From NCBI RefSeq assembly GCF_900108345.1, contig NZ_FNVV01000014.1, positions 2,031,664 to 2,095,663 on the forward strand: a stretch of DNA of 64,000 nt, read 5' to 3'. Within the stretch, counting starts at the first letter, position 1. Each line of letters starts with the position of its first letter. Origin of the DNA: Bacteroides ndongoniae. GTDB taxonomy: Bacteria > Bacteroidota > Bacteroidia > Bacteroidales > Bacteroidaceae. Below the pieces are notes generated by a model. That model was not told where the DNA came from. It worked only from the letters and a program-made list of their open reading frames with translations, and did no database searches. Positions 1-64,000 of the stretch are shown here, piece after piece. A program made the translations under genes and the position numbers.

Positions 1-357
1 ACGCGAACCGACCAGATGAATGATTTTGGGAGCGTATTGCCGCGTGAAGTTGATGCCGCCTATCTCGTCGTAAGCCTCAAACCACACATGCTTCACAATA
101 CGTGCCATCTGTACAGCCAGATCGTACTCAATAGGAACCAAGTTATTGCTCAAACTCGATTCAATGTCCTCCATCCTGTATTTGAAGTCTACATTGTAAG
201 GATACAGGTAGTTATTGTCCAGCCAGATGTCCAGTTCGTTCTTTTCCATTTCCACTTCGTCATCAAAGATGCTGGTGGGATTCAGGTCTTCTTCGCTGCA
301 TGCGCCACAAAGCATGGCACTCAAGAGCAGAAATAATAAGGAATATTTCAGTTTCAT
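1..357 (-). CDS. Substrate import-associated zinc metallohydrolase-type lipoprotein (partial, C-terminus outside window)
   Basis: The visible 119 codons start at the ATG at 357 and run off the left edge. The N-terminus is a lipoprotein signal peptide ending LCGAC (Cys20), followed by an acidic linker and the region KNELDIWLDNNYLYPYNVDF. This N-terminus and the place directly after susD match the family of lipoproteins with an HExxH zinc site found in SusC/SusD operons. The zinc motif itself would lie beyond the window, so activity cannot be checked. It is probably a periplasm- or surface-anchored peptidase co-transcribed with the transporter. Family assignment is by recognition of N-terminus and context. 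Confidence 0.72.
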   Translation of the reverse strand, partial: MKLKYSLLFLLLSAMLCGACSEEDLNPTSIFDDEVEMEKNELDIWLDNNYLYPYNVDFKYRMEDIESSLSNNLVPIEYDLAVQMARIVKHVWFEAYDEIGGINFTRQYAPKIIHLVGSR

Positions 358-399
358 AATCGTAATCTGTTTATATATCGTTATGTTTTGCTAAAAAAG

Positions 400-1917
400 T
401 CATCTTGGATTGGGAGTCATATCGCCCGGGGCAAACAATACCTCTTGCGGTATCTGAATGGCTTTGCGCGGATCATCCGGCAACAGGGTCAAAGGCTCTC
501 CGTTATAGATGTTGTGCTGATAGGAAATACCATAGCGTTTGATGTCCATCCAGCGGATACCTTCGTGCAGACCTTCTACCCGACGTGCATGGAGTACGGC
601 ATGAATCAGATAAGTCTGTTCTTCCGTATAGGTAACACCTGTATGCAGTTCCTTCACATTGGCATTGGGGTTGCCTTTGCTGTCGGTAGCCTTGTAGAAG
701 TCGATAATCTGCTGGGCACTGCAGGCCGAAATACCTTTTTTCATGTACCAGTAAGACAAGTCGGTAGCGGCAGCTTCATACTCCTGCTTCAACACGTGTG
801 CCTCGGCACGGCAGAGCAACGTTTCGTCGGTAGTGAAAGCAGGAATGACAACGTGCGGCTGTCCGGTCTGGGCTATCTGGTTGGTGATTTCGAAGATTTC
901 GGTCATCTTCGGGATGAAATAGCTCATGTAATTGTAATGGAACACCGTGTTGTAAACAGTCAGCTGCTTGTTTCCGGGGAAGTAAGACCACGCCAGCTGC
1001 GAACGGAAAATGTCGTTGGTGATGCCGTAACGTTGGTTACCTACACGTCCGTAAAGCGAACGGTTGGTTATCAGCAGCAGGTTTGACGGTTCGTCAGCAC
1101 TGATATAACCGTAAGTCCATTCCTTGGTGGTGGTAAACTTGTCATATCCGTTCAGGTCTCTCAATACGCTTGTCGGATCGGTTCCGATAGCTTTGGTTGC
1201 ATATGCGATAACCTTATCGTAATCTTTTCCGTAAAACAGGTTGAAACGTGCTGCAAAAGCATAAGCCGCTTTTTCGTTAAAGTGATACATAGGGACATTG
1301 AAAGTAATTCCGGCCACCAATGGCAGTGCTTCTTCAATATCTTCGTTGATTTTACGATAAGTATCCTCCAGCGTACCACGTTCGTAAACCACGCCTACCG
1401 ATTCCTCGGGAGCAGTAATATAAGGAATGCCCAGTTCGTTGGCAGCAGTGCGTTCGTTATAAGCCATGCAGAACGTATTGGCCAGCATAAAATGTCCGTA
1501 AGCACGGCACAACAGTGCTTCTCCTTTGTAAGGCAGGCACTCGGCCGGCGTACCCATCTCTTCGATGGCACTCAGAGCCTGATTGGCCGAAGCAATGGCA
1601 CGGTAATTGGCATCCCAGACTTCCTGCGGACTATCCCAGTCAGACTCTACGGCATCTTTCCACATATACGACTCAATGGCCAGGTTCATGGGACTGGAGT
1701 ACATGTCACCATTGTCGGCATAATTGTCGGACATGAATTCGAACATAATGGTAGGATGCAGTGTAGGATAAGCAGACAGCAGGATATCCCTTACTTTAGT
1801 AGGAGTATTGATTTCCGTACGTTTGTCGGGCATAGTGTCGAGAAAACTGTCGCAAGACTGCATGCTTCCCATCAAGCCGGCAACGCCTAATGCAAATAAT
1901 ATATTTTTTGTTTTCAT
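400..1917 (-). CDS. SusD/RagB family nutrient-binding outer membrane lipoprotein
   Basis: This 505-aa protein has a lipoprotein signal with lipobox SMQSC (Cys22) followed by DSFLDTMPDKRTEI, the usual start of mature SusD-like proteins. The TPR-like segments (EALLCRAYGHFMLANTFCMAYN, residues about 130-155) and the C-terminal RRVEGLHEGIRWMDIKRYG region are typical of RagB/SusD. The family forms the lid of a SusC barrel and captures ligand at the cell surface. It lies 19 bp after the SusC gene on the same strand. The ligand cannot be read from sequence; no glycoside hydrolase is next to it, and the adjacent putative peptidase leaves a peptide or other non-glycan substrate open. Confidence 0.93.
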   Translation of the reverse strand: MKTKNILFALGVAGLMGSMQSCDSFLDTMPDKRTEINTPTKVRDILLSAYPTLHPTIMFEFMSDNYADNGDMYSSPMNLAIESYMWKDAVESDWDSPQEVWDANYRAIASANQALSAIEEMGTPAECLPYKGEALLCRAYGHFMLANTFCMAYNERTAANELGIPYITAPEESVGVVYERGTLEDTYRKINEDIEEALPLVAGITFNVPMYHFNEKAAYAFAARFNLFYGKDYDKVIAYATKAIGTDPTSVLRDLNGYDKFTTTKEWTYGYISADEPSNLLLITNRSLYGRVGNQRYGITNDIFRSQLAWSYFPGNKQLTVYNTVFHYNYMSYFIPKMTEIFEITNQIAQTGQPHVVIPAFTTDETLLCRAEAHVLKQEYEAAATDLSYWYMKKGISACSAQQIIDFYKATDSKGNPNANVKELHTGVTYTEEQTYLIHAVLHARRVEGLHEGIRWMDIKRYGISYQHNIYNGEPLTLLPDDPRKAIQIPQEVLFAPGDMTPNPR

Positions 1918-1936
1918 GATAGATAACTGTTAATGG

Positions 1937-4900
1937 TTAGAAATTGGCTCTTACTGTGAACGTAAACTGCTTGGGTACCGGAGCGGCCACACCACCAGAA
2001 TTGAAGAATTCCGGATCCTGTCCGTTCAGCTTCTTGTCGGCATAAATCAGGAAGAGATTCGTACCTTGCACTTTCAACGAAAGGCCTTTGACAATCTTCT
2101 GACCACCCAGCAGGCTCTTCGGGAAATCGTAACTCAACGAAATCTCTTTCATTCGGATGAAACTACCGTCGGCAATACGTGCATCAGAATAGTTGTATGC
2201 GTTGTAACCATAGTTCATGTTGCTGTACTTATTGTTATCACGTGTACTGGCTATGACGGGGATATCGGTAATCTTCTCGTCGCCCGGCATCATCCAGCGG
2301 TTCTTGAATTCCTTGGGAGTAGCGTCCAGGTCGTTGTAGCTGCGCGCGAACCGAGGATCGAGACGAACCTTGTTGCCTGCGGCATAAGTAATAAACACAT
2401 TCAGCTTGAAGTTCTTCCAGGTAAAAATGTTACCGAAACTACCGGTAATGGTCGGATCTTTTGGACCTTCGTACTTCAGGAAATCCAGATTTTCCAGCTG
2501 CTGGAAGTTGATACTACCGTATTGGGTCTTATCCACCAGTTTCCCGTTCCACATAAAGGTCGGATAACCGTCAGAATCAAGTCCGGCAAAAGGTATGGAG
2601 AAGATACTACCCCACTGGTAGCCTTCGCGTTGTCCGTAACCGGTCACAAGATCGAACAAATAAGTCTGTGATTTAAGGTCGGTAATCTGCGTCTTGCTGT
2701 AACCGAAAATAAAGTCGGTACTCCAGCTAAAGTTCCTGGTAACGATGTTGCGGGTCGAAAGAGTGGCCTCGTAACCGTGCGACTTCATGCTGGCCAGGTT
2801 GGCATTGCGTCGTGTTTCACCACCTACACCTTGTGTCAGTACGGCACCAATCAGGTCGTAGTTGTTACGCTTATACCAAGCCAATTCCAGATTAATACGG
2901 TTGTCAAGGAAACCCAAATCCAATCCGATATTCAACTCATGCTTCTTTTCATAAGTCAGGTCACCGTTGGCCAATTCTACAATCTGCAAGCCCGATTCAC
3001 CCACCGATGCACTGGGACGCCAGGGTGTGAAACTGTTGATGTTAACCACCGAGTTGGTAACGTATGACGGACCTGCGTCGGCTGTCAAACTGTAGGAGCC
3101 TTTGAGGGTCATGTGCGAAAAAGCCGGTTCCAGATGTTGGAAGAAGGATTCTTCGTGTACGTTCCAGGCGGCGCCTACGTTCCAAGTGGGCAACCAGCGG
3201 GCCGAACGGGCCTTACCCAGACGGTTGGTTCCTTCGTAACGGATGGTTCCCGTCAGGCTGTAGCGTCCTTTATAAGAGTAAGTTCCGGTAGCAAAGTAGG
3301 CCAGCATGCGTTTCTTGGTATTGTATAGCGAATAATAGGTAGAATTATTTTCGCGCATCTTCTTGAAAGCATGGTAATCGAAATACGGAATCTCACCATT
3401 CTCGTACTGCATACCCCAACCCTCGAACGAGTTGTTGCTGCGGTCGACGGCATTGGCTTCCATACCGGCATACAGGTTCAGGATGTTTTCTCCTCTGAAC
3501 ACCGTATTGTAGCTGGCTGCCGCACGGAAGTCCCAGCTGAGCATACGATAATCGGTCTTATTATAGAAACCACCATTAGGCAAGACACTGAAAGGCAACG
3601 AATTGAGTACGTCCGGATCAGTATAAAGCCAGGTATTGCTATTGCGTATAGTAGCATCGTCCATGGCACGATAAGCCATCGCCTGGTTAGACGACTCCAA
3701 TATTTTATGTTCCTGCGAGGAAGAAGAGTATTTGGCTGCTCCCAACACACTCAGTTCAAGTCCCTTCAGCGGTTTCCATTTCAATTCGCCCTGAAAGCGC
3801 AGATCCACGACATTCAGGAAGATGTTATTGGTATTCAACTCGTTGAAGATGTTGAAGTCGGCATAGTTACGGGTATAGATTTCGTCCGGATCCAGCGTAC
3901 GCGAAGTGTTCAGTGCATACGAATAGGGATTGATATCGAAACCACGCGATACCTCGCCTGACACAGCGTCGCGCGACTGACCAATGGTACCGGGTGCCTT
4001 CTGCTTACGATAAGAAGCATTACCGATAACGTTGAGCGACAGTTCCTTAGTCAGGTTATAAGTCGTATTCATATTAGCCGTATAGCGTTGCACGCTACTG
4101 CTCTTCATCCATCCCGGATCGGTCATCACACTGAGCGAGATGTATGAGTTCGACTTCTCCGTACCGCTTGATATGCTCACCGAGTGGTTCATCATCAGTG
4201 CATTGCTGAAAAGCAGGTCGAACCAGTCGGTATTGCGGTATTCGGCTGCCCGAAGGTATTCGTTACGGGCCTGCACCGTATTGAGCAAACCAAACTGGCC
4301 TGTCACAGGGTCGTATGTATTGATAAGGTGGTACATTCGGCCGTAAACACCGCTGTTGGCAGCCCGGTAGGTACCGGCCAGATTCAGCCAGCCTTTATTC
4401 TGCAACTCCTTGTATACGCCCATCTGGTCTTGCGAGTTCATGATGTTGAACGTACGGTACGAAGGCTTCAGGCGGGTAGTAAACTCACCGGTATAGCTGA
4501 ACCGGGTAGTACCGGCCTTTCCTTTCTTGGTGTTCACAACAATCACACCTGCCATGGCACGGGCACCGTAAATAGAGGTAGCCGAACCGTCTTTCAGAAT
4601 CTGAAAACTCTCAATATCATCCGAGTTCAATCCGGCAATGGCCGAACTGATCAGTGTAGTGGCATCGCCCGAAGAAAGGTCGTTGGCTCCAATCTCTACC
4701 ACATCCTCCATGATGACTCCGTCCACCACCCACAAAGGTTTGGAGTTACCGTAAATAGAGGTGGCTCCACGTACCCTGATTTTGGGAGCCGTACCGAACG
4801 TACCCGAAATGTTCTGTACGGACACACCTGCCGCACGTCCTTCCAGGCCACGGCTGATGTCGGCCATACCGTCCAGTTTCACATCGGCGGCAGACAATTG

Positions 4901-5275
4901 GTCGGCTGCTCCGGTAAAGAGGCGTTTGTCCACCTTGGTCATACCGGTTACCACCACTTCTTCCAACATCTCGGAATCGGGCATCAAAACCACTTTCATA
5001 TTCTTTCCACGCGTGATCTGCACAACTTCCTTTCTGAATCCGATAAAGGAAATCTGCAATTCTTTGGCCGATGCAGGCAAATTGTCCAACCGGAACTTGC
5101 CATCAACGTCTGTTGTCACTCCGACCGTTGTGCCGACCACCAATACGGAAGCCCCGATAACCGGCTGATTGTCTTCACCGGAAATGACGACTCCGCTTAC
5201 TCCCGTCTGTTGCGCTGTCATGGAAGCAATTCCTACAAAAAGGAAAAGCAATGACACAAGAAGTTTGTTTTTCAT
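1937..5275 (-). CDS. SusC/RagA family TonB-linked outer membrane protein
   Basis: This 1112-aa transporter is the barrel partner of the downstream SusD-like lipoprotein and imports a nutrient using TonB energy. The start at 5275 (MKNKLLVSLLFLFVG) gives a normal signal peptide cleaved near residue 21; an upstream in-frame start would add 21 residues that do not fit. A carboxypeptidase-regulatory-like domain covers about residues 24-100, a TonB-box-like EEVVVTG is at 105-111, and the plug carries the SusC signature LKDGSATSIYGARAMAGVIVV. The barrel ends in Phe (TVRANF), as expected for outer-membrane insertion. No anti-sigma/ECF pair or hybrid two-component regulator is next to it. Confidence 0.96.
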   Translation of the reverse strand: MKNKLLVSLLFLFVGIASMTAQQTGVSGVVISGEDNQPVIGASVLVVGTTVGVTTDVDGKFRLDNLPASAKELQISFIGFRKEVVQITRGKNMKVVLMPDSEMLEEVVVTGMTKVDKRLFTGAADQLSAADVKLDGMADISRGLEGRAAGVSVQNISGTFGTAPKIRVRGATSIYGNSKPLWVVDGVIMEDVVEIGANDLSSGDATTLISSAIAGLNSDDIESFQILKDGSATSIYGARAMAGVIVVNTKKGKAGTTRFSYTGEFTTRLKPSYRTFNIMNSQDQMGVYKELQNKGWLNLAGTYRAANSGVYGRMYHLINTYDPVTGQFGLLNTVQARNEYLRAAEYRNTDWFDLLFSNALMMNHSVSISSGTEKSNSYISLSVMTDPGWMKSSSVQRYTANMNTTYNLTKELSLNVIGNASYRKQKAPGTIGQSRDAVSGEVSRGFDINPYSYALNTSRTLDPDEIYTRNYADFNIFNELNTNNIFLNVVDLRFQGELKWKPLKGLELSVLGAAKYSSSSQEHKILESSNQAMAYRAMDDATIRNSNTWLYTDPDVLNSLPFSVLPNGGFYNKTDYRMLSWDFRAAASYNTVFRGENILNLYAGMEANAVDRSNNSFEGWGMQYENGEIPYFDYHAFKKMRENNSTYYSLYNTKKRMLAYFATGTYSYKGRYSLTGTIRYEGTNRLGKARSARWLPTWNVGAAWNVHEESFFQHLEPAFSHMTLKGSYSLTADAGPSYVTNSVVNINSFTPWRPSASVGESGLQIVELANGDLTYEKKHELNIGLDLGFLDNRINLELAWYKRNNYDLIGAVLTQGVGGETRRNANLASMKSHGYEATLSTRNIVTRNFSWSTDFIFGYSKTQITDLKSQTYLFDLVTGYGQREGYQWGSIFSIPFAGLDSDGYPTFMWNGKLVDKTQYGSINFQQLENLDFLKYEGPKDPTITGSFGNIFTWKNFKLNVFITYAAGNKVRLDPRFARSYNDLDATPKEFKNRWMMPGDEKITDIPVIASTRDNNKYSNMNYGYNAYNYSDARIADGSFIRMKEISLSYDFPKSLLGGQKIVKGLSLKVQGTNLFLIYADKKLNGQDPEFFNSGGVAAPVPKQFTFTVRANF

Positions 5276-5341
5276 GCTCTTTGATTTTAGATTAGTATAT
5301 AAAGTTAAAGAATCATCATAGCAGTTTCCCACCTTCAAAAT

Positions 5342-5830
5342 TCAGCGCTCTGAAAAACGGTGCTCTTCCGGACACTGTTTTTTGCAATGGTTATAAACAT
5401 TCAGCACGAAACAGCATACGACAAAAAGGCTGACCCCGATAAAAACGGAATCCTGATAATCGGAGATAATAACGGCAAAAATCGCCCACAGAAGAAACAG
5501 GAGAGACAATTCGACCCTGGGACTGTTCCACATTCCACGGGCCGACTGCCTGAAAGCTGCGTCTATCTCTGCTTCGCCCGCACATTTCAAGCGACGGGAC
5601 ATTTCTTTCTTCGCCTCGAAACGTTCTTTGTCAAAGACTTCGTAATAAAGCAAACCGAAAGCAACAAACAGGCTAATTGCAGTGACCCACAACTGATAAA
5701 CCGCCCGAAATTCTTCTGCCACCTGTCCATTCAAGATAAAACAGAAAAAAGCCCAGCTCAACAGCAGACATACAAATGGAGTCTTAGAACTGTAGTAGAT
5801 CCTCAGAAAACGTTTTTTCATACCTGTCAT
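5342..5830 (-). CDS. Small membrane protein of unknown function upstream of susC
   Basis: This 162-aa protein has four likely transmembrane segments at about residues 17-35, 43-63, 103-122 and 126-145, with a charged loop (FDKERFEAKKEMSRRLKCAGEAEIDAA) between the second and third. I do not recognise the family. The start at 5830 is supported by an AGGAGG Shine-Dalgarno 8 nt upstream, which is unusually strong for this phylum; an alternative ATG lies three codons later. It precedes the SusC gene by 66 bp on the same strand and may share its transcript. Confidence 0.75.
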   Translation of the reverse strand: MTGMKKRFLRIYYSSKTPFVCLLLSWAFFCFILNGQVAEEFRAVYQLWVTAISLFVAFGLLYYEVFDKERFEAKKEMSRRLKCAGEAEIDAAFRQSARGMWNSPRVELSLLFLLWAIFAVIISDYQDSVFIGVSLFVVCCFVLNVYNHCKKQCPEEHRFSER

Positions 5831-6466
5831 AATTTGGTCCTCCTATAAGTATAATATTTCCATTGCCGGAGTGCTTCCCCGGCGTGTTTTTCAAAAAATA
5901 GATATCTGCAAGGCTTTTCAATCCTTACTTATATAGGGTGGAATTAAGAAGAACAAGGAGACCTCCTGTTGCTATCATAATACTCTCTCTCAAAAATTAT
6001 GAATAATTTATTTGGATTTCACAAATATATATATCCTTGCATATATTTTGCTATAATCAGGCATGTTTTATAACATAATTACTAAAATTGTTCAAAAAAG
6101 GTTTCCATTCGTTTGCAGAAAAAAGCGTTCGAGAACCTCATGACAAAGAAAATCGGTTATCATGAACAAGGCTATATACAAACACATTGCGCCTTGACGC
6201 CAGTCGCTATACGTACAACCGGCATTAAGGCGCGATTCGTTTTATATCAGTACTCAAGTTTCGCAAGTGCGAAACTTGTAGAAGTTAAAGGAGTTAAAAG
6301 GAGTTATCGCCCGTCTTGGACAGGCTTAGGAGTTAAAAGCCAATAGAGAAACAAACAGCTCACAATGTATCGGCTTAACTCCTTAACTTCTTAACTCCTT
6401 AACTTCTTAACTACAACCGATTAATAAACTTGCGAAACTTATATCAGTATATATCGGTGGTGACTT
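5831..6466. other. Intergenic region with foldback repeat
   Basis: No credible gene was seen in this 636-bp AT-rich gap. It separates the SusC transcription unit from the barrel-protein cassette, both read leftward. The notable content is the inverted repeat at 6240-6450, which would follow the barrel gene ending at 6467 on its own transcript. Confidence 0.6.
6240..6450. repeat. Imperfect long inverted repeat with AGTTAAGGAGTTAAG-type arms
   Basis: The left arm (about 6240-6308) contains a perfect 10-bp stem hairpin with AAGT loop at 6255-6278 (CAAGTTTCGC / GCGAAACTTG), followed by tandem AGTTAAAGG words. The right arm (about 6372-6450) carries the reverse complement: TAACTCC and TTAACTTC words, then ACTTGCGAAACTTATATCAGTA. 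The arms are about 60 bp apart. It lies just downstream of the leftward gene ending at 6467 and could end its transcript. Confidence 0.75.
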
Positions 6467-7153
6467 CTAAAAATGACAAGAGATGCCCAACTGCGTAGTC
6501 AGCACAAACAAGCCGAACTTGTCACGCTGCTTCCAAGGGATGAAATCAGCTTGTACTTCCGACGGATTGAGCGGCGAATAGAGGGCATTTACCTCCAGAC
6601 AGACACCCCAGTGGCGGGCAAAGGTGTATTCCAGATTAAGAAAGGCGTTAAGCCCCACACTGGAAGCAGACGTCTTAACATCGGGATGGCCGGAAAAAGT
6701 CGATTTACTTTGATAGTGCACATAACCGGCACCTCCCCCCATCGTGCCGAAGCAGGAGGGAAACAGCGTTGTCCGCTTCAAGTAAGACGCCTGAGGAGCC
6801 ACATACAGCAGGTTGACTTTCTCCTTCACTCCCTCGTCGCGGAAACGTTGCGAGTGCATATCATCATACAGCAAAAGCCCATACCCCACACTGTTAGAGG
6901 AAGAATAAGTCATCAGCCGGAGCGTATTGGCCACACCACCGCCCTTGCCATCCACATCCCAAGCCGAAATGCCATGCGACGAAGCGTAACCCGCAATCCC
7001 CCAACTATATGTAAGCACAACCGACCTTGCAGCCGGTTCGGCATCGGTCAGGTATATCTTCTGCGCCCGAAGCGCAAAGACACCCGAGAACATCATAAAC
7101 AGCCATACGGCAAGCAATCTGTTCAAAGAGGAAATCAGAACTTTTTTTCCCAT
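6467..7153 (-). CDS. Outer-membrane beta-barrel-like protein (cassette copy 1)
   Basis: This 228-aa exported protein has a signal peptide (MGKKVLISSLNRLLAVWLFMM, cleavage near ALRAQ, residue 31). It then has alternating aromatic/polar strands such as LRLMTYSSSNSVGYGLLLYDD and SVGLNAFLNLEYTFARHWG, and a C-terminal Phe. This fits a small outer-membrane barrel of about eight strands. It is the last gene of a five-gene leftward cassette and has a counterpart at 8040-8687. Function is unknown. Confidence 0.7.
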   Translation of the reverse strand: MGKKVLISSLNRLLAVWLFMMFSGVFALRAQKIYLTDAEPAARSVVLTYSWGIAGYASSHGISAWDVDGKGGGVANTLRLMTYSSSNSVGYGLLLYDDMHSQRFRDEGVKEKVNLLYVAPQASYLKRTTLFPSCFGTMGGGAGYVHYQSKSTFSGHPDVKTSASSVGLNAFLNLEYTFARHWGVCLEVNALYSPLNPSEVQADFIPWKQRDKFGLFVLTTQLGISCHF

Positions 7154-7195
7154 GTTCTTACAATATTACAACGTGAATAACTACCTAAAAACCGT

Positions 7196-7621
7196 CTATT
7201 CCTCTTCCATCAAAACCCGATCTTTCAGTTTCCAAATACGGATATGTAGGAAGAAATCAGAAAGAATGACAAACAAGAAAGGCAAATCTAAAAAAGCCCA
7301 TATATCACTTCCGACATCAATTATCCATATACATTTAAAAACAATTGTCAGAAAGTGAAGACCAAGAGCAACCCATAAAAAACGGCGCCACATACGAACC
7401 TTCGAATCATGTTCAAATTTGGCATTTTCCAGAAATTGCTCCGACTGTTTTTTATCCCGCAAATACTGGCGCACATAAAACCCGACACACCCCACCAACA
7501 ACACAGTTACCAGTAAATAATACACCCAATTGTACCGGAACATCATACCGATAAACCAAGCCCCAAAGAATATAGTCGCCAAAGAGACTTGCATCGCATT
7601 CCATCTGAATTTCGTTTTCAT
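7196..7621 (-). CDS. Small membrane protein, paralogue of 8707-9135
   Basis: This 141-aa protein starts MKTKFRWNAMQVSLATIFFG and has about four hydrophobic segments (residues 13-30, 31-49, 79-98, 104-126), ending in charged IWKLKDRVLMEEE. It shares its first 12 residues, the YNWVYYLLVTVLLVGC segment and the KLKDR tail with the protein at 8707-9135, so the two are duplicates. It lies 42 bp before a barrel gene, the same arrangement as its paralogue. Function is unknown; no known family was recognised. Confidence 0.78.
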   Translation of the reverse strand: MKTKFRWNAMQVSLATIFFGAWFIGMMFRYNWVYYLLVTVLLVGCVGFYVRQYLRDKKQSEQFLENAKFEHDSKVRMWRRFLWVALGLHFLTIVFKCIWIIDVGSDIWAFLDLPFLFVILSDFFLHIRIWKLKDRVLMEEE

Positions 7622-7678
7622 ACATACACATTTATAAGTTTCTACAAATAACGTTTCACAGACATATTTCCTAATCGT

Positions 7679-8014
7679 TCAATGAGTAAAAGCATAGAAA
7701 ACTGTACTTAACGCCAAAGTAACGTTAATGACCACGATGAAAATGTTTCTGATTGTAATGTCAGTCATGAAAACGTAGCATAACACAGAACATAGAATGG
7801 CTGCCAAAAGCCATTTTCCAAGTTTCTGCAATGGCGGTTTGGCTACTTGAACTCGTTTGGAAACCAATTCCCCAATCAGACTACCACTCATTGTAAACAT
7901 CAAAGCCATAGAAAAAGAAAACAACCTATTGTTCTCTTGACATAAAAGGGACGTTGTGAATCCTGCAATAGCCAAGAAATAATAAATCAGGGGAGCAATT
8001 AATTTCTTATTCAT
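7679..8014 (-). CDS. Small hydrophobic membrane protein, unknown function
   Basis: This 111-aa protein has four likely membrane segments (about residues 5-25, 32-49, 67-85, 88-108). The only polar stretch is SKRVQVAKPPLQKLGKW in the middle. It sits between the two copies of the membrane/barrel pair on the same strand. No family was recognised. Confidence 0.65.
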   Translation of the reverse strand: MNKKLIAPLIYYFLAIAGFTTSLLCQENNRLFSFSMALMFTMSGSLIGELVSKRVQVAKPPLQKLGKWLLAAILCSVLCYVFMTDITIRNIFIVVINVTLALSTVFYAFTH

Positions 8015-8039
8015 GGTTCTGAAATCAGTTAGCTATTTC

Positions 8040-8687
8040 TTAAAAATAAGAGCGTACAGAAAAATAGATGTCACCCCGGAACAGTTTCAGCTCATTCCGT
8101 CCTTCCAATTCTACCTTATGGCCATTCATTTCATAGGAAGAAGCCTTGCCGCCGGTAAAAGAGCACCCAAGCCCGGAGTACAGATTAGGATACAGCCGAT
8201 AGTAAAAAGAGCAATCGAAATTCGAAGCCCAAAAACCTTTTTTTGCCTTAAAACTTTCTCCGTCGCAAACACCGCTGTTTTTATAATAAGCATATCCTGC
8301 GCCGCACATAAAATCAAAAATCAACCGATCCGTCACATCGTACCGGCAACCGATTTGGGGAGCCAAATAATTCAGCGACAAATCGCTGTTGACCCATTCA
8401 CCGCTATGCAACGCAAAATCTGCCGTAGCTCCAAAAAGATTATACTTCAGCCCCACCTGAAAGTTTTGCTGAAATCGATACGTGGCTTTAATGCTGCCCG
8501 AAAAACCCTTATCATATTGCTGCCGATAAATTTCTCCAAAAGGAGAAAGATTTGTAGTCCCGAACAATTTACCGCCACCTAAATCTACCGAAATCGCGAC
8601 TTTTTCCTTGCGCTCTTGTTCTTGTGCAACACAAATCAAGCAACAAAACAAACAGAAACAAAAAAGAATACTTTTTCTCATAACCAT
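8040..8687 (-). CDS. Outer-membrane beta-barrel-like protein (cassette copy 2)
   Basis: This protein of 215 aa (or 213 from the second ATG at 8681) has a signal peptide ending near CVAQE, strand-like segments (KATYRFQQNFQVGLKYNLFG, LNYLAPQIGCRYDVTDRLIF) and a C-terminal Phe (YFSVRSYF). It has the same size, export signal and gene neighbour as the barrel at 6467-7153, although identity looks low. The SLNYLAPQIG segment matches NLLYVAPQAS of the other copy. It is probably a small porin-like barrel or adhesin; its role is unknown. Confidence 0.72.
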   Translation of the reverse strand: MVMRKSILFCFCLFCCLICVAQEQERKEKVAISVDLGGGKLFGTTNLSPFGEIYRQQYDKGFSGSIKATYRFQQNFQVGLKYNLFGATADFALHSGEWVNSDLSLNYLAPQIGCRYDVTDRLIFDFMCGAGYAYYKNSGVCDGESFKAKKGFWASNFDCSFYYRLYPNLYSGLGCSFTGGKASSYEMNGHKVELEGRNELKLFRGDIYFSVRSYF

Positions 8688-8706
8688 AAATTGAATTTAA
8701 ACAAGA

Positions 8707-9135
8707 TTATTTCTCCGCCTGCAAAGCCCGATCTTTCAACTTACGAATCCGATTATCAAGAACTACGCTGCAAATAAGAATCAGAATCGTTGACTGACAT
8801 TCAATAATTGAGATGACAACCACATCGGACACCCATATCCATGTAAAAACAAAGGAAACAAATGCAATCCCCAGACTTATCCACAGCAAACAACGCCATT
8901 TCCGGACATTCGAATCATTAGCAAGCAACAGATCTGCTTCACACGAACGACATTCAGAATTACTTCTGTCCTGCAAATACAACCTCCAATAAACCCCGAT
9001 ACAGCCTACCAACAGCACAGTTACCAATGAATAATATACCCAATTAAACCGGGACATCAGGCCAAGGATCAAAGTCCAAATGAATATATTCGTCAAAGTG
9101 ACTTGCATCGCATTCCATCTGAATTTCGTTTTCAT
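8707..9135 (-). CDS. Small membrane protein, paralogue of 7196-7621
   Basis: This 142-aa protein begins MKTKFRWNAMQVTLTNIFIW and contains FNWVYYSLVTVLLVGC and a KLKDRALQAEK tail, all shared with the protein at 7196-7621. About four membrane segments are visible. It is the first gene of the leftward cassette, 19 bp before the second barrel gene. No TAnnTTTG promoter element was found directly upstream. Confidence 0.78.
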   Translation of the reverse strand: MKTKFRWNAMQVTLTNIFIWTLILGLMSRFNWVYYSLVTVLLVGCIGVYWRLYLQDRSNSECRSCEADLLLANDSNVRKWRCLLWISLGIAFVSFVFTWIWVSDVVVISIIECQSTILILICSVVLDNRIRKLKDRALQAEK

Positions 9136-9369
9136 AAATGTACTACTTTAAACGTGACAATAAAAATGAATCGGGAAAAAGAAAAAGTTGCCTACGAAAA
9201 AAATTAGATTAAGGATATAATTTATCGTAAAGAGACTCCATTTTTCAACTTCAAGTGGCAGGCATAAAGTTAACAAAGAATAGAGCTATAGCGTTTTCGG
9301 CTCGAAATATACTAAAATAAATATAAAAAAGCAAAATATTCTGTCCCTTTTTTCTTTTCCTGCACACTA

Positions 9370-9611
9370 CTGCTTCCACACTTGCACGGCTCCTGTTCCA
9401 CACTGGTGTGGCTCGCGAGAAACACTTGTACGGCTCGCGAGCTATACAAGCAATACTCGTGGAGATTGCAAACAATACTCGTGGGGATTGCAGGCAATAC
9501 TTGGCGGGGTTGTGAGTCATACTCGCGGGCTTTGTGGACAGAACCCGGCGGCATTGCTTGCGATAGGCGGCAGGATTGCTTGTGTCCTGGCCGGACATTG
9601 CTTGTTGTGGT
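9370..9611. repeat. Array A: 11 units of a degenerate 22-bp tandem repeat
   Basis: Units start at 9370, 9392, 9414, 9436, 9458, 9480, 9502, 9524, 9546, 9568 and 9590, each exactly 22 bp. Units 1-3 resemble the other arrays (CACTTGYACGGCT ending, CGCGAG start). Units 4-6 change the core to forms such as ATTGCAGGCAATACT, and units 8-11 to CATTGCTTG variants. The phase never slips although some pairs of units share under half their bases. Confidence 0.85.
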
Positions 9612-9786
9612 GACTGACTTTTGATGTTACACGGCTAAAAAACAAACATTCGGGATTTTGGTTTCACGGCTTCACCACGTATTTTCATACTGATATACAA
9701 GGAAATATGGTGAAACATGATGTTTCACCATCGCTACACTGAAGGTAAAGTGAAACATAAATCGGGATGGTTGTACTACACATTAA

Positions 9787-9853
9787 TTTTTTCTCAGTTA
9801 GAGAAAAATTTTTTCCTAACTGGGAATTTATTTTTTCCTAACTGGGGAAAAAA
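9787..9853. repeat. CCTAACTGGG/T-run hairpin element, copy 1
   Basis: Three copies of a TTTTTCCTAACTGGGG-like word in both orientations, separated by A/T runs, form alternative hairpins flanked by T runs. The same element occurs at 54779-54847. It looks like a bidirectional terminator-type repeat. Confidence 0.7.
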
Positions 9854-9910
9854 TGCAAGACTGACATTGCTGTCACCCCTTCCAGGAAATCCGTTCTGCC
9901 AGAATTTATC

Positions 9911-9930
9911 GTAAGCGCGGAGACGCTTAC
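9911..9930. other. Short perfect hairpin
   Basis: GTAAGCG and CGCTTAC pair around the loop CGGAGA. There is no T-run on either side, so it is not a standard terminator. Confidence 0.45.
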
Positions 9931-10173
9931 ACAGTGACACTAGCCGTGAAACATATCTTTCACCGGAAAATGTTTGTAATGAAAGAGTTACAGCAGGGTG
10001 AAAGCGTGAAGGCTATTTCGGAAAAATCAAACATCATACAGGGTGAAAGCACAAGTTGAGCCCCCAAAGTCCCTCTTTAGCAGTGTAAAGTCCCTCTTTG
10101 CAAAGCCGAAGTAAGACTTTGCGTACCGACTTGTCGGTTGCTGAAAAATGCCACAACAACTTCCCCGCAGCTA

Positions 10174-10204
10174 TTCGCGCATTCCCTAATTATCCGTACC
10201 TTTG
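10174..10204 (+). promoter_or_regulatory. queA promoter
   Basis: A -33-like TTCG (10174-10177), 19 nt and a -7 element TACCTTTG (10197-10204) match the Bacteroidetes promoter pattern. The start codon at 10230 is 25 nt downstream, preceded by AAGGAG. Confidence 0.7.
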
Positions 10205-10229
10205 CACCCGAAAAAGGAGAAATACGATT

Positions 10230-11453
10230 ATGAGACAAGACCCTAAACATATCCGCATCAGCGAGTTCAACTATCCGCTGCCCGACGAGCGCATCGCCAA
10301 GTTCCCCCTGCCTGTACGCGACCAGTCCAAACTGTTGGTTTACCGCCACGGACAGGTGACCGAAGACCAGTTCACCTCCCTGCCCGACTACGTGCCGGCA
10401 GGCAGCCTGATGGTGTTCAACAACACCAAGGTCATTCAGGCCCGCCTGCACTTCCGCAAGGAAACGGGCGCACTGATCGAGGTTTTCTGTCTGGAACCCA
10501 TCGAGCCAAACGACTACGTGCTGAACTTCCAGCAGACTGAGCACGCCGCCTGGCTCTGCATGGTGGGCAACCTGAAGAAGTGGAAAGAAGGCCCCCTGCG
10601 CCGCGAGATGACCGTAAAAGGACGTCCGCTGACGCTGACTGCCGAGCGGGGCGAGTGCCGCGGCACCAGTCACTGGGTGGACTTCCACTGGGACAATCCC
10701 GAGGTGACCTTTGCCGACATTCTCGAAGTGTTCGGCGAGCTGCCCATCCCGCCCTACCTGAACCGCGAGACACAGGAAAGCGACAAGGAGACCTATCAGA
10801 CGGTTTATTCCAAGATAAAAGGCTCCGTAGCTGCCCCTACAGCCGGATTGCACTTCACGCCCCGCGTGCTCGACGCACTCCGCACAAAAGGCGTTGACCT
10901 GGAAGAACTGACGCTGCACGTAGGTGCCGGCACCTTCCGCCCTGTGAAGAGCGAAGAAATCGAAGGGCACGAGATGCACACAGAGTACATCTCCGTATCG
11001 CGCGGCACGATAGAAAAGCTGATAGCCCACGAGGGGCAGGCCATAGCCGTAGGCACCACATCGGTGCGCACGCTCGAAAGCCTCTATCACATCGGCGTCA
11101 CCCTGTTGCAGAACCCTGACGCTACGGAAGAACAGTTGCACGTCCGCCAGTGGCAGCCCTACGAAATGGAAGGCGAAGCCCCCACAGCGGTCGAAGCCCT
11201 GACGGCCGTCCGCGACTATCTGGACCGTCACGGCATAGAAGCCCTGCACACCAGCACACAGATCATCATCGCCCCAGGCTACGACTACCGCATCGTCCGT
11301 GCCATGGTGACCAACTTCCACCAGCCACAGAGTACGCTGCTGCTGCTCGTCTCGGCCTTTGTCCACGGCGACTGGCACACCATCTACGACTATGCCCTGG
11401 CCCACGACTTCCGTTTTCTGAGCTACGGGGACTCGTCGCTGCTGATACCGTAA
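10230..11453 (+). CDS. queA: S-adenosylmethionine:tRNA ribosyltransferase-isomerase
   Basis: This 407-aa protein catalyses the penultimate part of queuosine synthesis, moving the ribosyl group of SAM onto 7-aminomethyl-7-deazaguanine in tRNA to make epoxyqueuosine. Family signatures are clear: VFNNTKVIQARL (about residues 66-77), PIPPYLNRET, then GSVAAPTAGLHFT, LTLHVGAGTF and HEMHTE. The start at 10230 is fixed by the promoter and AAGGAG upstream; the reading frame continues upstream without similarity. It is longer than the usual 340-360 aa, as is common in Bacteroidetes. Other queuosine genes are not in the window. Confidence 0.96.
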   Translation: MRQDPKHIRISEFNYPLPDERIAKFPLPVRDQSKLLVYRHGQVTEDQFTSLPDYVPAGSLMVFNNTKVIQARLHFRKETGALIEVFCLEPIEPNDYVLNFQQTEHAAWLCMVGNLKKWKEGPLRREMTVKGRPLTLTAERGECRGTSHWVDFHWDNPEVTFADILEVFGELPIPPYLNRETQESDKETYQTVYSKIKGSVAAPTAGLHFTPRVLDALRTKGVDLEELTLHVGAGTFRPVKSEEIEGHEMHTEYISVSRGTIEKLIAHEGQAIAVGTTSVRTLESLYHIGVTLLQNPDATEEQLHVRQWQPYEMEGEAPTAVEALTAVRDYLDRHGIEALHTSTQIIIAPGYDYRIVRAMVTNFHQPQSTLLLLVSAFVHGDWHTIYDYALAHDFRFLSYGDSSLLIP

Positions 11454-11471
11454 GATTATATCCTGTCGATA

Positions 11472-11502
11472 TTTGCCCAAAAGGAAGAAATGCTTATATT
11501 TG
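11472..11502 (+). promoter_or_regulatory. Promoter of the mntA-Nudix unit
   Basis: TTTG (11472-11475), a 19-nt spacer and TATATTTG (11495-11502) match both promoter elements exactly. It lies between queA and the nucleotidyltransferase gene, so those genes can be transcribed separately from queA. Confidence 0.75.
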
Positions 11503-11531
11503 TATCGCTCAACCCATAAAACCTTTAGAAT

Positions 11532-11825
11532 ATGTTACAGTTAGAAGAATGCAAACAGAAACTGAAGGATTTCAAGCAAACCTTCGGCCAGAGATTCGGC
11601 ATCATCAATATCGGCATATTCGGTTCAGTTGCCCGTCAGGAAAATACAGAAGACAGCGATATTGACATTGTCGTGGAAGTGGAAAAGCCTTCCCTGTCCC
11701 TGATGTATGAGCTCAAAGAAGCCTTGAAAGCACTCTTCGGTTGCAATGTAGATTTAGTCCGCTTCCGGAACTCCCTGCGACCGCTACTGAAGGACAACAT
11801 CTTAAACGATACAGTTTATGTATAA
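11532..11825 (+). CDS. MntA-like nucleotidyltransferase domain protein (antitoxin type)
   Basis: This 97-aa protein consists of one minimal nucleotidyltransferase fold with the signature GSVARQENTEDSDIDIVVE at residues 31-49 (GS, then the metal-binding SDID at 42-45). In MntA/HepT pairs this enzyme AMPylates the HEPN RNase toxin to silence it. The next gene overlaps it by 8 bp and resembles a HEPN protein that has lost its middle, so the pair appears to be a broken toxin-antitoxin module. Confidence 0.85.
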   Translation: MLQLEECKQKLKDFKQTFGQRFGIINIGIFGSVARQENTEDSDIDIVVEVEKPSLSLMYELKEALKALFGCNVDLVRFRNSLRPLLKDNILNDTVYV

Positions 11826-11964
11826 GAAATATACGGTATGCGACCGCCTGCAACAGATATTGGAAGCCATAGACGAAAGTATTGTCTTCTCTACCATTAA
11901 AGAAGACCTGCCCGTCATACGGCCTGTCATCATCGAATTGATACAGAAGTTTTCTACTGAATAA
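11818..11964 (+). pseudogene. HEPN (HepT/DUF86-like) toxin remnant, internally deleted, 48 codons
   Basis: The ATG at 11818 overlaps the end of the nucleotidyltransferase gene, the usual coupling for MntA-HepT pairs. The product begins with DRLQQILEAIDESI, like the first helix of HepT proteins, and ends with TIKEDLPVIRPVIIELIQKF, like their last helix. A complete HepT is about 110-140 aa; the middle, including the catalytic RxxxxH motif, is absent. The frame stays open to TAA at 11964, 5 bp before the Nudix gene. It is therefore either an inactive toxin relic or a minimal partner protein; I favour the relic. Confidence 0.6.
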
Positions 11965-11969
11965 CAAAT

Positions 11970-12467
11970 ATGAATCAAGACAACAACCAAGAAATGTTTC
12001 CCCTCGTCGATGAAGAAGGGAATATCATCGGTGCCGCCACACGCGGCGAGTGCCATAACGGCAGCAAGCTGCTGCACCCCGTCGTACACTTGCACGTATT
12101 CAACTCGCGTGGCGAACTCTATCTGCAAAAGCGTCCTGAGTGGAAGGATATCCAGCCGGGCAAGTGGGACACGGCTGTAGGCGGGCATGTGGATTTGGGC
12201 GAAAGTGTAGAACAAGCCCTCCGTCGTGAAGTACGCGAAGAACTGGGTATCACCGAGTTTACGCCCCAGCAGGTGACACACTACGTCTTCGAATCAGCCC
12301 GCGAACGCGAACTGGTCTTCACCTATAAAACAGTTTACGACGGCCCCGTCACCCCCAGCGACGAGCTGGACGGCGGACGCTTCTGGCCCATCGAAGAAAT
12401 ACGTGCCAATCTGGGAAAAGGAGTCTTTACGCCCAACTTCGAGGGAGAGATAGAGAAAATCATTTAA
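11970..12467 (+). CDS. Nudix hydrolase (IPP isomerase/YfcD-like)
   Basis: This 165-aa protein carries a complete Nudix box at residues 72-94 (GHVDLGESVEQALRREVRE followed by ELGI), with all metal-binding glutamates. The N-terminus PLVDEEGNIIGAATRGECHNG and LHPVVHLHVFNSRGELYLQKR match the YfcD-like branch related to isopentenyl-diphosphate isomerase. It should hydrolyse a nucleoside-diphosphate-type substrate, which the sequence does not identify. It follows the HEPN remnant by 5 bp and probably shares its transcript. Confidence 0.9.
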   Translation: MNQDNNQEMFPLVDEEGNIIGAATRGECHNGSKLLHPVVHLHVFNSRGELYLQKRPEWKDIQPGKWDTAVGGHVDLGESVEQALRREVREELGITEFTPQQVTHYVFESARERELVFTYKTVYDGPVTPSDELDGGRFWPIEEIRANLGKGVFTPNFEGEIEKII

Positions 12468-12476
12468 AACAGTGAA

Positions 12477-12663
12477 GGTGTGTCAAAACTTAGTTATGGT
12501 ATCTGACTCCCCTCCTTCTGGAAGGAGGGGTGCCCAACGGGCGGGGTGGTAGGTTTTACGACACTCTGTGTATCAATATTTATTTTTCCTACCACCTCCC
12601 CCTTCGGGTACTCCTCCTTCCAGAAGGAGGAGAGTTTCAGATACTTTTGTTTTTGACACCCTC
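12477..12663. repeat. About 190-bp foldback element, copy 1
   Basis: Two inverted arms of about 75 bp flank a loop of about 35 bp. The left arm runs GGTGTGTCAAAAC, GGTATCTGACTCCCCTCC, GGAAGGAGGGGTGCCC, GGGTGGTAGG; the right arm is its imperfect complement ending TTTTTGACACCCTC. It lies between convergent genes (Nudix + and glmM -). Related copies are at 35105-35200 and 61456-61660. Confidence 0.85.
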
Positions 12664-12696
12664 ATGCAAACCGAACATACCAGAGCATAAAAAAAA

Positions 12697-12738
12697 GAAT
12701 GAAGAACCGTCCTGCACAAGGCAGGCAGTTCTTCATTC
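12697..12738 (-). terminator. Terminator of glmM
   Basis: GAATGAAGAAC and GTTCTTCATTC form an 11-bp stem with an inner CCTGC/GCAGG stem. On the minus strand it is followed by eight T residues, so it fits a rho-independent terminator for glmM, 22 bp after that gene's stop. Confidence 0.8.
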
Positions 12739-12759
12739 TTCATTATTAGTCTTTTCTAT

Positions 12760-14148
12760 TTATTTCGCCAGTTCTTCGATTACCTTCATAATCTGCTGAC
12801 CGATTTCTTCAGCTTCCTCCTGTGTGTGAGCCTCGCTGTATACACGGATAATCGGTTCGGTATTACTCTTACGCAGGTGTACCCACTTCTCGGGGAAGTC
12901 AATCTTCACACCGTCGATGTCGTTGATTTCCTCGTTCTTGTAGATTTCCTTCACCTTAGCCAGGATGGCGTCTACATCGGTTTCGGGAGTCAGGTCTACA
13001 CGGTTCTTAGCCATGAAGTAAGCAGGATAAGTAGCACGCAGTTCGCTCACCTTCTTGCCTTCGTGTGCCAGATGACTCAGGAAGAGGGCAATACCTACCA
13101 AAGCGTCGCGTCCGTAGTGGCTGGCCGGATAGATGACACCACCGTTGCCTTCGCCGCCGATAACGGCACCTACTTCTTTCATCTTCGTGGTTACGTTTAC
13201 TTCACCTACGGCCGATGCGTAGTATTCCTGTCCGTAGCTACGAGTCACGTCGCGCAGGGCACGAGTCGAGCTGAGGTTCGACACGGTGCTACCCGGTGTA
13301 TGCTTCAGGATGTAGTCGGCTACGCTGACCAGTGTATATTCTTCGCCGTACATGCGTCCGTCTTCGCAGATGATGGCCAGACGGTCTACGTCGGGGTCTA
13401 CTACGAAAGCTACATCGTTCTTGCCGGCTTTCATCAGGTTCATGATGTCGCCCAAGTTCTTCTCCAGCGGTTCGGGGTTGTGCTGGAAGTCGCCTGTAGG
13501 CTCGCAATAGAGTTTTTCAACGTGCTTCACGCCCAGTGCTTCGAACAACTGAGGCAGGATGATACCGCCCACGGAGTTCACGCAGTCGATGGCTACGTGA
13601 AAGTCGGCCTTGCGGATAGCTTCTACGTCCACCAAGTCGAGAGCCAGCACGCTATCAATATGCTTCTGGTTATAAGTCAGGTCTTTGCGGTAAGTTCCAA
13701 GTTTGTCAACTTCGGCGTATTCGAAAGCCTCGGCCTCGGCTATGCGGAGCACCTCGTTGCCTTCTTCCTTGTTCAGGAATTCACCCTTCTCGTTCAACAG
13801 TTTCAGGGCATTCCACTGACGGGGATTGTGTGAAGCGGTAAGAATGATACCACCGCTGGCACCTTCCATCGTAACTGCCAGTTCGGTAGTCGGTGTAGAA
13901 GCCAGGTCGATATCGACCACGTCCCATCCCATACCCATCAGGGTACCTACCACAACGTTCTTTACCATCTCGCCGGAAAGGCGGGCGTCGCGGCCTACTA
14001 CAATTTTGTTGCTTTTAACGGTACACGTCTTACGGATAAGAGTGGCGTACGCTGAAGTGAATTTCACAATGTCGAGTGGATTGAGTCCCTCGCCTGCACT
14101 GCCGCCGATGGTTCCGCGGATGCCGGAAATAGATTTAATCAGTGTCAT
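12760..14148 (-). CDS. glmM: Phosphoglucosamine mutase / phosphohexomutase
   Basis: This 462-aa alpha-D-phosphohexomutase should interconvert glucosamine-6-phosphate and glucosamine-1-phosphate for UDP-GlcNAc and peptidoglycan synthesis. The phosphoserine loop TASHNPR is at 104-110 (Ser106), the metal loop DPDVDR at 251-256, and the sugar-binding GEGNGGV and C-terminal phosphate loop RKSNTEPIIRVY are present. A phosphomannomutase role cannot be excluded, but the family member in Bacteroides is generally GlmM. The DUF4827 gene lies 37 bp upstream on the same strand. Confidence 0.9.
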   Translation of the reverse strand: MTLIKSISGIRGTIGGSAGEGLNPLDIVKFTSAYATLIRKTCTVKSNKIVVGRDARLSGEMVKNVVVGTLMGMGWDVVDIDLASTPTTELAVTMEGASGGIILTASHNPRQWNALKLLNEKGEFLNKEEGNEVLRIAEAEAFEYAEVDKLGTYRKDLTYNQKHIDSVLALDLVDVEAIRKADFHVAIDCVNSVGGIILPQLFEALGVKHVEKLYCEPTGDFQHNPEPLEKNLGDIMNLMKAGKNDVAFVVDPDVDRLAIICEDGRMYGEEYTLVSVADYILKHTPGSTVSNLSSTRALRDVTRSYGQEYYASAVGEVNVTTKMKEVGAVIGGEGNGGVIYPASHYGRDALVGIALFLSHLAHEGKKVSELRATYPAYFMAKNRVDLTPETDVDAILAKVKEIYKNEEINDIDGVKIDFPEKWVHLRKSNTEPIIRVYSEAHTQEEAEEIGQQIMKVIEELAK

Positions 14149-14185
14149 AGATAATAATTTAAATTATTTGGTTAGAAATGAAGTA

Positions 14186-14785
14186 TCAATATATCTGATA
14201 TTTACGTATGTCATAATAGTAAGGGTAGACGTACTGCATGGCTGTCTGATGTCCCATCTTCGAAGGTACAATCAAACGCACGTGAGCACGGTCGCGTACA
14301 TAGGACAGGGGAACAAGCCAGCCGGCTGGCACTGCTGAAGTACCGTAATACGACCACATGTAACCGTTGGAGTTCGTAAAGATGCCGGTGATGGAAGAAG
14401 AGGTAACCTGATAGAGGAACTCGTCTACATCGACTGCATTGATGTTGGACAAAGTTGTGTCCTTGTCGAGCAGGCTGTACTCCATGAAGCGTACCAGAAC
14501 AATGTCGTTCGGCTTCACCGTATCGGCAGGATTTTCGGAGCCTTTGTCTACGATGTTCATGTAGACTCCACTGGCCAGCTGTACGTATTCGTTCTCGGCC
14601 GTCATCGAATCTTGTGCATAGAATTCGCTTTGCGAGATGACTTTGATGCCATGTTCGGTGATGAAGTCGGCAATGGCGGCATCTTCTTCTTCGCGCATCT
14701 CAGCATAAGTCTTTGTATTGTCGCAGGCCTGAAAAGCCAGGCTCAGTGCGAACAGGGTAAATAAAAATAAGGTAAGTTTCTTCAT
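14186..14785 (-). CDS. DUF4827-type lipoprotein
   Basis: This 199-aa lipoprotein starts at the ATG at 14785 (MKKLTLFLFTLFALSLAFQAC, lipobox Cys21). A frame-consistent upstream TTG would add three residues and is less likely. The body contains KTYAEMREEEDAAIADFI and the TVKPNDIVLVRFMEYSLLDK segment, resembling the FKBP-like DUF4827 lipoproteins found beside glmM in Bacteroides. Function is unknown; an envelope location is inferred. Confidence 0.85.
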   Translation of the reverse strand: MKKLTLFLFTLFALSLAFQACDNTKTYAEMREEEDAAIADFITEHGIKVISQSEFYAQDSMTAENEYVQLASGVYMNIVDKGSENPADTVKPNDIVLVRFMEYSLLDKDTTLSNINAVDVDEFLYQVTSSSITGIFTNSNGYMWSYYGTSAVPAGWLVPLSYVRDRAHVRLIVPSKMGHQTAMQYVYPYYYDIRKYQIY

Positions 14786-14808
14786 TTCTGTCAATTAGTA
14801 ATTCTGTA

Positions 14809-14839
14809 CAAAAGTATCTGATTTCCCCGAATATTGAAA
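14809..14839 (-). promoter_or_regulatory. Promoter of the DUF4827-glmM unit
   Basis: Read on the minus strand, TACTTTTG (14816-14809) is preceded by TTTC 19 nt upstream. It lies 24 bp before the lipoprotein start. Confidence 0.6.
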
Positions 14840-14923
14840 GCTACGGACAGAAAGTTCGTATCTTTTAACCTTTCGTCACGTATGCAAGGCGTTGTGCACG
14901 GCTGCATACGGCACCGTAACGGT

Positions 14924-15955
14924 CTACTTCAGCAACAGGGGCTTGTATTTTTCCAACGCCTGTTCGAACACTTTTTTCGCTTCTTCCATCGTTCCGTAAA
15001 ATTCGCCTCCCGAAGCGTTCAGGTGTCCGCCACCTCCGAAAAACTCGGCTGCCAGCTGGTTGCAGGGGAAGGTGCCGACCGAGCGCAGCGATACCTTAAT
15101 CATAGGCCGTTCGGTGTCCTCGCGCAGGAAACAGGAGAAGACAACGTTCTTGATGCTGAGCGGAATGTTGACAAATCCTTCGCTGTCGCCACGGATGTAG
15201 CTGAACTGGCTCTGTTCTTTCTTGGTCAGTGTGATGAGGGCAGCACGGTGTTCATGATAGACCTTCATCTGCGTCAGGACATACCCCATCAGACGCAAAC
15301 GGCTTTCGGAATAAGTATTGAACACCTTGCGGTAGATCTCGTCCTTGTCGATACCTTTGGTGAGGAGTTCGCTGATGATGAAATAGATTTCGCGGTTGTT
15401 CGAGTTATACGTGAACCCGCCCGTATCGGTCATCATACCGGTGTAGATGCATTCGGCACACTCGCGCGTGATATCGCTGAAGTAGCCCATGCGGCAAATC
15501 ATACGGAACACCAGCTCCGACGTCGACGAAATCTGCGGATGCGAAATGGTAATCTTACAGAAATCCTCGGGATGCAGGTGGTGGTCAATCAAGATTTTGC
15601 GTGCCGGCGAGGCCAACACAGCTTCCTTCATGGCGTCGATACGGCTGGTGGCATTGAAGTCGAGGCAACAAATAACGTCGGCTTCGGCTATCAGCTTGTC
15701 GGCAAACTCCTTATAGCGGTCGTACAACAGAATGTCCTTACTGCCCGGCATCCACTTCAGGAAGTCGGGGAAAGCGTTCGGTACAATCACGTTAGCAGTC
15801 TTATCCTGCGAGTTCAGGAAGTGCCACAATCCCAGCGAAGAGCCGATGGCATCGCCGTCGGGACCCACGTGCGACACAATCACCATCTTGTCCGCACGGT
15901 CCAGCCATTTGGCAAAATGGTCGATATTGGCTTGTTCAATAACTTTCGTCAACAT
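14924..15955 (-). CDS. DHH-family phosphoesterase (NrnA-like oligoribonuclease / pAp phosphatase)
   Basis: This 343-aa protein belongs to the NrnA family, which degrades short RNA oligomers and dephosphorylates pAp. The metal-binding motifs are visible: SHVGPDGDAIGS (28-39), CLDFNATSR (97-105), IDHHLHPE (123-130, the DHH motif) and the DHHA1 substrate loop FGGGGHLNASGG near residue 306. The ATG at 15955 has a -7 element close upstream. The DUF4827 gene follows 138 bp downstream with its own promoter. Confidence 0.9.
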   Translation of the reverse strand: MLTKVIEQANIDHFAKWLDRADKMVIVSHVGPDGDAIGSSLGLWHFLNSQDKTANVIVPNAFPDFLKWMPGSKDILLYDRYKEFADKLIAEADVICCLDFNATSRIDAMKEAVLASPARKILIDHHLHPEDFCKITISHPQISSTSELVFRMICRMGYFSDITRECAECIYTGMMTDTGGFTYNSNNREIYFIISELLTKGIDKDEIYRKVFNTYSESRLRLMGYVLTQMKVYHEHRAALITLTKKEQSQFSYIRGDSEGFVNIPLSIKNVVFSCFLREDTERPMIKVSLRSVGTFPCNQLAAEFFGGGGHLNASGGEFYGTMEEAKKVFEQALEKYKPLLLK

Positions 15956-15981
15956 GTTCTTTTCGTTTTACTTCGAAGCGG

Positions 15982-15989
15982 CAAAAGTA
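15982..15989 (-). promoter_or_regulatory. -7 element of the nrnA-like gene
   Basis: TACTTTTG on the minus strand, 26 bp before the start codon. No clear -33 TTTG is seen. Confidence 0.5.
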
Positions 15990-16042
15990 CAAATAAAGTT
16001 TGGAAGGACAGGCACGCCGGACGAAATATTTCCCAACCCGCC

Positions 16043-16130
16043 CGCGAGCAACACTTGCATGGCTCGTGAGAAACACTTGTACGGCTCGCGAGAGACACTT
16101 GCACGGCTCACGAGCCACACTTGCGTCGCT
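16043..16130. repeat. Array B: four 22-bp units
   Basis: Units start at 16043, 16065, 16087 and 16109. Each begins with a CGCGAG-like half-palindrome and holds ACACTTGYAYGGCT. It lies in the 536-bp divergent gap between the nrnA-like gene and fimbrial island 1. The rest of that gap shows only an AAAAGCGC/GCGCTTTT inverted pair (about 16343-16394). Confidence 0.85.
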
Positions 16131-16491
16131 CAAACGCCCCGGCAGAAAGGCCTAAACCCAAGAAAGACGAAAACAATGAATTTGTTTAGAAAAGTTAAAT
16201 ATCACAGCTTCCCCAAACAATTCTCTACCATTTCCGTTTAATGACAATGAAAACCCGCCGGAAAGCTCCGGTCGGACACATAGAAAACGCCGAAGCCGCA
16301 AATGTGCAATGAACAATTCGACTCAAACGACGTTTATAGTATACAAAAGCGCAATATGCCTTCACCCCAACCGGCGAGACACATCGCGCTTTTTTCATGG
16401 CCGAAGCCGAAAAAAGAACAACAGGTAAAAGAGATTCAGGATAACAAACGTATAACAGGTATTAGAGAGAACCACAACTTACAGAGACAGG

Positions 16492-18354
16492 ATGAAAAAG
16501 ATTGTTTGGATAACATTTTTATGCAGTCTGGCCTTTATCTCCTGCCAACAGGATGAATGGGCAGACTCCTTACAGACGGCGGCGGACACACCTACCGTCA
16601 GACTACGGAGCGACCGCTACGAGAACGACGATGCCCACACCCGCCAAACTACCGAAACCGATGCTCCTTACGACCGGGTAGAATTCTACGTAGTCGATGA
16701 AGACGGCGCCATAGCCAGCGGCCTGAAGGGCATCTACAACCACCAAAACCAGGAAATCAAAATCGAAGGCCTGAAGGAAGGCGAATACGAACTGCTGATT
16801 CTTGCCATCAAAGGCAATCTGCTCGACGACGGGGCCACCATTCACCCCTTGAAGCAGAAAACCGACCAATGGATCAGCTTCCCGTCCGACCTGCAGAAAC
16901 CTCTCGAAGCCGAATATTTCTATTCGAAGACCCCTTTCAGCGTCAGCCGCGAGGCCGTTGCCGGAGGTCACGAATACATCGTGCATCTGCCCGCCGAAAT
17001 CGTGCAGAAGCGCATCATGGGGCGCCTCGACCTCGGCCTGCTCTACAACAACGACGACGTGCGTACTGCCACAACGCAGAAGACACTGTCGTTTCACACC
17101 GGTACCTTCTACACAGCCTTCACCGGCGACGGAGGATATGCCGGACAAAGCAACGGGCAGACCGATCCCATTGAGCTGGACGACCAGAACACCTACTGGT
17201 TTATGCCTACCACCGCAGGTGCGCAGATTAATGCCGAAATCAGCCTCACTACCACCCACTATCGGGGCGGTGAGCGCCAATGCAGCTACCTGTTCGGTGT
17301 AGACGCCATAAGCCCTAACCGTATCGAACAGGTACACGCACGGATGGAGCATCCCGACGACTATCAGGGCACCATGTACGTCACCCGACAGGCTTACAAC
17401 GAAGGTAATCATGCCAAGATACTGCAAGACGGAGAGTCCAAAACCATCTATGCCGACCCGTCACAACGGAGGTTCAACACCGCACACCCGCTGCAAATCA
17501 AGGTGAACGATGCCGGTCAGCTTCATGCCCGCTTCTATTCGCCTCGCGACCTGAAACGGGTGCTCATCAAGGCACAAATTCCGTCCGTCAGCAACGAGTA
17601 TTTCGATTTGGCCTACTTCGACTCCATACCGGCTTTTGCCGACTTCTTTCACGAAGTCGCCTTCAGCAGCCGTAACGGCATGTACCGCACCGAGTCGGGC
17701 AAGCTGATCGAAATCGGCAATCTGACACCTGCACAGCTCGCCGGAGCCCAATACAAGATAGAGTCCGACGACCCGTACTGGGCCAAGATAAAATCCATCG
17801 TACACGGTTGGGACATCTACTTCAGCCTTTACGGAGGCGACCCCGACCTGCCAAACGGAGGCCCGGTAGGCAACTGGATGGGTATACGTCCCGTACATTG
17901 CCGCGAGGTAGTGGCCATGTTTATCAACTTCACTTACATGATCGACATGGACGAACACGAAGAAATCCTCAGAGCCAACGAAGACATTCTATATGGCAAC
18001 GGTGGTGTAGACGACAAGGTGACAGCCGATCAAGTACTCTCGCAGATGCGTAGAGAACGTACCCTGCAAGTAGGACTGGTATACTCGGGTAACGGTGTTA
18101 TCGGACTGGGTGGAGGCATTATATTCGGAGCCTATCAAAACGCCTGGCTTACACACTACAATAACACCTACGCCTGCGAAATCATGTTCCACGAGTTGGG
18201 TCACGTGATGGGATACAACCACAGCAGTGCTTTCACCTACGGTCCTTGGGCACAGAAGCTGATGAACAACTTCTACGTCAACAATCTGCATCAGTTCCCC
18301 ATCGACTCACCGTCGTACCTCAACAGCCGGAACAACCCGACCCTGTATCCCTGA
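16492..18354 (+). CDS. Surface lipoprotein with FimB/Mfa2-like N-terminus and metzincin-type zinc site
   Basis: This 620-aa lipoprotein has lipobox FISC (Cys18). Its N-terminal third, with YDRVEFYVVDEDGAI and GLKEGEYELLILAIKGN, resembles the immunoglobulin-like domains of fimbrial anchor lipoproteins. Near the C-terminus, residues 567-577 read HELGHVMGYNH, a full HExxHxxGxxH metzincin zinc motif. Met605 lies too far for certainty as a Met-turn, while QKLMNN about 15 residues after the motif could serve. It is the first gene of a four-gene + strand island. Whether it cleaves fimbrial precursors, itself or host protein is unknown. Confidence 0.75.
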   Translation: MKKIVWITFLCSLAFISCQQDEWADSLQTAADTPTVRLRSDRYENDDAHTRQTTETDAPYDRVEFYVVDEDGAIASGLKGIYNHQNQEIKIEGLKEGEYELLILAIKGNLLDDGATIHPLKQKTDQWISFPSDLQKPLEAEYFYSKTPFSVSREAVAGGHEYIVHLPAEIVQKRIMGRLDLGLLYNNDDVRTATTQKTLSFHTGTFYTAFTGDGGYAGQSNGQTDPIELDDQNTYWFMPTTAGAQINAEISLTTTHYRGGERQCSYLFGVDAISPNRIEQVHARMEHPDDYQGTMYVTRQAYNEGNHAKILQDGESKTIYADPSQRRFNTAHPLQIKVNDAGQLHARFYSPRDLKRVLIKAQIPSVSNEYFDLAYFDSIPAFADFFHEVAFSSRNGMYRTESGKLIEIGNLTPAQLAGAQYKIESDDPYWAKIKSIVHGWDIYFSLYGGDPDLPNGGPVGNWMGIRPVHCREVVAMFINFTYMIDMDEHEEILRANEDILYGNGGVDDKVTADQVLSQMRRERTLQVGLVYSGNGVIGLGGGIIFGAYQNAWLTHYNNTYACEIMFHELGHVMGYNHSSAFTYGPWAQKLMNNFYVNNLHQFPIDSPSYLNSRNNPTLYP

Positions 18355-18419
18355 TGGCAAAGGCCTACACCGCACCATAGCCGTGCACACGTACTTATTA
18401 AAACTTAAAACAACGAACA

Positions 18420-20639
18420 ATGAAATACAATTTTATTGCTTGCTGCCTCTTTGCGTCCCTACTGGGAGCCGGATGCACTGCCGAAACCGAATTTTCCGAT
18501 ACACCCGCCGCAGGACAGTTATCTGTGATTCTGCAACCTGCCGGGCTGCAAGGCACTGCCGCTACCACCGACGACAAACGGATGAACGACGTAAAAGCTT
18601 TCCGTTTCGACGATGGACAGTTGCAGGAAACTTACGGTCCGCTGGTGCCCGGCGATGACGGCCGCTGCTATCTGAATCTGGCCGACAACCGCGGAACCCT
18701 TTACTTCCTGGCCAATGCCTCGCAAGTAACAGCCTTGGAAGCACTGGTGCCCGGCGCGACTACCCTCGACGACTTTCTGGCCCTCTCGGCTTCGACCAGC
18801 GATATGACGGAACACGGACTGTTGATGAGCGGTCGGGAGGAACTGGACAGTCAGTCAGCGTCGGAACTGACCGTTGCCATGACACGCAGCGTTGCCCGCA
18901 TCGACCTCGAATCGACCGACTAGGGTGTAGAAGTGCTGCAAGTCAGTATCGACGGCCTGGCCGACGAAGGTTACCTTAACCCGCAGGCAACCGCCACCCA
19001 TCCTCAGGATGCAGCGACCACCCGCTTCGACAAGCAGTATAACACTCCCCTGTCCAATGCGCGCGAAACAATCTTTTACATCTGCGAGCAACAGGACACA
19101 GACATACAGGCCGAAGTACTGGTGCGTTTCCGAAATGCGCTGCACAAGTTGAAGGCTACCCTACCCACCACCATCCGACGCAACACGGTCTACACCATCC
19201 ATGTGTACGGACGCGGAGGTGACGTAATGATGAACATCAGCAACGGCGACTGGGAACAAGGCGATACCTCCGGTTCTGAAACCCAAATCAAAGCAAGGGT
19301 TAATGTCGAAGCCTCTGCCTTGCCGGCCAACGTAAAGGTAAACAGCACCTGCGACAGTGTCTTCATCCCCTATACCGAGAACAATTTTAACCTCGTTCTC
19401 GATGCCGAACCGGGAGCAACAGTCACAGTCGACGGACGCATCACCGGAGTCAGCGTACAGGCTACAGCTAACCGTAGCCTTGAACCGGTAGCACGCCTTA
19501 CAGTGAGCAATGTTCACCGTCTGCCCGGTACCATACGCGAATACATCTATGCCGATGTATACAAAGAGCAGATCCACAAAGGGCGCATCGTGCTTGCTTT
19601 CTTGCCCAGTCCTATCCAGCTCGAAGGCAGCATTATCCTCGATGAAGACGGTATATGCGACTTCGGCCGATACATAGAAGGAGAACTGGGACGTCTCACT
19701 CTGCCCGCTGGTAAAATAGCTACAGTAGAAACGGAAAACGGGCAGACACCGTGGATAAAACTGGCCGAGGATGCCGGCAGTTATCGCATACTGGGCGGAT
19801 GGAAACCCAACGATCCCGAAGCCGACGGACGCATGCAGGAAGCCCGCCTGGTCATCACCGACAGCGACGGAAGCAACCGCGAAGCTTATCCTATACGGCG
19901 CAGAAACTGGGGACTTCCCGTTGTCAACATCGACGGAACCTGGTGGTGTAAATACAATCTGCGGGGTAACGTCAAGAGTTTCAGCGACCAGATCAGCATA
20001 GCCGATGACCTGGCAGCAGGAACCGGCGTACTGGAACGCCTGACCACCTGCAGCGACGACGAGCTGTTGGTTCTAATGGGCGGACAGTATCAGGGTGGCA
20101 ATCCTGACGAACTGCCACTGAGCCACAACGGAACTGCATTCTACCACGAAGGGATGAAAGGCTCCGCACAAAACTGGGGGCAAATACCTGCCACGCAAAT
20201 GGCACCCGATGGCTATCAGTTGCCAACATACGACGATTATGCTTTCTTCGTGTGGAGCACCAACTGCAATATCGGAGGTGTAGGTACCCGAACCCACCAG
20301 AACAGCCAGGGACAAACCATTACCGTGAACATTGTAGAACGTGAAGCCCGATTTCTGGACCAATCCTACGGTACGATAGCCTTTTACGACTTCGAGTACG
20401 AAGGCAATCACTGGACACTGTACGGACTGGGACATCAATGGAACAACACTGCCGGAAACATCGCACAAATGTCCATCATAATGGCCATTACCGGAAACAC
20501 ATCGAGCAGCTGGTACATGGAAGGCTATGCACAAGCCAGCCGTCCGGGGCAGAACTGGTTCAAATTTACAGCACAAAACTCTACCAAGACCCGTGCAGTA
20601 CGCTGTATCAAAAGTCCGGTAGAATACATATACAACTAA
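18420..20639 (+). pseudogene. FimB/Mfa2-like lipoprotein with C-terminal lectin-like domain, interrupted by an in-frame amber codon
   Basis: The frame runs from ATG 18420 (lipobox GAGC, Cys19) to TAA 20639, 739 codons, broken only by TAG at 18921-18923 after ARIDLESTD. The protein aligns across the stop without a gap to its neighbours (ARFDLAVESIEEVSV; ARLDFRARVAGSFSV), so one base change explains it. The rest matches the 761-aa protein at 21811: GWKPNDP, WWCKYNLRGN, MAPDGYQLPTYDDYAFF and a final RCIKSPVEYIY. TAG is a normal terminator elsewhere here, so general recoding is unlikely. Without readthrough only a 167-aa fragment is made. Confidence 0.8.
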
Positions 20640-20717
20640 TACAATCACTGTTTCAGCCGATAGCTGACAACATGTAGTTTACATTTTTTATTATTAACCA
20701 AAACTAAACAAACGATT

Positions 20718-21614
20718 ATGGAATTGAAGTTTATGAAGGCTATGACCTTTGCAGTATGCACCACATTTGTGATGACGTCTTGTACGAACGATGCAGAAGA
20801 AAATCTGCCGTCCGGCAACCCGGGTACTACAATCATCAATGCCCGACTGGCCGCCTACGAAAGTCTGATTCAGGCTGCTGATGGCGAAAATGACATAACC
20901 GACGTTAAAGCTTTCCTGTTCAGAGATGGGAAAATGACAAAGATCTACGAACTGGGAGCTCCTGAATCCGAGAACTATAACCTGCAAATAGACAGTCGTT
21001 CGGGTAATCTTTACCTGTTGGCTTATACGGGCGGAACCATCCCCACCGAAGGTCTGGAAGGGACAGAACTGGATGAAACGAACTGGAAACAAAGTATCAT
21101 CAACATGCCTGCTAAAACAGAACACTTCTTCACCGGAATGCTGGCTTTGGAAAGCACCGGAAGCCAGACAAGCACTGCTTCGGTATCGCTGAAGCGCGGA
21201 ATGGCACGTTTCGACCTGGCCGTAGAATCGATCGAGGAAGTATCGGTAAAGAACGTCACTGTACGCAATCTGGCCAATTCGGCTTACCTGTTCCCGCAAG
21301 AAGGTATCCAGTCGCCGTCCAACGCCAACCGCAAGGATACAACCGTGGTATTCCAGCAACCTATCACCGACGGCAAATCGGGGATGCTCTATGTATACGA
21401 ACAGGAGAACCAGAGCATAGAAATCAGCGCGACAGCCGTTATCGGCGGTGAAGAGAAGACGTTGACCAAAGCCTTCGACGGTCCGCTGAAGAGAAATACC
21501 GTCTACACCATTACCGTACGTCAGGATCGCCTCGATATCAAGCTGAACGTATCGTACGACGAATGGGAAGAAGGTACCAACACCGACCTGACTCCTTACA
21601 GACGGCGACGCTAA
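20718..21614 (+). CDS. FimB/Mfa2-like fimbrial lipoprotein, short form
   Basis: This 298-aa lipoprotein (lipobox VMTSC, Cys22) has the two-lobed arrangement of fimbrial anchor/tip proteins: ITDVKAFLFRDGKMTKIYE and GNLYLLAYTGG in the first half, then VSLKRGMARFDLAV, and LKRNTVYTITVRQDRLDIKL near the end. It corresponds to only the N-terminal about 300 residues of its two neighbours and lacks their C-terminal domain. It ends shortly after YDEWEEGTNTDLTPYRR, at the point where the neighbours continue. It could be an anchor or stalk partner, or a shortened paralogue. Confidence 0.8.
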   Translation: MELKFMKAMTFAVCTTFVMTSCTNDAEENLPSGNPGTTIINARLAAYESLIQAADGENDITDVKAFLFRDGKMTKIYELGAPESENYNLQIDSRSGNLYLLAYTGGTIPTEGLEGTELDETNWKQSIINMPAKTEHFFTGMLALESTGSQTSTASVSLKRGMARFDLAVESIEEVSVKNVTVRNLANSAYLFPQEGIQSPSNANRKDTTVVFQQPITDGKSGMLYVYEQENQSIEISATAVIGGEEKTLTKAFDGPLKRNTVYTITVRQDRLDIKLNVSYDEWEEGTNTDLTPYRRRR

Positions 21615-21624
21615 ATGCCAGTTG

Positions 21625-21806
21625 TAAGTTTTTGAGTTTTTAAGTTCCTGAGTTTTTGAGTTTGCGGGGTTCCTACTTTTCTACAGAGAGGGAACTCTAC
21701 AAACTCAAAACTGAAGGAACCCAAAAATTCAAAATAGTCAGGAACCTTAAAACTTAAGAAAGCAGAAACTTAGAAACTTAAAAACTCGGGAACTTAAAAG
21801 CTTAAA
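21625..21806. repeat. Foldback of TTTGAGTTTTTAAG-type words
   Basis: Left words such as GAGTTTTTGAGTTT (21632-21664) face right words such as AACTTAAAAACTCGGGAAC (21700-21806) in inverted orientation. It fills the gap between two fimbrial lipoprotein genes and ends 4 bp before the start codon at 21811, so it includes the leader of that gene. Confidence 0.7.
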
Positions 21807-21810
21807 ACTT

Positions 21811-24096
21811 ATGAACATCCAAAGATACATTACACGGACAACTGCCCTGCTGGCAACCCTGCTGATGCTGAATGCCTGTTCGGACGAGCATACCAACGAA
21901 TACTTCGCCGACAACAGCCATACCTTGCTTCGGGTTAGCCTCAGCCATTTCAGCGCCGAAGGACAGGCACAACCCGTATCCGGCGAGAACCGCATCGAAC
22001 GCATGGATGCCTATCTCTTCGAAAATGGGGTGTTGACCGAATACCATCCCCAACTGACAGCCGAAAGCGAGAACAGCTACAACCTCGACCTGCAACGTCG
22101 AGACGGTACGCTGTACGTGCTGGCCAATGCGGAAACTGGTCTAGTGCCCGAAACCGGTGTGCTGACCGAAGCGGACTTCTGCCAACAAACCCTTACGGTC
22201 GCAAACGGACACGTACAGCCCTTCCTGACCGGACAGATCGGACTAAACGGACAAGCCGTCAGTACCATTCCCCTGACACTGAAGCACGGAACGGCTCGAC
22301 TCGACTTCCGCGCCCGCGTAGCAGGCAGTTTCAGCGTACACCAGTTCGGAGTAAGGAGTGCGGCGAAACAGACATTTGTCCTTCCGCAAACCGACGTACA
22401 GACACCGCAGGGAGCCGAAAAAGAAGACATCCTGCTGACCTTCGACCAAGGACTGAAACAGGACTCGGCAGCCATCATGTATCTGTACGAGCAGGCCAAT
22501 CCCGACCTGAAAGTCTACGTTAAAGCCGAGATGGACGGAACTACCTACGAAATGGAACAGCCCTTACCCGAAGTACTGAAACGCAACACAATCTACACCA
22601 TAACCCTACGCAAGGACCTGAGTGGAGCACACCTCGTGGTTGAGGAATGGGCCAAAGGCGAAGATACCGAGCTCATCCCCAGTCTGGACAGCCGGCTCAC
22701 CGTGGACCGGTCTGCCTCGCAACTGCCCGACGACGTACAGGTGGCCGACGGAGGAAGTACTCTCATTTTCCCGCACAACGCCACCGAAGTGCTGCTGGCC
22801 GTAGACTGTGATGACGAACTGGAGATGCTCCCCCTCGAAGGCTATCCGCTGACCGTAGAGCCCGTGACACAGACACGCGGAATCGAAGGTAAGAACCTGT
22901 TTCGGATACGCAAATTGCTCTATCCGCCGGGCCATGCCAGCAATGAAGCCAGCCTGCAGTTCCACCGCAAAGGACTGGACAACTCCTATCCCGAAGACCA
23001 CATTCGCTTGGTGTTGCAAGCCAATCCGACGCAAATGGAAGGATTGCTGGATTTTGATTTGCAAAATTATGCCCACCGTTTCGATCATTACATCGACAAC
23101 GAACTGGCAACAATCACCCTGCCCGAAGAAAAAGAAATCTTTGCCGAGTTCAACGAAGGTGAAGATCCGTGGATGAAAATCGCTCCACAAGAGGAAGGCA
23201 ACAACGTCTATCGTGTACTGGCCGGCTGGAAGCCCAACGATCCTACTGCCAACGGACGGGTACAGGAAGCACGAATCGTCATCCGCAACAAAGCCGATGG
23301 TTCGGCACGCGAGGCATATACCGTATCGCGCCGCAATTACGGACTACCTGTCACCTGGCTGCACGGCGTATGGTGGTGCAAGTACAATGCCCGCGGCAAC
23401 TCAAAATCGTTCGACGACCAGATTCTTTCGTCCAACGACCCTGCCGTAAAAGCCGGAACCACGGTATTCAACTACCTGCGCGACTGCACCATCGACGAGT
23501 TCTACGACCTTTGGGGCTGGGCTTATCAGGGAGGACGCACACAGGGCATGCAAGTAATAGTACAAGACGGCGTCGCCGTGCTTGACGGATTCACCACAGC
23601 GGGCAATACACACATGAACAAGCTGGAGCCCACCACCCTTGCCCCCGACGGCTACGAGGTACCCAGCATGGAAGAGTTCAACCGCGTATTCGATGCCACC
23701 GACCACGTATGGGTGATGTGGAACGGAACCCATATCCTGAAGAATCCCTGGGAAGGGCACAGCAAGATACAGCGCGAACAGCGCCGGCGGAACGATCTCG
23801 TCATCGACGAACTGGCTCTGAACGACCTCATCTACATCGCCATGAAGAGTCCCGACTTCACGCAATACGAGCCTGTTGTGTGGTATGGCCCGTCTGCCCA
23901 ATGGAATACATCGGGCATCTACCACGGCCACTACAACAACATACTGTTTACCGTATATTCGCCCACAGGCAGCGGATGGTATTTCAACGGCAGCATGGCC
24001 GGCCTGTACCTGACGCAAAACGGTGCCGGAGTGCACGATACCCGTATTCTGCGCTTCAAAAAGTCGCCCGTGGAGTACATCTACGGTGAAGAGTAA
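21811..24096 (+). CDS. FimB/Mfa2-like lipoprotein with C-terminal lectin-like domain (candidate fimbrial tip adhesin)
   Basis: This 761-aa lipoprotein (lipobox LNAC, Cys23) has an N-terminal fimbrial-anchor-like region of about 300 residues (DAYLFENGVL, GTLYVLANAE, LKHGTARLDFRA, LKRNTIYTITLRKD). A middle segment follows (RVLAGWKPNDPTANGRVQEAR). The C-terminal domain of about 230 residues holds GVWWCKYNARGNSKSFDDQ, LAPDGYEVPSMEEFNRVF and ILRFKKSPVEYIY. That last pattern resembles the Fibrobacter paralogous (FISUMP)/C-type-lectin-like fold, which suggests adhesion. It is the intact counterpart of the amber-interrupted gene at 18420. Fold assignment is by motif impression only. Confidence 0.75.
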   Translation: MNIQRYITRTTALLATLLMLNACSDEHTNEYFADNSHTLLRVSLSHFSAEGQAQPVSGENRIERMDAYLFENGVLTEYHPQLTAESENSYNLDLQRRDGTLYVLANAETGLVPETGVLTEADFCQQTLTVANGHVQPFLTGQIGLNGQAVSTIPLTLKHGTARLDFRARVAGSFSVHQFGVRSAAKQTFVLPQTDVQTPQGAEKEDILLTFDQGLKQDSAAIMYLYEQANPDLKVYVKAEMDGTTYEMEQPLPEVLKRNTIYTITLRKDLSGAHLVVEEWAKGEDTELIPSLDSRLTVDRSASQLPDDVQVADGGSTLIFPHNATEVLLAVDCDDELEMLPLEGYPLTVEPVTQTRGIEGKNLFRIRKLLYPPGHASNEASLQFHRKGLDNSYPEDHIRLVLQANPTQMEGLLDFDLQNYAHRFDHYIDNELATITLPEEKEIFAEFNEGEDPWMKIAPQEEGNNVYRVLAGWKPNDPTANGRVQEARIVIRNKADGSAREAYTVSRRNYGLPVTWLHGVWWCKYNARGNSKSFDDQILSSNDPAVKAGTTVFNYLRDCTIDEFYDLWGWAYQGGRTQGMQVIVQDGVAVLDGFTTAGNTHMNKLEPTTLAPDGYEVPSMEEFNRVFDATDHVWVMWNGTHILKNPWEGHSKIQREQRRRNDLVIDELALNDLIYIAMKSPDFTQYEPVVWYGPSAQWNTSGIYHGHYNNILFTVYSPTGSGWYFNGSMAGLYLTQNGAGVHDTRILRFKKSPVEYIYGEE

Positions 24097-24125
24097 GGGA
24101 TCATTCTGATTCTGAGATAGAAAAG

Positions 24126-24184
24126 ACGGAGAGTTGCGTTCAACACGACGATTTGTTGAACGCTACTCTCCGTTTCGTTTTTAT
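24126..24184 (+). terminator. Terminator of fimbrial island 1
   Basis: ACGGAGAGTTGCGTTCAAC (24126-24144) pairs with 24155-24173 with one mismatch over 19 bp, followed by TTCGTTTTTAT. It lies 30 bp after the last gene of the island. Confidence 0.88.
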
Positions 24185-24225
24185 ATTTCCCGAAGCCATT
24201 CTATATTTGCAGCCGGAAGGGACAG

Positions 24226-24379
24226 GACGAACTATGCACGTATGGTTCGTGAGCCACGCAAGTGTGGTTCGCAAGCCACACAAGTGTCTCTCGCGAGCCA
24301 CGCAAGTGTGGCTCGTGAGCGGTACAAGTGTTGTTCACCAGCCATGCAAGTGCAGTTCGCACGTCATGCTTGCACAGTC
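24226..24379. repeat. Array C: seven 22-bp units
   Basis: Units start at 24226, 24248, 24270, 24292, 24314, 24336 and 24358. The core is in the CAAGTGT orientation (e.g. CCACGCAAGTGTGG), opposite to arrays A and B. It lies in a convergent gap between island 1 and the HAD-thioesterase gene; the remaining 24380-24607 shows A-rich sequence and no gene. Confidence 0.85.
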
Positions 24380-24607
24380 TGTGCACCGCAACAGCCCGCA
24401 AATATTACGCAATATGTCGTCAATAATCCCTTTTCTGCAACATTTAAGGGCAAAAAGGCAGGTTGAACCTGCCCGCGGTACACAAATAAAAGAAAAGAAA
24501 AGAAAACAAAACAAAACAAAAGCATAGCATACCCCCTCCTTCATAGTTCCCCCGAAAGCGTGGGAACTACCGGAACGGCCCGGAGACCGTGGAGGAGGCT
24601 TAGGCTT

Positions 24608-25840
24608 TCAACGCTTCTTCATCACGCTGTTCACCACACGGACGGTAGAGACAAGCTTGTTGGTCGAGGTAAAGACGTCCACGTTCCAGACATGCGACGA
24701 GCGTCCCTTATGGACGATGGTACCCACGGCCCGCACCGTATCGCCTTCGAGTGCCGACGAAATGTGATTGCCGCTCACCTGCATCCCCACGACCATCTCG
24801 TCGGGTTGGCAAAGAATCATCGAACCCAGTCCGGCCACCGTCTCGGCCAGTGCCAGTGTGGCCCCTCCGTGCAGAATGCCGAAAGGCTGCCGCGTACGAT
24901 GGTCCACCGGCATAGTAGCCTCCACACGATCCTGATCGGCGTAGGTGTACTGTATTCCCAGATTACCCATCAGGGCGTGGCGTGCCTGAGCGTTCAGCTG
25001 GTCAAGGGGAACATCGCCGATGCGCACTTCGGCCAGTATCATTTTCTCGACGGCTGCTGCTACACCGTCTTCCTCGTTCGAGGCGGTGATGTAGTCGGCA
25101 CAAGCCTTCACCGAGTCGGGTGCCTGCCCCATGGCTACGCCCATGCCGGCCAGCTGAAGCATGGCTACATCGCACGTACCGTCGCCAATGGCCATTACTT
25201 CCTCGCGCTTCACGCCCAGATGTTCGAGCAGGGCACCCAGCGTATTGGCTTTATCAACCGAGCAGGGCACTACCTCCAGGAAGAAGGGTTCGGAGCGGAA
25301 TACGTCGAGCACACCACTCAGACGTTTCTTCCAGTGCTCTTCAAGGGCTACCAGTGCCGCTTCGTCGTCGCTCACCAGCATGCACTTGCACGGGGCAAAG
25401 TCGATGGCGGTCGAGAACTCTTCCTCCTCTATCACGACCAGGTCGTTCAGTTCGGCTTCGTCCAGCACATGTTCGTCGTCCGAGTTGTTGGTCAGAATCA
25501 GGTTATCGTGATAAGTAAACAGGGCAAAGCCGTTCTTCCGGGCTTTCTTCTCCAAGTAAGGCAACATTTCGGGATTGATCCGGCGTTCGAAAAGTATCTC
25601 TCCGTTCTGTGCATTGATAATCTGGCAACCGTTGTACGACAGGATAAATCCACCGTAATTGCCCAGTTCCAGGGTTTTGGCCACTTTCATCAAGCCGTAC
25701 GACGGACGACCCGATGCCAACACCACACGCACGCCCATCTGCTGTATCTTCAGCAGGGCCGACAAGGTACGCTTCGTAATCTCCTTTGCGTCGTTCAGCA
25801 GCGTACCGTCTACATCAAGAACCAATAGCTTGTACTTCAT
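24608..25840 (-). CDS. HAD phosphatase-hotdog thioesterase fusion (menaquinone-type DHNA-CoA hydrolase)
   Basis: This 410-aa protein joins a Cof-type HAD phosphatase (about residues 1-270; DVDGTLL at 9-15, LASGRPS, GDGTCDVAM) to a PaaI-like hotdog thioesterase (about 280-410; GILHGGATLALAETVAGLGS). The same fusion has been studied in Bacteroides fragilis and Porphyromonas gingivalis, where the thioesterase part acts on 1,4-dihydroxynaphthoyl-CoA in menaquinone synthesis. HAD motif IV reads GDGTCD, not the common GDxxND. It stands alone with its own promoter between island 1 and comEC. Confidence 0.9.
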   Translation of the reverse strand: MKYKLLVLDVDGTLLNDAKEITKRTLSALLKIQQMGVRVVLASGRPSYGLMKVAKTLELGNYGGFILSYNGCQIINAQNGEILFERRINPEMLPYLEKKARKNGFALFTYHDNLILTNNSDDEHVLDEAELNDLVVIEEEEFSTAIDFAPCKCMLVSDDEAALVALEEHWKKRLSGVLDVFRSEPFFLEVVPCSVDKANTLGALLEHLGVKREEVMAIGDGTCDVAMLQLAGMGVAMGQAPDSVKACADYITASNEEDGVAAAVEKMILAEVRIGDVPLDQLNAQARHALMGNLGIQYTYADQDRVEATMPVDHRTRQPFGILHGGATLALAETVAGLGSMILCQPDEMVVGMQVSGNHISSALEGDTVRAVGTIVHKGRSSHVWNVDVFTSTNKLVSTVRVVNSVMKKR

Positions 25841-25876
25841 GGCAATAAAGATTTAATGGTTTCCTCTATTGGGACA

Positions 25877-25907
25877 CAAAGTTAAGGATTTGAACGAGAT
25901 AAACAAT
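25877..25907 (-). promoter_or_regulatory. Promoter of the HAD-thioesterase gene
   Basis: Minus-strand TAACTTTG (25884-25877) with ATTG 19 nt upstream, 36 bp before the start codon. Confidence 0.6.
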
Positions 25908-25920
25908 TTTCTTTACGCTT

Positions 25921-26075
25921 TTTAAGGAGGGACGAGGGGACGAGTTGGCAAGTTGACGAGGGACAAGTTAACGAGGAGACAAGGAACAAGAGACAAGGCT
26001 ACAGACAACAAGAGCACTTCCTATGTACTTATCACCTCCCTCGTCAACTCGTCCCTTGTCAACTCATCAACTAAT
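25921..26075. repeat. Foldback of GACAAGTTGACGAG-type words
   Basis: The left arm (about 25926-25980) repeats GACGAG and ACAAGTT words. The right arm (about 26034-26072) is the inverted version (CCTCGTCAACTCGTCCC, TTGTCAACTC). The right arm reaches the comEC stop codon region, so it probably shapes the 3' end of that transcript. Confidence 0.7.
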
Positions 26076-27657
26076 AAAACAAGTACCCCAGCCTCGTCAC
26101 CAACAGCAGCGCCACTCCCCCCAATGCCCAGTAGACGGCACGTGCCGTAGGGCGATACAGTGCCCTGCAAAGCAGGTAGATGCATACATAAATCATGATC
26201 AGTTCTGCCACATGCAGCCTAATGCCGTCAATCGACGAACCCGGCAACGACTCTATCCAGCGCAGTCCCTCGTTTTGCAAGCGCACCAGCACCCGAAGTC
26301 CCTCGGCCAGCGGTTGTTGCAACACGGGGAAAGGCGTAAGCAGCAGTACGCCCACCGCCACATACAGCACCAGCGACACCAGCGGAATCACCCATAAGTT
26401 AGTCAGCAGAAAATGGACAGAAAACCGTCCGAAGTAGAATGCCACCAGCGGGGCCGCCCCCACCTGCGCCGCCAACGAAACCGCCAGCAATCCATACACC
26501 CATCGCAGGAAACGGTTGCCGAATGGGCACAGCGACCACAATCCCGGCATCAGCAACAGAATTGCCGCCACTGCCGAGAACGACATCTGGAAACCTACAT
26601 CGAACAGCCAGCACGGACGCCAGCACAGCATCAGGAATGCGGCGACAATCAGCGCGTCCATCGTCAGCACCTTTTCGGTACGCAGTCCCACCACCACAAA
26701 CAGCGAACACATCAGCACCGCACGCACCACCGACGACGAAAGCCCCGTCAGGAAAGCAAACGCCCACAACAGCCCCACAGCTACCAGCGACAGAAAAGGC
26801 TTCAAACGCCTCCACCGCTTCCACAAGGGTACGAAAAACACAAGAATCAACGCATAGATGAAACCGACGTGCAGTCCCGAGAGTGCCAGTACATGACTGG
26901 CTCCCGATACGGAATACGTTTCCATAAGTTCCTTGCTCAAATCGGTCTTGTCGCCCAGAGTCAGCGCGGAAAGAACCGCCAACTCATCGCCTGCAAACCC
27001 CAGACGGCGATAGATGCCCAGCAACTCTTCACGCAGGTCGAGCGCCTTCTGCCGCAGAGTACGTTCCGAGGAATGCCCCGTCTTTATCCATTTCCCCGCG
27101 GGCACATAGGCCGTACCACTCACACCGTTGTGTTTCAGGTAGCGGGCATAGTCGAACCCGGCCGCTACACCCTCGTTGGAAGGAGGTTTGAGCCGCGCTC
27201 TTACCCACAGCGTGTCGCCCCGCTGCAAGGCAAGCGAAACGGAATCTTTAGCTATATAGAACAGAAATTCAGGTCGCCCGTAGCAGAGCGAAAGCGTATC
27301 GCCCCTCGCCTCGGCCAGCAACCTGGCCCGGCACATGACGGTCTTGGGCTTCGGTTCGGGAACCTCAGTCAGCAGAATCTGGCAGTCGGAAATCCCGTTT
27401 CCGACGTCGTAGTGCGTAAGCTTCAGTTGTTGCCCCATCAGCAGAAAGCCAAAGGCAAACATCATCACATAGGTCAACAGTCCGAAAAATATTCTGCCAG
27501 AACGCCGCAGGCACACCATCAGCAGCACACATGCCACCCCTACTGCCAGGCTGACGTCCGTCCATTGCCACGAGGGGCAATAGTCGGCACACGCAATACC
27601 AGCCATCAGCATTACCAACAGCCGCAGGAAAGGATGTCGCCGCCAGACAGACGACAT
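26071..27657 (-). CDS. ComEC/Rec2-family competence-type membrane channel, lacking the metallo-beta-lactamase domain
   Basis: This 528-aa polytopic membrane protein has an N-terminal DUF4131-like region with early membrane segments and an OB-like soluble part (residues about 90-200), then the Competence domain with ALSGLHVGFIYALILVFF and TGLSSSVVRAVLMCSLFVVVG. ComEC carries single-stranded DNA across the inner membrane during uptake. The protein ends after the last membrane segments and has none of the C-terminal metallo-beta-lactamase domain of Firmicutes ComEC. Its ATG follows the rpe stop codon directly (TAAATG), which implies translational coupling. Confidence 0.88.
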   Translation of the reverse strand: MSSVWRRHPFLRLLVMLMAGIACADYCPSWQWTDVSLAVGVACVLLMVCLRRSGRIFFGLLTYVMMFAFGFLLMGQQLKLTHYDVGNGISDCQILLTEVPEPKPKTVMCRARLLAEARGDTLSLCYGRPEFLFYIAKDSVSLALQRGDTLWVRARLKPPSNEGVAAGFDYARYLKHNGVSGTAYVPAGKWIKTGHSSERTLRQKALDLREELLGIYRRLGFAGDELAVLSALTLGDKTDLSKELMETYSVSGASHVLALSGLHVGFIYALILVFFVPLWKRWRRLKPFLSLVAVGLLWAFAFLTGLSSSVVRAVLMCSLFVVVGLRTEKVLTMDALIVAAFLMLCWRPCWLFDVGFQMSFSAVAAILLLMPGLWSLCPFGNRFLRWVYGLLAVSLAAQVGAAPLVAFYFGRFSVHFLLTNLWVIPLVSLVLYVAVGVLLLTPFPVLQQPLAEGLRVLVRLQNEGLRWIESLPGSSIDGIRLHVAELIMIYVCIYLLCRALYRPTARAVYWALGGVALLLVTRLGYLFY

Positions 27658-28308
27658 TTACAGCCGCTTTAACGAACGGATAGCCTCTTCCTGATCGGGA
27701 GCTGCAAACACGGCACTGCCCGCTACCAGCACATCGGCACCGGCAGCCACCAGCCGTGCACCCGTTTCCAGATTCACGCCGCCATCCACCTCGATCAGGG
27801 CATCCGAACCCGAAAGCGTAATCAGTTCGCGCAGCTCGCGTACCTTCTCTATCGAATGTTCGATGAACTTCTGTCCGCCGAAGCCGGGATTGACACTCAT
27901 CAGCAGCACCATGTACACGTCGTTGATGATGTCCTTCAGCATGCACACCGGAGTGGCCGGATTGATGGTCACCGCCGGCTGCATACCCGCCTCACGAATC
28001 TGTTGCACCACGCGGTGCAGGTGGGGACAGGCTTCGTAGTGCACGTTCATCACGTGTGCGCCCAGTGCCTTCACTTCGGGAATGAACTTCTCGGGCTGCA
28101 CTATCATCAGATGCACGTCCAGCGGTTTGCGTGCCAGCTTGGCTACGTACTTCAGCACGGGGAAGCCGAAAGAAATGTTGGGCACAAACACACCGTCCAT
28201 GATGTCGATGTGCACCCAGTCGGCTTCGCTACGGTTCAGCATCTCAATGTCGTCCGCCAGATGACCGAAGTCGGCAGACAGGATAGAGGGAGAAATAATC
28301 GGTTTCAT
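27658..28308 (-). CDS. rpe: Ribulose-phosphate 3-epimerase
   Basis: This 216-aa TIM-barrel enzyme interconverts ribulose-5-phosphate and xylulose-5-phosphate in the pentose phosphate pathway. Key motifs are ISPSILSADF (5-14), VHIDIMDGVFVPN (32-44), LDVHLMI (63-69), VNPGFGGQKFI (about 139-149) and EVDGGVN (173-179). It sits between fmt (40 bp upstream) and comEC (directly abutting). Confidence 0.96.
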   Translation of the reverse strand: MKPIISPSILSADFGHLADDIEMLNRSEADWVHIDIMDGVFVPNISFGFPVLKYVAKLARKPLDVHLMIVQPEKFIPEVKALGAHVMNVHYEACPHLHRVVQQIREAGMQPAVTINPATPVCMLKDIINDVYMVLLMSVNPGFGGQKFIEHSIEKVRELRELITLSGSDALIEVDGGVNLETGARLVAAGADVLVAGSAVFAAPDQEEAIRSLKRL

Positions 28309-28347
28309 AACACAGTCATAGTATCTCTAAAGGTTCTGTTCTCTGTT

Positions 28348-29319
28348 TCATCTCACGAAGCGCGCCTCGTCCGTCAGCCGGAAGCCGCGCAGCAGTTCGT
28401 CGGTCTTCAGCCGTTTCTTGCCGGGAAGCTGCAAGGCGCAGATGCCCACAAATCCGTCGGCTGCCGCCACGCGGATGTAGGTCTTGCCGTCGGTCTGTAG
28501 CGTACCGGGCTCCAGCGAATGGGGCGTCATGATCTTTTCCGTCTGGAAGATTTTCACTACGACCGGTTCGCCTTCCGGCAGTTTCAGCTCTGCCCATGCG
28601 GCAGGATAGGGCGAAAGGCCGCGCACAAAGTCGTAGATGCGCTTCACCGGCTGGTTCCAGTCGATGCGGCATGTCTCCTTGAAGATTTTGGGAGCCGGTT
28701 TCAGCTCGCCCGTCACGCCCATCTCTTCTTGCGGGATGCTGTGGATGCTGCCGTCCAGAATGGCGTCCACGGTTTCGGTCACCAGTTTGCCGCCCAGCAC
28801 CATCAGCTTGTCGTGGACGATGCCCACGTCGTCGGTATCGGCTATGGGGACGCGCACCTGCTGAATGACTTCGCCCGTATCAATCTCGTGCTTCAGGAAG
28901 AAAGTCGTGATGCCCGTCTCCGTCTCGCCGTTGATGACTGCCCAGTTGATGGGCGCCGCGCCACGATATTGGGGCAGCAGGGAGGCGTGCAGGTTGAAGG
29001 TTCCCAAGCGGGGCATGTTCCACACCACTTCGGGCAGCATGCGGAATGCCACCACAATCTGCAGGTCGGCCTTCCAGGCACGCAAGGCTTCCACAAACTC
29101 CTCGTTCTTCAGTTTCTCGGGCTGAAGCAGGGGCAAGTTATATTCCAGCGCATACTGCTTGACGGGCGAGTATTGCAACTTGTGTCCGCGACCGGCAGGC
29201 TTGTCGGGCATGGTGATGACGCCCACTACGTTGTAACCGCCTTCCACCAGGCAGCGCAGGGCCTCCACGGCAAAGTCGGGAGTACCCATATATACAATGC
29301 GTAAATCTTCTTTCTTCAT
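28348..29319 (-). CDS. fmt: Methionyl-tRNA formyltransferase
   Basis: This 323-aa enzyme formylates initiator Met-tRNA using 10-formyltetrahydrofolate. The start at 29319 (MKKEDLRIVYMGTPDFAVEA) is fixed by family length and the promoter; an upstream in-frame start would add 28 unrelated residues. Catalytic Asn109, His111 and Asp147 lie in FNLHASLLPQYRGAAPINWA and LKHEIDTGEVI, and the C-terminal tRNA-binding domain is present. It is the first gene of the fmt-rpe-comEC unit. Confidence 0.96.
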   Translation of the reverse strand: MKKEDLRIVYMGTPDFAVEALRCLVEGGYNVVGVITMPDKPAGRGHKLQYSPVKQYALEYNLPLLQPEKLKNEEFVEALRAWKADLQIVVAFRMLPEVVWNMPRLGTFNLHASLLPQYRGAAPINWAVINGETETGITTFFLKHEIDTGEVIQQVRVPIADTDDVGIVHDKLMVLGGKLVTETVDAILDGSIHSIPQEEMGVTGELKPAPKIFKETCRIDWNQPVKRIYDFVRGLSPYPAAWAELKLPEGEPVVVKIFQTEKIMTPHSLEPGTLQTDGKTYIRVAAADGFVGICALQLPGKKRLKTDELLRGFRLTDEARFVR

Positions 29320-29373
29320 TTGTCTAAGGATTTTAGGGGCAGCCGCAACAGGTGAAGCCGCTTTAGTTATCCG

Positions 29374-29404
29374 CAAAGGTAGACAATTCTTCCTTATCGT
29401 CAAA
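29374..29404 (-). promoter_or_regulatory. Promoter of fmt-rpe-comEC
   Basis: On the minus strand, TTTG (29404-29401), 19 nt and TACCTTTG (29381-29374) match both elements exactly. It lies 55 bp before the fmt start. Confidence 0.78.
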
Positions 29405-29419
29405 GATTTATCTTTAGAA

Positions 29420-29457
29420 TGGTGAATGGTTAATGGTTAATGATTAATGGTTAATGA
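29420..29457. repeat. ATGGTTAATGATTAATGG tandem words (left arm)
   Basis: Four to five copies of a 7-nt TTAATGG/TTAATGA word. The inverted version recurs at 29927-30010, so the two flank the short transcript unit between them. Confidence 0.75.
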
Positions 29458-29501
29458 AGGGGGATGGTGAAGCAGAAAAGCGAAAAAAATATAAGAAAGA
29501 T

Positions 29502-29532
29502 ATTGATATATAATGATAAAATCTTATTTTTG
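29502..29532 (+). promoter_or_regulatory. Promoter of a short + strand transcript
   Basis: ATTG (29502-29505), 19 nt and TATTTTTG (29525-29532). A terminator follows at 29801, giving a transcript of about 300 nt. Confidence 0.6.
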
Positions 29533-29564
29533 CGATTAGTTCATAGCACACAAATCTGATATTT

Positions 29565-29759
29565 ATGGCAGAAAAGCACTCTGTAATAAGCACAACGCGT
29601 ATGGCCAGCTTCGCAAACAAAGAGCAGCCTTCCCCCCTTTACTGGCAAAGGGAGGTTTCTTGTGTGCCCTTTTCCATTCATCATCCATCCAATAAGTCAG
29701 CTAAGAATTTGGATATGTGCGGAATTTGTGTAAACACACACACACACATTCTCACCTGA
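29565..29759 (+). CDS. Possible small ORF or leader peptide (64 codons)
   Basis: An ATG 32 nt after a good -7 element opens 64 codons ending in MCGICVNTHTHILT and a stop at 29757, 41 bp before a strong hairpin with a T run. The composition is unlike a folded protein, and the alternating Thr/His codons near the end recall attenuator leader peptides. However, no histidine or threonine gene lies downstream. It may instead be a small RNA with incidental coding potential. Confidence 0.35.
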   Translation: MAEKHSVISTTRMASFANKEQPSPLYWQREVSCVPFSIHHPSNKSAKNLDMCGICVNTHTHILT

Positions 29760-29800
29760 CGTTAGTCGCGCGTCAATATACCTTATTATTATATATATGC

Positions 29801-29840
29801 AAGGGCGGGAACTCTTTATTCGGGAGTTTTCCGCCCTTTT
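29801..29840 (+). terminator. Rho-independent terminator
   Basis: AAGGGCGG (29801-29808) pairs with CCGCCCTT (29831-29838), with an inner AACTC/GAGTT stem and a following T run. It ends the short + strand transcript. Confidence 0.85.
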
Positions 29841-29926
29841 CTGTTGTTTCCTGCTGCACTTGGGCGGGGCGGGGAAAAAATGAAGAACAGGAAAATGAAG
29901 AATGAAGAACGAAGAATGAAGAATTT

Positions 29927-30010
29927 ATTAACCATTTACCATTAATCATTAACCATTAATCATTAACCATTAATCATTAACCATTAATCATTAACCATTT
30001 ACCATTAATC
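29927..30010. repeat. ATTAACCATTAATC tandem words (right arm)
   Basis: About five copies of a 14-bp word (ATTAACCATTAATC) run to 2 bp before the DUF3575 gene. It is the inverted partner of 29420-29457. It is preceded by GAATGAAGAA-type words at about 29880-29924. Confidence 0.8.
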
Positions 30011-30011
30011 C

Positions 30012-30587
30012 ATGATAGACTTGAAAAAACTGATTGCGACCGTATTGTTGTCGCTGTTGCTGCTCCCGGCCATGGCGCAGCAGGGGGCAGGCATAAGCCC
30101 GGCCGAACCCCGTTTGTCCCTGCGGGCGAATCTGCTGCGCTGGGCATCCCTTACGCCCGATCTGGGGCTGGAGTGGCGCATCAACCCCTCGTGGGGCATA
30201 CTGGTCAGTAGCTCGTGGACCGCGTGGAGCTGGAGCAACCGCGACCGCCGCTATGCGCTGTGGGAAGTGATGCCCGAGGCGCGTCGTTATGTCGGCAAGG
30301 AGAAGCGCGGCTATTTCGGCGCGATGTTCAAGACGGGCGAGTTCAACTACAAACTATCTGAAACAGGCAAGCAAGGAAGCCTGACGGGCGGCGGACTGAC
30401 GGGCGGCTATCGGATGAGGCTGACCGACGCACTGGTGCTCGACTTCTCGCTGGCCGTGGGATACCTGAAGGCCGACTACGACCGCTACGAGGTGGTCGAC
30501 GGTGTGCGTGTCTTCCGTGGCACGAAGACCCGTAACTGGTGGGGACCGATTGATGCGGGGGTGACTTTGGGATGGAGAATTAAATGA
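30012..30587 (+). CDS. DUF3575 outer-membrane protein, first gene of fimbrial island 2
   Basis: This 191-aa exported protein has a signal peptide cleaved near PAMAQ (residue 22-23). The DUF3575 pattern is visible: LSLRANLLRWASLTPDLGLE (36-55), WRINPSWGILVSSSWTAWSW, and MPEARRYVG, ending in a WGPIDAGVTLGWRIK strand. DUF3575 proteins are outer-membrane barrels found at the head of Mfa/Fim-like fimbrial clusters in Bacteroidales. It is followed within 55 bp by a lipoprotein gene and two fimbrillin-like genes on the same strand. Confidence 0.9.
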   Translation: MIDLKKLIATVLLSLLLLPAMAQQGAGISPAEPRLSLRANLLRWASLTPDLGLEWRINPSWGILVSSSWTAWSWSNRDRRYALWEVMPEARRYVGKEKRGYFGAMFKTGEFNYKLSETGKQGSLTGGGLTGGYRMRLTDALVLDFSLAVGYLKADYDRYEVVDGVRVFRGTKTRNWWGPIDAGVTLGWRIK

Positions 30588-30640
30588 AGAATGAGGAATG
30601 AAGAATGAAGAATTAAATGAGGAATGAGGAATTGAGTGGT
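30583..30640. repeat. GAATGAGGAATGAAGAAT low-complexity words
   Basis: Six or so copies of a GAATGAGG/GAATGAAG word fill the gap between two genes of island 2 and overlap the end of the first. Related words occur at 29880-29924, 35015-35100 and 59103-59130. Confidence 0.7.
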
Positions 30641-31483
30641 ATGAAGAAGATATACTATATGATAGGTGTGGCAGCCATGCTGCTGTCCGCTTGCGTGAAG
30701 AACACGCTCTACCGCACGCCCCACCCCGACCGGGGAGCTGTCACCATCAGCCTGACGGGACTGGCGGCTACTGACGATTATGTGATGGACATCGACGGGC
30801 AGACGGCCGACATCGACGGTTCGCCCTTTACCTGCCCGTGGCTGCTTGCGCCGGGAGCGCACAGCCTGGTGGTCTACAACCGTGCCGAGGGCTTCACCTT
30901 CGACGGACGGACAGCACGGGTCAATGCCCCCGGCGGCATGAGTCGTGCGGACGGTGCATCCGTCATTCCCCTGCCGGGCTACCTGAAGACCGCCTGCCGG
31001 GAGATGACGGTGGCTGCCGACGACACGCTGCGCGTCAGCCCCGCCCCGCAGCAGCGCGTGCGCGACCTGCAACTGGAACTGGAGGTGACGCAGGGCCGCC
31101 CCGAACTGATACAGAGCGTCACTGCCACCCTTGGCGGCATAGCCGGTGCCTTCGACATGGAGGCGGAACAGACCATCGGCGAACCTGTCTCCACGGTCTT
31201 TGCCTTTGCCCGCGAAGGCAGCAAGCTCACGGCCAACGTGCGCCTGCTGGGTGCGATGGGAGCCGTGCAGACCATGGTGCTGGACATCGTATTTGTGGAC
31301 GGCGGACGCACACAGCGCACGGAGGTCGACCTGACGGAAGCCCTTGCGGACTTTAACGGCGATATGACCACCGCCTACCGCGTGACCGGCACGCTGGAAA
31401 CGCCTGTCGGCATGGAGGAAGGCAACGCCGAAATCACCGGTTGGGAACCGGTGGACGGAGGCGATGTGGATGCGGGGATGTAG
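30641..31483 (+). CDS. Fimbrial cluster lipoprotein (DUF5119 / FimB-Mfa2-like)
   Basis: This 280-aa lipoprotein starts at ATG 30641 (MKKIYYMIGVAAMLLSAC, Cys18); an ATG 24 bp upstream would bury the signal peptide and lies inside the repeat. After the lipobox comes a beta-rich region (GAVTISLTGLAATDDYVMDI, PWLLAPGAHSLVVYN) resembling proteins that accompany DUF3575 and fimbrillins. It probably anchors or assembles the fimbrium. Family assignment rests on position and general pattern. Confidence 0.72.
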   Translation: MKKIYYMIGVAAMLLSACVKNTLYRTPHPDRGAVTISLTGLAATDDYVMDIDGQTADIDGSPFTCPWLLAPGAHSLVVYNRAEGFTFDGRTARVNAPGGMSRADGASVIPLPGYLKTACREMTVAADDTLRVSPAPQQRVRDLQLELEVTQGRPELIQSVTATLGGIAGAFDMEAEQTIGEPVSTVFAFAREGSKLTANVRLLGAMGAVQTMVLDIVFVDGGRTQRTEVDLTEALADFNGDMTTAYRVTGTLETPVGMEEGNAEITGWEPVDGGDVDAGM

Positions 31484-31517
31484 GAAAATTAATAATTAAC
31501 AATTAATAGTGAATAGG

Positions 31518-32387
31518 ATGAAAACAAGACATTTTGCACTCGCAGCGCTGGCACTGACACTGGCCGCCTGCAACAACGACAACGAGAACCTGAACGGTGG
31601 CCCGGTAGCCGCCCAGTTTACGGCCGAAATCTATGAGGCTGCATCTACCCGCGTCAATTCGGAAGGAACCGACTGGACCGACGGCGACCGCATCGGCATC
31701 ACCGGTGCAGGCTGCTCCAACGTGCCCTACAAGAGAGAGAACGGACAGTTCGTGACCGACGGTACGACCATCTATTTCAATGACACCGAAACGCATACCT
31801 TCCATGCCTACTATCCGTATCAGTCTGACGGCGGAACGGTGACCGTCAGCACCGCAGCCGACAAGCAGGGCACGGGCATCGACTTCCTCTTTGCCTCGGG
31901 AGCCACGGGCGACACCCACAACCCGACGGTGAGCTTCACCGGCGACCATGCGTTCCACCACTGCATGAGTCTCATCAAGTTCACCTTCAAGGCAGGCGAT
32001 GGTCTCATTTTCAACGAAACGGAACCTGCCGGCTACACGTTGGAGGGGCTGAAGCATGAAGGCACATTCGACACGGCTACCGGCACGACTGCCGTAACCG
32101 CAGCCTCCGAATCGCCGATTACCATGCAGCTGGGCGGTGCCACCACTTCGCAAGTCATCATTCTCCCGCAGGGAGTGACCACCTCTCTTGACCTTACAGT
32201 GTCTTTCAACGGACTGGACTATACAACCACACTGCCGAATCCATCCAAGCCTGAAGCGAATCAGTTCTCCGCAGGCTATGCCTACACCTACAACATAACG
32301 CTCAGTAACAATGGTATCACGGTGGAAGAACCGGAGATCAAGCCGTGGGAACCCGGAGATTCGAACGATGTAAGCATCACGCTGTAA
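31518..32387 (+). CDS. Fimbrillin family protein (Mfa-like)
   Basis: This 289-aa lipoprotein starts at the ATG at 31518 (MKTRHFALAALALTLAAC, Cys18); a GTG nine bases upstream is less likely. The mature part has the Mfa_like_1 pattern: TRVNSEGTDWTDGDRIGITG, HTFHAYYPYQSDGG, AFHHCMSLIKFTFKAG and GYAYTYNITLSNNGITVEEPEIKPWEPG near the end. Such proteins are polymerised pilin subunits or accessory pilins. It lies between the anchor-like lipoprotein and the GLUG protein. Confidence 0.9.
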   Translation: MKTRHFALAALALTLAACNNDNENLNGGPVAAQFTAEIYEAASTRVNSEGTDWTDGDRIGITGAGCSNVPYKRENGQFVTDGTTIYFNDTETHTFHAYYPYQSDGGTVTVSTAADKQGTGIDFLFASGATGDTHNPTVSFTGDHAFHHCMSLIKFTFKAGDGLIFNETEPAGYTLEGLKHEGTFDTATGTTAVTAASESPITMQLGGATTSQVIILPQGVTTSLDLTVSFNGLDYTTTLPNPSKPEANQFSAGYAYTYNITLSNNGITVEEPEIKPWEPGDSNDVSITL

Positions 32388-32510
32388 GCCCCACATACCG
32401 CTGCACCGGCGCATGCGTCAAGCCGGAGCTGCCCATAGATATTATGGTGCGACGGCCGCCTTCGCAGGCGGCGGCAGCACAAAACGAAAACAAATAAAAA
32501 ACAACCCGAT

Positions 32511-34301
32511 ATGAAGAAAAGACATTCCATCCATGTCCTTCTTGCCGCAGCCGCGCTGCTCCTTGCCATGGCTGCCTGCACGAAGGACGAACTGGCGGAC
32601 GGCGACCGTCTGCCCGAAGGACAATACCCCCTTGAGATAGCCCGCATCACCCTCGGCACCGAGGGCGGCGAGGCGCAGCCCTGGGGCACACCGCAGACAC
32701 GCGTCAGCGAGACCGTGGACGGCACGGGCAGCGTGTTCGACACGGGCGACCTGTTCGCCGTACAGATAGACGGCAAAGACGAGACTGGCATCTACACCGT
32801 GCAGGACGACCACACCGTCAAAGCCGAAACACCCCTGTACTGGAGCGACACCGGCGACCACACCGTCACCGCCTGGTACCCCGCCACGGGCGGCACCCTC
32901 GACCTCGGCGACCAAAGCCAAAGTCTTGCCTACCTGCTGTACGGCTCGGGCACGGGCAACTACCAGACACCCGTCATGCTGACCATTGCCCACCAACTGG
33001 CCAAGGTGCGCGTCACGCCCACAGCCGCGGCACTCGGCGAGGTAACCTCCCTTCAGCTCTATACCTATACACAGTGTACTTATGAAAAGGGCAAGGCCGG
33101 ACAAGGCTCGCAAGAGGGCTGGATAGAGATGAAGAAGTGCGAATACACCGAAAACGGCAACGTCATCAACTGCTGGGAGGCGAACGTGGTGCCCGGCTAC
33201 ACAATAACCAAGCTGCGGGCGAACGGCACCGAGGAGCGCGAACTCTCCTCCGGCATCACTCCCGTGGCAGGCAAGTTCTACAACATCACGCTGGACTATG
33301 ACCCGGGCTATACCACCACGACCGACGACCAGGGACAGACCATCTACAACACGGACAACGGGAAGGGTCTGAAGAACCTCGCCAAGCTGGTGAACGAAGA
33401 GGGGAAGACCGACATCGACATCACCCTGACCGGCGACATCACCCTGACCGGGGAGTGGACGCCGATAGGGACTGAAAGCCAACCATACACCGGCACCTTC
33501 GACGGCGGCGGCAAATATACCATCACGGGGCTGAAGATTGACCAATCGGGAACGGACTATGTAGGACTGATTGGCCGTCTCGGCAGCGGAGGCAAGGTGC
33601 AGGACGTAACGCTGACAGAAGTGAACGTAACAGGTGGCACGCACGTCGGCGGCATTGCGGGACAGAACGACGGCACTGTAGAGAATTGCTCGGTCAATGG
33701 CACGGTGACAGGTAGAGGGTTCAACGATACCGGCGGCATCGTGGGAACGAATTATGGCACCATCTCCGGCTGCTCGGCGGAAGGGACTGTGACGGGTAGT
33801 GTCAATGTCGGCGGAATAGCCGGAGGCAGCTATCTCGGGGTAACCATCGTGGGCTGCTACTCCTCCGCCGCAGTCGAAGGCTACTCCACCGTCGGCGGCG
33901 TGGTGGGCAACCTAGGAAACAATAGCTCCCTCATGGCCAGCTACTCCACGGGCAACGTGACCGTCACATCGACTACCGGCTATGCCGGCGGTGTGGTGGG
34001 AGTTAATGCCCAAGGTACCGTAACCGCCTGCTACCATGCCACGGGAACTGTCAGCGGACAAGGCAATGTCGGCGGCATTGTGGGTATGAACAATAGTGGC
34101 CAAAACACCGCCTGCTACTGGAGCAGCAACCCTGCTAATGGTATTGGCAAAATGGATAGCGGCACCAACGGCACCATCAAGGTGGACGGTACAAATGTTA
34201 AATGGGAAGATACCATTGATTCCATGAACGCCGCCCTGCAGAATGCAGGTTCAGAGTGGCGTTACGAACTCACTGGAGAATTGCCTACCTTGAAAAAATA
34301 G
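32511..34301 (+). CDS. Fimbrillin-like lipoprotein with GLUG repeats (candidate adhesin)
   Basis: This 596-aa lipoprotein (lipobox AMAAC, Cys23) has a fimbrillin-like N-terminal half (VFDTGDLFAVQIDG, YWSDTGDHTVTAWYPATGG, LTIAHQLAKVRV, GKFYNITLDYDPG at about 260). From about residue 330 it is built of repeated GLUG motifs such as YVGLIGRLGSGGKVQDVTL, VGGIAGQNDGTVENCSVNG and VGGIVGMNNSGQNTACYW. GLUG repeats form a right-handed beta-solenoid in surface proteases and adhesins. The C-terminus EWRYELTGELPTLKK ends just before a hairpin array. Confidence 0.9.
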   Translation: MKKRHSIHVLLAAAALLLAMAACTKDELADGDRLPEGQYPLEIARITLGTEGGEAQPWGTPQTRVSETVDGTGSVFDTGDLFAVQIDGKDETGIYTVQDDHTVKAETPLYWSDTGDHTVTAWYPATGGTLDLGDQSQSLAYLLYGSGTGNYQTPVMLTIAHQLAKVRVTPTAAALGEVTSLQLYTYTQCTYEKGKAGQGSQEGWIEMKKCEYTENGNVINCWEANVVPGYTITKLRANGTEERELSSGITPVAGKFYNITLDYDPGYTTTTDDQGQTIYNTDNGKGLKNLAKLVNEEGKTDIDITLTGDITLTGEWTPIGTESQPYTGTFDGGGKYTITGLKIDQSGTDYVGLIGRLGSGGKVQDVTLTEVNVTGGTHVGGIAGQNDGTVENCSVNGTVTGRGFNDTGGIVGTNYGTISGCSAEGTVTGSVNVGGIAGGSYLGVTIVGCYSSAAVEGYSTVGGVVGNLGNNSSLMASYSTGNVTVTSTTGYAGGVVGVNAQGTVTACYHATGTVSGQGNVGGIVGMNNSGQNTACYWSSNPANGIGKMDSGTNGTIKVDGTNVKWEDTIDSMNAALQNAGSEWRYELTGELPTLKK

Positions 34302-34307
34302 TAAACC

Positions 34308-34331
34308 ATCGGGCGGGAAAAGTTCCGCCCG
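34308..34331 (+). terminator. Hairpin after the GLUG gene
   Basis: CGGGCGGGAA and TTCCGCCCG pair with a one-base bulge, starting 7 bp after the stop codon. No T run follows, so it may be an mRNA-end stabiliser more than a full terminator. Confidence 0.5.
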
Positions 34332-34334
34332 CAA

Positions 34335-34422
34335 CGGGAGGCCACCTCCCGCGCATCGGGAGGTCACCTCCCACATATCGGGAAGCCACCTCCTGCACAT
34401 CGGAAGGCCGCCTCCCGCACGC
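34335..34422. repeat. Four-unit 22-bp hairpin array (GGGAGGNCACCTCCC type)
   Basis: Units start at 34335, 34357, 34379 and 34401, each exactly 22 bp. Each contains GGGAGG, three bases and CCTCCC (or close variants), so each can fold by itself; a 7-bp linker (GCGCAT-like) separates the stems. The sequence is unrelated to the CTCGCGAG arrays but the period is the same. Confidence 0.85.
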
Positions 34423-34513
34423 CGGACACTCCGGCACACACGCACAGCAAAAAGAAAAGCCAAGGACGGAGGCTTGTTCCGCCCGCAATATAAACCTGAA
34501 AAAACGAAATGCT

Positions 34514-35008
34514 ATGGCTATCAAGTACAGACTCTATCAAGACAACCGAGAGAAATCGCCCCAGAAGGGCAAGTGGTATGCAAAGGCCGTGCCCGACGAA
34601 GTGGTGGACACCGACCAGCTGGCCGAACTCATCCAGCGCAACAGCTCGATGAAGCGCTCCGACGTGCTGGCCGTGCTGACCGAACTGTCCGAAGTGCTGC
34701 GCGACCAGCTGCTGGCGGGCAACCGCGTGAAAATCAACGGCCTGGGCTCGTTCAAGGTGGGCTTCAGCTCCAAACCTGCCGACACGCGCGCCGAGTGGGT
34801 GCCCACGACGCACGTCACCTCCACCCGCATCAACTTCCAGCCCGAAACCATGGACACCTACTCGGGCGGCAAACGCACCCGATCCGCCGCAGCCCTGCAG
34901 GGCATCGAGTTCACCGAACTGCGTGGCTACGACGACGGCAAGGAAGGCGGCACCTCGACCGGCGGCGGAACGACGGAACCGGGAGGAGGGGAGGACCCGC
35001 TGGGATAA
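34514..35008 (+). CDS. HU-like DNA-binding protein with C-terminal tail
   Basis: This 164-aa protein starts at ATG 34514 (MAIKYRLYQDNREKSPQKGKW). It is a Bacteroidetes HU-like domain: TDQLAELIQRNSSMKRSDVL (helices), VLRDQLLAGNRVKINGLGSF and KVGFSS (beta-arm), TRINFQP. A Gly/Thr-rich tail (STGGGTTEPGGGEDPLG) follows the domain. The upstream in-frame extension passes through the hairpin array and is rejected. HU-like genes of this type often accompany Bacteroidales surface loci. It may organise DNA or act as a local regulator; role unknown. Confidence 0.88.
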   Translation: MAIKYRLYQDNREKSPQKGKWYAKAVPDEVVDTDQLAELIQRNSSMKRSDVLAVLTELSEVLRDQLLAGNRVKINGLGSFKVGFSSKPADTRAEWVPTTHVTSTRINFQPETMDTYSGGKRTRSAAALQGIEFTELRGYDDGKEGGTSTGGGTTEPGGGEDPLG

Positions 35009-35014
35009 GGATTT

Positions 35015-35100
35015 AATGGATAATGGAGAATGGAGAATGGAGAATGGAGAATGGAGAATGGAGAATGAGGAATGGGGAAAATGAAGAATGGAGAATGAAG
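35015..35100. repeat. GGAGAATGGAGAATGG low-complexity words
   Basis: About ten copies of a 7-8 nt GGAGAAT/GAATGAA word directly after the HU-like gene. Confidence 0.75.
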
Positions 35101-35104
35101 AATG

Positions 35105-35200
35105 GGGTATCTCGGCTCCCCTCCTTCGGGAAGGAGGGGTGCCCAACGGGCGGGGTGGTAGGTTTTACGGATTACTGAATATCAACACTTTCAGATACCA
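35105..35200. repeat. Foldback element, copy 2 (right arm mostly deleted)
   Basis: The left arm (GGCTCCCCTCCTTCGGGAAG, GGAGGGGTGCCCAACGGGCG, GGGTGGTAGGTTTTACG) matches the copies at 12477 and 61456. The right side keeps only the outer TTTCAGATACCAT piece. It again lies between convergent genes. Confidence 0.8.
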
Positions 35201-35236
35201 TCCGACGCATCCCTCCCTGCCTTCCTTCTACAGAAA

Positions 35237-37027
35237 TCACTCGTCCGAGAAGTGCACCAGCACCTGACGGTACGAATTGAATATCTTCGACTTCGACACA
35301 AAACCCAGATACTTCCCGTCGGCATCGACCACGGGAAGGTTCCATGCCTGTGTGTCGTCAAAAGTCTGCATCACCTGCTCCATGCTGTCGGTATCGAGCA
35401 GGCGTGCCGGAGCCGAAGTCATGAACTTGCCCACCGTGAAGCGGTGATAAAGCTCCTGTCGGAACATGATGTTGCGAATGTCGTCCAGCTGGACGATGCC
35501 CAGCAACTTGCCTTCCTGGTCGGTGACGGGGAAGACGTTGCGCCTCGACTGGGAAATGGCCCGCACCATTTCGCCCAAATCCATGTCGGGACGAACCGCG
35601 ATGAAGTCCTTCTCCACCACGTTCTCCACCTTCATCAGCGTCAGCACGGCCTTGTCCTTGTGATGGGTCAGCAGCTCGCCTTTCTTGGCCAGACGCATGG
35701 AATAGATGCTGTGGGGCTCGAAGACGATAATCGTCAGATAGGAACTGACGGAAACAATCATCAGAGGCAGGAACAGGTCGTAACCGCCCGTCAGCTCGGC
35801 AATGAGGAAGACACCCGTCAGCGGGGCATGCATCACGCCACTCATCACGCCCGCCATGCCCATCAGGGCAAAGTTCTTTTCGGGCAGGTAGGCCGTCACG
35901 TCGAACTCGTTGCTGAAGTGCGAGAACACGAAACCGGCAATGCAGCCCAGATAGAGCGAAGGCGCAAAGATACCGCCACAACCGCCGCCCCCGTTGGTGG
36001 CACTCGAAGCGAACACCTTGAACAGGATAATCAGCATCAGGTAGATGAGCAGCAGGTGGCTGTGCCCGTAAAAGAGGGAGTTGTTCATCACCGTGTCCCA
36101 CTCGGCATTGCTGGTGCCGTTGAGCAGCAGTTCGATGGTGTCGTAGCCTTCGCCGTAGAGCGGAGGGAAGAGGAAGATAAGGATGCTGAGCATGGCACCG
36201 CCCACCATCAGTTTCTTGTATGGCTTCTGCAGTTTGGCAAAGACGCCTTCGACCGAATTCATGGCACGGGTGAAGTAGAGCGAAACCAGTCCGCAGAAGA
36301 TGCCCAGCATGATGACGTAGGGAATGCGCCCCAACTCGAAAGGCTGGTCCAGGTGGAACTTGAACATGGCTTCCTGCCCGGTCACCACGTAGGAGACCGT
36401 TGCCGCCGTCACCGCCGATATCAGCAGGGGCAGCAGCGACGACATGGTGAGGTCGATCATCAGCACCTCCAGCGTGAACACCAGTCCCGCTATGGGCGCC
36501 TTGAAGATGCCCGCCACGGCACCCGCCGCACCACAGCCCACGAGGAGCATCAGCGTGCGGTGCTCCATCTTGAAGACGGAACCCAGGTCGGACCCGATGG
36601 CCGACCCCGTCAGCACGATAGGCGCCTCGGCTCCGACCGAACCACCGAACCCGATGGTGATGGAGCTGGCGATGATGGACGACCACGTATTGTGCCGCTT
36701 GATGCGCCCCTGCCGCCGCGAGATGGCATACAGAATCTTGGTGACTCCGTGGCTGATGTCGTCCTTCACCACATAGCGCACAAACAGTCCGGCCAGGAAG
36801 ATACCCACTACCGGATAGACCAGATACAGGTAGTTGGCCTCGGTCGTATCGAAGTTCTCCGTCAGGAAGTTCTGTATCCAGTGTATCAGCATCTTCAGTA
36901 TCAGTGCCGCGAAAGCCGTGAAGATGCCCACCAGGAAGCTCAGGATGAGGATGAACTGTTTCTCCTTCAGGTTCTTCTCGCGCCAGATGATGAAGCGCTG
37001 CAATCTGCTTTTATGTTCTTTTGCCAT
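35237..37027 (-). CDS. ClC-family chloride channel/transporter with CBS pair
   Basis: This 596-aa protein has the ClC core of about 420 residues followed by two CBS domains (about 455-590; VRPDMDLGEMVRAISQSRRN and TDSMEQVMQTFDDTQAWNL). Selectivity-filter motifs are GGSVGAEAP (128-136), where Glu134 matches the gating glutamate of GREGP, and GGGGCGGIFAPSLYLG. It moves chloride, possibly in exchange for protons, across the inner membrane; CBS domains usually sense adenine nucleotides. It follows sua5 by 4 bp in one unit. Confidence 0.94.
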   Translation of the reverse strand: MAKEHKSRLQRFIIWREKNLKEKQFILILSFLVGIFTAFAALILKMLIHWIQNFLTENFDTTEANYLYLVYPVVGIFLAGLFVRYVVKDDISHGVTKILYAISRRQGRIKRHNTWSSIIASSITIGFGGSVGAEAPIVLTGSAIGSDLGSVFKMEHRTLMLLVGCGAAGAVAGIFKAPIAGLVFTLEVLMIDLTMSSLLPLLISAVTAATVSYVVTGQEAMFKFHLDQPFELGRIPYVIMLGIFCGLVSLYFTRAMNSVEGVFAKLQKPYKKLMVGGAMLSILIFLFPPLYGEGYDTIELLLNGTSNAEWDTVMNNSLFYGHSHLLLIYLMLIILFKVFASSATNGGGGCGGIFAPSLYLGCIAGFVFSHFSNEFDVTAYLPEKNFALMGMAGVMSGVMHAPLTGVFLIAELTGGYDLFLPLMIVSVSSYLTIIVFEPHSIYSMRLAKKGELLTHHKDKAVLTLMKVENVVEKDFIAVRPDMDLGEMVRAISQSRRNVFPVTDQEGKLLGIVQLDDIRNIMFRQELYHRFTVGKFMTSAPARLLDTDSMEQVMQTFDDTQAWNLPVVDADGKYLGFVSKSKIFNSYRQVLVHFSDE

Positions 37028-37031
37028 TGCT

Positions 37032-37595
37032 CTATTCCCGGATTATTTTTATCAGTCCGCCCTTGTCGAGCTTGATGATGCTGGAAGGTTTGGGGTGTCC
37101 GGTCTCTTCCTGGCGGAAACCCACGATATAGTCGACAGCCGACTTGATTTCCTCGCTGATTTCGCTGAAGTTGGCGGGCGAGGGCTGTCCGCTGATGTTG
37201 GCCGACGTCGAAACAATGGCCTTGCGGAACTGCTGGCAAAGGCGTTTGGAGAACGCTTCGCTGGTGACGCGGATGCCTACGCTGCCGTCGGCGGCAAGCA
37301 GGTTGGGCGCCAGGTTGCGCGCTCCGGAGTAGATGATGGTGAGCGGCTTGTCGGCCAGTTCGATGAGGTCCCATGCCACTTCGGGCACGTCCTGCACGTA
37401 GAAGTCCACCTTCACGGCCGAGTCGACCAGCACCAGCATGGCCTTGCTGTCGGCACGTTGCTTGATTTCGTACACGCGGCGCACGGCTTCTTCGTTGGTA
37501 GCGTCGCACCCGATTCCCCAGATGGTGTCTGTGGGATACAATATCACCCCGCCCCGGCTCATCACCTCGCAGGCTTTTTTGATGTCTTCTGTCAT
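37032..37595 (-). CDS. Threonylcarbamoyl-AMP synthase (Sua5/YrdC/YciO family)
   Basis: This 187-aa protein starts at ATG 37595 (MTEDIKKACEVMSRGGVILY); the longer frame upstream crosses the promoter and is rejected. The YrdC fold motifs are YPTDTIWGIGCDATN (20-34), KQRADSKAM (KxR, SK) and STSANISGQPSP (about 142-153). It makes the threonylcarbamoyl-adenylate used for t6A37 of tRNA. It lacks the C-terminal Sua5 domain, as TsaC-type enzymes do. It shares a divergent palindromic promoter with the thioesterase gene. Confidence 0.92.
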   Translation of the reverse strand: MTEDIKKACEVMSRGGVILYPTDTIWGIGCDATNEEAVRRVYEIKQRADSKAMLVLVDSAVKVDFYVQDVPEVAWDLIELADKPLTIIYSGARNLAPNLLAADGSVGIRVTSEAFSKRLCQQFRKAIVSTSANISGQPSPANFSEISEEIKSAVDYIVGFRQEETGHPKPSSIIKLDKGGLIKIIRE

Positions 37596-37613
37596 TTCTT
37601 GCTGTATAATTTC

Positions 37614-37644
37614 ATTGATTAAACACGCAAAAATAGTATTTTTG
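37614..37644. promoter_or_regulatory. Palindromic divergent promoter of sua5 and the thioesterase gene
   Basis: Positions 37627-37645 form a perfect palindrome, GCAAAAATA G TATTTTTGC. Its right half is the + strand -7 element TATTTTTG (37637-37644) with ATTG 19 nt upstream; its left half is the minus strand -7 element (37635-37628). The two promoters are back to back, so polymerase binding at one should exclude the other. Confidence 0.7.
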
Positions 37645-37676
37645 CAGCGATAACTAACAACGTTTCGAAGAAAACA

Positions 37677-38111
37677 ATGGAAGAAATTCACTTTAACCAC
37701 ACACTGCCTATACAACTACGCTTTAACGACGTTGACAAGTTCGGACACGTCAACAACACCGTCTATTTCTCGTTCTACGATTTGGGCAAGACGGAATACT
37801 TCGCTTCGGTGTGTCCGCATGTCGACTGGGAGAAGGACGGCATTGTCGTCGTCCACATCGAAGCCGACTTCCTCTCGCAAATCTACGGTTCCGACCACAT
37901 TGCCGTGCAGACTGCCGTCACCGAAATCGGTACCAAAAGCTTCCGCCTGGCGCAGCGGGTCATCGACACGCTGACGAACGAAACCAAATGCGTCTGCACC
38001 TCGGTGATGGTGGCGTTCGACCTCACCAGACACGAATCCAAGCCCTTAGAGCAGGACTGGATAGAAGCCATCTGCCGCTACGAGGGCAAAGACCTGAGGA
38101 GAAAGAAGTAA
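37677..38111 (+). CDS. Acyl-CoA thioesterase (4-hydroxybenzoyl-CoA thioesterase-like hotdog)
   Basis: This 144-aa single hotdog-domain protein has LRFNDVDKFGHVNNTVYFSF at residues 14-33, the N-terminal signature of YbgC/FadM-like thioesterases with the catalytic Asp in DVDKFGHVNN. It hydrolyses acyl-CoA thioesters; the substrate is not evident. Its promoter lies 33 bp upstream, and the ogt gene follows 19 bp downstream. Confidence 0.9.
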   Translation: MEEIHFNHTLPIQLRFNDVDKFGHVNNTVYFSFYDLGKTEYFASVCPHVDWEKDGIVVVHIEADFLSQIYGSDHIAVQTAVTEIGTKSFRLAQRVIDTLTNETKCVCTSVMVAFDLTRHESKPLEQDWIEAICRYEGKDLRRKK

Positions 38112-38130
38112 CCTTCCACGCACGTATGCC

Positions 38131-38718
38131 ATGACTTACCTGCAACCCTACCTCTCGCCCTTGGGGCCGATGACGATGGCTGGCGACGGCTGTTGCCTGA
38201 CCGGCCTGTGGTTTGACGGGCAGAAGTACTTTCCCGACCTGACAGCCGACGCATACGAATGGCGCGACCTGCCCCTGTTCGACGACGTCCGCCTGTGGCT
38301 GGCCGACTACTTCCGCGGCTGCCGCCCCTGTAATAACCCACCCCTGCAACTCGCAGGAAGCCCCTTCCGCCAGCAGATATGGAAACTGCTGCAGGAAATC
38401 CCCTACGGACAGACGGTGACCTACCGGGACATCGCCCGCCAACTGGCCCGGCTGCAAAACAGCGACAGGGCTGTGGCTGCACAGGCCGTCGGAGGCGCTG
38501 TGGGTCACAACCCTGTCAGTATCATTGTTCCCTGCCACCGCGTCGTCGGACGCGACGGAAGCCTGACCGGCTATGCCGGAGGCCTCGACCGCAAAGCGGC
38601 ACTGTTACTTCTGGAGGGGATTGAACTTCACCAGAATGCGGAACACCTTTCCCGGAGCAGCTGCCCAGTCGGCCATGGCGGCAGCGGCCTCTTCGGGCTC
38701 GGCGATGCGGCTGATTAA
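38131..38718 (+). CDS. Methylated-DNA-protein-cysteine methyltransferase
   Basis: This 195-aa repair protein removes alkyl groups from O6-alkylguanine in one suicide step. The active-site PCHRV is at 134-138 (Cys135), preceded by GSPFRQQIWKLLQEIPYGQT (76-95) and AVGGAVGHNPVSIIV. The family fold ends near residue 166 (LLLLEGIELH). The last 29 or so residues are translated from the antisense of the dehydrogenase gene's 3' end, so the two convergent genes overlap by 114 bp and the tail is probably not conserved. Confidence 0.93.
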   Translation: MTYLQPYLSPLGPMTMAGDGCCLTGLWFDGQKYFPDLTADAYEWRDLPLFDDVRLWLADYFRGCRPCNNPPLQLAGSPFRQQIWKLLQEIPYGQTVTYRDIARQLARLQNSDRAVAAQAVGGAVGHNPVSIIVPCHRVVGRDGSLTGYAGGLDRKAALLLLEGIELHQNAEHLSRSSCPVGHGGSGLFGLGDAAD

Positions 38719-39639
38719 CTTGTCAATCGGGCAGACACCCGTCTGCAAATAATTGATTACGGCACGGAAGTCGGCCGGAAGGGCATTGCGCGAACCGCGT
38801 ATGTCAAGCTCCTTCTGCACAAACAGTTTCGTCTGGAACTCTACCGGACTCTTGGCATAGCCGATGCACACCACGCGACCCGTGAAGCCTACTTCATCCA
38901 CCGCCATCACGTAGGTGACCGGACTGCCTACGGCTTCAATCACCACGTCGGCACCCAGTCCGTCGGTCAGCTGCAGCATGCGTTCGTGCACGTTCTCCGT
39001 CTTCGAGTTGATGACGTACGTGGCTCCTACCTTGCGGGCCAGCTCCAGCTTCTCGTCGTCCAGGTCGACGGCAATGACGGTAGCGCCGCGCAGCGAAGCA
39101 CGGACAATGGCACCCATACCAATCATACCGCAACCGATGACCATCACCCGTTCGTTATCGACCACCTGACCGCGCGAAACGGCATGGAAACCGACACTCA
39201 TCGGCTCGATGAGCGCACAGTCGCGCGACGACATCGACGGAGCGGGAATCACTTTCTGCCAAGGCATGACGGCATATTCGCACATCACGCCGTTGCGCTG
39301 CACGCCCAGCGTTTCGTTGTGCTCGCAGGCGTTGACACGGCCGTTGCGGCACGAAGCACACTTTCCGCAGTTGGTATAGGGGTTCAGTGTCACGCTCATG
39401 CCTTTGGCAAACAGGCCTTCGGGTACGCCCTCGCCTATTTCCTCGACCACAGCTCCTACTTCGTGACCGGGCACTACGGGCAGCTTCACCATCGGGTTGC
39501 GACCCAGATACGTGTTCAGGTCCGAACCGCAAAAGCCTACATATTCTATCTTTACCAAAATTTGTCCGGGAGCCACTACAGGCTTCTCCATCTCGATGAC
39601 CCTCATTTCAGAAGGGCCGGTAATTTGTACTGCTTTCAT
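38605..39639 (-). CDS. Zinc-dependent alcohol dehydrogenase (LgoD/threonine dehydrogenase-like), fucose module
   Basis: This 344-aa medium-chain dehydrogenase has catalytic zinc ligands Cys37, His59 and Glu60 (GFCGSD, PGHEVG), structural zinc cysteines 91, 94, 97 and 105 (CGKCASCRNGRVNAC), and a Rossmann loop VIGCGMIGMGA. Its relatives include L-galactonate and L-threonine dehydrogenases. It lies downstream of the permease in the fucose module, separated by array D. L-fuconate is 6-deoxy-L-galactonate, so oxidation of that or a later keto acid is plausible, but the substrate is inferred. Confidence 0.88.
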   Translation of the reverse strand: MKAVQITGPSEMRVIEMEKPVVAPGQILVKIEYVGFCGSDLNTYLGRNPMVKLPVVPGHEVGAVVEEIGEGVPEGLFAKGMSVTLNPYTNCGKCASCRNGRVNACEHNETLGVQRNGVMCEYAVMPWQKVIPAPSMSSRDCALIEPMSVGFHAVSRGQVVDNERVMVIGCGMIGMGAIVRASLRGATVIAVDLDDEKLELARKVGATYVINSKTENVHERMLQLTDGLGADVVIEAVGSPVTYVMAVDEVGFTGRVVCIGYAKSPVEFQTKLFVQKELDIRGSRNALPADFRAVINYLQTGVCPIDKLISRIAEPEEAAAAMADWAAAPGKVFRILVKFNPLQK

Positions 39640-39733
39640 CTTATCAGTTAGTTTATTCTAGTTTCATTATCAATGTTCCATTCTTTATTCTCCGCCACCG
39701 GAGTCCTGCCTTCCGGACCGCACTTTCCGGCCT

Positions 39734-39863
39734 TTTGAGCGACACAAGTGTGGCTCGTGAGCAATGCAAGTGTGGCTCGCGAGCCGTACAAGTGTCTCTC
39801 GCGAGCCGTGCAAGTGTCCTGCAAAAGGCGTGCAGGTGTCCTTCAGAAGCCGTGTAGCCGCGT
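39734..39863. repeat. Array D: about six 22-bp units inside the fucose gene cluster
   Basis: Units start at 39734, 39756, 39778, 39800, 39822 and 39844, core orientation CAAGTGT. The last unit is degenerate and runs into the stop codon of the permease gene. This is the only array that lies between two genes read in the same direction. Confidence 0.85.
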
Positions 39864-39864
39864 A

Positions 39865-41115
39865 TCAGTCCACTACCTTGTAACCCTTCCAGCCATAGTA
39901 GGCGCAGAAGGCAAAGCAGATGAGCGGAATGATATAGGCAGCGTAGTACAACTGTTCGTTGACGTGCATCAGGTAGGCCGTCAGCTGCGGCAGGCAGGCA
40001 TTGCCCACGATGGCCATCACAAGGAAAGCCGAGCCGCTCTTGGTCTGGTCACCCAGTCCCTTAAGGGCCAGCGAGAACTGTGTGGGGTACATGATGGACA
40101 TGAAGAACGAGATGCCCAGCATGGCATACAGCCCCACCATGCCTCCGAAGCCGATCACCACTCCGCACAACACCACGTTGAGCAAGGCATACCCCAGCAG
40201 CATATCCTGAGGACGGAACTTCACCATCAGTCCCGTACCGATCCAGCGGCCCAGCAGGAAAGCCAGCATATAGAGTCCGAAGTACGTGGTGGCCTCATCC
40301 TCGGGCAGCCCCACATACGTACAGCAATACACCAGGAAAAGGCTGTTGATGGCCGTCTGTCCGCCGTTGTAGAAGAACTGGGCGATGACACCCCAGCGCA
40401 GGTGCGAGCGACGCATCACGCCGAAGTCAATCAGCTTTGAGCCGGCTGCCGCCTTGTGCTCCTCGTCGCCAATCTTGGGCAACTTCGAGAAGACGAACAC
40501 GACAGCTATGACAATCAGCAACATGGCCAGTACCAGGTAAGGCATCTTCATGGCATCGGTCTCCGTCTGAATATAGGCCTCCCAGCCACCGGCATAGTCG
40601 GCAGGAAGCGTTTCGCGGGTGTAGTGCGTGCCACTCAGGATGAGCTTGCTCAGGAACATGGCCGAAATGAACGCTCCCAGTCCGTTGAACGACTGGGCCA
40701 GATTCAGCCGCCGGGGAGCCGTAGCCGGGTCGCCCAAGGCGGTAACGTACGGATTGGCCGCCGTCTCCAGGAAACACATGCCCGTAGCGATGATGAAGAA
40801 GATGCACAGGTAAGCCCAGTACTCCTTCAGCATGGCGGCCGGAAAGAACAGCAGTCCGCCAAACGCCGCCAGCAACAGGCCGAAGACGATGCCCGCCTTG
40901 TAGCTGTATCGCTTCATGAACATGGCGATGGGGATGGGGAAAATGAAATAGGCCAGCCAGTAGGCCGTCTCGGTGAACGAGGCCTCAAACGTATTCAGTT
41001 CGCACGTCTTCATCAGCTGTCGTATCATGGTGGGCAGCAGGTTGCTGCTGATGGCCCACAGGAAGAACAGCGTAAAGACGAGCATCAAGGGGACAGCGTA
41101 ATTCTGTTTCTTCAT
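39865..41115 (-). CDS. L-fucose:H+ symporter-type MFS permease
   Basis: This 416-aa, 12-helix protein matches the FucP branch of the major facilitator superfamily: FFLWAISSNLLPTMIRQLMK (21-40), CFLETAANPYVTALG, and LNLAQSFNGLGAFISAMFLS. FucP carries L-fucose with protons through the inner membrane. The start at 41115 is set by AAGGAGGGA 8 nt upstream; a longer frame begins inside the preceding gene. It follows the amidohydrolase by 13 bp. Confidence 0.92.
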   Translation of the reverse strand: MKKQNYAVPLMLVFTLFFLWAISSNLLPTMIRQLMKTCELNTFEASFTETAYWLAYFIFPIPIAMFMKRYSYKAGIVFGLLLAAFGGLLFFPAAMLKEYWAYLCIFFIIATGMCFLETAANPYVTALGDPATAPRRLNLAQSFNGLGAFISAMFLSKLILSGTHYTRETLPADYAGGWEAYIQTETDAMKMPYLVLAMLLIVIAVVFVFSKLPKIGDEEHKAAAGSKLIDFGVMRRSHLRWGVIAQFFYNGGQTAINSLFLVYCCTYVGLPEDEATTYFGLYMLAFLLGRWIGTGLMVKFRPQDMLLGYALLNVVLCGVVIGFGGMVGLYAMLGISFFMSIMYPTQFSLALKGLGDQTKSGSAFLVMAIVGNACLPQLTAYLMHVNEQLYYAAYIIPLICFAFCAYYGWKGYKVVD

Positions 41116-41128
41116 AACCGGTCCCTCC

Positions 41129-42052
41129 TTATTCTGACATGTTCTTGATGTAAGGCAGTTCGGGCAACGTACCGAAGCCGTAGAAGCTGCGGGCATTCTC
41201 GCCCAGGAAGAGCCGTTTCTCGTCGTCGGTCAGCTCGGCCGACTTGCTCACGAAGTCGTACGACATGCGGTAGGTGATGGCCGTAATGGTGCGCGGATAG
41301 TCCGAGCCCCACATCAGCTTGTCCATGCCCACCAGATCGGCTGCCTCGCGGATAGCGCGTACGGCGCCGCGGAAGGGATAGAACTCGTCGTTGAACAGCC
41401 ACGTGATGCCGCCCGACTCGATGCGGACGTTCGGATGACGGGCCAGTTTCACCTGTTCGGTCCAGCCCGGCATGGTCACCATGGCAAAGTGGCCGATAGC
41501 CACCTTCAGCTGCGGGCATTCCTGTATCACCTCTTCCAGCTCGGGCACTTGTGTGGCGCCGTCGGCCATGTCGATGGACAAAAGCACCTGCTTCTGCTCC
41601 ATCAGGTGGAACATGCGCATCATCTCGTCGCTGTTCAGCCATACGCGGCCTTCCTTCAGCAAGAGACGCTGGGCGGGAATCTTGATGCCGCGGAATCCCT
41701 GCTCTATCAATTGCTCGGCCTGCTCGTAGAAGCCCGGCTTGCGGAACTCGCACAGACCGCACACGAAGAAGCGGTCGGGATAGCGGGCAGCCACGTCGGC
41801 CAAGTATTCGTTCTGTATGCCGTCGATAAACTCCTGTGTGATGACTGCTGCCGACACCTGGGCATAGTCCATGTTCGACAGGAAGACTTCGGCCGAGTTG
41901 CGACCGTCAATCATAAAGGGCGGAAGCATCTGCCGTACCTCGCCCATGAAGAGCGAACGGCCGTTCTCCAGCGTGCGGATGGGCAGACCGTCCACCACTG
42001 TGTCCTGACGCAGCCACAAGTGGGCATGCGCATCGATAATCGGATATTCCAT
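41129..42052 (-). CDS. Amidohydrolase-family lactonase (L-fuconolactonase-like)
   Basis: This 307-aa protein is a TIM-barrel amidohydrolase of the COG3618 type. It has the metal-binding start DAHAHLW (7-13), a GFRGIKIP strand, and the late MWGSDYPRT Asp loop. Relatives hydrolyse L-fucono- and related sugar lactones, which fits the fucose dehydrogenase-like gene 11 bp upstream and the fucose permease downstream. Confidence 0.88.
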   Translation of the reverse strand: MEYPIIDAHAHLWLRQDTVVDGLPIRTLENGRSLFMGEVRQMLPPFMIDGRNSAEVFLSNMDYAQVSAAVITQEFIDGIQNEYLADVAARYPDRFFVCGLCEFRKPGFYEQAEQLIEQGFRGIKIPAQRLLLKEGRVWLNSDEMMRMFHLMEQKQVLLSIDMADGATQVPELEEVIQECPQLKVAIGHFAMVTMPGWTEQVKLARHPNVRIESGGITWLFNDEFYPFRGAVRAIREAADLVGMDKLMWGSDYPRTITAITYRMSYDFVSKSAELTDDEKRLFLGENARSFYGFGTLPELPYIKNMSE

Positions 42053-42063
42053 GGCTCACGGTT

Positions 42064-42996
42064 TTAAGAGTTCGCCCAGCTGACACGCTGCTGGTCTCCG
42101 ATGATTTCGCGTACTTTCTTCACCAGTTCCCAGTCGATGGGGTCTTCGATGAAGGCCACGTTCTTGCGTACATTCTGCGGGTTGGCCGTGCTGAAGAGGG
42201 TCGTGGCAATGCGCGGATTGCTGACAGAGTATTGCATGGCCAGTTTCTCGATGGGGTAGTCGACCGATTTACAGTATTCCATCGCCTTGCGGCAGGCCTC
42301 AACCAGCGGCTGTGGAGCCGGGTGCCAGACGGGCACACCACGTTCGGTCAGCAAGCCCATCGACAGGGGTGATGCGTTGATGACACCTATTCCCTTCGAC
42401 TCGAAGTAATCCAGGAAGTCTAGCAGTTTGTCGTCGTTCAGGCAGTGGTGGCAGAAGTTCAGAATGCTTTCTACCGTACCCGGTTCAGAGTGGTCGATGA
42501 CCCACTTCAGATTCTCCAGTTGCAGGTCGGTGATGCCCACGTGCCCTACAACACCTTTCTCCCGCAGTTCCACCAGTGCAGGCAGGGTTTCGTTCACCAC
42601 CTGATTGAGGTCGGCAAACTCGATGTCGTGCACATTAATCAGGTCGATGTAGTCGATATTCAGGCGTTCCATACTTTCGTAGACACTTTCTGTGGCGCGT
42701 TTGCCAGAGTAGTCCCACGTGTTGACGCCGTCTTTGCCGTAGCGTCCTACTTTGGTGGACAGGTAGTACTTGTCGCGGGGAATGTCTTTCAGTGCCTTGC
42801 CCAGCACAGTTTCGGCCTTGTAGTGTCCGTAGTAGGGTGACACGTCGATGAAGTTCATGCCCAGTTCGATGGCTGTAAACACGGCTTCGATGCCTTCTTT
42901 TTCTTTAATGTCATGGAATACTCCGCCCAGCGACGAAGCTCCGAAACTCAGGGAAGATACTTTCATTCCCGTCTTACCGATTTCATGGTATTGCAT
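42064..42996 (-). CDS. Aldo/keto reductase, L-fucose dehydrogenase-like
   Basis: This 310-aa AKR has the complete catalytic tetrad Asp51, Tyr56, Lys82 and His123 (FIDVSPYYGHYKAE, LSTKVGRYG, DLINVHD). Related enzymes oxidise L-fucose or L-galactose to the lactone with NAD(P)+. It is the first gene of the minus-strand fucose unit, next to the LacI regulator and a palindromic site. A -7 element is 36 bp before the start. Confidence 0.88.
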   Translation of the reverse strand: MQYHEIGKTGMKVSSLSFGASSLGGVFHDIKEKEGIEAVFTAIELGMNFIDVSPYYGHYKAETVLGKALKDIPRDKYYLSTKVGRYGKDGVNTWDYSGKRATESVYESMERLNIDYIDLINVHDIEFADLNQVVNETLPALVELREKGVVGHVGITDLQLENLKWVIDHSEPGTVESILNFCHHCLNDDKLLDFLDYFESKGIGVINASPLSMGLLTERGVPVWHPAPQPLVEACRKAMEYCKSVDYPIEKLAMQYSVSNPRIATTLFSTANPQNVRKNVAFIEDPIDWELVKKVREIIGDQQRVSWANS

Positions 42997-43031
42997 AATC
43001 TTGTGTTTTTAAATGTTGATTTCTATACAGG

Positions 43032-43039
43032 CAAAGATA
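43032..43039 (-). promoter_or_regulatory. -7 element of the fucose catabolic unit
   Basis: TATCTTTG on the minus strand, matching TAnnTTTG. No TTTG is found about 19 nt upstream, which fits a promoter that depends on a regulator. Confidence 0.6.
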
Positions 43040-43083
43040 GGGGCAATCCGTTCCCCTTCCCTCACATAAGTCCGTAAAAAGGC

Positions 43084-43099
43084 ACGTAACGGTTTACGT
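43084..43099. promoter_or_regulatory. Candidate LacI-family operator
   Basis: ACGTAACGGTTTACGT has 6-bp inverted arms (ACGTAA/TTACGT) around four bases, like LacI-family operators. It lies in the 183-bp gap between the aldo/keto reductase gene and the divergent LacI gene, about 45-60 bp upstream of the reductase -7 element. Confidence 0.6.
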
Positions 43100-43179
43100 A
43101 AAAAGAATTGTCTGTTTCGCTGGCTTTTCAGCCGAAAAGTGTTTTCTTTGCAACTGAAAAGAATCCCAACAACGCACCG

Positions 43180-44193
43180 ATGGCAAACCCGAAACATATC
43201 TCCCTGAAAGACCTGGCACGCGAGCTCGGCGTGTCGGTGCCTACCGTGTCGAGGGCGCTGAAGGACAGCCCCGAGATAAGTGCCGACCTGCGCGCCCGCG
43301 CCAAACAACTGGCACAGGAGCTGAACTACCGTCCCAATCCGTTCGCTATCAGCCTGCGCAAAAATGCTCCGCGCATCATCGGAGTCATTGTGCCGGACAT
43401 TGTCACCCATTTCTTTTCCTCCATCCTGAGCGGCATCGAGGATATGGCCATTGCCAACGGGTACTTTGTCATCATCACGACCTCGCACGAGTCGTACGAG
43501 CACGAAAAGAAGAACATCGAGAATCTGGTCAACATGCGTGTCGAAGGTATCATCGCCTGCCTGTCGCAGGAGACGACCGACTTCGGCCACTGGGCAGCAC
43601 TGGCCGACATCAACATGCCTGTCATCTTGTTCGACCGCGTATGCCTGACTGACATGTTCTCTACCGTCGTGGCCGACGGCGAACACTCTGCCCAGATGGC
43701 TACGCAGCACCTGCTGGACAACGGAAGCAAACGGGTGGCCTTCATCGGCGGTGCCAACCATCTGGACATCGTACGGCGAAGGAAACACGGCTACCTGGAA
43801 GCCTTGCGCGAGAACCGCATCCCCATACAGAAAGAGCTGGTGGTATGCCGCAAAATAGATTACGAAGAGGGGAAAATTGCTACTGAATCGTTGCTGTCAC
43901 TGCCCCAGCCTCCCGACGCCATATTGGCCATGAACGACACGCTTGCCTTTGCCGCTATGGAAGTCATCAAGAGTCACGGGCTACGCATCCCGCAGGATGT
44001 AGCCATCATCGGCTATACCGACGAACAGCACGCCAACTATGTAGAGCCCAAGTTGTCGGCCGTCTCACATCAGACCTACCGCATGGGCGAAACCGCCTGC
44101 CGCCTGCTGATAGACCGCATCAAGGGGGACAAAACCGTCAGACAGGTGGTAGTGCCCACCCGTCTGGAGATAAGAGAAAGCAGCATCAAGTAA
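43180..44193 (+). CDS. LacI-family transcriptional regulator of the fucose module
   Basis: This 337-aa regulator starts at ATG 43180 (MANPKHISLKDLARELGVSV). The N-terminal helix-turn-helix is KDLARELGVSVPTVSRALKD (10-29) with hinge YRPNPFAISLR, followed by a periplasmic-binding-protein-like sensor domain (IIGVIVPDIVTHFFSSIL, PDAILAMNDTLAFAAMEVI). It is divergent from the fucose catabolic unit and very likely controls it through the palindrome at 43084. The inducer is presumably fucose or a pathway intermediate. Confidence 0.93.
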   Translation: MANPKHISLKDLARELGVSVPTVSRALKDSPEISADLRARAKQLAQELNYRPNPFAISLRKNAPRIIGVIVPDIVTHFFSSILSGIEDMAIANGYFVIITTSHESYEHEKKNIENLVNMRVEGIIACLSQETTDFGHWAALADINMPVILFDRVCLTDMFSTVVADGEHSAQMATQHLLDNGSKRVAFIGGANHLDIVRRRKHGYLEALRENRIPIQKELVVCRKIDYEEGKIATESLLSLPQPPDAILAMNDTLAFAAMEVIKSHGLRIPQDVAIIGYTDEQHANYVEPKLSAVSHQTYRMGETACRLLIDRIKGDKTVRQVVVPTRLEIRESSIK

Positions 44194-44247
44194 TGGGTTG
44201 CCGCTGTGCGGCGCTCCTTTCCCCGATGCTGCCGTTTTCCGAAATTA

Positions 44248-44634
44248 TCAATCGTACAGATAGAACATCCGTTCCATCAGTTTCCACTTTTGTGAAGAAG
44301 TACTGCCGGGGGCACACTCCTGGAATCGGGCCACACAGTCTTCCCACTCCGCCTGACGAGGAAGATGCGCCAAACGCTCCATGGCCGAGTCCCAGTCGAA
44401 ATCGAGCGGAGTCTCGACTATCATGAACAGCTGGCTTCCCGAAATATAAATCTCCATCTCCAGGATTCCTACCGAACGGATGCCTTCCAAAATCTCGGGC
44501 CAGGCATTCTCCCGACTGTGGATTTCCCGGTATTCGGCTATCAGCTCCGGATTGTTCTTCAAACTTAGCGTCTGACAATAACGCTTCACAGGCACAGCAT
44601 GTTGTCTCGTTTTATAACCTTGATTGGGTTGCAT
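44248..44634 (-). CDS. L-rhamnose mutarotase-family sugar mutarotase (probably L-fucose mutarotase)
   Basis: This 128-aa protein has the RhaM (DUF718) pattern: RYCQTLSLKNNPELIAEYRE (18-37), SVGILEMEIYISGSQLFMIVE and WKLMERMFYLYD at the end. The family interconverts alpha and beta anomers of 6-deoxyhexoses. Because every neighbour points to L-fucose, an anomerase feeding the dehydrogenase is likely. It is convergent with the LacI gene, 54 bp apart. Confidence 0.88.
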   Translation of the reverse strand: MQPNQGYKTRQHAVPVKRYCQTLSLKNNPELIAEYREIHSRENAWPEILEGIRSVGILEMEIYISGSQLFMIVETPLDFDWDSAMERLAHLPRQAEWEDCVARFQECAPGSTSSQKWKLMERMFYLYD

Positions 44635-45099
44635 AAAAAATAATTTTAATTGATTATTTAAAATAACGGAAACGGAAGTAACAAAAAAAGAATTGCTCCT
44701 GCATCACAAGCATTCTCCCTGCCCGATACCCGGCCAATAAAAAGACGTACATCGGTGCATGTAGAACTGAAAACAGAAGAACATTCCCATTTTTTACTCC
44801 AGCCAATGGCTGGCAACAACACCTCACTGTGTTCTTCCTGATTCCGCGACATTCGGGTTATGATGAATGTAAAGTTAGGTCTTTCCTTTTGGATATACAA
44901 ATCTGCAACAAACTATTTGAACCGGAACAAGTACCCCCTTGTTCTTTCCCTTGCCGGCATGCTCTATGCAGACTTCCCAACTGTAGCATGCAGGCATCGG
45001 ACAAACAGGATATCACGAGTAAGAAAGAAATAAACCGAAGTCATTCTTGTTTAACAAGAAGAATGACTTCAGCTATTTATATTCTGACGCACGTTTTCA
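44635..45099. other. Non-coding gap between mutarotase and fucosidase genes
   Basis: No credible gene in 465 bp. It is AT-rich near the mutarotase start, without a clear TAnnTTTG element, and holds the fucosidase terminator at 45037-45070. Confidence 0.6.
45037..45070 (-). terminator. Terminator of the fucosidase gene
   Basis: GAAGTCATTCTT (45037-45048) and AAGAATGACTTC (45059-45070) form a perfect 12-bp stem with a 10-nt loop. On the minus strand a T-rich tract follows (TTTATTTCTTTCTT). Confidence 0.82.
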
Positions 45100-46740
45100 T
45101 TATTTCCTGATTCTGAACACCGGCGCAATCTCGTTCAGCCGCTTGGCGGGGAGCTCGATTTCCAGGCCGGCGGAGGTGCGGGTGAACTTCACTTTACCGT
45201 AGCCCAGCAGTTCGACTTTCTTTATCTCGTCGGGGTAGAGTTCGTTGCCGGCAGAGAGGGATTTCACAGTGACTTTACCATTCTCGGGCCATGCCAGAAC
45301 GGTGACATATAGGTATTTTTTGGTTTGTGTAAAGCGGATCTCCTGCGCTGTGGCCTGTCCGTAAGATCCTTCGTTGAAGCCCTGGGCATTGATTTTGATG
45401 TCGGCACTAGCAATGGGGCCTTCGCCGAATACTTTCCAGGGACGGGTGTCGTAAATGGCTTCCTTGTTGATATTCATCCAGTCGCCAAACTCGTTGAGGA
45501 TGGCTTCTTCTTTCTCGTCGAACGTACCGTCGGCGCGCAAGGGGACACTCAGCAGCAGATTGCCGTTCTTGCTGACTACGTCCATCAGCAGTTTCACTAC
45601 GTTGGCAGCAGACTTGTAGCCGTTGTTCTCGTAGATAGAGGTATTGTAGTGCCAGCCACCGATGCAGGTACAGGTCTGCCACGGCTCGGCGACGATTTCA
45701 TTGGGCGCGCCGCGTTCCACGTCCCATACCAGAGCTTTGCGTTGGTTCTCGTCGAGTATCTTGCCGAACATAACGGCTTCCAGCTTACCCTTGTGGGTGG
45801 CCATGCTGTGGTTGTAGAAGTGGGCGGCTATTTTCAGTCCGGCGTCGCTGATGGGATAGAACGGGGCTACCGTCACATCGAAGTACAGCATGTCGGGATT
45901 GTAGCGGTTGATGACGTCGAGTGTACGGTTGTAGAAGTTTGTGACGTACTTCTGTGTGGGGATGCAGACTCCGTTTCCCCAGGCCCACTGGCTGTGAATC
46001 ATGCCGTTATCCCAGCTGTTCTTGCTCAAGGGATGGTTCTGGGCGTAGAGGTCCTGCGGGTCGTAACCTTCCCACCACTTGCCTTTGCCATCTTCCTTGG
46101 TCAGCTTGCCGTCGTAGGGAATGCCTTTCTTGGGGCCCTTCGTGTCGTGACGCTGCGAGGGTTCGTACCAGCTCCAGGCGTGGTCGGCATGCAGGCTGAC
46201 GCCGAAATAGAGGCCATGCTTGCGAGCTGCCTTGGCCCAACCTTCGAGGATGTCCTGCTTCGGACCCATGTTCACCGAGTTCCAAGGCTGATACTGGCTG
46301 TCCCACAAGTCGAAGTTGTCGTGATGGTTACCCAGGGCGAAAAAGTATTGAGCACCTATCTTCTTATAGAATCCGACCAGCTTGTCGGGATCCCACTTTT
46401 CGGCCTTGAACAGGGGAATGATATCCTTGAAGCCTACCTCGGACGGGTGACCGTAGTTCTTCACGTGGTAATTATACTCGTTGGAGCCTTCCATATAGAG
46501 GCTGCGCGCCATCCAGTCGCCGGAGCCTTCGACGCATTGCGGTCCCCAGTGCGCCCAGATGCCGAACTTGACATTGCGGAACCATTCGGGTACCTGATAG
46601 TTTTCCAGCGACTGCCACGTGGGCTCAAATTTGCCGGTCATCATCGGCTCGTCCTGCTCGGACACGGGTACTTGATAATTCTGTGCCGAAGCAACGCTGG
46701 CTGAAAATAGTAATGAGAATAGCAGAATCTTGTTCTTCAT
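45100..46740 (-). CDS. GH29 alpha-L-fucosidase
   Basis: This 546-aa secreted enzyme should release terminal L-fucose from glycans. The start at 46740 gives a clear signal peptide (MKNKILLFSLLFSASVASA). GH29 motifs include WFRNVKFGIWAHWGPQCV, IGAQYFFALGNHHDNFDLWD and YNPDMLYFDVTVAP, where Asp288 matches the nucleophile position. A beta-sandwich follows, ending LNEIAPVFRIRK. It is divergent from the AraC gene and adjacent to the fucose module. Linkage preference is not readable. Confidence 0.94.
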   Translation of the reverse strand: MKNKILLFSLLFSASVASAQNYQVPVSEQDEPMMTGKFEPTWQSLENYQVPEWFRNVKFGIWAHWGPQCVEGSGDWMARSLYMEGSNEYNYHVKNYGHPSEVGFKDIIPLFKAEKWDPDKLVGFYKKIGAQYFFALGNHHDNFDLWDSQYQPWNSVNMGPKQDILEGWAKAARKHGLYFGVSLHADHAWSWYEPSQRHDTKGPKKGIPYDGKLTKEDGKGKWWEGYDPQDLYAQNHPLSKNSWDNGMIHSQWAWGNGVCIPTQKYVTNFYNRTLDVINRYNPDMLYFDVTVAPFYPISDAGLKIAAHFYNHSMATHKGKLEAVMFGKILDENQRKALVWDVERGAPNEIVAEPWQTCTCIGGWHYNTSIYENNGYKSAANVVKLLMDVVSKNGNLLLSVPLRADGTFDEKEEAILNEFGDWMNINKEAIYDTRPWKVFGEGPIASADIKINAQGFNEGSYGQATAQEIRFTQTKKYLYVTVLAWPENGKVTVKSLSAGNELYPDEIKKVELLGYGKVKFTRTSAGLEIELPAKRLNEIAPVFRIRK

Positions 46741-46790
46741 AAGTAGTGTTCTGTTTTGGGTTAATTGAATCGGGTTATAATTTGACAGCA

Positions 46791-46798
46791 CAAAAATA
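46791..46798 (-). promoter_or_regulatory. -7 element of the fucosidase gene
   Basis: TATTTTTG on the minus strand, 50 bp before the start codon; no TTTG at the usual distance, consistent with activator dependence. Confidence 0.55.
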
Positions 46799-46925
46799 CA
46801 CAATAAGGTCAGAACTATGATAGAACATTTTCGACCATATATAGCACAAAACCGACAATCTTAGCAGTTTTTATCCGAATCGATAGAACAAAAGCGACAA
46901 AAGCTTGCACTATTCCGATATTTTC

Positions 46926-46956
46926 TTTGATAGTTACAACAGAAAAACTACCTTTA
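46926..46956 (+). promoter_or_regulatory. Promoter of the AraC-type regulator
   Basis: TTTG (46926-46929), 19 nt and TACCTTTA (46949-46956, seven of eight positions if the last is scored), 28 bp before the start codon. Confidence 0.6.
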
Positions 46957-46984
46957 CCCCAGATTTTCAAACACAACAAATACC

Positions 46985-47842
46985 ATGAAAACATCTATCG
47001 ACCAACTACATCCGCTGGTTCTCAACGTCGGCCTGGCCATACACAATGCCGACTGGAACTGGAAGAATGTCAACAGCCCTTTCATGCGGCTGTACTACGT
47101 CACCGACGGGCAAGCGCAAATCGAGCTTCCTACGGGTACCTACCTGCTGAAGCCCAACCACATGTATTGCATCCCGGCCTTCACGAGTCACAGCTACATC
47201 TGCAACTCCTACTTCTGCCACTACTACTTACATATATATGAAGAGCACCGGCAGGAAAGCTGCTTCTTCGATGAATGGGACATGCCTGTGGAAATTCCGG
47301 GTACCGAACTCGACCTGTACCTCTTCAAACGACTCTGCACCATCAATCCGCACATGAGTCTGCCGAAGTCCGACCCGACGTCGTACGACAACAACCCCAC
47401 ACTGCTGCAAAACGTGATGAAGAACAAGCAACGCGCCCTCTGCGACAAAATAGAGTCGCGAGGCATCGTCTACCAGCTGTTGTCGCACTTCGTCAAGCGC
47501 GCGCAGGAGAAGATAAAGAGCAAGGACGAGCGGGTGCGCACGGCCATCACCTACATCCACAACCACCTGTACGAGATGATCGACCTCGACGCACTAGCCG
47601 ATGACTCCTGCCTGTCGAAGGACCACTTCAGCCGCCTCTTCAAGCACGAGACGGGCGTCAGTCCCTTACAGTACATCAACCAGAAGAAGATTGAAAAGGC
47701 GCAGCTGATGCTCGTCACCAGCAACATGCCGGTGAAAAATATCGCCTCGTCGCTGGCGTTCGACAATTATTCGTACTTCAACCGCCTGTTCAAGAAGATG
47801 ACGGGCGTCACCCCGCAGGAGTACCGCAGTTCGTACCACTGA
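46985..47842 (+). CDS. AraC-family transcriptional regulator next to the fucosidase gene
   Basis: This 285-aa protein has a cupin-like N-terminal sensor (MRLYYVTDGQAQIELPTGTY, LKPNHMYCIPAFTSHSY) and a C-terminal AraC DNA-binding domain (about 185-285) with both helix-turn-helices: DLDALADDSCLSKDHFSRLF and VKNIASSLAFDNYSYFNRLF. It is divergent from the GH29 gene and probably activates it in response to a sugar. Confidence 0.92.
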   Translation: MKTSIDQLHPLVLNVGLAIHNADWNWKNVNSPFMRLYYVTDGQAQIELPTGTYLLKPNHMYCIPAFTSHSYICNSYFCHYYLHIYEEHRQESCFFDEWDMPVEIPGTELDLYLFKRLCTINPHMSLPKSDPTSYDNNPTLLQNVMKNKQRALCDKIESRGIVYQLLSHFVKRAQEKIKSKDERVRTAITYIHNHLYEMIDLDALADDSCLSKDHFSRLFKHETGVSPLQYINQKKIEKAQLMLVTSNMPVKNIASSLAFDNYSYFNRLFKKMTGVTPQEYRSSYH

Positions 47843-48067
47843 TGTCAAAGTGACACTTTGCATTTTCCGGCGGTCGAGAATCGTGTTTTTCGGACCGCCG
47901 GCAAGGCTGGTGCCGATTTTCGAAGCGCGTAGTATTCATCCTCCTGGCATACAGCGCGATAGCAAAATCCGGACATTTCAGCCAGCGAACAGACAGCCGG
48001 AAAGCAGCACAAAAGCACCGTTTTTCAGCATCGGAAGCAGCGTTTTCCTCCGAAAACGGGGCACGCT

Positions 48068-48155
48068 CCCGAGCCGCGCAAGTGTGGAAGGCGAGCCGTG
48101 CAAGTGTCGCTCGCGAGCCGTACAGGCCATCCGCACGAGCCGTGCAAGCGTTCAA
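48068..48155. repeat. Array E: four 22-bp units
   Basis: Units start at 48068, 48090, 48112 and 48134, core CAAGTGT orientation; unit 3 has a diverged core. It lies in the 492-bp convergent gap between the AraC gene and yaaA, in which no gene or clear terminator was seen. Confidence 0.82.
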
Positions 48156-48334
48156 GAGTCCGAAAGTGCATATTTTCCGCATACAACACTTGTATTCGCG
48201 CATGTTTATGCAGGTTTTCAGCCTCAACGGCTTCTATTTCGAAAGATTTGCACGAAGGCCGTGTCAGCAAACAAAGCCAATATCGAACATTTTGAAAGCC
48301 AAACGGTTTTAAGCGTGACACGGCGGTTTCCGCA

Positions 48335-49099
48335 TCAGCCTATCGTGAAGAGCCAGCGGTCGGGCGTGCTACGTTCTTCGTCGAAGGCAAAGCCCTCCCA
48401 CTCGAAAGCACGCAGTCCGTCGGGCGAATCGATGCGGTTCTTCAGCAGGTAGCGCGTCATCTCGCCGCGGCACATTTTGGCGTAGACTACGACTGTCTTC
48501 AACCGTCCGTCCTTCCACACCTGGAAGTCGGGCGTCACGACCAGTACTTCGGATTCGACACGCTTCCAGTCGAAGAGATCCTTCATCTCGCTGCTCGCCA
48601 GGTTGACCAGTACCCCACCCTGCCGGCGGATGTCGTCGATGAAGACGTCAGTCAGCAGCGGTTTCCAGTAGTCGAACATCGTGATGCCACCGTTCGCCGC
48701 CAGACGCACATCGCCCTCCAGGCGGTAAGGCCGGATGCCGTCGAGCGGGCGCAGCAGTCCATAGAGGAACGAAGTGATACGCAGGTGTTCCTGCGCAAAG
48801 AGGAAGTCATCGGTTGTGAAGTCGGCAGGAGCGATGCGCTTGAACACCACGCCCGTATAGGCACCGATGGCAGGCATCGGGCGGTTGTCTTCGGAGCAGA
48901 AGTCGTGGTAGCGCAAGCGGTTTTCGGCAGCAATCTTCGCATTGACACGCAGCAAGCCCTCCAGCTCGGCAGCCGGATATTGCGACAGTTCGAGCGCCGT
49001 GTGCAGCGCCTCGCCGGCAAAGCGGGGTTCGGACACGGCAGGCACGTTCAGCGCACAGCGTGCAGCCATGGTTTTGGCACAGGATATGAATGTAAGCAT
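48335..49099 (-). CDS. yaaA: YaaA/DUF328 peroxide-stress family protein
   Basis: This 254-aa protein matches the YaaA family: an N-terminal MLTFISCAKTM, AIGAYTGVVFKRI, LRITSFLYGLLRPLDGIRPYRLE and the C-terminal VVVYAKMCRGEMTRYLLKN. In E. coli YaaA lowers intracellular iron and protects DNA from peroxide; it binds DNA. The start at 49099 is supported by the family N-terminus and a -7 element 41 bp upstream. Confidence 0.93.
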   Translation of the reverse strand: MLTFISCAKTMAARCALNVPAVSEPRFAGEALHTALELSQYPAAELEGLLRVNAKIAAENRLRYHDFCSEDNRPMPAIGAYTGVVFKRIAPADFTTDDFLFAQEHLRITSFLYGLLRPLDGIRPYRLEGDVRLAANGGITMFDYWKPLLTDVFIDDIRRQGGVLVNLASSEMKDLFDWKRVESEVLVVTPDFQVWKDGRLKTVVVYAKMCRGEMTRYLLKNRIDSPDGLRAFEWEGFAFDEERSTPDRWLFTIG

Positions 49100-49140
49100 A
49101 CGGTAAAAGTTTTTAAGTTTCGGTAAAGCCGGAACGTTAA

Positions 49141-49169
49141 CAAAAGTATCGGTTCGATGCATAGACAAA
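49141..49169 (-). promoter_or_regulatory. Promoter of yaaA
   Basis: Minus-strand TTTG (49169-49166), 17 nt and TACTTTTG (49148-49141). Confidence 0.55.
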
Positions 49170-49227
49170 TCGGGCGGCAACCCCAAACCTACATGGTATT
49201 GCCGCCCGACGTCAACATACGTTCAAC

Positions 49228-49410
49228 TTATTTTTCAGCAGGTGCCCATTTGCAGCGAACCGGAGAAACGATTGCACCCTCTTCTTTCAGCTGCTTCATC
49301 GCCTTGTCCACTTCCTTGCGGTCAAGTCCGCTCAGTTCTGCTATTTTACCTGCATTCAGAGGAGTTCCGGCCTCTTTCATTGTTGCCAACACTTGTTCTT
49401 TTACGTCCAT
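49228..49410 (-). CDS. Small winged-helix-type DNA-binding protein (60 aa)
   Basis: The 60-aa product [20 protein letters not shown] followed by [20 protein letters not shown] has the spacing of a helix-turn-helix, and the end [20 protein letters not shown] fits a short wing. It is probably a regulator or an accessory DNA-binding protein. It lies 10 bp after a Cys-rich small gene on the same strand, so the two are co-transcribed. Confidence 0.75.
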
Positions 49411-49420
49411 AATTCCAATT

Positions 49421-49627
49421 TTAATAGTTATTGTTTCTTATTTCCAATGTAATGTCCATATAAGTCCGTTTCCCCTCGATATAGTCGGCATAAAGCGTTT
49501 CCGCATCTTTCCCTTTCAGAACATGGCATTTGCCGCATAATTCGCAATTGTGCAGACACTTCCACGCATCGGCAACGAAGGCTCTGCGCTCTTCTCGGGT
49601 CGAGTGTGCTATATCCGGAGGTGTCAT
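49421..49627 (-). CDS. Small Cys-rich protein (68 aa)
   Basis: The 68-aa product contains [16 protein letters not shown] (residues 24-39), a Cys-x3-Cys-x2-Cys-x2-Cys-His cluster suited to binding zinc or an Fe-S centre. The remainder is charged and helical. I do not recognise the family. It has its own promoter and precedes the 60-aa DNA-binding protein gene, so the two may work together. Confidence 0.72.
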
Positions 49628-49654
49628 GGGCTATATCATACATTCATTGTTTTG

Positions 49655-49686
49655 CAAATATAACGAAAGGTCTGCGCACAAGCAAA
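49655..49686 (-). promoter_or_regulatory. Promoter of the two small genes
   Basis: Minus-strand TTTG (49686-49683), 20 nt and TATATTTG (49662-49655), 28 bp before the start codon. Confidence 0.65.
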
Positions 49687-49882
49687 CAAAAAACACATTT
49701 TCGGCTACGAACCCTCGCTGTCCGAATGCCCCGTCTGCCCATTTCTGCTCCTTACGGAAAGATTTCGTGGCCTTTTTCATCCTTGTTTCAAGACTTTTTG
49801 CTACCTTTACAACTTGTTGGGGAAATGGGCTCTTTTCGCCCCCCGACACCCGAGACTGGAAAAAGAAAAAACAATATATAAA

Positions 49883-51598
49883 ATGACTCACAAATGGAAT
49901 TATTTACCCATCACACCCGAACAGGCAGAGACAAGCCAGACACTGGCCCGGGAACTGGGCATTAACCCCATACTGGGACGACTGCTCGTGGAAAGGGGAA
50001 TAACGACGGCTGCCGCCGCACGGAAATTCTTCCGCCCACAACTGCCCGAACTCTACGACCCCTTCCTGATGAAAGACATGGACGTGGCCGTAGCGCGCCT
50101 GAACAAGGCAATGGGAAAGAAAGAAAGGATACTGATTTACGGAGACTACGACGTAGACGGCACCACAGCCGTGGCACTGGTCTACAAGTTTATTCAACAG
50201 TTCTACTCGAACATCGACTATTACATCCCCGACCGCTACAACGAAGGTTACGGGGTGTCCTACAAAGGAGTGGACTACGCCGTGGAGACGGGCGTCAAAC
50301 TCATCATCGTGCTCGACTGCGGCATCAAGGCTGTGGACGAGATAGCCTATGCCCGCGAGAAAGGCATCGACTTCATCATCTGCGACCATCACGTGCCCGA
50401 TGACGTGCTACCACCTGCTGTAGCCATACTCAACGCCAAACGCTTCGACAACACCTACCCCTACGAGCACCTCTCGGGCTGCGGCGTAGGATTCAAGTTC
50501 ATGCAGGCGTTTGCCATCAGCAACGGCATCGAGTTCCACCACCTCATCCCCCTGCTCGACCTTGTGGCCGTCAGCATCGCTTCGGACATCGTCCCTATCA
50601 TGGGCGAGAACCGCATACTGGCCTTCCACGGCCTGAAGCAGCTGAACAGCAACCCTAGCGTCGGGCTAAAGGCCATCATCGACGTGTGCGGACTGGCCGA
50701 CAAGGAAATCACCGTCAGCGACATCGTCTTCAAGATAGGCCCTCGCATCAACGCGTCGGGACGCATACAGAACGGTAAGGAAGCCGTCGACCTGCTCACC
50801 GAGAAAGACTTTTCCGCTGCCCTCGAAAAAGCCGGACAAATCAACCAATACAACGAGACCCGCAAGGACCTCGACAAGAACATGACCGAAGAGGCCAACG
50901 CCATCGTCTCCGGACTCGACGGACTGGCCGATCGCCACTCCATCGTCCTCTACAACGAAGCCTGGCACAAGGGAGTCATCGGCATCGTGGCTTCGCGCCT
51001 CACCGAAATCTACTTCCGCCCCGCCGTAGTGTTGACACGCACCAACGACCTGGCCACCGGTTCGGCACGCTCCGTATCGGGTTTCGACGTCTACAAAGCC
51101 ATCGAATACTGCCGCGACCTGCTCGAAAACTTTGGCGGGCACACCTATGCAGCCGGCCTCTCGATGAAGGTAGAGAATGTTCCCCTCTTCACCCGGCGGT
51201 TCGAAGAGTTTGTGGCGCAGAACATCCGTCCCGAACAGATGAGCTCCATCATCGATATCGACGCCGAAATCGACTTCAAGGACATCACGCCCCGCTTCTT
51301 CAACGACCTGAAGAAGTTCAACCCCTTCGGTCCCGAGAATACCAAGCCCATATTCTGTACGCACAACGTCTACGACTATGGCACCAGCAAGGTAGTGGGA
51401 CGCGACCAGGAGCACATCAAGCTGGAACTGGTGGACAACAAGTCGAACAACGTGATGAACGGCATTGCCTTCGGACAGAGCTCGCACGTGCGCTACATCA
51501 AGACCAAGCGCTCGTTCGACATCTGCTACACCATCGAGGAGAACACCCACAAGCGTGGCGAAGTACAGCTTCAGATCGAAGACATCAAGCCCAACTGA
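49883..51598 (+). CDS. recJ: Single-stranded-DNA-specific exonuclease
   Basis: This 571-aa 5'-3' exonuclease acts in recombination and repair. DHH-family motifs are LIYGDYDVDGTTA (84-96), VLDCGI, IICDHHVPDD (166-175, the DHH motif) and the DHHA1 loop FGGHTYAAGLSM. The start at 49883 (MTHKWNYLPITPEQA) removes 23 upstream residues not found in the family. A TACCTTTA element lies at 49802. recQ follows 41 bp downstream, so the partner helicase and nuclease of the RecFOR-type pathway are co-transcribed. Confidence 0.95.
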   Translation: MTHKWNYLPITPEQAETSQTLARELGINPILGRLLVERGITTAAAARKFFRPQLPELYDPFLMKDMDVAVARLNKAMGKKERILIYGDYDVDGTTAVALVYKFIQQFYSNIDYYIPDRYNEGYGVSYKGVDYAVETGVKLIIVLDCGIKAVDEIAYAREKGIDFIICDHHVPDDVLPPAVAILNAKRFDNTYPYEHLSGCGVGFKFMQAFAISNGIEFHHLIPLLDLVAVSIASDIVPIMGENRILAFHGLKQLNSNPSVGLKAIIDVCGLADKEITVSDIVFKIGPRINASGRIQNGKEAVDLLTEKDFSAALEKAGQINQYNETRKDLDKNMTEEANAIVSGLDGLADRHSIVLYNEAWHKGVIGIVASRLTEIYFRPAVVLTRTNDLATGSARSVSGFDVYKAIEYCRDLLENFGGHTYAAGLSMKVENVPLFTRRFEEFVAQNIRPEQMSSIIDIDAEIDFKDITPRFFNDLKKFNPFGPENTKPIFCTHNVYDYGTSKVVGRDQEHIKLELVDNKSNNVMNGIAFGQSSHVRYIKTKRSFDICYTIEENTHKRGEVQLQIEDIKPN

Positions 51599-51639
51599 GC
51601 CCTTGTGAAACCATTTATAACCCATAGTCCGGCAACCGT

Positions 51640-53580
51640 ATGCTATCGCCCGTCTACTACCAGATATTGAAACAGTACTGGGGATACGACTCCTTCCGCG
51701 GCATACAGGAAGACATCATCCGCAGCATCAGCGAGGGCAACGACACGCTGGGGCTGATGCCTACCGGCGGCGGCAAGTCCATCACCTTCCAAGTGCCTGC
51801 CCTGGCACAGGAAGGGCTGTGTCTTGTCGTCACCCCCTTGATAGCCCTGATGAAAGACCAGGTGCAGAACCTGCGCAAACGGGGCATCAAGGCACTTGCC
51901 ATCTACTCGGGTATGGACCGGCAGGCCATTGTCACCGCCCTCGAAAACTGCATTTTCGGCAACTACAAGTTCCTCTACATCTCGCCCGAACGGCTCGGCA
52001 CCGACATCTTCCGCACCAAACTGCGCAAGATGCACATCAGCATGATCACCGTCGACGAAAGCCACTGCATCTCGCAATGGGGCTACGACTTCCGTCCCGC
52101 CTACCTGAAGATAGCCGAAGTGCGCGACCTGCTACCCGGCGTCCCCGTGCTGGCACTCACCGCTACCGCCACCCCCGAAGTGGTAAAGGACATACAGGCA
52201 CGCCTCCATTTCCGCCGCGAAAACGTTTTCCGCATGAGTTTCGAACGCGAGAATCTGGCCTACATCGTCCGCCACACCGAGAACAAGACCGCCGAACTGC
52301 TGCACATCCTGCGCCGCATGGAGGGTAGCGCCATCGTCTACGTGCGCAACCGCCGCCGCACCCGCGAGACCGCCGAACTACTAAACAACGAACATATCAC
52401 CGCCGACTTCTATCACGCCGGACTGGACGACGCCGCCAAAGACATCCGCCAACACCGCTGGCAGACGGGCGAAAGCCGTGTCATGGTAGCCACCAACGCC
52501 TTCGGCATGGGCATCGACAAGCCTGACGTACGTCTGGTCATCCACCTCGACCTGCCCGACTCCGTCGAAGCCTACTTTCAGGAAGCCGGTCGTGCCGGAC
52601 GCGACGGACAGAAAGCCTATGCCGTCATCCTCTACGCCCGGTCCGACAAAGCCGCGCTGCGCAAACGCGTGCCCGATACCTTCCCCGAGAAAGACTACAT
52701 CAAGGACGTTTACGAACACTTGCAATACTACTACCAGATGGCGATGGGCGACGGGCAGGACTGTGTGCGCGAGTTCGACATCGAGGACTTCTGCCGCAAG
52801 TTCAAGTACTTCCCCGTGCCCGTGGACAGCGCCTTGAAGATACTGACCCAGGCCGGCTACCTGGAGTACACCGACGAACAGGACAACGCCTCGCGCCTGC
52901 TTTTCACCGTACGACGCGACGAACTGTACAAACTCCGCGGGCTGGGCGACGAGACCGACCGCCTGATACAGATTATCCTTCGCTCGTATACAGGTCTGTT
53001 CACCGACTACGCCTTCATCAGCGAAGATTCGCTGGCCACGCGCACCGGCCTCACCCGCCGACAAGTGTACGAAGCGCTGATACGTCTGGCGCAACTTCAC
53101 ATCGTCAGCTACATCCCGCAGAAAAAGATACCTTATATAATATATACGCGCGAGCGGATGGACATCAGCCAGATTCATATTCCCCCCTCCGTCTATGAAG
53201 AACGGAAACGCCGCTACGAGGACCGCATCGAGTACATGCTGGAGTATGTCGAGAACGACCTGATATGCCGCAGCCGCATGCTGCTCTACTACTTCGGCGA
53301 AAAGAACGAGCACAACTGCGGACAGTGCGACACGTGCATCAGACTCCGCCACAAGAAAGGCTCTTTCGACGATGCGCCCGATCAGCTGCACCAGTCCATC
53401 CTGCAACTGCTTGCCGAAGGTCCGTTACCTCCGTCGGCCATTACCGAAAGACTCAACATCAGTCGCGAAGATGCTACCGAAGCCCTGCAACAGTTGTTGG
53501 ACGAGCAGCGTATCTTTGCCGTCAACGGTATGCTACAGCTACAACCCGGAACTACCGGAAAAGCCACCATCTGCCAATAG
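51640..53580 (+). CDS. recQ: ATP-dependent DNA helicase RecQ
   Basis: This 646-aa 3'-5' helicase has Walker A PTGGGKSITF (41-50), the DESH box VDESHCISQWG (138-148), motif VI QEAGRAGRDG, an RQC zinc site (CRSRMLLYYFG ending in CGQCDTC) and a short C-terminal domain in place of a full HRDC. With the upstream recJ it forms the end-resection pair used in gap repair and fork restart. The stop codon is TAG. Confidence 0.96.
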   Translation: MLSPVYYQILKQYWGYDSFRGIQEDIIRSISEGNDTLGLMPTGGGKSITFQVPALAQEGLCLVVTPLIALMKDQVQNLRKRGIKALAIYSGMDRQAIVTALENCIFGNYKFLYISPERLGTDIFRTKLRKMHISMITVDESHCISQWGYDFRPAYLKIAEVRDLLPGVPVLALTATATPEVVKDIQARLHFRRENVFRMSFERENLAYIVRHTENKTAELLHILRRMEGSAIVYVRNRRRTRETAELLNNEHITADFYHAGLDDAAKDIRQHRWQTGESRVMVATNAFGMGIDKPDVRLVIHLDLPDSVEAYFQEAGRAGRDGQKAYAVILYARSDKAALRKRVPDTFPEKDYIKDVYEHLQYYYQMAMGDGQDCVREFDIEDFCRKFKYFPVPVDSALKILTQAGYLEYTDEQDNASRLLFTVRRDELYKLRGLGDETDRLIQIILRSYTGLFTDYAFISEDSLATRTGLTRRQVYEALIRLAQLHIVSYIPQKKIPYIIYTRERMDISQIHIPPSVYEERKRRYEDRIEYMLEYVENDLICRSRMLLYYFGEKNEHNCGQCDTCIRLRHKKGSFDDAPDQLHQSILQLLAEGPLPPSAITERLNISREDATEALQQLLDEQRIFAVNGMLQLQPGTTGKATICQ

Positions 53581-53673
53581 CTTTCCGGCCCTCCGCAAGC
53601 CTACTTACGACGCAAGCCTGCGAATCGGATGCAGAAACCTGACAATAAATTTTTATTTGCACCCGATTTGCAC

Positions 53674-53681
53674 TATTTTTG
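53674..53681 (+). promoter_or_regulatory. -7 element of the TPR gene
   Basis: TATTTTTG with TTTT 19 nt upstream (53651-53654); 130 bp before the start codon. Confidence 0.5.
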
Positions 53682-53811
53682 TTTCACGAAAGAAACTGCC
53701 GCTCCTCCTTCAGCAAAGTTCCGAAGGCAGACAGCTGCAGGTTCCTGAGACGAAAGTGCCAGATCAAGAGGGCGTTTTCAAACATTGTAACACTTAAAAG
53801 CAAAGATAACC

Positions 53812-54771
53812 ATGGGATTCTTCAAATCTTTTTTCTCCGGCAAGCCCGAAAACCCGGAAGCGGAAAAACAAAAAAACGACCAGAAAAACTTTGAGATATT
53901 CAAGTACGACGGAATGCGTGCCCAGCGCATGGGACGCACCGACTATGCCATCAAATGCTTTACCGAAGCCCTGAAGCTGCAGGACGACTTCGAAACCATG
54001 AGCTACCTGGCACAGGTCTACATCCAGACCAACCAGCTGGAAGAAGCACGCCGTCTGCTGGAAACCATGATCCAGCACGAAGCCAATCATACAGCCACCT
54101 ACCTCACACTGGCCAACGTGTGCTACATGCTGGAAGACTATCCTGCCATGGCCGAAGCCGCACAGAAAGCCATCTCCATCGAAGAAGGCAACGCCATGGC
54201 TCACTATCTGCTGGGCAAGGCCAACAACGGACAGGGAGACGACCTGATGTGCATCGCCCACCTGACCAAAGCCATCGTACTGAAAGACGACTTCACCGAA
54301 GCCCGCCTGATGCGTGCCGAAGCCTTGACCAAAATGCACCAATACAAAGAGGCCATGGAAGACATCGAAGCCATCCTGACACAGAACGATGAGGACGAAA
54401 GTGCCCTCCTGTTGCGTGGCAAAATAAAAGAAGCCAACGGCGACGCTGACGGTGCCGAAGCCGACTATACCCACGTCACCGAACTGAATCCTTTCAACGA
54501 ACAGGGGTTCCTCTACCTGGGCCAACTGTACATCGGACAAAAGAAACTGACTGAAGCCATTGCCCTCTTCGACGAGGCCATCGACCTGAACCCCAACTTC
54601 GTGCAGGCCTATCACGAACGCGGCCGTGCCAAGCTGCTGAACGGCGACAAAGAAGGTGCCACCGAGGACATGAAAAAGGAACTCGAACTGAACCCCAAGG
54701 AAAGCGAAGCCTTCAACGGCCAGTACAATAACCAGCCCGGAGGTCGGCAGACGGACATATTGGGGCTGTAA
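53812..54771 (+). CDS. Tetratricopeptide-repeat protein
   Basis: This 319-aa soluble protein is built of about eight TPR units after a charged N-terminus (MGFFKSFFSGKPENPEAEKQ). Examples are YAIKCFTEALKLQDDFETMS (45-64), AEAAQKAISIEEGNAMAHYL and AIALFDEAIDLNPNFVQAYH. No signal peptide or catalytic domain is seen, so a protein-interaction role in the cytoplasm is inferred. It is followed by a terminator-like hairpin repeat. Confidence 0.9.
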   Translation: MGFFKSFFSGKPENPEAEKQKNDQKNFEIFKYDGMRAQRMGRTDYAIKCFTEALKLQDDFETMSYLAQVYIQTNQLEEARRLLETMIQHEANHTATYLTLANVCYMLEDYPAMAEAAQKAISIEEGNAMAHYLLGKANNGQGDDLMCIAHLTKAIVLKDDFTEARLMRAEALTKMHQYKEAMEDIEAILTQNDEDESALLLRGKIKEANGDADGAEADYTHVTELNPFNEQGFLYLGQLYIGQKKLTEAIALFDEAIDLNPNFVQAYHERGRAKLLNGDKEGATEDMKKELELNPKESEAFNGQYNNQPGGRQTDILGL

Positions 54772-54778
54772 GACCTGA

Positions 54779-54847
54779 TTTTTTTCCCCAGTTAGCAAAA
54801 AATTTTTTCCTAACTGGGGAAATATTTTTCTCCAACTGGGAAAAAAT
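54779..54847. repeat. CCTAACTGGG/T-run hairpin element, copy 2 (probable terminator)
   Basis: TTTCCCCAGTTAG (54784 onwards) pairs perfectly over 13 bp with CTAACTGGGGAAA, followed by ATATTTTTCTCC and a third TCCAACTGGG word. It starts 7 bp after the TPR stop codon. The element matches 9787-9853. Confidence 0.8.
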
Positions 54848-54932
54848 ATGCGCCCTACTGAGCCAACAGAATGAAGGTAAAGAAGAAACAAAGGGCATAA
54901 GCCCATTATCATAAAACTAACAGAAAAAAACG

Positions 54933-55931
54933 ATGAGTAAAGAAAAGAACAACATTGCTATATTGGGAGCAGGAGGAATAGCTACCAAAATGGCTGCTAC
55001 CTTGCAACAGATGAAGGATGTCAACTGTTACGCCGTTGCCGCACGCGACCTCCAACGCGCCCAGGCCTTTGCCAAAGAATGGGGCTTCAAACACGCCTAC
55101 GGCTCGTACGAAGAAATGGTTGCCAACCCGGAAATCGACCTTGTATACGTAGCTACGCCGCATTCGCATCATTATGAACATGCCCGGCTCTGTATCCTGC
55201 ACGGCAAAGCGGTTCTGTGCGAGAAAGCCTTTACTGCCAATGCCCGCGAAGCAGAAAGTCTGCTGCAACTGGCCAAAGAGCAACAGGTGTACATTGCCGA
55301 AGCCATCTGGACACGCTACATGCCTTTCTCGACCACTATACGCGAGCTGGCTCACAGCGGCATCATCGGCGAACCGGACATGCTTACAGCCAGCCTGGGC
55401 TATCCCGTCGCCAACAAGGAGCGCATAGCCAAACCCGAGCTGTGCGGAGGTGCCCTGCTCGACCTCGGTGTCTATCCCATCAACTTTGCACGCATGGTTT
55501 TCGATACCGACATCGCAGACATACAGTCGCACTGCGTGAAGAACGAATATGGCGTAGATATCCAGGAAAGCATTTCTTTCCGCTATGCCGACGGCAAAAT
55601 GGCAGCTCTACAAGCTACGGTGAGCTGCGCCAACAACCGCCAGGGCATCATCTCGGGCGATAAAGGATACATCATAGTAGACAACATCAACAACCCACAC
55701 CAGGCAGCCATCTACAATGCAGACCACCAACTGGTGAAGATCTACGATTGCCCGCCCCAAATCAGCGGTTATGAGTACGAAGTACAGGCCTGCATCGATG
55801 ACCTGCGCAAAGGAAAGCTGGAACCTACAGCCATGCCTCATGCCGAAACACTGGCCATCATGCGCCTGCTCGACCAGCTGCGGGCCGAATGGGGAGTTGT
55901 CTATCCGGCCGACCATGGTGCTACAATTTAA
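54933..55931 (+). CDS. Gfo/Idh/MocA-family oxidoreductase
   Basis: This 332-aa NAD(P)-dependent dehydrogenase has the Rossmann loop LGAGGIATKM (11-20), YVATPHSHHYEHA, the catalytic-lysine motif CEKAFT (the EKP equivalent) and LCGGALLDLGVYPINFARMV. The closest types act on trans-1,2-dihydrobenzenediol or sugar substrates. The actual substrate is unknown. The EEP hydrolase gene follows 12 bp later. Confidence 0.9.
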   Translation: MSKEKNNIAILGAGGIATKMAATLQQMKDVNCYAVAARDLQRAQAFAKEWGFKHAYGSYEEMVANPEIDLVYVATPHSHHYEHARLCILHGKAVLCEKAFTANAREAESLLQLAKEQQVYIAEAIWTRYMPFSTTIRELAHSGIIGEPDMLTASLGYPVANKERIAKPELCGGALLDLGVYPINFARMVFDTDIADIQSHCVKNEYGVDIQESISFRYADGKMAALQATVSCANNRQGIISGDKGYIIVDNINNPHQAAIYNADHQLVKIYDCPPQISGYEYEVQACIDDLRKGKLEPTAMPHAETLAIMRLLDQLRAEWGVVYPADHGATI

Positions 55932-55943
55932 ACAAGCGTATCC

Positions 55944-56705
55944 ATGAAGAAACATTTACTGGCTTACACTCTTGCCTTGTGCTGCGGACTCTGCTCCTGC
56001 GGACAGGATATAATACCCGTGCGTGTCATGTCCTACAATGTACACAACTGCATTGGGCTGGACAACGTTCGCGACTACAACCGTATAGCAGAAGTCATCA
56101 AGCAAGCTGATCCCGACGTAGTGGCTCTGCAGGAACTGGACAGCATGACTCAACGTAACAATGGTGTCTATGCCTTAAAAGAACTGGAAACATTCACCGG
56201 CATGCACGGTATTTTTGTATCTGCCATTCCCTTTCAAGGAGGAAGTTACGGCATCGGCTTGTTGTCCAAAGAACAGCCGTTGAGTTACAAGAAAATACCT
56301 ATGCCCGGACGCGAAGAACAGCGAACCATGCTCGTGGCCGAATTTAAGGACTATGTGTTCTGCGCCACCCACTTATCGCTAACGCCCGAAGACCAGCTGG
56401 CATCTGTACGGGAGATTCTGAAAATAGTAGAAAAGTACCACCACAAACCAGTACTGCTGGCAGGCGACATGAACTCCCGTCCCAATGAAAAGCCTCAGCA
56501 GGAACTGAATCGGCACTTCACCACACTGAGCGATACCACCGCATATACGTTCCCAGCCGACCGTCCCGACCACTGTATTGACTACATCTATGGGTATACC
56601 GCAAATGAATGTGACTTCAAGGTGTTGCAACAAAATGTCTTGCCTGAGACCACTGCTTCGGACCACCGTCCCGTACAAGTGGACGTTCTGGTACTAAAAA
56701 AGTAA
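55944..56705 (+). CDS. Endonuclease/exonuclease/phosphatase-family lipoprotein
   Basis: This 253-aa protein has a lipoprotein signal ending GLCSC (Cys19). EEP motifs follow in order: VMSYNVHNCIG (metal Asn), ALQELDSM (metal Glu), FCATHLSL (catalytic His), LAGDMNSRP (Asp-Asn) and ASDHRPV (C-terminal Asp-His). Because it is exported, it is more likely an envelope phosphodiesterase or phosphatase than a DNA repair enzyme. Confidence 0.88.
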   Translation: MKKHLLAYTLALCCGLCSCGQDIIPVRVMSYNVHNCIGLDNVRDYNRIAEVIKQADPDVVALQELDSMTQRNNGVYALKELETFTGMHGIFVSAIPFQGGSYGIGLLSKEQPLSYKKIPMPGREEQRTMLVAEFKDYVFCATHLSLTPEDQLASVREILKIVEKYHHKPVLLAGDMNSRPNEKPQQELNRHFTTLSDTTAYTFPADRPDHCIDYIYGYTANECDFKVLQQNVLPETTASDHRPVQVDVLVLKK

Positions 56706-56741
56706 TTTTGATACTCTTTTCAAAAAAAACATGGAATATTG

Positions 56742-56771
56742 TTTGCTTTTAAAAGAAAAGTATTACTTTTG
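56742..56771 (+). promoter_or_regulatory. Promoter of the Phe/Tyr operon
   Basis: TTTG (56742-56745), 18 nt and TACTTTTG (56764-56771). The leader peptide starts 33 bp after the -7 element. Confidence 0.75.
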
Positions 56772-56804
56772 CCCCATAATTAAAAACAAAAAGAGAACAA
56801 AAGC

Positions 56805-56891
56805 ATGAATCTGTTTACTTACGCATATTACTTCTTCTTTTACTTTTACTTTAGCAACAAAGTAGAGCGGGAGTTTGTATGTGTCAAGTGA
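56805..56891 (+). CDS. Phe/Tyr-rich leader peptide of the pheA attenuator (28 aa)
   Basis: The peptide begins MNLFTYAYYFFFYFYF and continues SNKVEREFVCVK, with 7 Phe and 5 Tyr in 28 residues and twelve aromatic residues in the first 24. It lies between a good promoter and a rho-independent terminator, ahead of the prephenate dehydratase gene. Ribosome stalling at these codons under Phe (or Tyr) shortage would control the downstream operon. Confidence 0.92.
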   Translation: MNLFTYAYYFFFYFYFSNKVEREFVCVK

Positions 56892-56971
56892 CAGTGACGC
56901 TTAAGAACTGAATTAAGAACTTAAAGTTAAAGATATGAATCCCGCTCCCATGTTTGGAAGCGGGATTTTTT
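56865..56971 (+). promoter_or_regulatory. Transcription attenuator of the Phe/Tyr operon
   Basis: The terminator stem is AATCCCGCT (56938-56946) with AGCGGGATT (56959-56967), then a T run. The alternative partner GAGCGGGA at 56865-56872, inside the leader peptide just after the aromatic codons, can pair with TCCCGCTC (56940-56947) and block the terminator. A ribosome stalled on Phe/Tyr codons leaves this segment free; a ribosome at the stop codon (56889) does not. This is the classical mutually exclusive arrangement. Confidence 0.88.
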
Positions 56972-56987
56972 GTTACAGTACAGACTT

Positions 56988-57836
56988 ATGAAAAGAATAG
57001 CCATTCAGGGAACATTGGGTTCCTTCCACGACATTGCAGCCCACCGATACTTCGAAGGTGAAGACATCGAACTGATATGCTGCGCTACATTCGAGGACGT
57101 ATTCAAGTCCATTCGCCAGGACAGCCAAGTGATTGGTATGCTGGCCATTGAAAACACCATTGCCGGAAGCCTGCTTCACAACAACGAACTGTTGCGGCAA
57201 AGCGGCACGCAAATCATCGGCGAACACAAACTGCGCATCTCGCACAGCTTTGTCTGCCTGCCCGAAGAGGACTGGAACGACATCACCGAAGTCAACTCGC
57301 ACCCCATCGCACTGATGCAGTGCCGCGATTTCCTCAGCCAGCATCCTAACATCAAAGTTGTGGAAGGCGAAGACACCGCCCGTAGTGCCGAAATCATCCA
57401 GAAGGAACACCTGAAAGGACATGCAGCTATCTGTTCGAAAGCAGCAGCCGAACTGTATGGCATGAAAGTATTGCAGGAAGGCATTGAGACAAACAAGCAC
57501 AACTTCACCCGTTTCCTAGTAGTGGCCGACCCCTGGCAGGTAGACGAACTGAACCGCCACCGCTCGCACGAGGTGAACAAAGCAAGCATCGTATTCACCC
57601 TACCGCACACCGAAGGAAGCCTGTCGCAAGTGTTGTCCATCCTGTCGTTCTACCGCATCAACCTGACGAAGATACAGTCGCTGCCCATCATCGGACGGGA
57701 ATGGGAATACCAATTCTATGTAGACGTCGTGTTCGACAATGTACTGAAATACAAACAATCCATCGCGGCCATCACACCGCTGACCAAAGAACTTAAAATA
57801 CTGGGAGAATATGAAGAAGGAAAATCTACACTGTGA
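56988..57836 (+). CDS. pheA: Prephenate dehydratase
   Basis: This 282-aa enzyme converts prephenate to phenylpyruvate. Motifs are QGTLGSFHDIAAHRYF (6-21), IENTIAGSLLHNNELL, NFTRFLVV (the TRF catalytic motif) and a C-terminal ACT domain (SIVFTLPHTEGSLSQVLSIL, residues about 198-217) for feedback by Phe. No chorismate mutase domain is present; that activity is on the DAHP synthase fusion downstream. The start at 56988 follows the attenuator by 17 bp. The aminotransferase gene overlaps it by 26 bp. Confidence 0.95.
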   Translation: MKRIAIQGTLGSFHDIAAHRYFEGEDIELICCATFEDVFKSIRQDSQVIGMLAIENTIAGSLLHNNELLRQSGTQIIGEHKLRISHSFVCLPEEDWNDITEVNSHPIALMQCRDFLSQHPNIKVVEGEDTARSAEIIQKEHLKGHAAICSKAAAELYGMKVLQEGIETNKHNFTRFLVVADPWQVDELNRHRSHEVNKASIVFTLPHTEGSLSQVLSILSFYRINLTKIQSLPIIGREWEYQFYVDVVFDNVLKYKQSIAAITPLTKELKILGEYEEGKSTL

Positions 57837-59118
57837 TACAGCTACGAGTAGTGAGCTACGAGCTACGAGTAGTGAGCTACGAGCTACGAGTAATGGGTTA
57901 CGAGCTACGAGTAATGGGTTACGAGCTACGAGTAAGGAGCTACAAGCTACGAGTTACAGGCCGGCGGACCGGTTGTCTTCCGTCAGCGAATACTACTTCT
58001 CGCGCAAGCTGAAGGAAGTGGCACAGATGAATGCCCAAGGAATGGACGTTATCAGTCTGGGTATCGGAAGCCCCGACATGCCGCCCTCCGAACAGACCAT
58101 CCGCACCTTGTGCGAAGCTGCCCAGAACCCCGACGGTCACGGCTACATGCCCTATGTAGGCATCCCCGAACTGCGCTCGGCCTTTGCCGCATGGTACAAG
58201 CGCTGGTACGGCGTGGAACTGGACCCCAAGACCGAAATACAACCGCTGATCGGTTCGAAAGAAGGTATCCTGCACGTCACACTGGCTTTCGTCAACCCCG
58301 GCGAACAGGTACTGGTGCCCAATCCCGGCTACCCAACCTATACGTCACTAAGCAAGATTCTGGGAGCCGAAGTGGTGAATTACAACCTGCGCGAGGACAA
58401 CGGCTGGATGCCCGACTGGGAACAGCTGGAAGCCATGGACACGAGCCGCGTCAAGCTGATGTGGACCAACTATCCCAACATGCCGACCGGCGCACCCGCC
58501 ACGCCCGAGCTGTACGAACGTCTGGTTGACTTTGCCCGCCGCCGTGGCATCATCATCGTGAACGACAATCCCTACAGCTTCATCCTGAACGACCATCCGC
58601 TGAGCATCCTCAGCGTGCCGGGTGCCAAGGACTGCTGCATCGAGTTCAACTCGATGAGCAAGAGCCACAACATGCCCGGCTGGCGTATCGGTATGCTGGC
58701 CTCGAACCCGCAATTCGTACAATGGGTGCTGAAGGTAAAGAGCAACATCGACAGCGGTATGTTCCGCGCCATGCAGCTGGCTGCCGCCACTGCCCTCGAC
58801 GCCACTGCCGACTGGTACGAAGGTAACAACTGCAACTACCGCAACCGCCGCCAACTGGCCGGAGAAATCATGCACACACTGGGCTGCACCTACGACGAAC
58901 GTCAGGTAGGCATGTTCCTCTGGGGACGCATCCCCGACTGGTGCAAGGATGTGGAAGAGCTGACCGAACGCGTGCTACACGAGGCCCGTGTCTTCATCAC
59001 CCCCGGCTTCATCTTCGGCTCGAACGGTGCACGCTACATCCGCATCTCGCTCTGCTGCAAGGATGCCAAACTGGCGGAAGCATTGGAGAGAATAAAGAAA
59101 ATGAAGAGTGAAGAATGA
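57811..59118 (+). CDS. Class I/II PLP-dependent aminotransferase with repeat-derived N-terminal insertion
   Basis: This 435-aa enzyme should transaminate phenylpyruvate/4-hydroxyphenylpyruvate. The conserved part begins near residue 50 (PADRLSSVSEYYFSRKLKEV), with LGIGSPDMPPSEQT, TNYPNMPTGAPA and the PLP lysine Lys284 in NSMSKSHNMPGWRIG. Before it lie five 7-residue repeats (ATSSELR, ATSSELR, ATSNGLR, ATSNGLR, ATSKELQ) encoded by 21-bp tandem units at 57841-57945. Homologues as I know them start close to the ADRLxSVSEYYFSRKL segment, so the repeat is an in-frame expansion between the ATG overlapping pheA and the enzyme. Confidence 0.92.
   Translation: MKKENLHCDTATSSELRATSSELRATSNGLRATSNGLRATSKELQATSYRPADRLSSVSEYYFSRKLKEVAQMNAQGMDVISLGIGSPDMPPSEQTIRTLCEAAQNPDGHGYMPYVGIPELRSAFAAWYKRWYGVELDPKTEIQPLIGSKEGILHVTLAFVNPGEQVLVPNPGYPTYTSLSKILGAEVVNYNLREDNGWMPDWEQLEAMDTSRVKLMWTNYPNMPTGAPATPELYERLVDFARRRGIIIVNDNPYSFILNDHPLSILSVPGAKDCCIEFNSMSKSHNMPGWRIGMLASNPQFVQWVLKVKSNIDSGMFRAMQLAAATALDATADWYEGNNCNYRNRRQLAGEIMHTLGCTYDERQVGMFLWGRIPDWCKDVEELTERVLHEARVFITPGFIFGSNGARYIRISLCCKDAKLAEALERIKKMKSEE
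57841..57956 (+). repeat. 21-bp GAGCTACGAGTAGT tandem repeat inside the aminotransferase gene
   Basis: Five 21-bp units start at 57841, 57862, 57883, 57904 and 57925, with a partial sixth to 57956. Each reads GCTACGAG plus a 13-nt variable part (TAGTGAGCTACGA, TAATGGGTTACGA, TAAGGAGCTACAA). The unit length is a multiple of three, and the chosen frame avoids the TAG and TAA triplets in the other frames. Confidence 0.88.
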
Positions 59119-59245
59119 AGAACGGAGAATTTTAGACTGCTTCATTCGTAAACCACAGAAACAATTAATAAACATAAGAACCTACAATGATGAATCCGTA
59201 AGAACGAGAATGCCACCGCAGATAAATTCTTCATTCTTCATTCAT
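59103..59245. repeat. GAAGAATGAAGAAC foldback between aminotransferase and DAHP synthase genes
   Basis: GAAGAGTGAAGAATGAAG (59102 onwards, overlapping the aminotransferase stop) faces TTCTTCATTCTTCATTC (59226-59242) in inverted orientation, about 95 bp apart. Confidence 0.65.
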
Positions 59246-59264
59246 CATGCTTAATTCAATCGTT

Positions 59265-60332
59265 ATGGAACTCGAATTAGAAAAGATTGCCCTCCCGGGC
59301 GTCGACGACAAACGTCCCTTGGTGATTGCAGGTCCGTGCAGCGCCGAAACAGAAGAACAAGTAATGAACACTGCCAAACTACTGGCAGATAAGGGAATCA
59401 AAATATTCCGTGCCGGCATCTGGAAGCCGCGCACCAAACCCGGAGGCTTCGAAGGCATCGGCGTAGAAGGCCTGGCATGGCTCAAGGAAGTGAAGAAAGA
59501 AACAGACATGTACGTCGCTACCGAAGTAGCTACCGCCAAACATGTATTCGAGGCACTGAAGGCCGGCATCGACATCCTGTGGATAGGCGCACGCACCACA
59601 GCCAACCCCTTTGCCATGCAGGAGATAGCCGACGCATTGCGCGGTGTGGACATTCCCGTGCTGGTGAAGAACCCCGTCAATCCTGACCTCGAACTGTGGA
59701 TCGGTGCCCTGGAGCGCATCAATCAGGCCGGACTGAAACGTCTGGCAGCCATCCACCGCGGATTCTCGGCATACGATAAGCGGATTTATCGCAATCTGCC
59801 CCAGTGGCACATCCCCATCGAACTGCGCCGCCGCATCCCCAACCTGCCTATTCTGTGTGACCCCAGCCACATCGGCGGTAAGCGCGAACTCGTGGCACCG
59901 CTGTGTCAGCAGGCCATGGACCTGGGTTTCGACGGCCTCATCGTAGAGAGCCACTGCAATCCGGATGCTGCCTGGAGCGACGCCGCACAACAGGTGACGC
60001 CAGACATTCTGGACTACATACTGAATCTGCTCGTCATCCGCGAAACCAACCAGAGCACCGAAAACCTGGCCGAACTGCGTAAGCAGATTGACGAGTGCGA
60101 CGACAACCTGATTCAGGAACTGGCCAAACGTATGCGAGTGGCTCGCGAAATAGGTACTTACAAGAAGGAGCACGGCATGACCATCCTTCAGACCGGCCGC
60201 TACAATGAAATCCTCGAAAAGCGCGGCTCGCAAGGTGCCCTCTGTGGTATGGATTCGGAATTCATCAAGAAAGTATTCGAAGCTATCCACGAGGAGAGTG
60301 TAAGGCAGCAGATGGAAATCATTAATAAATAA
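59265..60332 (+). CDS. Bifunctional 3-deoxy-7-phosphoheptulonate synthase / chorismate mutase
   Basis: This 355-aa fusion has a type I-beta DAHP synthase (about residues 1-250; RPLVIAGPCSAETEEQV, IFRAGIWKPRTKPGGFEG, LCDPSHIGGKREL) and a C-terminal AroQ chorismate mutase (about 262-355; LAELRKQIDECDDNLIQELA, RMRVAREIGTYKKEH). It commits carbon to the shikimate pathway and makes prephenate for pheA and tyrA. The same domain order is known in Prevotella nigrescens, where the mutase domain mediates feedback. ATG 59265 is preferred; an ATG at 59247 would add six residues and sits next to the repeat. Confidence 0.95.
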   Translation: MELELEKIALPGVDDKRPLVIAGPCSAETEEQVMNTAKLLADKGIKIFRAGIWKPRTKPGGFEGIGVEGLAWLKEVKKETDMYVATEVATAKHVFEALKAGIDILWIGARTTANPFAMQEIADALRGVDIPVLVKNPVNPDLELWIGALERINQAGLKRLAAIHRGFSAYDKRIYRNLPQWHIPIELRRRIPNLPILCDPSHIGGKRELVAPLCQQAMDLGFDGLIVESHCNPDAAWSDAAQQVTPDILDYILNLLVIRETNQSTENLAELRKQIDECDDNLIQELAKRMRVAREIGTYKKEHGMTILQTGRYNEILEKRGSQGALCGMDSEFIKKVFEAIHEESVRQQMEIINK

Positions 60333-60335
60333 GGA

Positions 60336-60527
60336 GCCTCACCCCGACCCTCTCCCAAGGAGAGGGAGAAGGAAGAAGAATGCTCCGGCTGATAATACAA
60401 CTGTACAACCATAAAATTATGTATAATGTCCGCCTCACTCTCCCCTCTCTTTGGGAGCAAGACGAAAGAGTGAGGCCTTAAAACATCCCACTCCCCCCTC
60501 TCCTTGGGAGAGGGGACGAGGGTGAGG
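60336..60527. repeat. Three-part CCTCACCC/CTCTCCC palindromic repeat before tyrA
   Basis: GCCTCACCCCGACCCTCTCC and AAGGAGAGGG (60337-60366) recur inverted at 60485-60528 (CTCTCCTTGGGAGAGGGGAC, GAGGGTGAGGC). A related inner pair (CCGCCTCACTCTCCCCTCTC, GAAAGAGTGAGGCC) lies at 60430-60477. The element ends 8 bp before the tyrA start codon, so it forms the leader of tyrA. Confidence 0.78.
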
Positions 60528-60535
60528 CTTATATT

Positions 60536-61309
60536 ATGAGAATATTAATCCTCGGAGCCGGCAAGATGGGCTCCTTCTTCAACGACGTACTGAGTTTCCA
60601 GCACGAGACGGCCGTGTTCGACGTCAACCCGCACCAGTTGCGCTTTGTCTACAACACCTACCGCTTTACCACGCTGGACGAGATAAAAGAGTTTGAACCC
60701 GAGCTGGTGATCAACGCCGCCACGGTGAAATACACCCTCGACGCCTTCCGCCAGGTATTGCCCGTACTGCCCAAGGACTGCATCCTGAGCGACATCGCTT
60801 CGGTGAAAACCGGGTTGAAAAAGTTCTATCAGGAAAGCGGCTTCCGCTACGTGTCCACCCACCCCATGTTCGGACCCACGTTCGCCAGCCTCAACCACCT
60901 GAATACGGAGAACGCCATTATCATCACCGAAGGCGATCACCTGGGACGCATCTTCTTCAAGGACCTGTATCAGACGCTGAAGCTGAACATCTTCGAATAC
61001 ACCTTCGACGAGCACGACGAGACGGTGGCTTACTCGCTGTCCATCCCCTTCGTTTCGACTTTCGTCTTTGCAGCCGTGATGAAGCATCAGGAAGCACCGG
61101 GCACCACCTTCAAGAAGCACATGGCCATTGCTCAGGGGCTGCTGAACGAAGACGACTACCTGCTGCAGGAAATCCTCTTCAACCCGCGCACGCCGGCACA
61201 AGTCGAGAATATCCGCGTCGAGCTGAAGCAGCTGTTGGAAATCATCACCAACAAGGATGCTGAAGGCATGAAGAAATACCTGACGAAGATCCGCGAAAAC
61301 ATCAAGTAA
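60536..61309 (+). CDS. tyrA: Prephenate dehydrogenase
   Basis: This 257-aa enzyme oxidatively decarboxylates prephenate to 4-hydroxyphenylpyruvate. It begins with a Rossmann loop LILGAGKMGSFFNDVL (4-19), and has LSDIASVKTGLKKF and the active-site STHPMFGPTFASLN (His in STHPMFGP). The C-terminal helical domain follows. It completes the Tyr branch started by the upstream fusion enzyme. Confidence 0.92.
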   Translation: MRILILGAGKMGSFFNDVLSFQHETAVFDVNPHQLRFVYNTYRFTTLDEIKEFEPELVINAATVKYTLDAFRQVLPVLPKDCILSDIASVKTGLKKFYQESGFRYVSTHPMFGPTFASLNHLNTENAIIITEGDHLGRIFFKDLYQTLKLNIFEYTFDEHDETVAYSLSIPFVSTFVFAAVMKHQEAPGTTFKKHMAIAQGLLNEDDYLLQEILFNPRTPAQVENIRVELKQLLEIITNKDAEGMKKYLTKIRENIK

Positions 61310-61327
61310 AGCGGCTCCGGCAGACCG

Positions 61328-61415
61328 TTTGTGGGACACTTGTGTCGCTCGTCTGTATCACTTGCACGGCTCGCGAGCCGTACAAGTGTTGCTCGCGAGC
61401 CGTGCAAGTGTCCCA
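61328..61415. repeat. Array F: four 22-bp units with core inversion in phase
   Basis: Units start at 61328, 61350, 61372 and 61394. The first two carry the ACACTTGT/CACTTGCACGG core and the last two the inverted CCGTACAAGTGTT core. Flanking palindromes CTCGCGAG stay in register, so the whole array can fold as a long hairpin (GGGACACTTG ... CAAGTGTCCC). It lies 18 bp after the tyrA stop codon and may act as its terminator. Confidence 0.87.
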
Positions 61416-61455
61416 CAACTGCCTTATAGACAGCATTCTCCGAGGGGGCAAAAAA

Positions 61456-61660
61456 GAGGGAGAGCGCAACGAAACCAAGTGGTATCATCAGACTCCCCTC
61501 CTTCGGGAAGGAGGGGTGCCCAACGGGCGGGGTGGTAGGTTATCACAAAACATCGTATATCCATACTTTATGTTTTCACCTACCACCTCCCCCTATCGGG
61601 GACTCCTCCTTCCCGAAGGAGGAGAACTTAAGATACTTTTGTTTCGGTACGCCCTCCCTC
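61456..61660. repeat. Foldback element, copy 3
   Basis: About 85-bp inverted arms (GAGGGAGAGCGCAACGAAAC, GACTCCCCTCCTTCGGGAAG, GTGCCCAACGGGCGGGGTGG on the left) flank a loop of about 39 bp. Complementary arms end GTTTCGGTACGCCCTCCCTC. It lies in the convergent gap between tyrA and the acidic-protein gene. Confidence 0.85.
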
Positions 61661-61700
61661 AGCATTTCTTCATCGCCGTTTCCGGCTTGCGGAAGCGGGA

Positions 61701-62036
61701 TCAGTCTTCATCTTCCAGCGATTCGGTATACTCCAGCTCGCCCTGGACGATGAAGAGAATCTCTTCGGGATCGTATTCACCCATTTCATCCTTACGGGCC
61801 TCCTTGATGATGTAGTCCACAACCTTCTCCAGGTCGATGTCGATGTATCCCTCGTCGTCGGGAGTCGCATCCAGAATGCCGCTCTCCGAATAATACTCGT
61901 CAATCAAGTCGAGGAAATAATAGAACTCATCGTCGGAGAACTTCTCCTTCAGCTCTTGCGGCAGATAGTTTTTGATGTACTCGATGGTCTTCTCATCGTC
62001 TGCATCCTGTTTCAAGAAATCGTCTTCCAGTCCCAT
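61701..62036 (-). CDS. Conserved acidic protein downstream of trxA (unknown function)
   Basis: This 111-aa protein is very acidic (many Asp/Glu, e.g. DEFYYFLDLIDEYYSESGIL and DIDLEKVVDYIIKEARKDEM) and mostly helical, without signal peptide. I do not recognise a functional family, though small acidic proteins follow thioredoxin in related genomes. It lies 45 bp after trxA on the same strand and is probably co-transcribed. Confidence 0.82.
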   Translation of the reverse strand: MGLEDDFLKQDADDEKTIEYIKNYLPQELKEKFSDDEFYYFLDLIDEYYSESGILDATPDDEGYIDIDLEKVVDYIIKEARKDEMGEYDPEEILFIVQGELEYTESLEDED

Positions 62037-62081
62037 AATGTATGAATTTAGAGGTTTAACGTCAGTTGTCTGATACGGATG

Positions 62082-62396
62082 TTACAGCAGTGCTTCGATT
62101 TTCGACACATAAGTTGGTTTCGGAGCCGAACCTACCTGCTTGTCCACCAGCTTGCCTTCCTTGAAGAAAAGTACGGTGGGGATGTTGCGTATGCCAAATT
62201 CGGCGGGCATGTCTGAGTTCTCGTCCACGTCGCACTTGCCGATGATTACCTTGCCTTCGTATTCGGTAGCCAGTTCCTCGATGATGGGAGCTACCATCTT
62301 GCAGGGTCCGCACCACGGAGCCCAGAAGTCTATCACAACCGGTTTGCCTTCGGCCAACAGTTCCTTGTAATTGTTGTCTGTAATTTCTAAAGCCAT
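62082..62396 (-). CDS. trxA: Thioredoxin
   Basis: This 104-aa protein is a complete thioredoxin with the redox site WCGPC (Cys29, Cys32) in VIDFWAPWCGPCKMVAP, the cis-proline loop RNIPTVLFF and the usual length. It reduces cytoplasmic disulfides. A good promoter lies 43 bp upstream, so it need not depend on dnaE transcription. Confidence 0.96.
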   Translation of the reverse strand: MALEITDNNYKELLAEGKPVVIDFWAPWCGPCKMVAPIIEELATEYEGKVIIGKCDVDENSDMPAEFGIRNIPTVLFFKEGKLVDKQVGSAPKPTYVSKIEALL

Positions 62397-62439
62397 AGTT
62401 ACAAATAATTTAATTGTATGAAATTGATATTAGTGGTGG

Positions 62440-62470
62440 CAAAGATAAGGAAAGGTGAGCGTAATATCAA
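62440..62470 (-). promoter_or_regulatory. Promoter of trxA
   Basis: Minus-strand TTGA (62470-62467), 19 nt and TATCTTTG (62447-62440). Confidence 0.65.
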
Positions 62471-62495
62471 GCCCAAGGTTTACTTTTGGGCTTGA
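62467..62495 (-). terminator. Hairpin between dnaE and trxA
   Basis: TCAAGCCCAA and TTGGGCTTGA form a perfect 10-bp stem with a 9-nt loop, 40 bp after the dnaE stop. No T run follows on the minus strand, and it overlaps the -33 region of trxA, so it may be a terminator or a processing signal. Confidence 0.5.
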
Positions 62496-62535
62496 CATTA
62501 CCGAACCGCATCCTATCTTCGTGAAACAAAGATAG

Positions 62536-64000
62536 CTAATTTATCCGGAAGTCAAGCTCCGGACGTTCTTTTAAATAAGAAATTAACTCACGCCCTACCG
62601 ACAACCTGACAGGCCTCGAAACGAGGTCGAGTGTCTGCTTCGTATCCGTGTCGCGCACCCTGAAGTACAGCTCCGTATTGCCCGGATGCTCCTTGGTCAG
62701 CTCGGCCAGTTCGGTGATGAGGGCCGTGTTGAGGGCATCCAGCGGGATGACGATGGTTATCTTGTTAATCAGCTTCTCCTTCACGTCGGGCAGCAGTTCC
62801 ATCGAAGTGATTTTCAGCTCCAGTTCGTCCTGCCTCCATTGCTTGGGCTGGCAGCGCGCCCTGATGAAGAGGAAGGTACGCTCGCCCAGATACCCCTGAT
62901 AGGTCACCCAGTCGTTGCCAAAGAAAGGCAGTTCGGCCGAACCCGAGTAGTCTTCAATCTTGGCGATGCCGTAAGGATTTCCGTTCTTGCTGATGCCACG
63001 GCGTACGGAAGTGACAATGCCGCCCATGGTGATTTCGCGCCCTACGAGCGAGGCTTTGTCGTCCAGTTCAGCCATGTGCGTGTTGCACACATGTTCCAGC
63101 ACTACTGCATATTCGTCCAGCGGATGAGCCGACAGATAGATGCCCACCAGTTCGCGCTCGCGGTTCAGGCGGTCCAAGTCGCTCCACCGTTCGGCCGGCA
63201 GAATCTCGGGAGTGGCAATCTCCACCACATTCTCACCACCAAACAGCGAATTGGCGGCTGCCGCCTTGTCCAGCTGATAGCGGTTGCCGTAGCGTACCAA
63301 TGTGTCGATGAAGACTTCGTTCTTCGAGTTGACGGCAAAGTATTGTTCACGCTTCAGTTCGGGGAAGTTGTCGAAACCGCCCGCCAGTGCCAGACATTCG
63401 ATGTTTTTCTTGTTGCAGGCATTCAGGTTGACGCGCTGCACAAAGTCGAAGATACCTTTGAAAGGCCCGCCTTTGGCACGTTCGTCCATGATGCTCTGCA
63501 CAGCGCCTTCGCCCACACCCTTCACGGCACCCAGTCCGAAGCGGATGTTGCCTTCGGGGTTGACGGTGAACTTCAGGTTACTTTCGTTTACATCCGGACC
63601 CAGCACCTGTATGCCCATTGCCTTGCATTCGTCCATCAGCTTGGTGATGGTGGTGATGTCCGACAAGCTTCGGCTCATCACAGCCGCCATGTATTCAGCA
63701 GGATAGTTGGCCTTCAGGTAGGCAGTCTGGTAAGCCACCCACGAGTAGCACGTGGCATGCGACTTGTTGAACGCATACGAAGCAAACTTCTCCCAGTCGG
63801 CCCATATCTTTTCGAGCACTTTCGGGTCGTGACCGTTTTTCTGTCCGCCGGAGATGAACTTCGGCTTCATGTGGTCCAGCTTGTCGCGCAGTTTCTTACC
63901 CATCGCCTTACGGAGTGCATCGGACTCACCACGGGTGAAGTCGGCCAGCAGACGCGACAACAACATCACCTGCTCCTGGTAGACGGTGATGCCGTACGTG
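62536..64000 (-). CDS. dnaE: DNA polymerase III alpha subunit (partial, C-terminal part)
   Basis: The last about 488 codons of dnaE are visible; the frame enters from the right edge as YGITVYQEQVMLLSRLLADF, a hallmark of the fingers domain. Further features are GESDALRKAMGKK, NKSHATCYSWVAYQTAYLKA, the helix-hairpin-helix region (RFGLGAVKGVGEGAVQSIMD), the OB fold (VGREITMGGIVTSVRRGISK) and the C-terminal tau-binding region. It is the replicative polymerase. PHP and palm domains lie outside the window. Confidence 0.95.
   Translation of the reverse strand, partial: TYGITVYQEQVMLLSRLLADFTRGESDALRKAMGKKLRDKLDHMKPKFISGGQKNGHDPKVLEKIWADWEKFASYAFNKSHATCYSWVAYQTAYLKANYPAEYMAAVMSRSLSDITTITKLMDECKAMGIQVLGPDVNESNLKFTVNPEGNIRFGLGAVKGVGEGAVQSIMDERAKGGPFKGIFDFVQRVNLNACNKKNIECLALAGGFDNFPELKREQYFAVNSKNEVFIDTLVRYGNRYQLDKAAAANSLFGGENVVEIATPEILPAERWSDLDRLNRERELVGIYLSAHPLDEYAVVLEHVCNTHMAELDDKASLVGREITMGGIVTSVRRGISKNGNPYGIAKIEDYSGSAELPFFGNDWVTYQGYLGERTFLFIRARCQPKQWRQDELELKITSMELLPDVKEKLINKITIVIPLDALNTALITELAELTKEHPGNTELYFRVRDTDTKQTLDLVSRPVRLSVGRELISYLKERPELDFRIN

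Follow-up and report, generated by a model that had tools for sequence, protein, structure and literature searches.

A predicted phenylalanine/tyrosine attenuator precedes pheA across Bacteroidia and is doubled in some lineages

Does the short reading frame rich in Phe and Tyr codons that precedes pheA in Bacteroides ndongoniae belong to a transcription attenuator and, if so, which amino acids would it sense and how widely does it occur? Leader attenuation is a textbook mechanism, and leaders responding to several amino acids are familiar from the enterobacterial operons ilvGMEDA and thrLABC. Cases from Bacteroidetes may already be listed in a comparative survey of bacterial attenuation. The mechanism requires a ribosome close behind RNA polymerase, and to our knowledge it is not settled whether ribosomes follow the polymerase this closely in Bacteroidota. 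According to a survey from 2010, no leader peptides had been demonstrated beyond Proteobacteria and Actinobacteria (PMC2965389), and in a map of B. thetaiotaomicron, sORFs within long 5' UTRs were found to be reminiscent of such leaders (PMC7366714). We analyzed a stretch of 64,000 nucleotides of the B. ndongoniae genome, referred to as the window, for which the original prediction had proposed a complete Phe/Tyr attenuator in front of an operon serving both branches of the pathway.

All elements of the locus lie on the + strand. A promoter of the Bacteroidetes/Bacteroides type (56742-56771) consists of TTTG at 56742-56745, an 18-nt spacer and TACTTTTG at 56764-56771; a sigma-70 promoter scan of the window gave no match at this site. 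An A-rich untranslated stretch leads to the leader ORF MNLFTYAYYFFFYFYFSNKVEREFVCVK (56805-56891; ATG at 56805, TGA at 56889-56891), whose 28 amino acids comprise 7 Phe and 5 Tyr. Its codons 4-16 (56814-56852) form the putative regulatory run, in which 11 of 13 codons specify Phe or Tyr. The 3' end of this run represents RNA segment 1, for which the RNAalifold consensus shows pairing with segment 2. Segment 2, the putative antiterminator strand AGAGCGGGAG (56864-56873), encodes the leader residues VEREF, and GAGCGGGA at 56865-56872, inside the leader, can form eight perfect pairs with TCCCGCTC at 56940-56947 in the 5' arm of the terminator. Helix 2 of the consensus is a hairpin containing the leader stop codon (56873-56908), and helix 3 is the stem (56938-56967) of an intrinsic terminator composed of segments 3 and 4 and a T tract (56938-56972). 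A simple + strand terminator scan did not pick up this stem, probably because of its one C-A mismatch on this strand. The window contains a single attenuator unit rather than a tandem.

Downstream, pheA (56988-57836) encodes prephenate dehydratase with an ACT-like C-terminus (PF00800, 2.7e-55). It is followed on the same strand by genes for a class I/II aminotransferase (57811-59118; PF00155), for DAHP synthase fused to chorismate mutase type II (DAHPS/CM; 59247-60332; PF00793 and PF01817) and by tyrA for prephenate dehydrogenase (60536-61309; PF02153, 1e-9; NF006409, 1e-18, which is below the curated cut-off of that model). Judged from gene context only, the aminotransferase probably acts on an aromatic substrate. 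These domains bear out the gene names of the original prediction, and promoter, 28-residue leader, terminator and competing antiterminator segment were all found where it had placed them. The arrangement of a Phe/Tyr leader before pheA is not due to chance: no other of the 615 small ATG ORFs in the window is as dense in Phe/Tyr as the leader (10 of 12 residues; next best 8), and the leader RNA folds 4.1 standard deviations more stably than dinucleotide shuffles, none of 200 shuffles being as good.

To assess its distribution, we looked for pheA in 295 genomes from the order, 126 of which gave a match, and in 198 genomes of the phylum, 172 of which did so; from the search in named genomes the best 80 loci were retained. 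Upstream DNA was drawn from a sample of the matches in which better matches were favoured, the loci were oriented by tblastn, and at least 200 bases upstream of pheA were required for the 215 loci that were counted. A leader ORF dense in Phe/Tyr together with a terminator was present in 202 of these 215 loci, i.e. in 76 of 77 in the Bacteroides group, in 85 of 89 across Bacteroidales and in 41 of 49 in the phylum-wide set. In 157 of 189 loci the promoter motif TAnnTTTG occurs no more than 70 nt from the leader ATG, compared with 7 of 189 after shuffling, and 146 of these 157 carry TTG at the -33 place as well. Search of Bacteroidales for aromatic leaders before pheA, as had been proposed, returned leader and terminator in 85 of 89 loci. 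The notion of leader attenuation being complete in a Bacteroidales operon stands, but the case is no isolated oddity: as judged from these sequences, a Phe/Tyr attenuator before pheA appears to be the rule across Bacteroidia.

Several of the loci without a leader have a different gene neighbourhood. According to our reading of the sequences, pheA lies directly 3' of an aroA-like gene in L200, L204 and L210, and another gene lies immediately 5' of pheA in L022 and L043. The five most distant pheA genes (L217-L221), which form a separate clade, have no leader, and L027 has an AT-rich upstream region devoid of one. L068 carries a short leader, MITVNTIRFFFYFKMEA, which is below the detection threshold used. 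In L150, from an unfinished assembly, the leader core is intact, while ~45 nt between promoter and core including the start codon are absent.

The way in which the leader codons vary points to translation. Among 60 distinct Bacteroides-type sequences, core codons vary mostly by synonymous third-base changes or by exchange of Phe for Tyr and vice versa: codon 11 is TTT in 38 and TTC in 19 sequences, and Phe-Tyr exchange occurs at codons 6, 8, 10 and 12. Codons 13-16 (TAC TTT TAC TTT), which pair with segment 2, are almost invariant in nucleotides. The leader tail VEREF is nearly invariant in nucleotides in the same 60 sequences because this stretch is at the same time segment 2. Codon changes and conserved promoter may be taken as signatures of a translated and regulated leader.

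Which amino acids would be sensed? Leader cores of Bacteroides contain 478 Phe and 360 Tyr codons (~48% and 36%, respectively), and dual sensing of Phe and Tyr would fit this codon content. The gene order pheA-aminotransferase-DAHPS/CM-tyrA is found in 69 of 80 Bacteroides-group loci, the others being mostly truncated at the end of a contig or locus, and in 11 of 40 distant loci, where most of the remainder show related orders; one gate would thus control both branches and the entry step. Alternatively, the attenuator might sense one amino acid only, mainly Phe as in the case of E. coli pheA, and Tyr codons would be carried along since UAC and UAU keep the pairing of segment 1. The near invariance of codons 13-16 and their pairing with segment 2 mean that RNA constraint could indeed hold some of the Tyr codons in place. 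However, Tyr accounts for about one third of core codons in each group (0.36, 0.33 and 0.34), even where a lineage has another segment 2 sequence; the four codons named above, which lie 5' of the paired part, accept either Phe or Tyr; and the operon includes tyrA and the gene for DAHP synthase. We therefore regard sensing of a single amino acid as unlikely, though as the most serious of the alternatives.

Outside Bacteroides, Trp is commoner inside the run than expected, making up 10 of 131 and 9 of 78 residues other than Phe/Tyr as compared with an assumed ~1.25% (p ~7e-6 and 6e-7, respectively, values computed on related sequences that are not independent). Trp codons are absent from the runs of 78 Bacteroides-type leaders. 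This suggests that leaders outside Bacteroides may sense all three aromatic amino acids. Loci with Trp codons in the run include L054, L057, L059, L072, L076, L084, L088, L175, L177, L180, L182, L201, L202, L203, L214 and L216, among others.

We then considered the competing structures. In 133 nonredundant units, the segment 2 region pairs with its own terminator arm at a mean of -13.1 kcal/mol, compared with -8.8 kcal/mol for the arms of other loci and -6.0 kcal/mol for shuffled sequences. Not one of 10,000 permutations was as good as the total for own-arm pairing, which exceeded that of the unit's own shuffles in 132 of the 133 units. To guard against circularity, segments 2 and 3 were subsequently located independently by motif search, and the registers found in this manner agreed with pairing in 82% compared with a permuted mean of 75%, a level never reached in 2000 permutations. 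At the base immediately 5' of the CGGGA core, the combinations G-C (28), A-T (18), C-G (14) and T-A (13) all occur, and the paired fraction is 0.68 as compared with 0.35 after permutation. Within Bacteroides, the 2:3 pairing is invariant in 39 sequences and, since it never varies, neither supports nor opposes a switch. Structural support within this group comes from the terminator and the hairpin at 56873-56908: the whole structure shows compensatory changes, with 15 cells in three pairs (0 of 500 shuffles), and two pairs of the hairpin display such changes, the column pair 118-133 occurring as AU, GC and GU. This hairpin is strongly conserved in 39 Bacteroides-group loci, as is the sequence that follows the ORF up to CTTAAGAAC; within the hairpin, the opening base of leader codon 27 (Val/Ile) and the base opposite it covary. 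Possibly, the hairpin represents a polymerase-pause hairpin that also draws segments 2 and 3 together.

The position of segment 2 relative to the codons is likewise telling. Values for the gap between the last Phe/Tyr codon and segment 2 concentrate at 8-13 nt, whereas the start of segment 2 ranges from -43 to +5 nt relative to the end of the leader stop. Such constant spacing in spite of a shifting stop codon is expected if the position of the stalled ribosome is the selected quantity. In folding calculations, a long stable 1:2 hairpin forms in the leader RNA without a ribosome and hides segment 2, hence the probability of 2:3 pairing is 0 for the nascent RNA up to 56955. It rises to 0.94-0.97 when a ribosome is placed at codon 9, 13 or 16. 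A ribosome stalled within the run yields more 2:3 pairing than one at the stop codon in 76 of 76 Bacteroides-type units and in 125 of 133 other units. With the ribosome at the stop, the mean probability is 0.08 in other families and 0.34 in Bacteroides, and in the window it amounts to 0.97 or 0.59, depending on whether the footprint is set to -15 to +14 or to -18 to +12. The Bacteroides leader stop is located ~17 nt past segment 2, which a ribosome halted at this stop masks only partly; therefore, termination under plentiful supply would probably require release of the ribosome and refolding of 1:2. For the full-length RNA at equilibrium the terminator form is always preferred, implying that control has to be kinetic, the usual case for attenuators.

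These features suggest the following course of events. Transcription would start at ~56777 and a ribosome would begin to translate the leader at 56805. When charged tRNA-Phe or tRNA-Tyr is scarce, it would stall within codons 4-16 and break the long 1:2 hairpin, setting free segment 2 (56864-56873), which lies ~12 nt 3' of the end of the run. This strand could then pair with segment 3 (56940-56947) once this has emerged, so that the terminator would be blocked and polymerase would continue into pheA-aminotransferase-DAHPS/CM-tyrA. When both charged tRNAs are plentiful, the ribosome would pass segment 2 and reach the stop at 56889; segment 2 would be covered and subsequently re-sequestered in 1:2, allowing the 3:4 terminator to form and to end transcription near 56972. 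We assume here that 1:2 refolds after ribosome release and before segment 3 emerges, and that ribosome and polymerase are coupled in Bacteroidota.

The 1:2 hairpin that exists in the absence of a ribosome would also be compatible with a riboswitch, a T-box or a protein-bound leader, i.e. with a translation-independent switch in which the ORF is incidental. We consider this very improbable: at the gathering threshold no Rfam family, T-box and amino-acid riboswitches included, matches in the window, the Phe/Tyr codons are kept while the RNA sequence of the leader differs between lineages, and the leaders of other families have their stop codon directly 5' of segment 2, a position meaningful only for a ribosome. 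Very probably, the element before pheA is a transcription attenuator of the classical, ribosome-mediated kind and gauges charged tRNA-Phe and tRNA-Tyr. The case is built on the parts, their conservation, covariation, spacing and computed energetics, from which we infer that the leader is translated, that transcription terminates in vivo, in which direction the response goes and that both amino acids are sensed. Comparison lends strong support to the Phe/Tyr attenuator initially read from this one locus, by way of the class-wide leader, the covarying antiterminator and terminator, the fixed spacing between codons and antiterminator, and the conserved promoter.

At ~15-17 loci, two units in series, each comprising leader, antiterminator and terminator, are present upstream of pheA (L015, L018, L019, L020, L036, L038, L041, L070, L072, L073, L090, L092, L191, L213 and also L017; weaker cases are L083 and L174). 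No TAnnTTTG promoter was found between the two units at these loci, and the second ATG is mostly located 15-40 nt 3' of the first terminator. In L017 the first unit ends in a hairpin AATCCCG...CGGGATT with a weak T tract. Further candidates (L010, L012, L067, L071, L075, L161, L178 and L179) were dropped as their frames looked spurious or the first unit was unconvincing. Pairing within the units averages -13.0 kcal/mol and cross pairing -7.7 kcal/mol, indicating that tandem units are largely orthogonal. The tandem state changes ~9 times on the pheA tree, at least 8 of these changes being forced by well supported branches, which implies that it was gained or lost repeatedly. A leader without regulatory function, the upstream terminator being constitutive or the ORF encoding a small functional protein, is hardly credible given this recurrence as orthogonal units and the covarying, mutually exclusive antiterminator that outperforms shuffled sequences in 132 of 133 units.

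Other amino acid operons of the same genome possess leaders, too. Upstream of hisG (L269, G000:C1:909500-910700, minus strand), a His leader, MRTVITHHHHHHPGE, is accompanied by a TACTTTTG promoter and a terminator, making up a complete-looking putative histidine attenuator. The leader MLHTSINLAVLHIIRVVVLKSRA upstream of ilvD (L270, G000:C2:445700-447300) contains Ile, Leu and Val codons and is followed by a terminator ending in GAAAGGCTTTTTT; it probably belongs to a branched-chain attenuator. The Bacteroid-trp RNA RF01692 has its single match in the genome at L268 (G000:C2:1512900-1514300, minus strand; 90.7 bits), with leader MKTRFVNTYWWWRPLQLLQS and a terminator. No clear thr leader was found on inspection of this genome. 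The his, trp and ilv leaders with their terminators count in favour of an attenuator at pheA.

How does the element relate to known systems? An attenuator of this type is recognized by a short ORF rich in end-product codons between promoter and first gene, an intrinsic terminator between this ORF and the gene, and an antiterminator that excludes the terminator. Ahead of pheA we found the first two, and the third with covariation across lineages and in invariant form within Bacteroides; membership in the ribosome-mediated class appears well supported by this anatomy and covariation. As to codon placement, the calculations clearly have a stalled ribosome freeing the antiterminator strand, while masking of that strand by a ribosome at the stop is clear in other families and only partial in Bacteroides. 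The E. coli pheA attenuator (RF01859) likewise has a Phe-rich leader peptide and the 1:2/2:3/3:4 logic, but the present leader combines Tyr with Phe and its operon adds the aminotransferase, DAHPS/CM and tyrA; the E. coli element comes from a different phylum and the likeness is one without demonstrated sequence kinship. A permissive Rfam scan gave sub-threshold matches only, among which Phe_leader RF01859 had the best E-value (56820-56973, E 0.096), and assignment to this family was rejected at 23 bits compared with a gathering score of 55. As in ilvGMEDA and thrLABC, a single leader encodes several end products of the pathway, but these are aromatic amino acids and the host belongs to Bacteroidota. 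Bacteroid-trp, a Bacteroidetes leader RNA deposited in Rfam (Weinberg 2010, PMC2864571), is cis-regulatory as well, but has Trp codons (a WWW leader in this genome), trp genes and a different sequence, and it does not match within the window. Closest in gene and class is a structured 5' element before pheA described in a transcriptome study of Flavobacterium psychrophilum, conserved in Flavobacteriaceae and without Rfam matches; the main text of that paper points to signs of leader-peptide attenuation ahead of amino-acid operons and gives neither peptide nor mechanism for pheA (PMC9723704). Within the openly searchable literature, subscription papers being outside the search, we found no description of a Phe/Tyr leader before pheA or of tandem leader-peptide units. 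Already known are thus the attenuation mechanism as such and the structured element in Flavobacteriaceae, while the class-wide reach, the mixed Phe/Tyr code, the Trp codons outside Bacteroides and the tandem attenuators off one promoter appear to be newer.

Taken together, we lean towards the view that these leaders constitute an ancient, class-wide family of aromatic attenuators in Bacteroidia with an evolvable code, Phe/Tyr in Bacteroides and Phe/Tyr/Trp elsewhere, which was repeatedly doubled into two orthogonal units off one promoter that would act as a two-stage gate, and which implies that ribosomes closely trail RNA polymerase in Bacteroidota. As Bacteroides is genetically tractable, its conserved attenuator offers a direct test of whether ribosome and polymerase are coupled, and the tandem units in relatives raise the clean question of what a second attenuator in series adds. 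For a dominant gut phylum, the attenuator provides a rule by which synthesis of aromatic amino acids would be regulated: it is predicted, very probably, to turn on the genes for Phe and Tyr synthesis when these amino acids run low.
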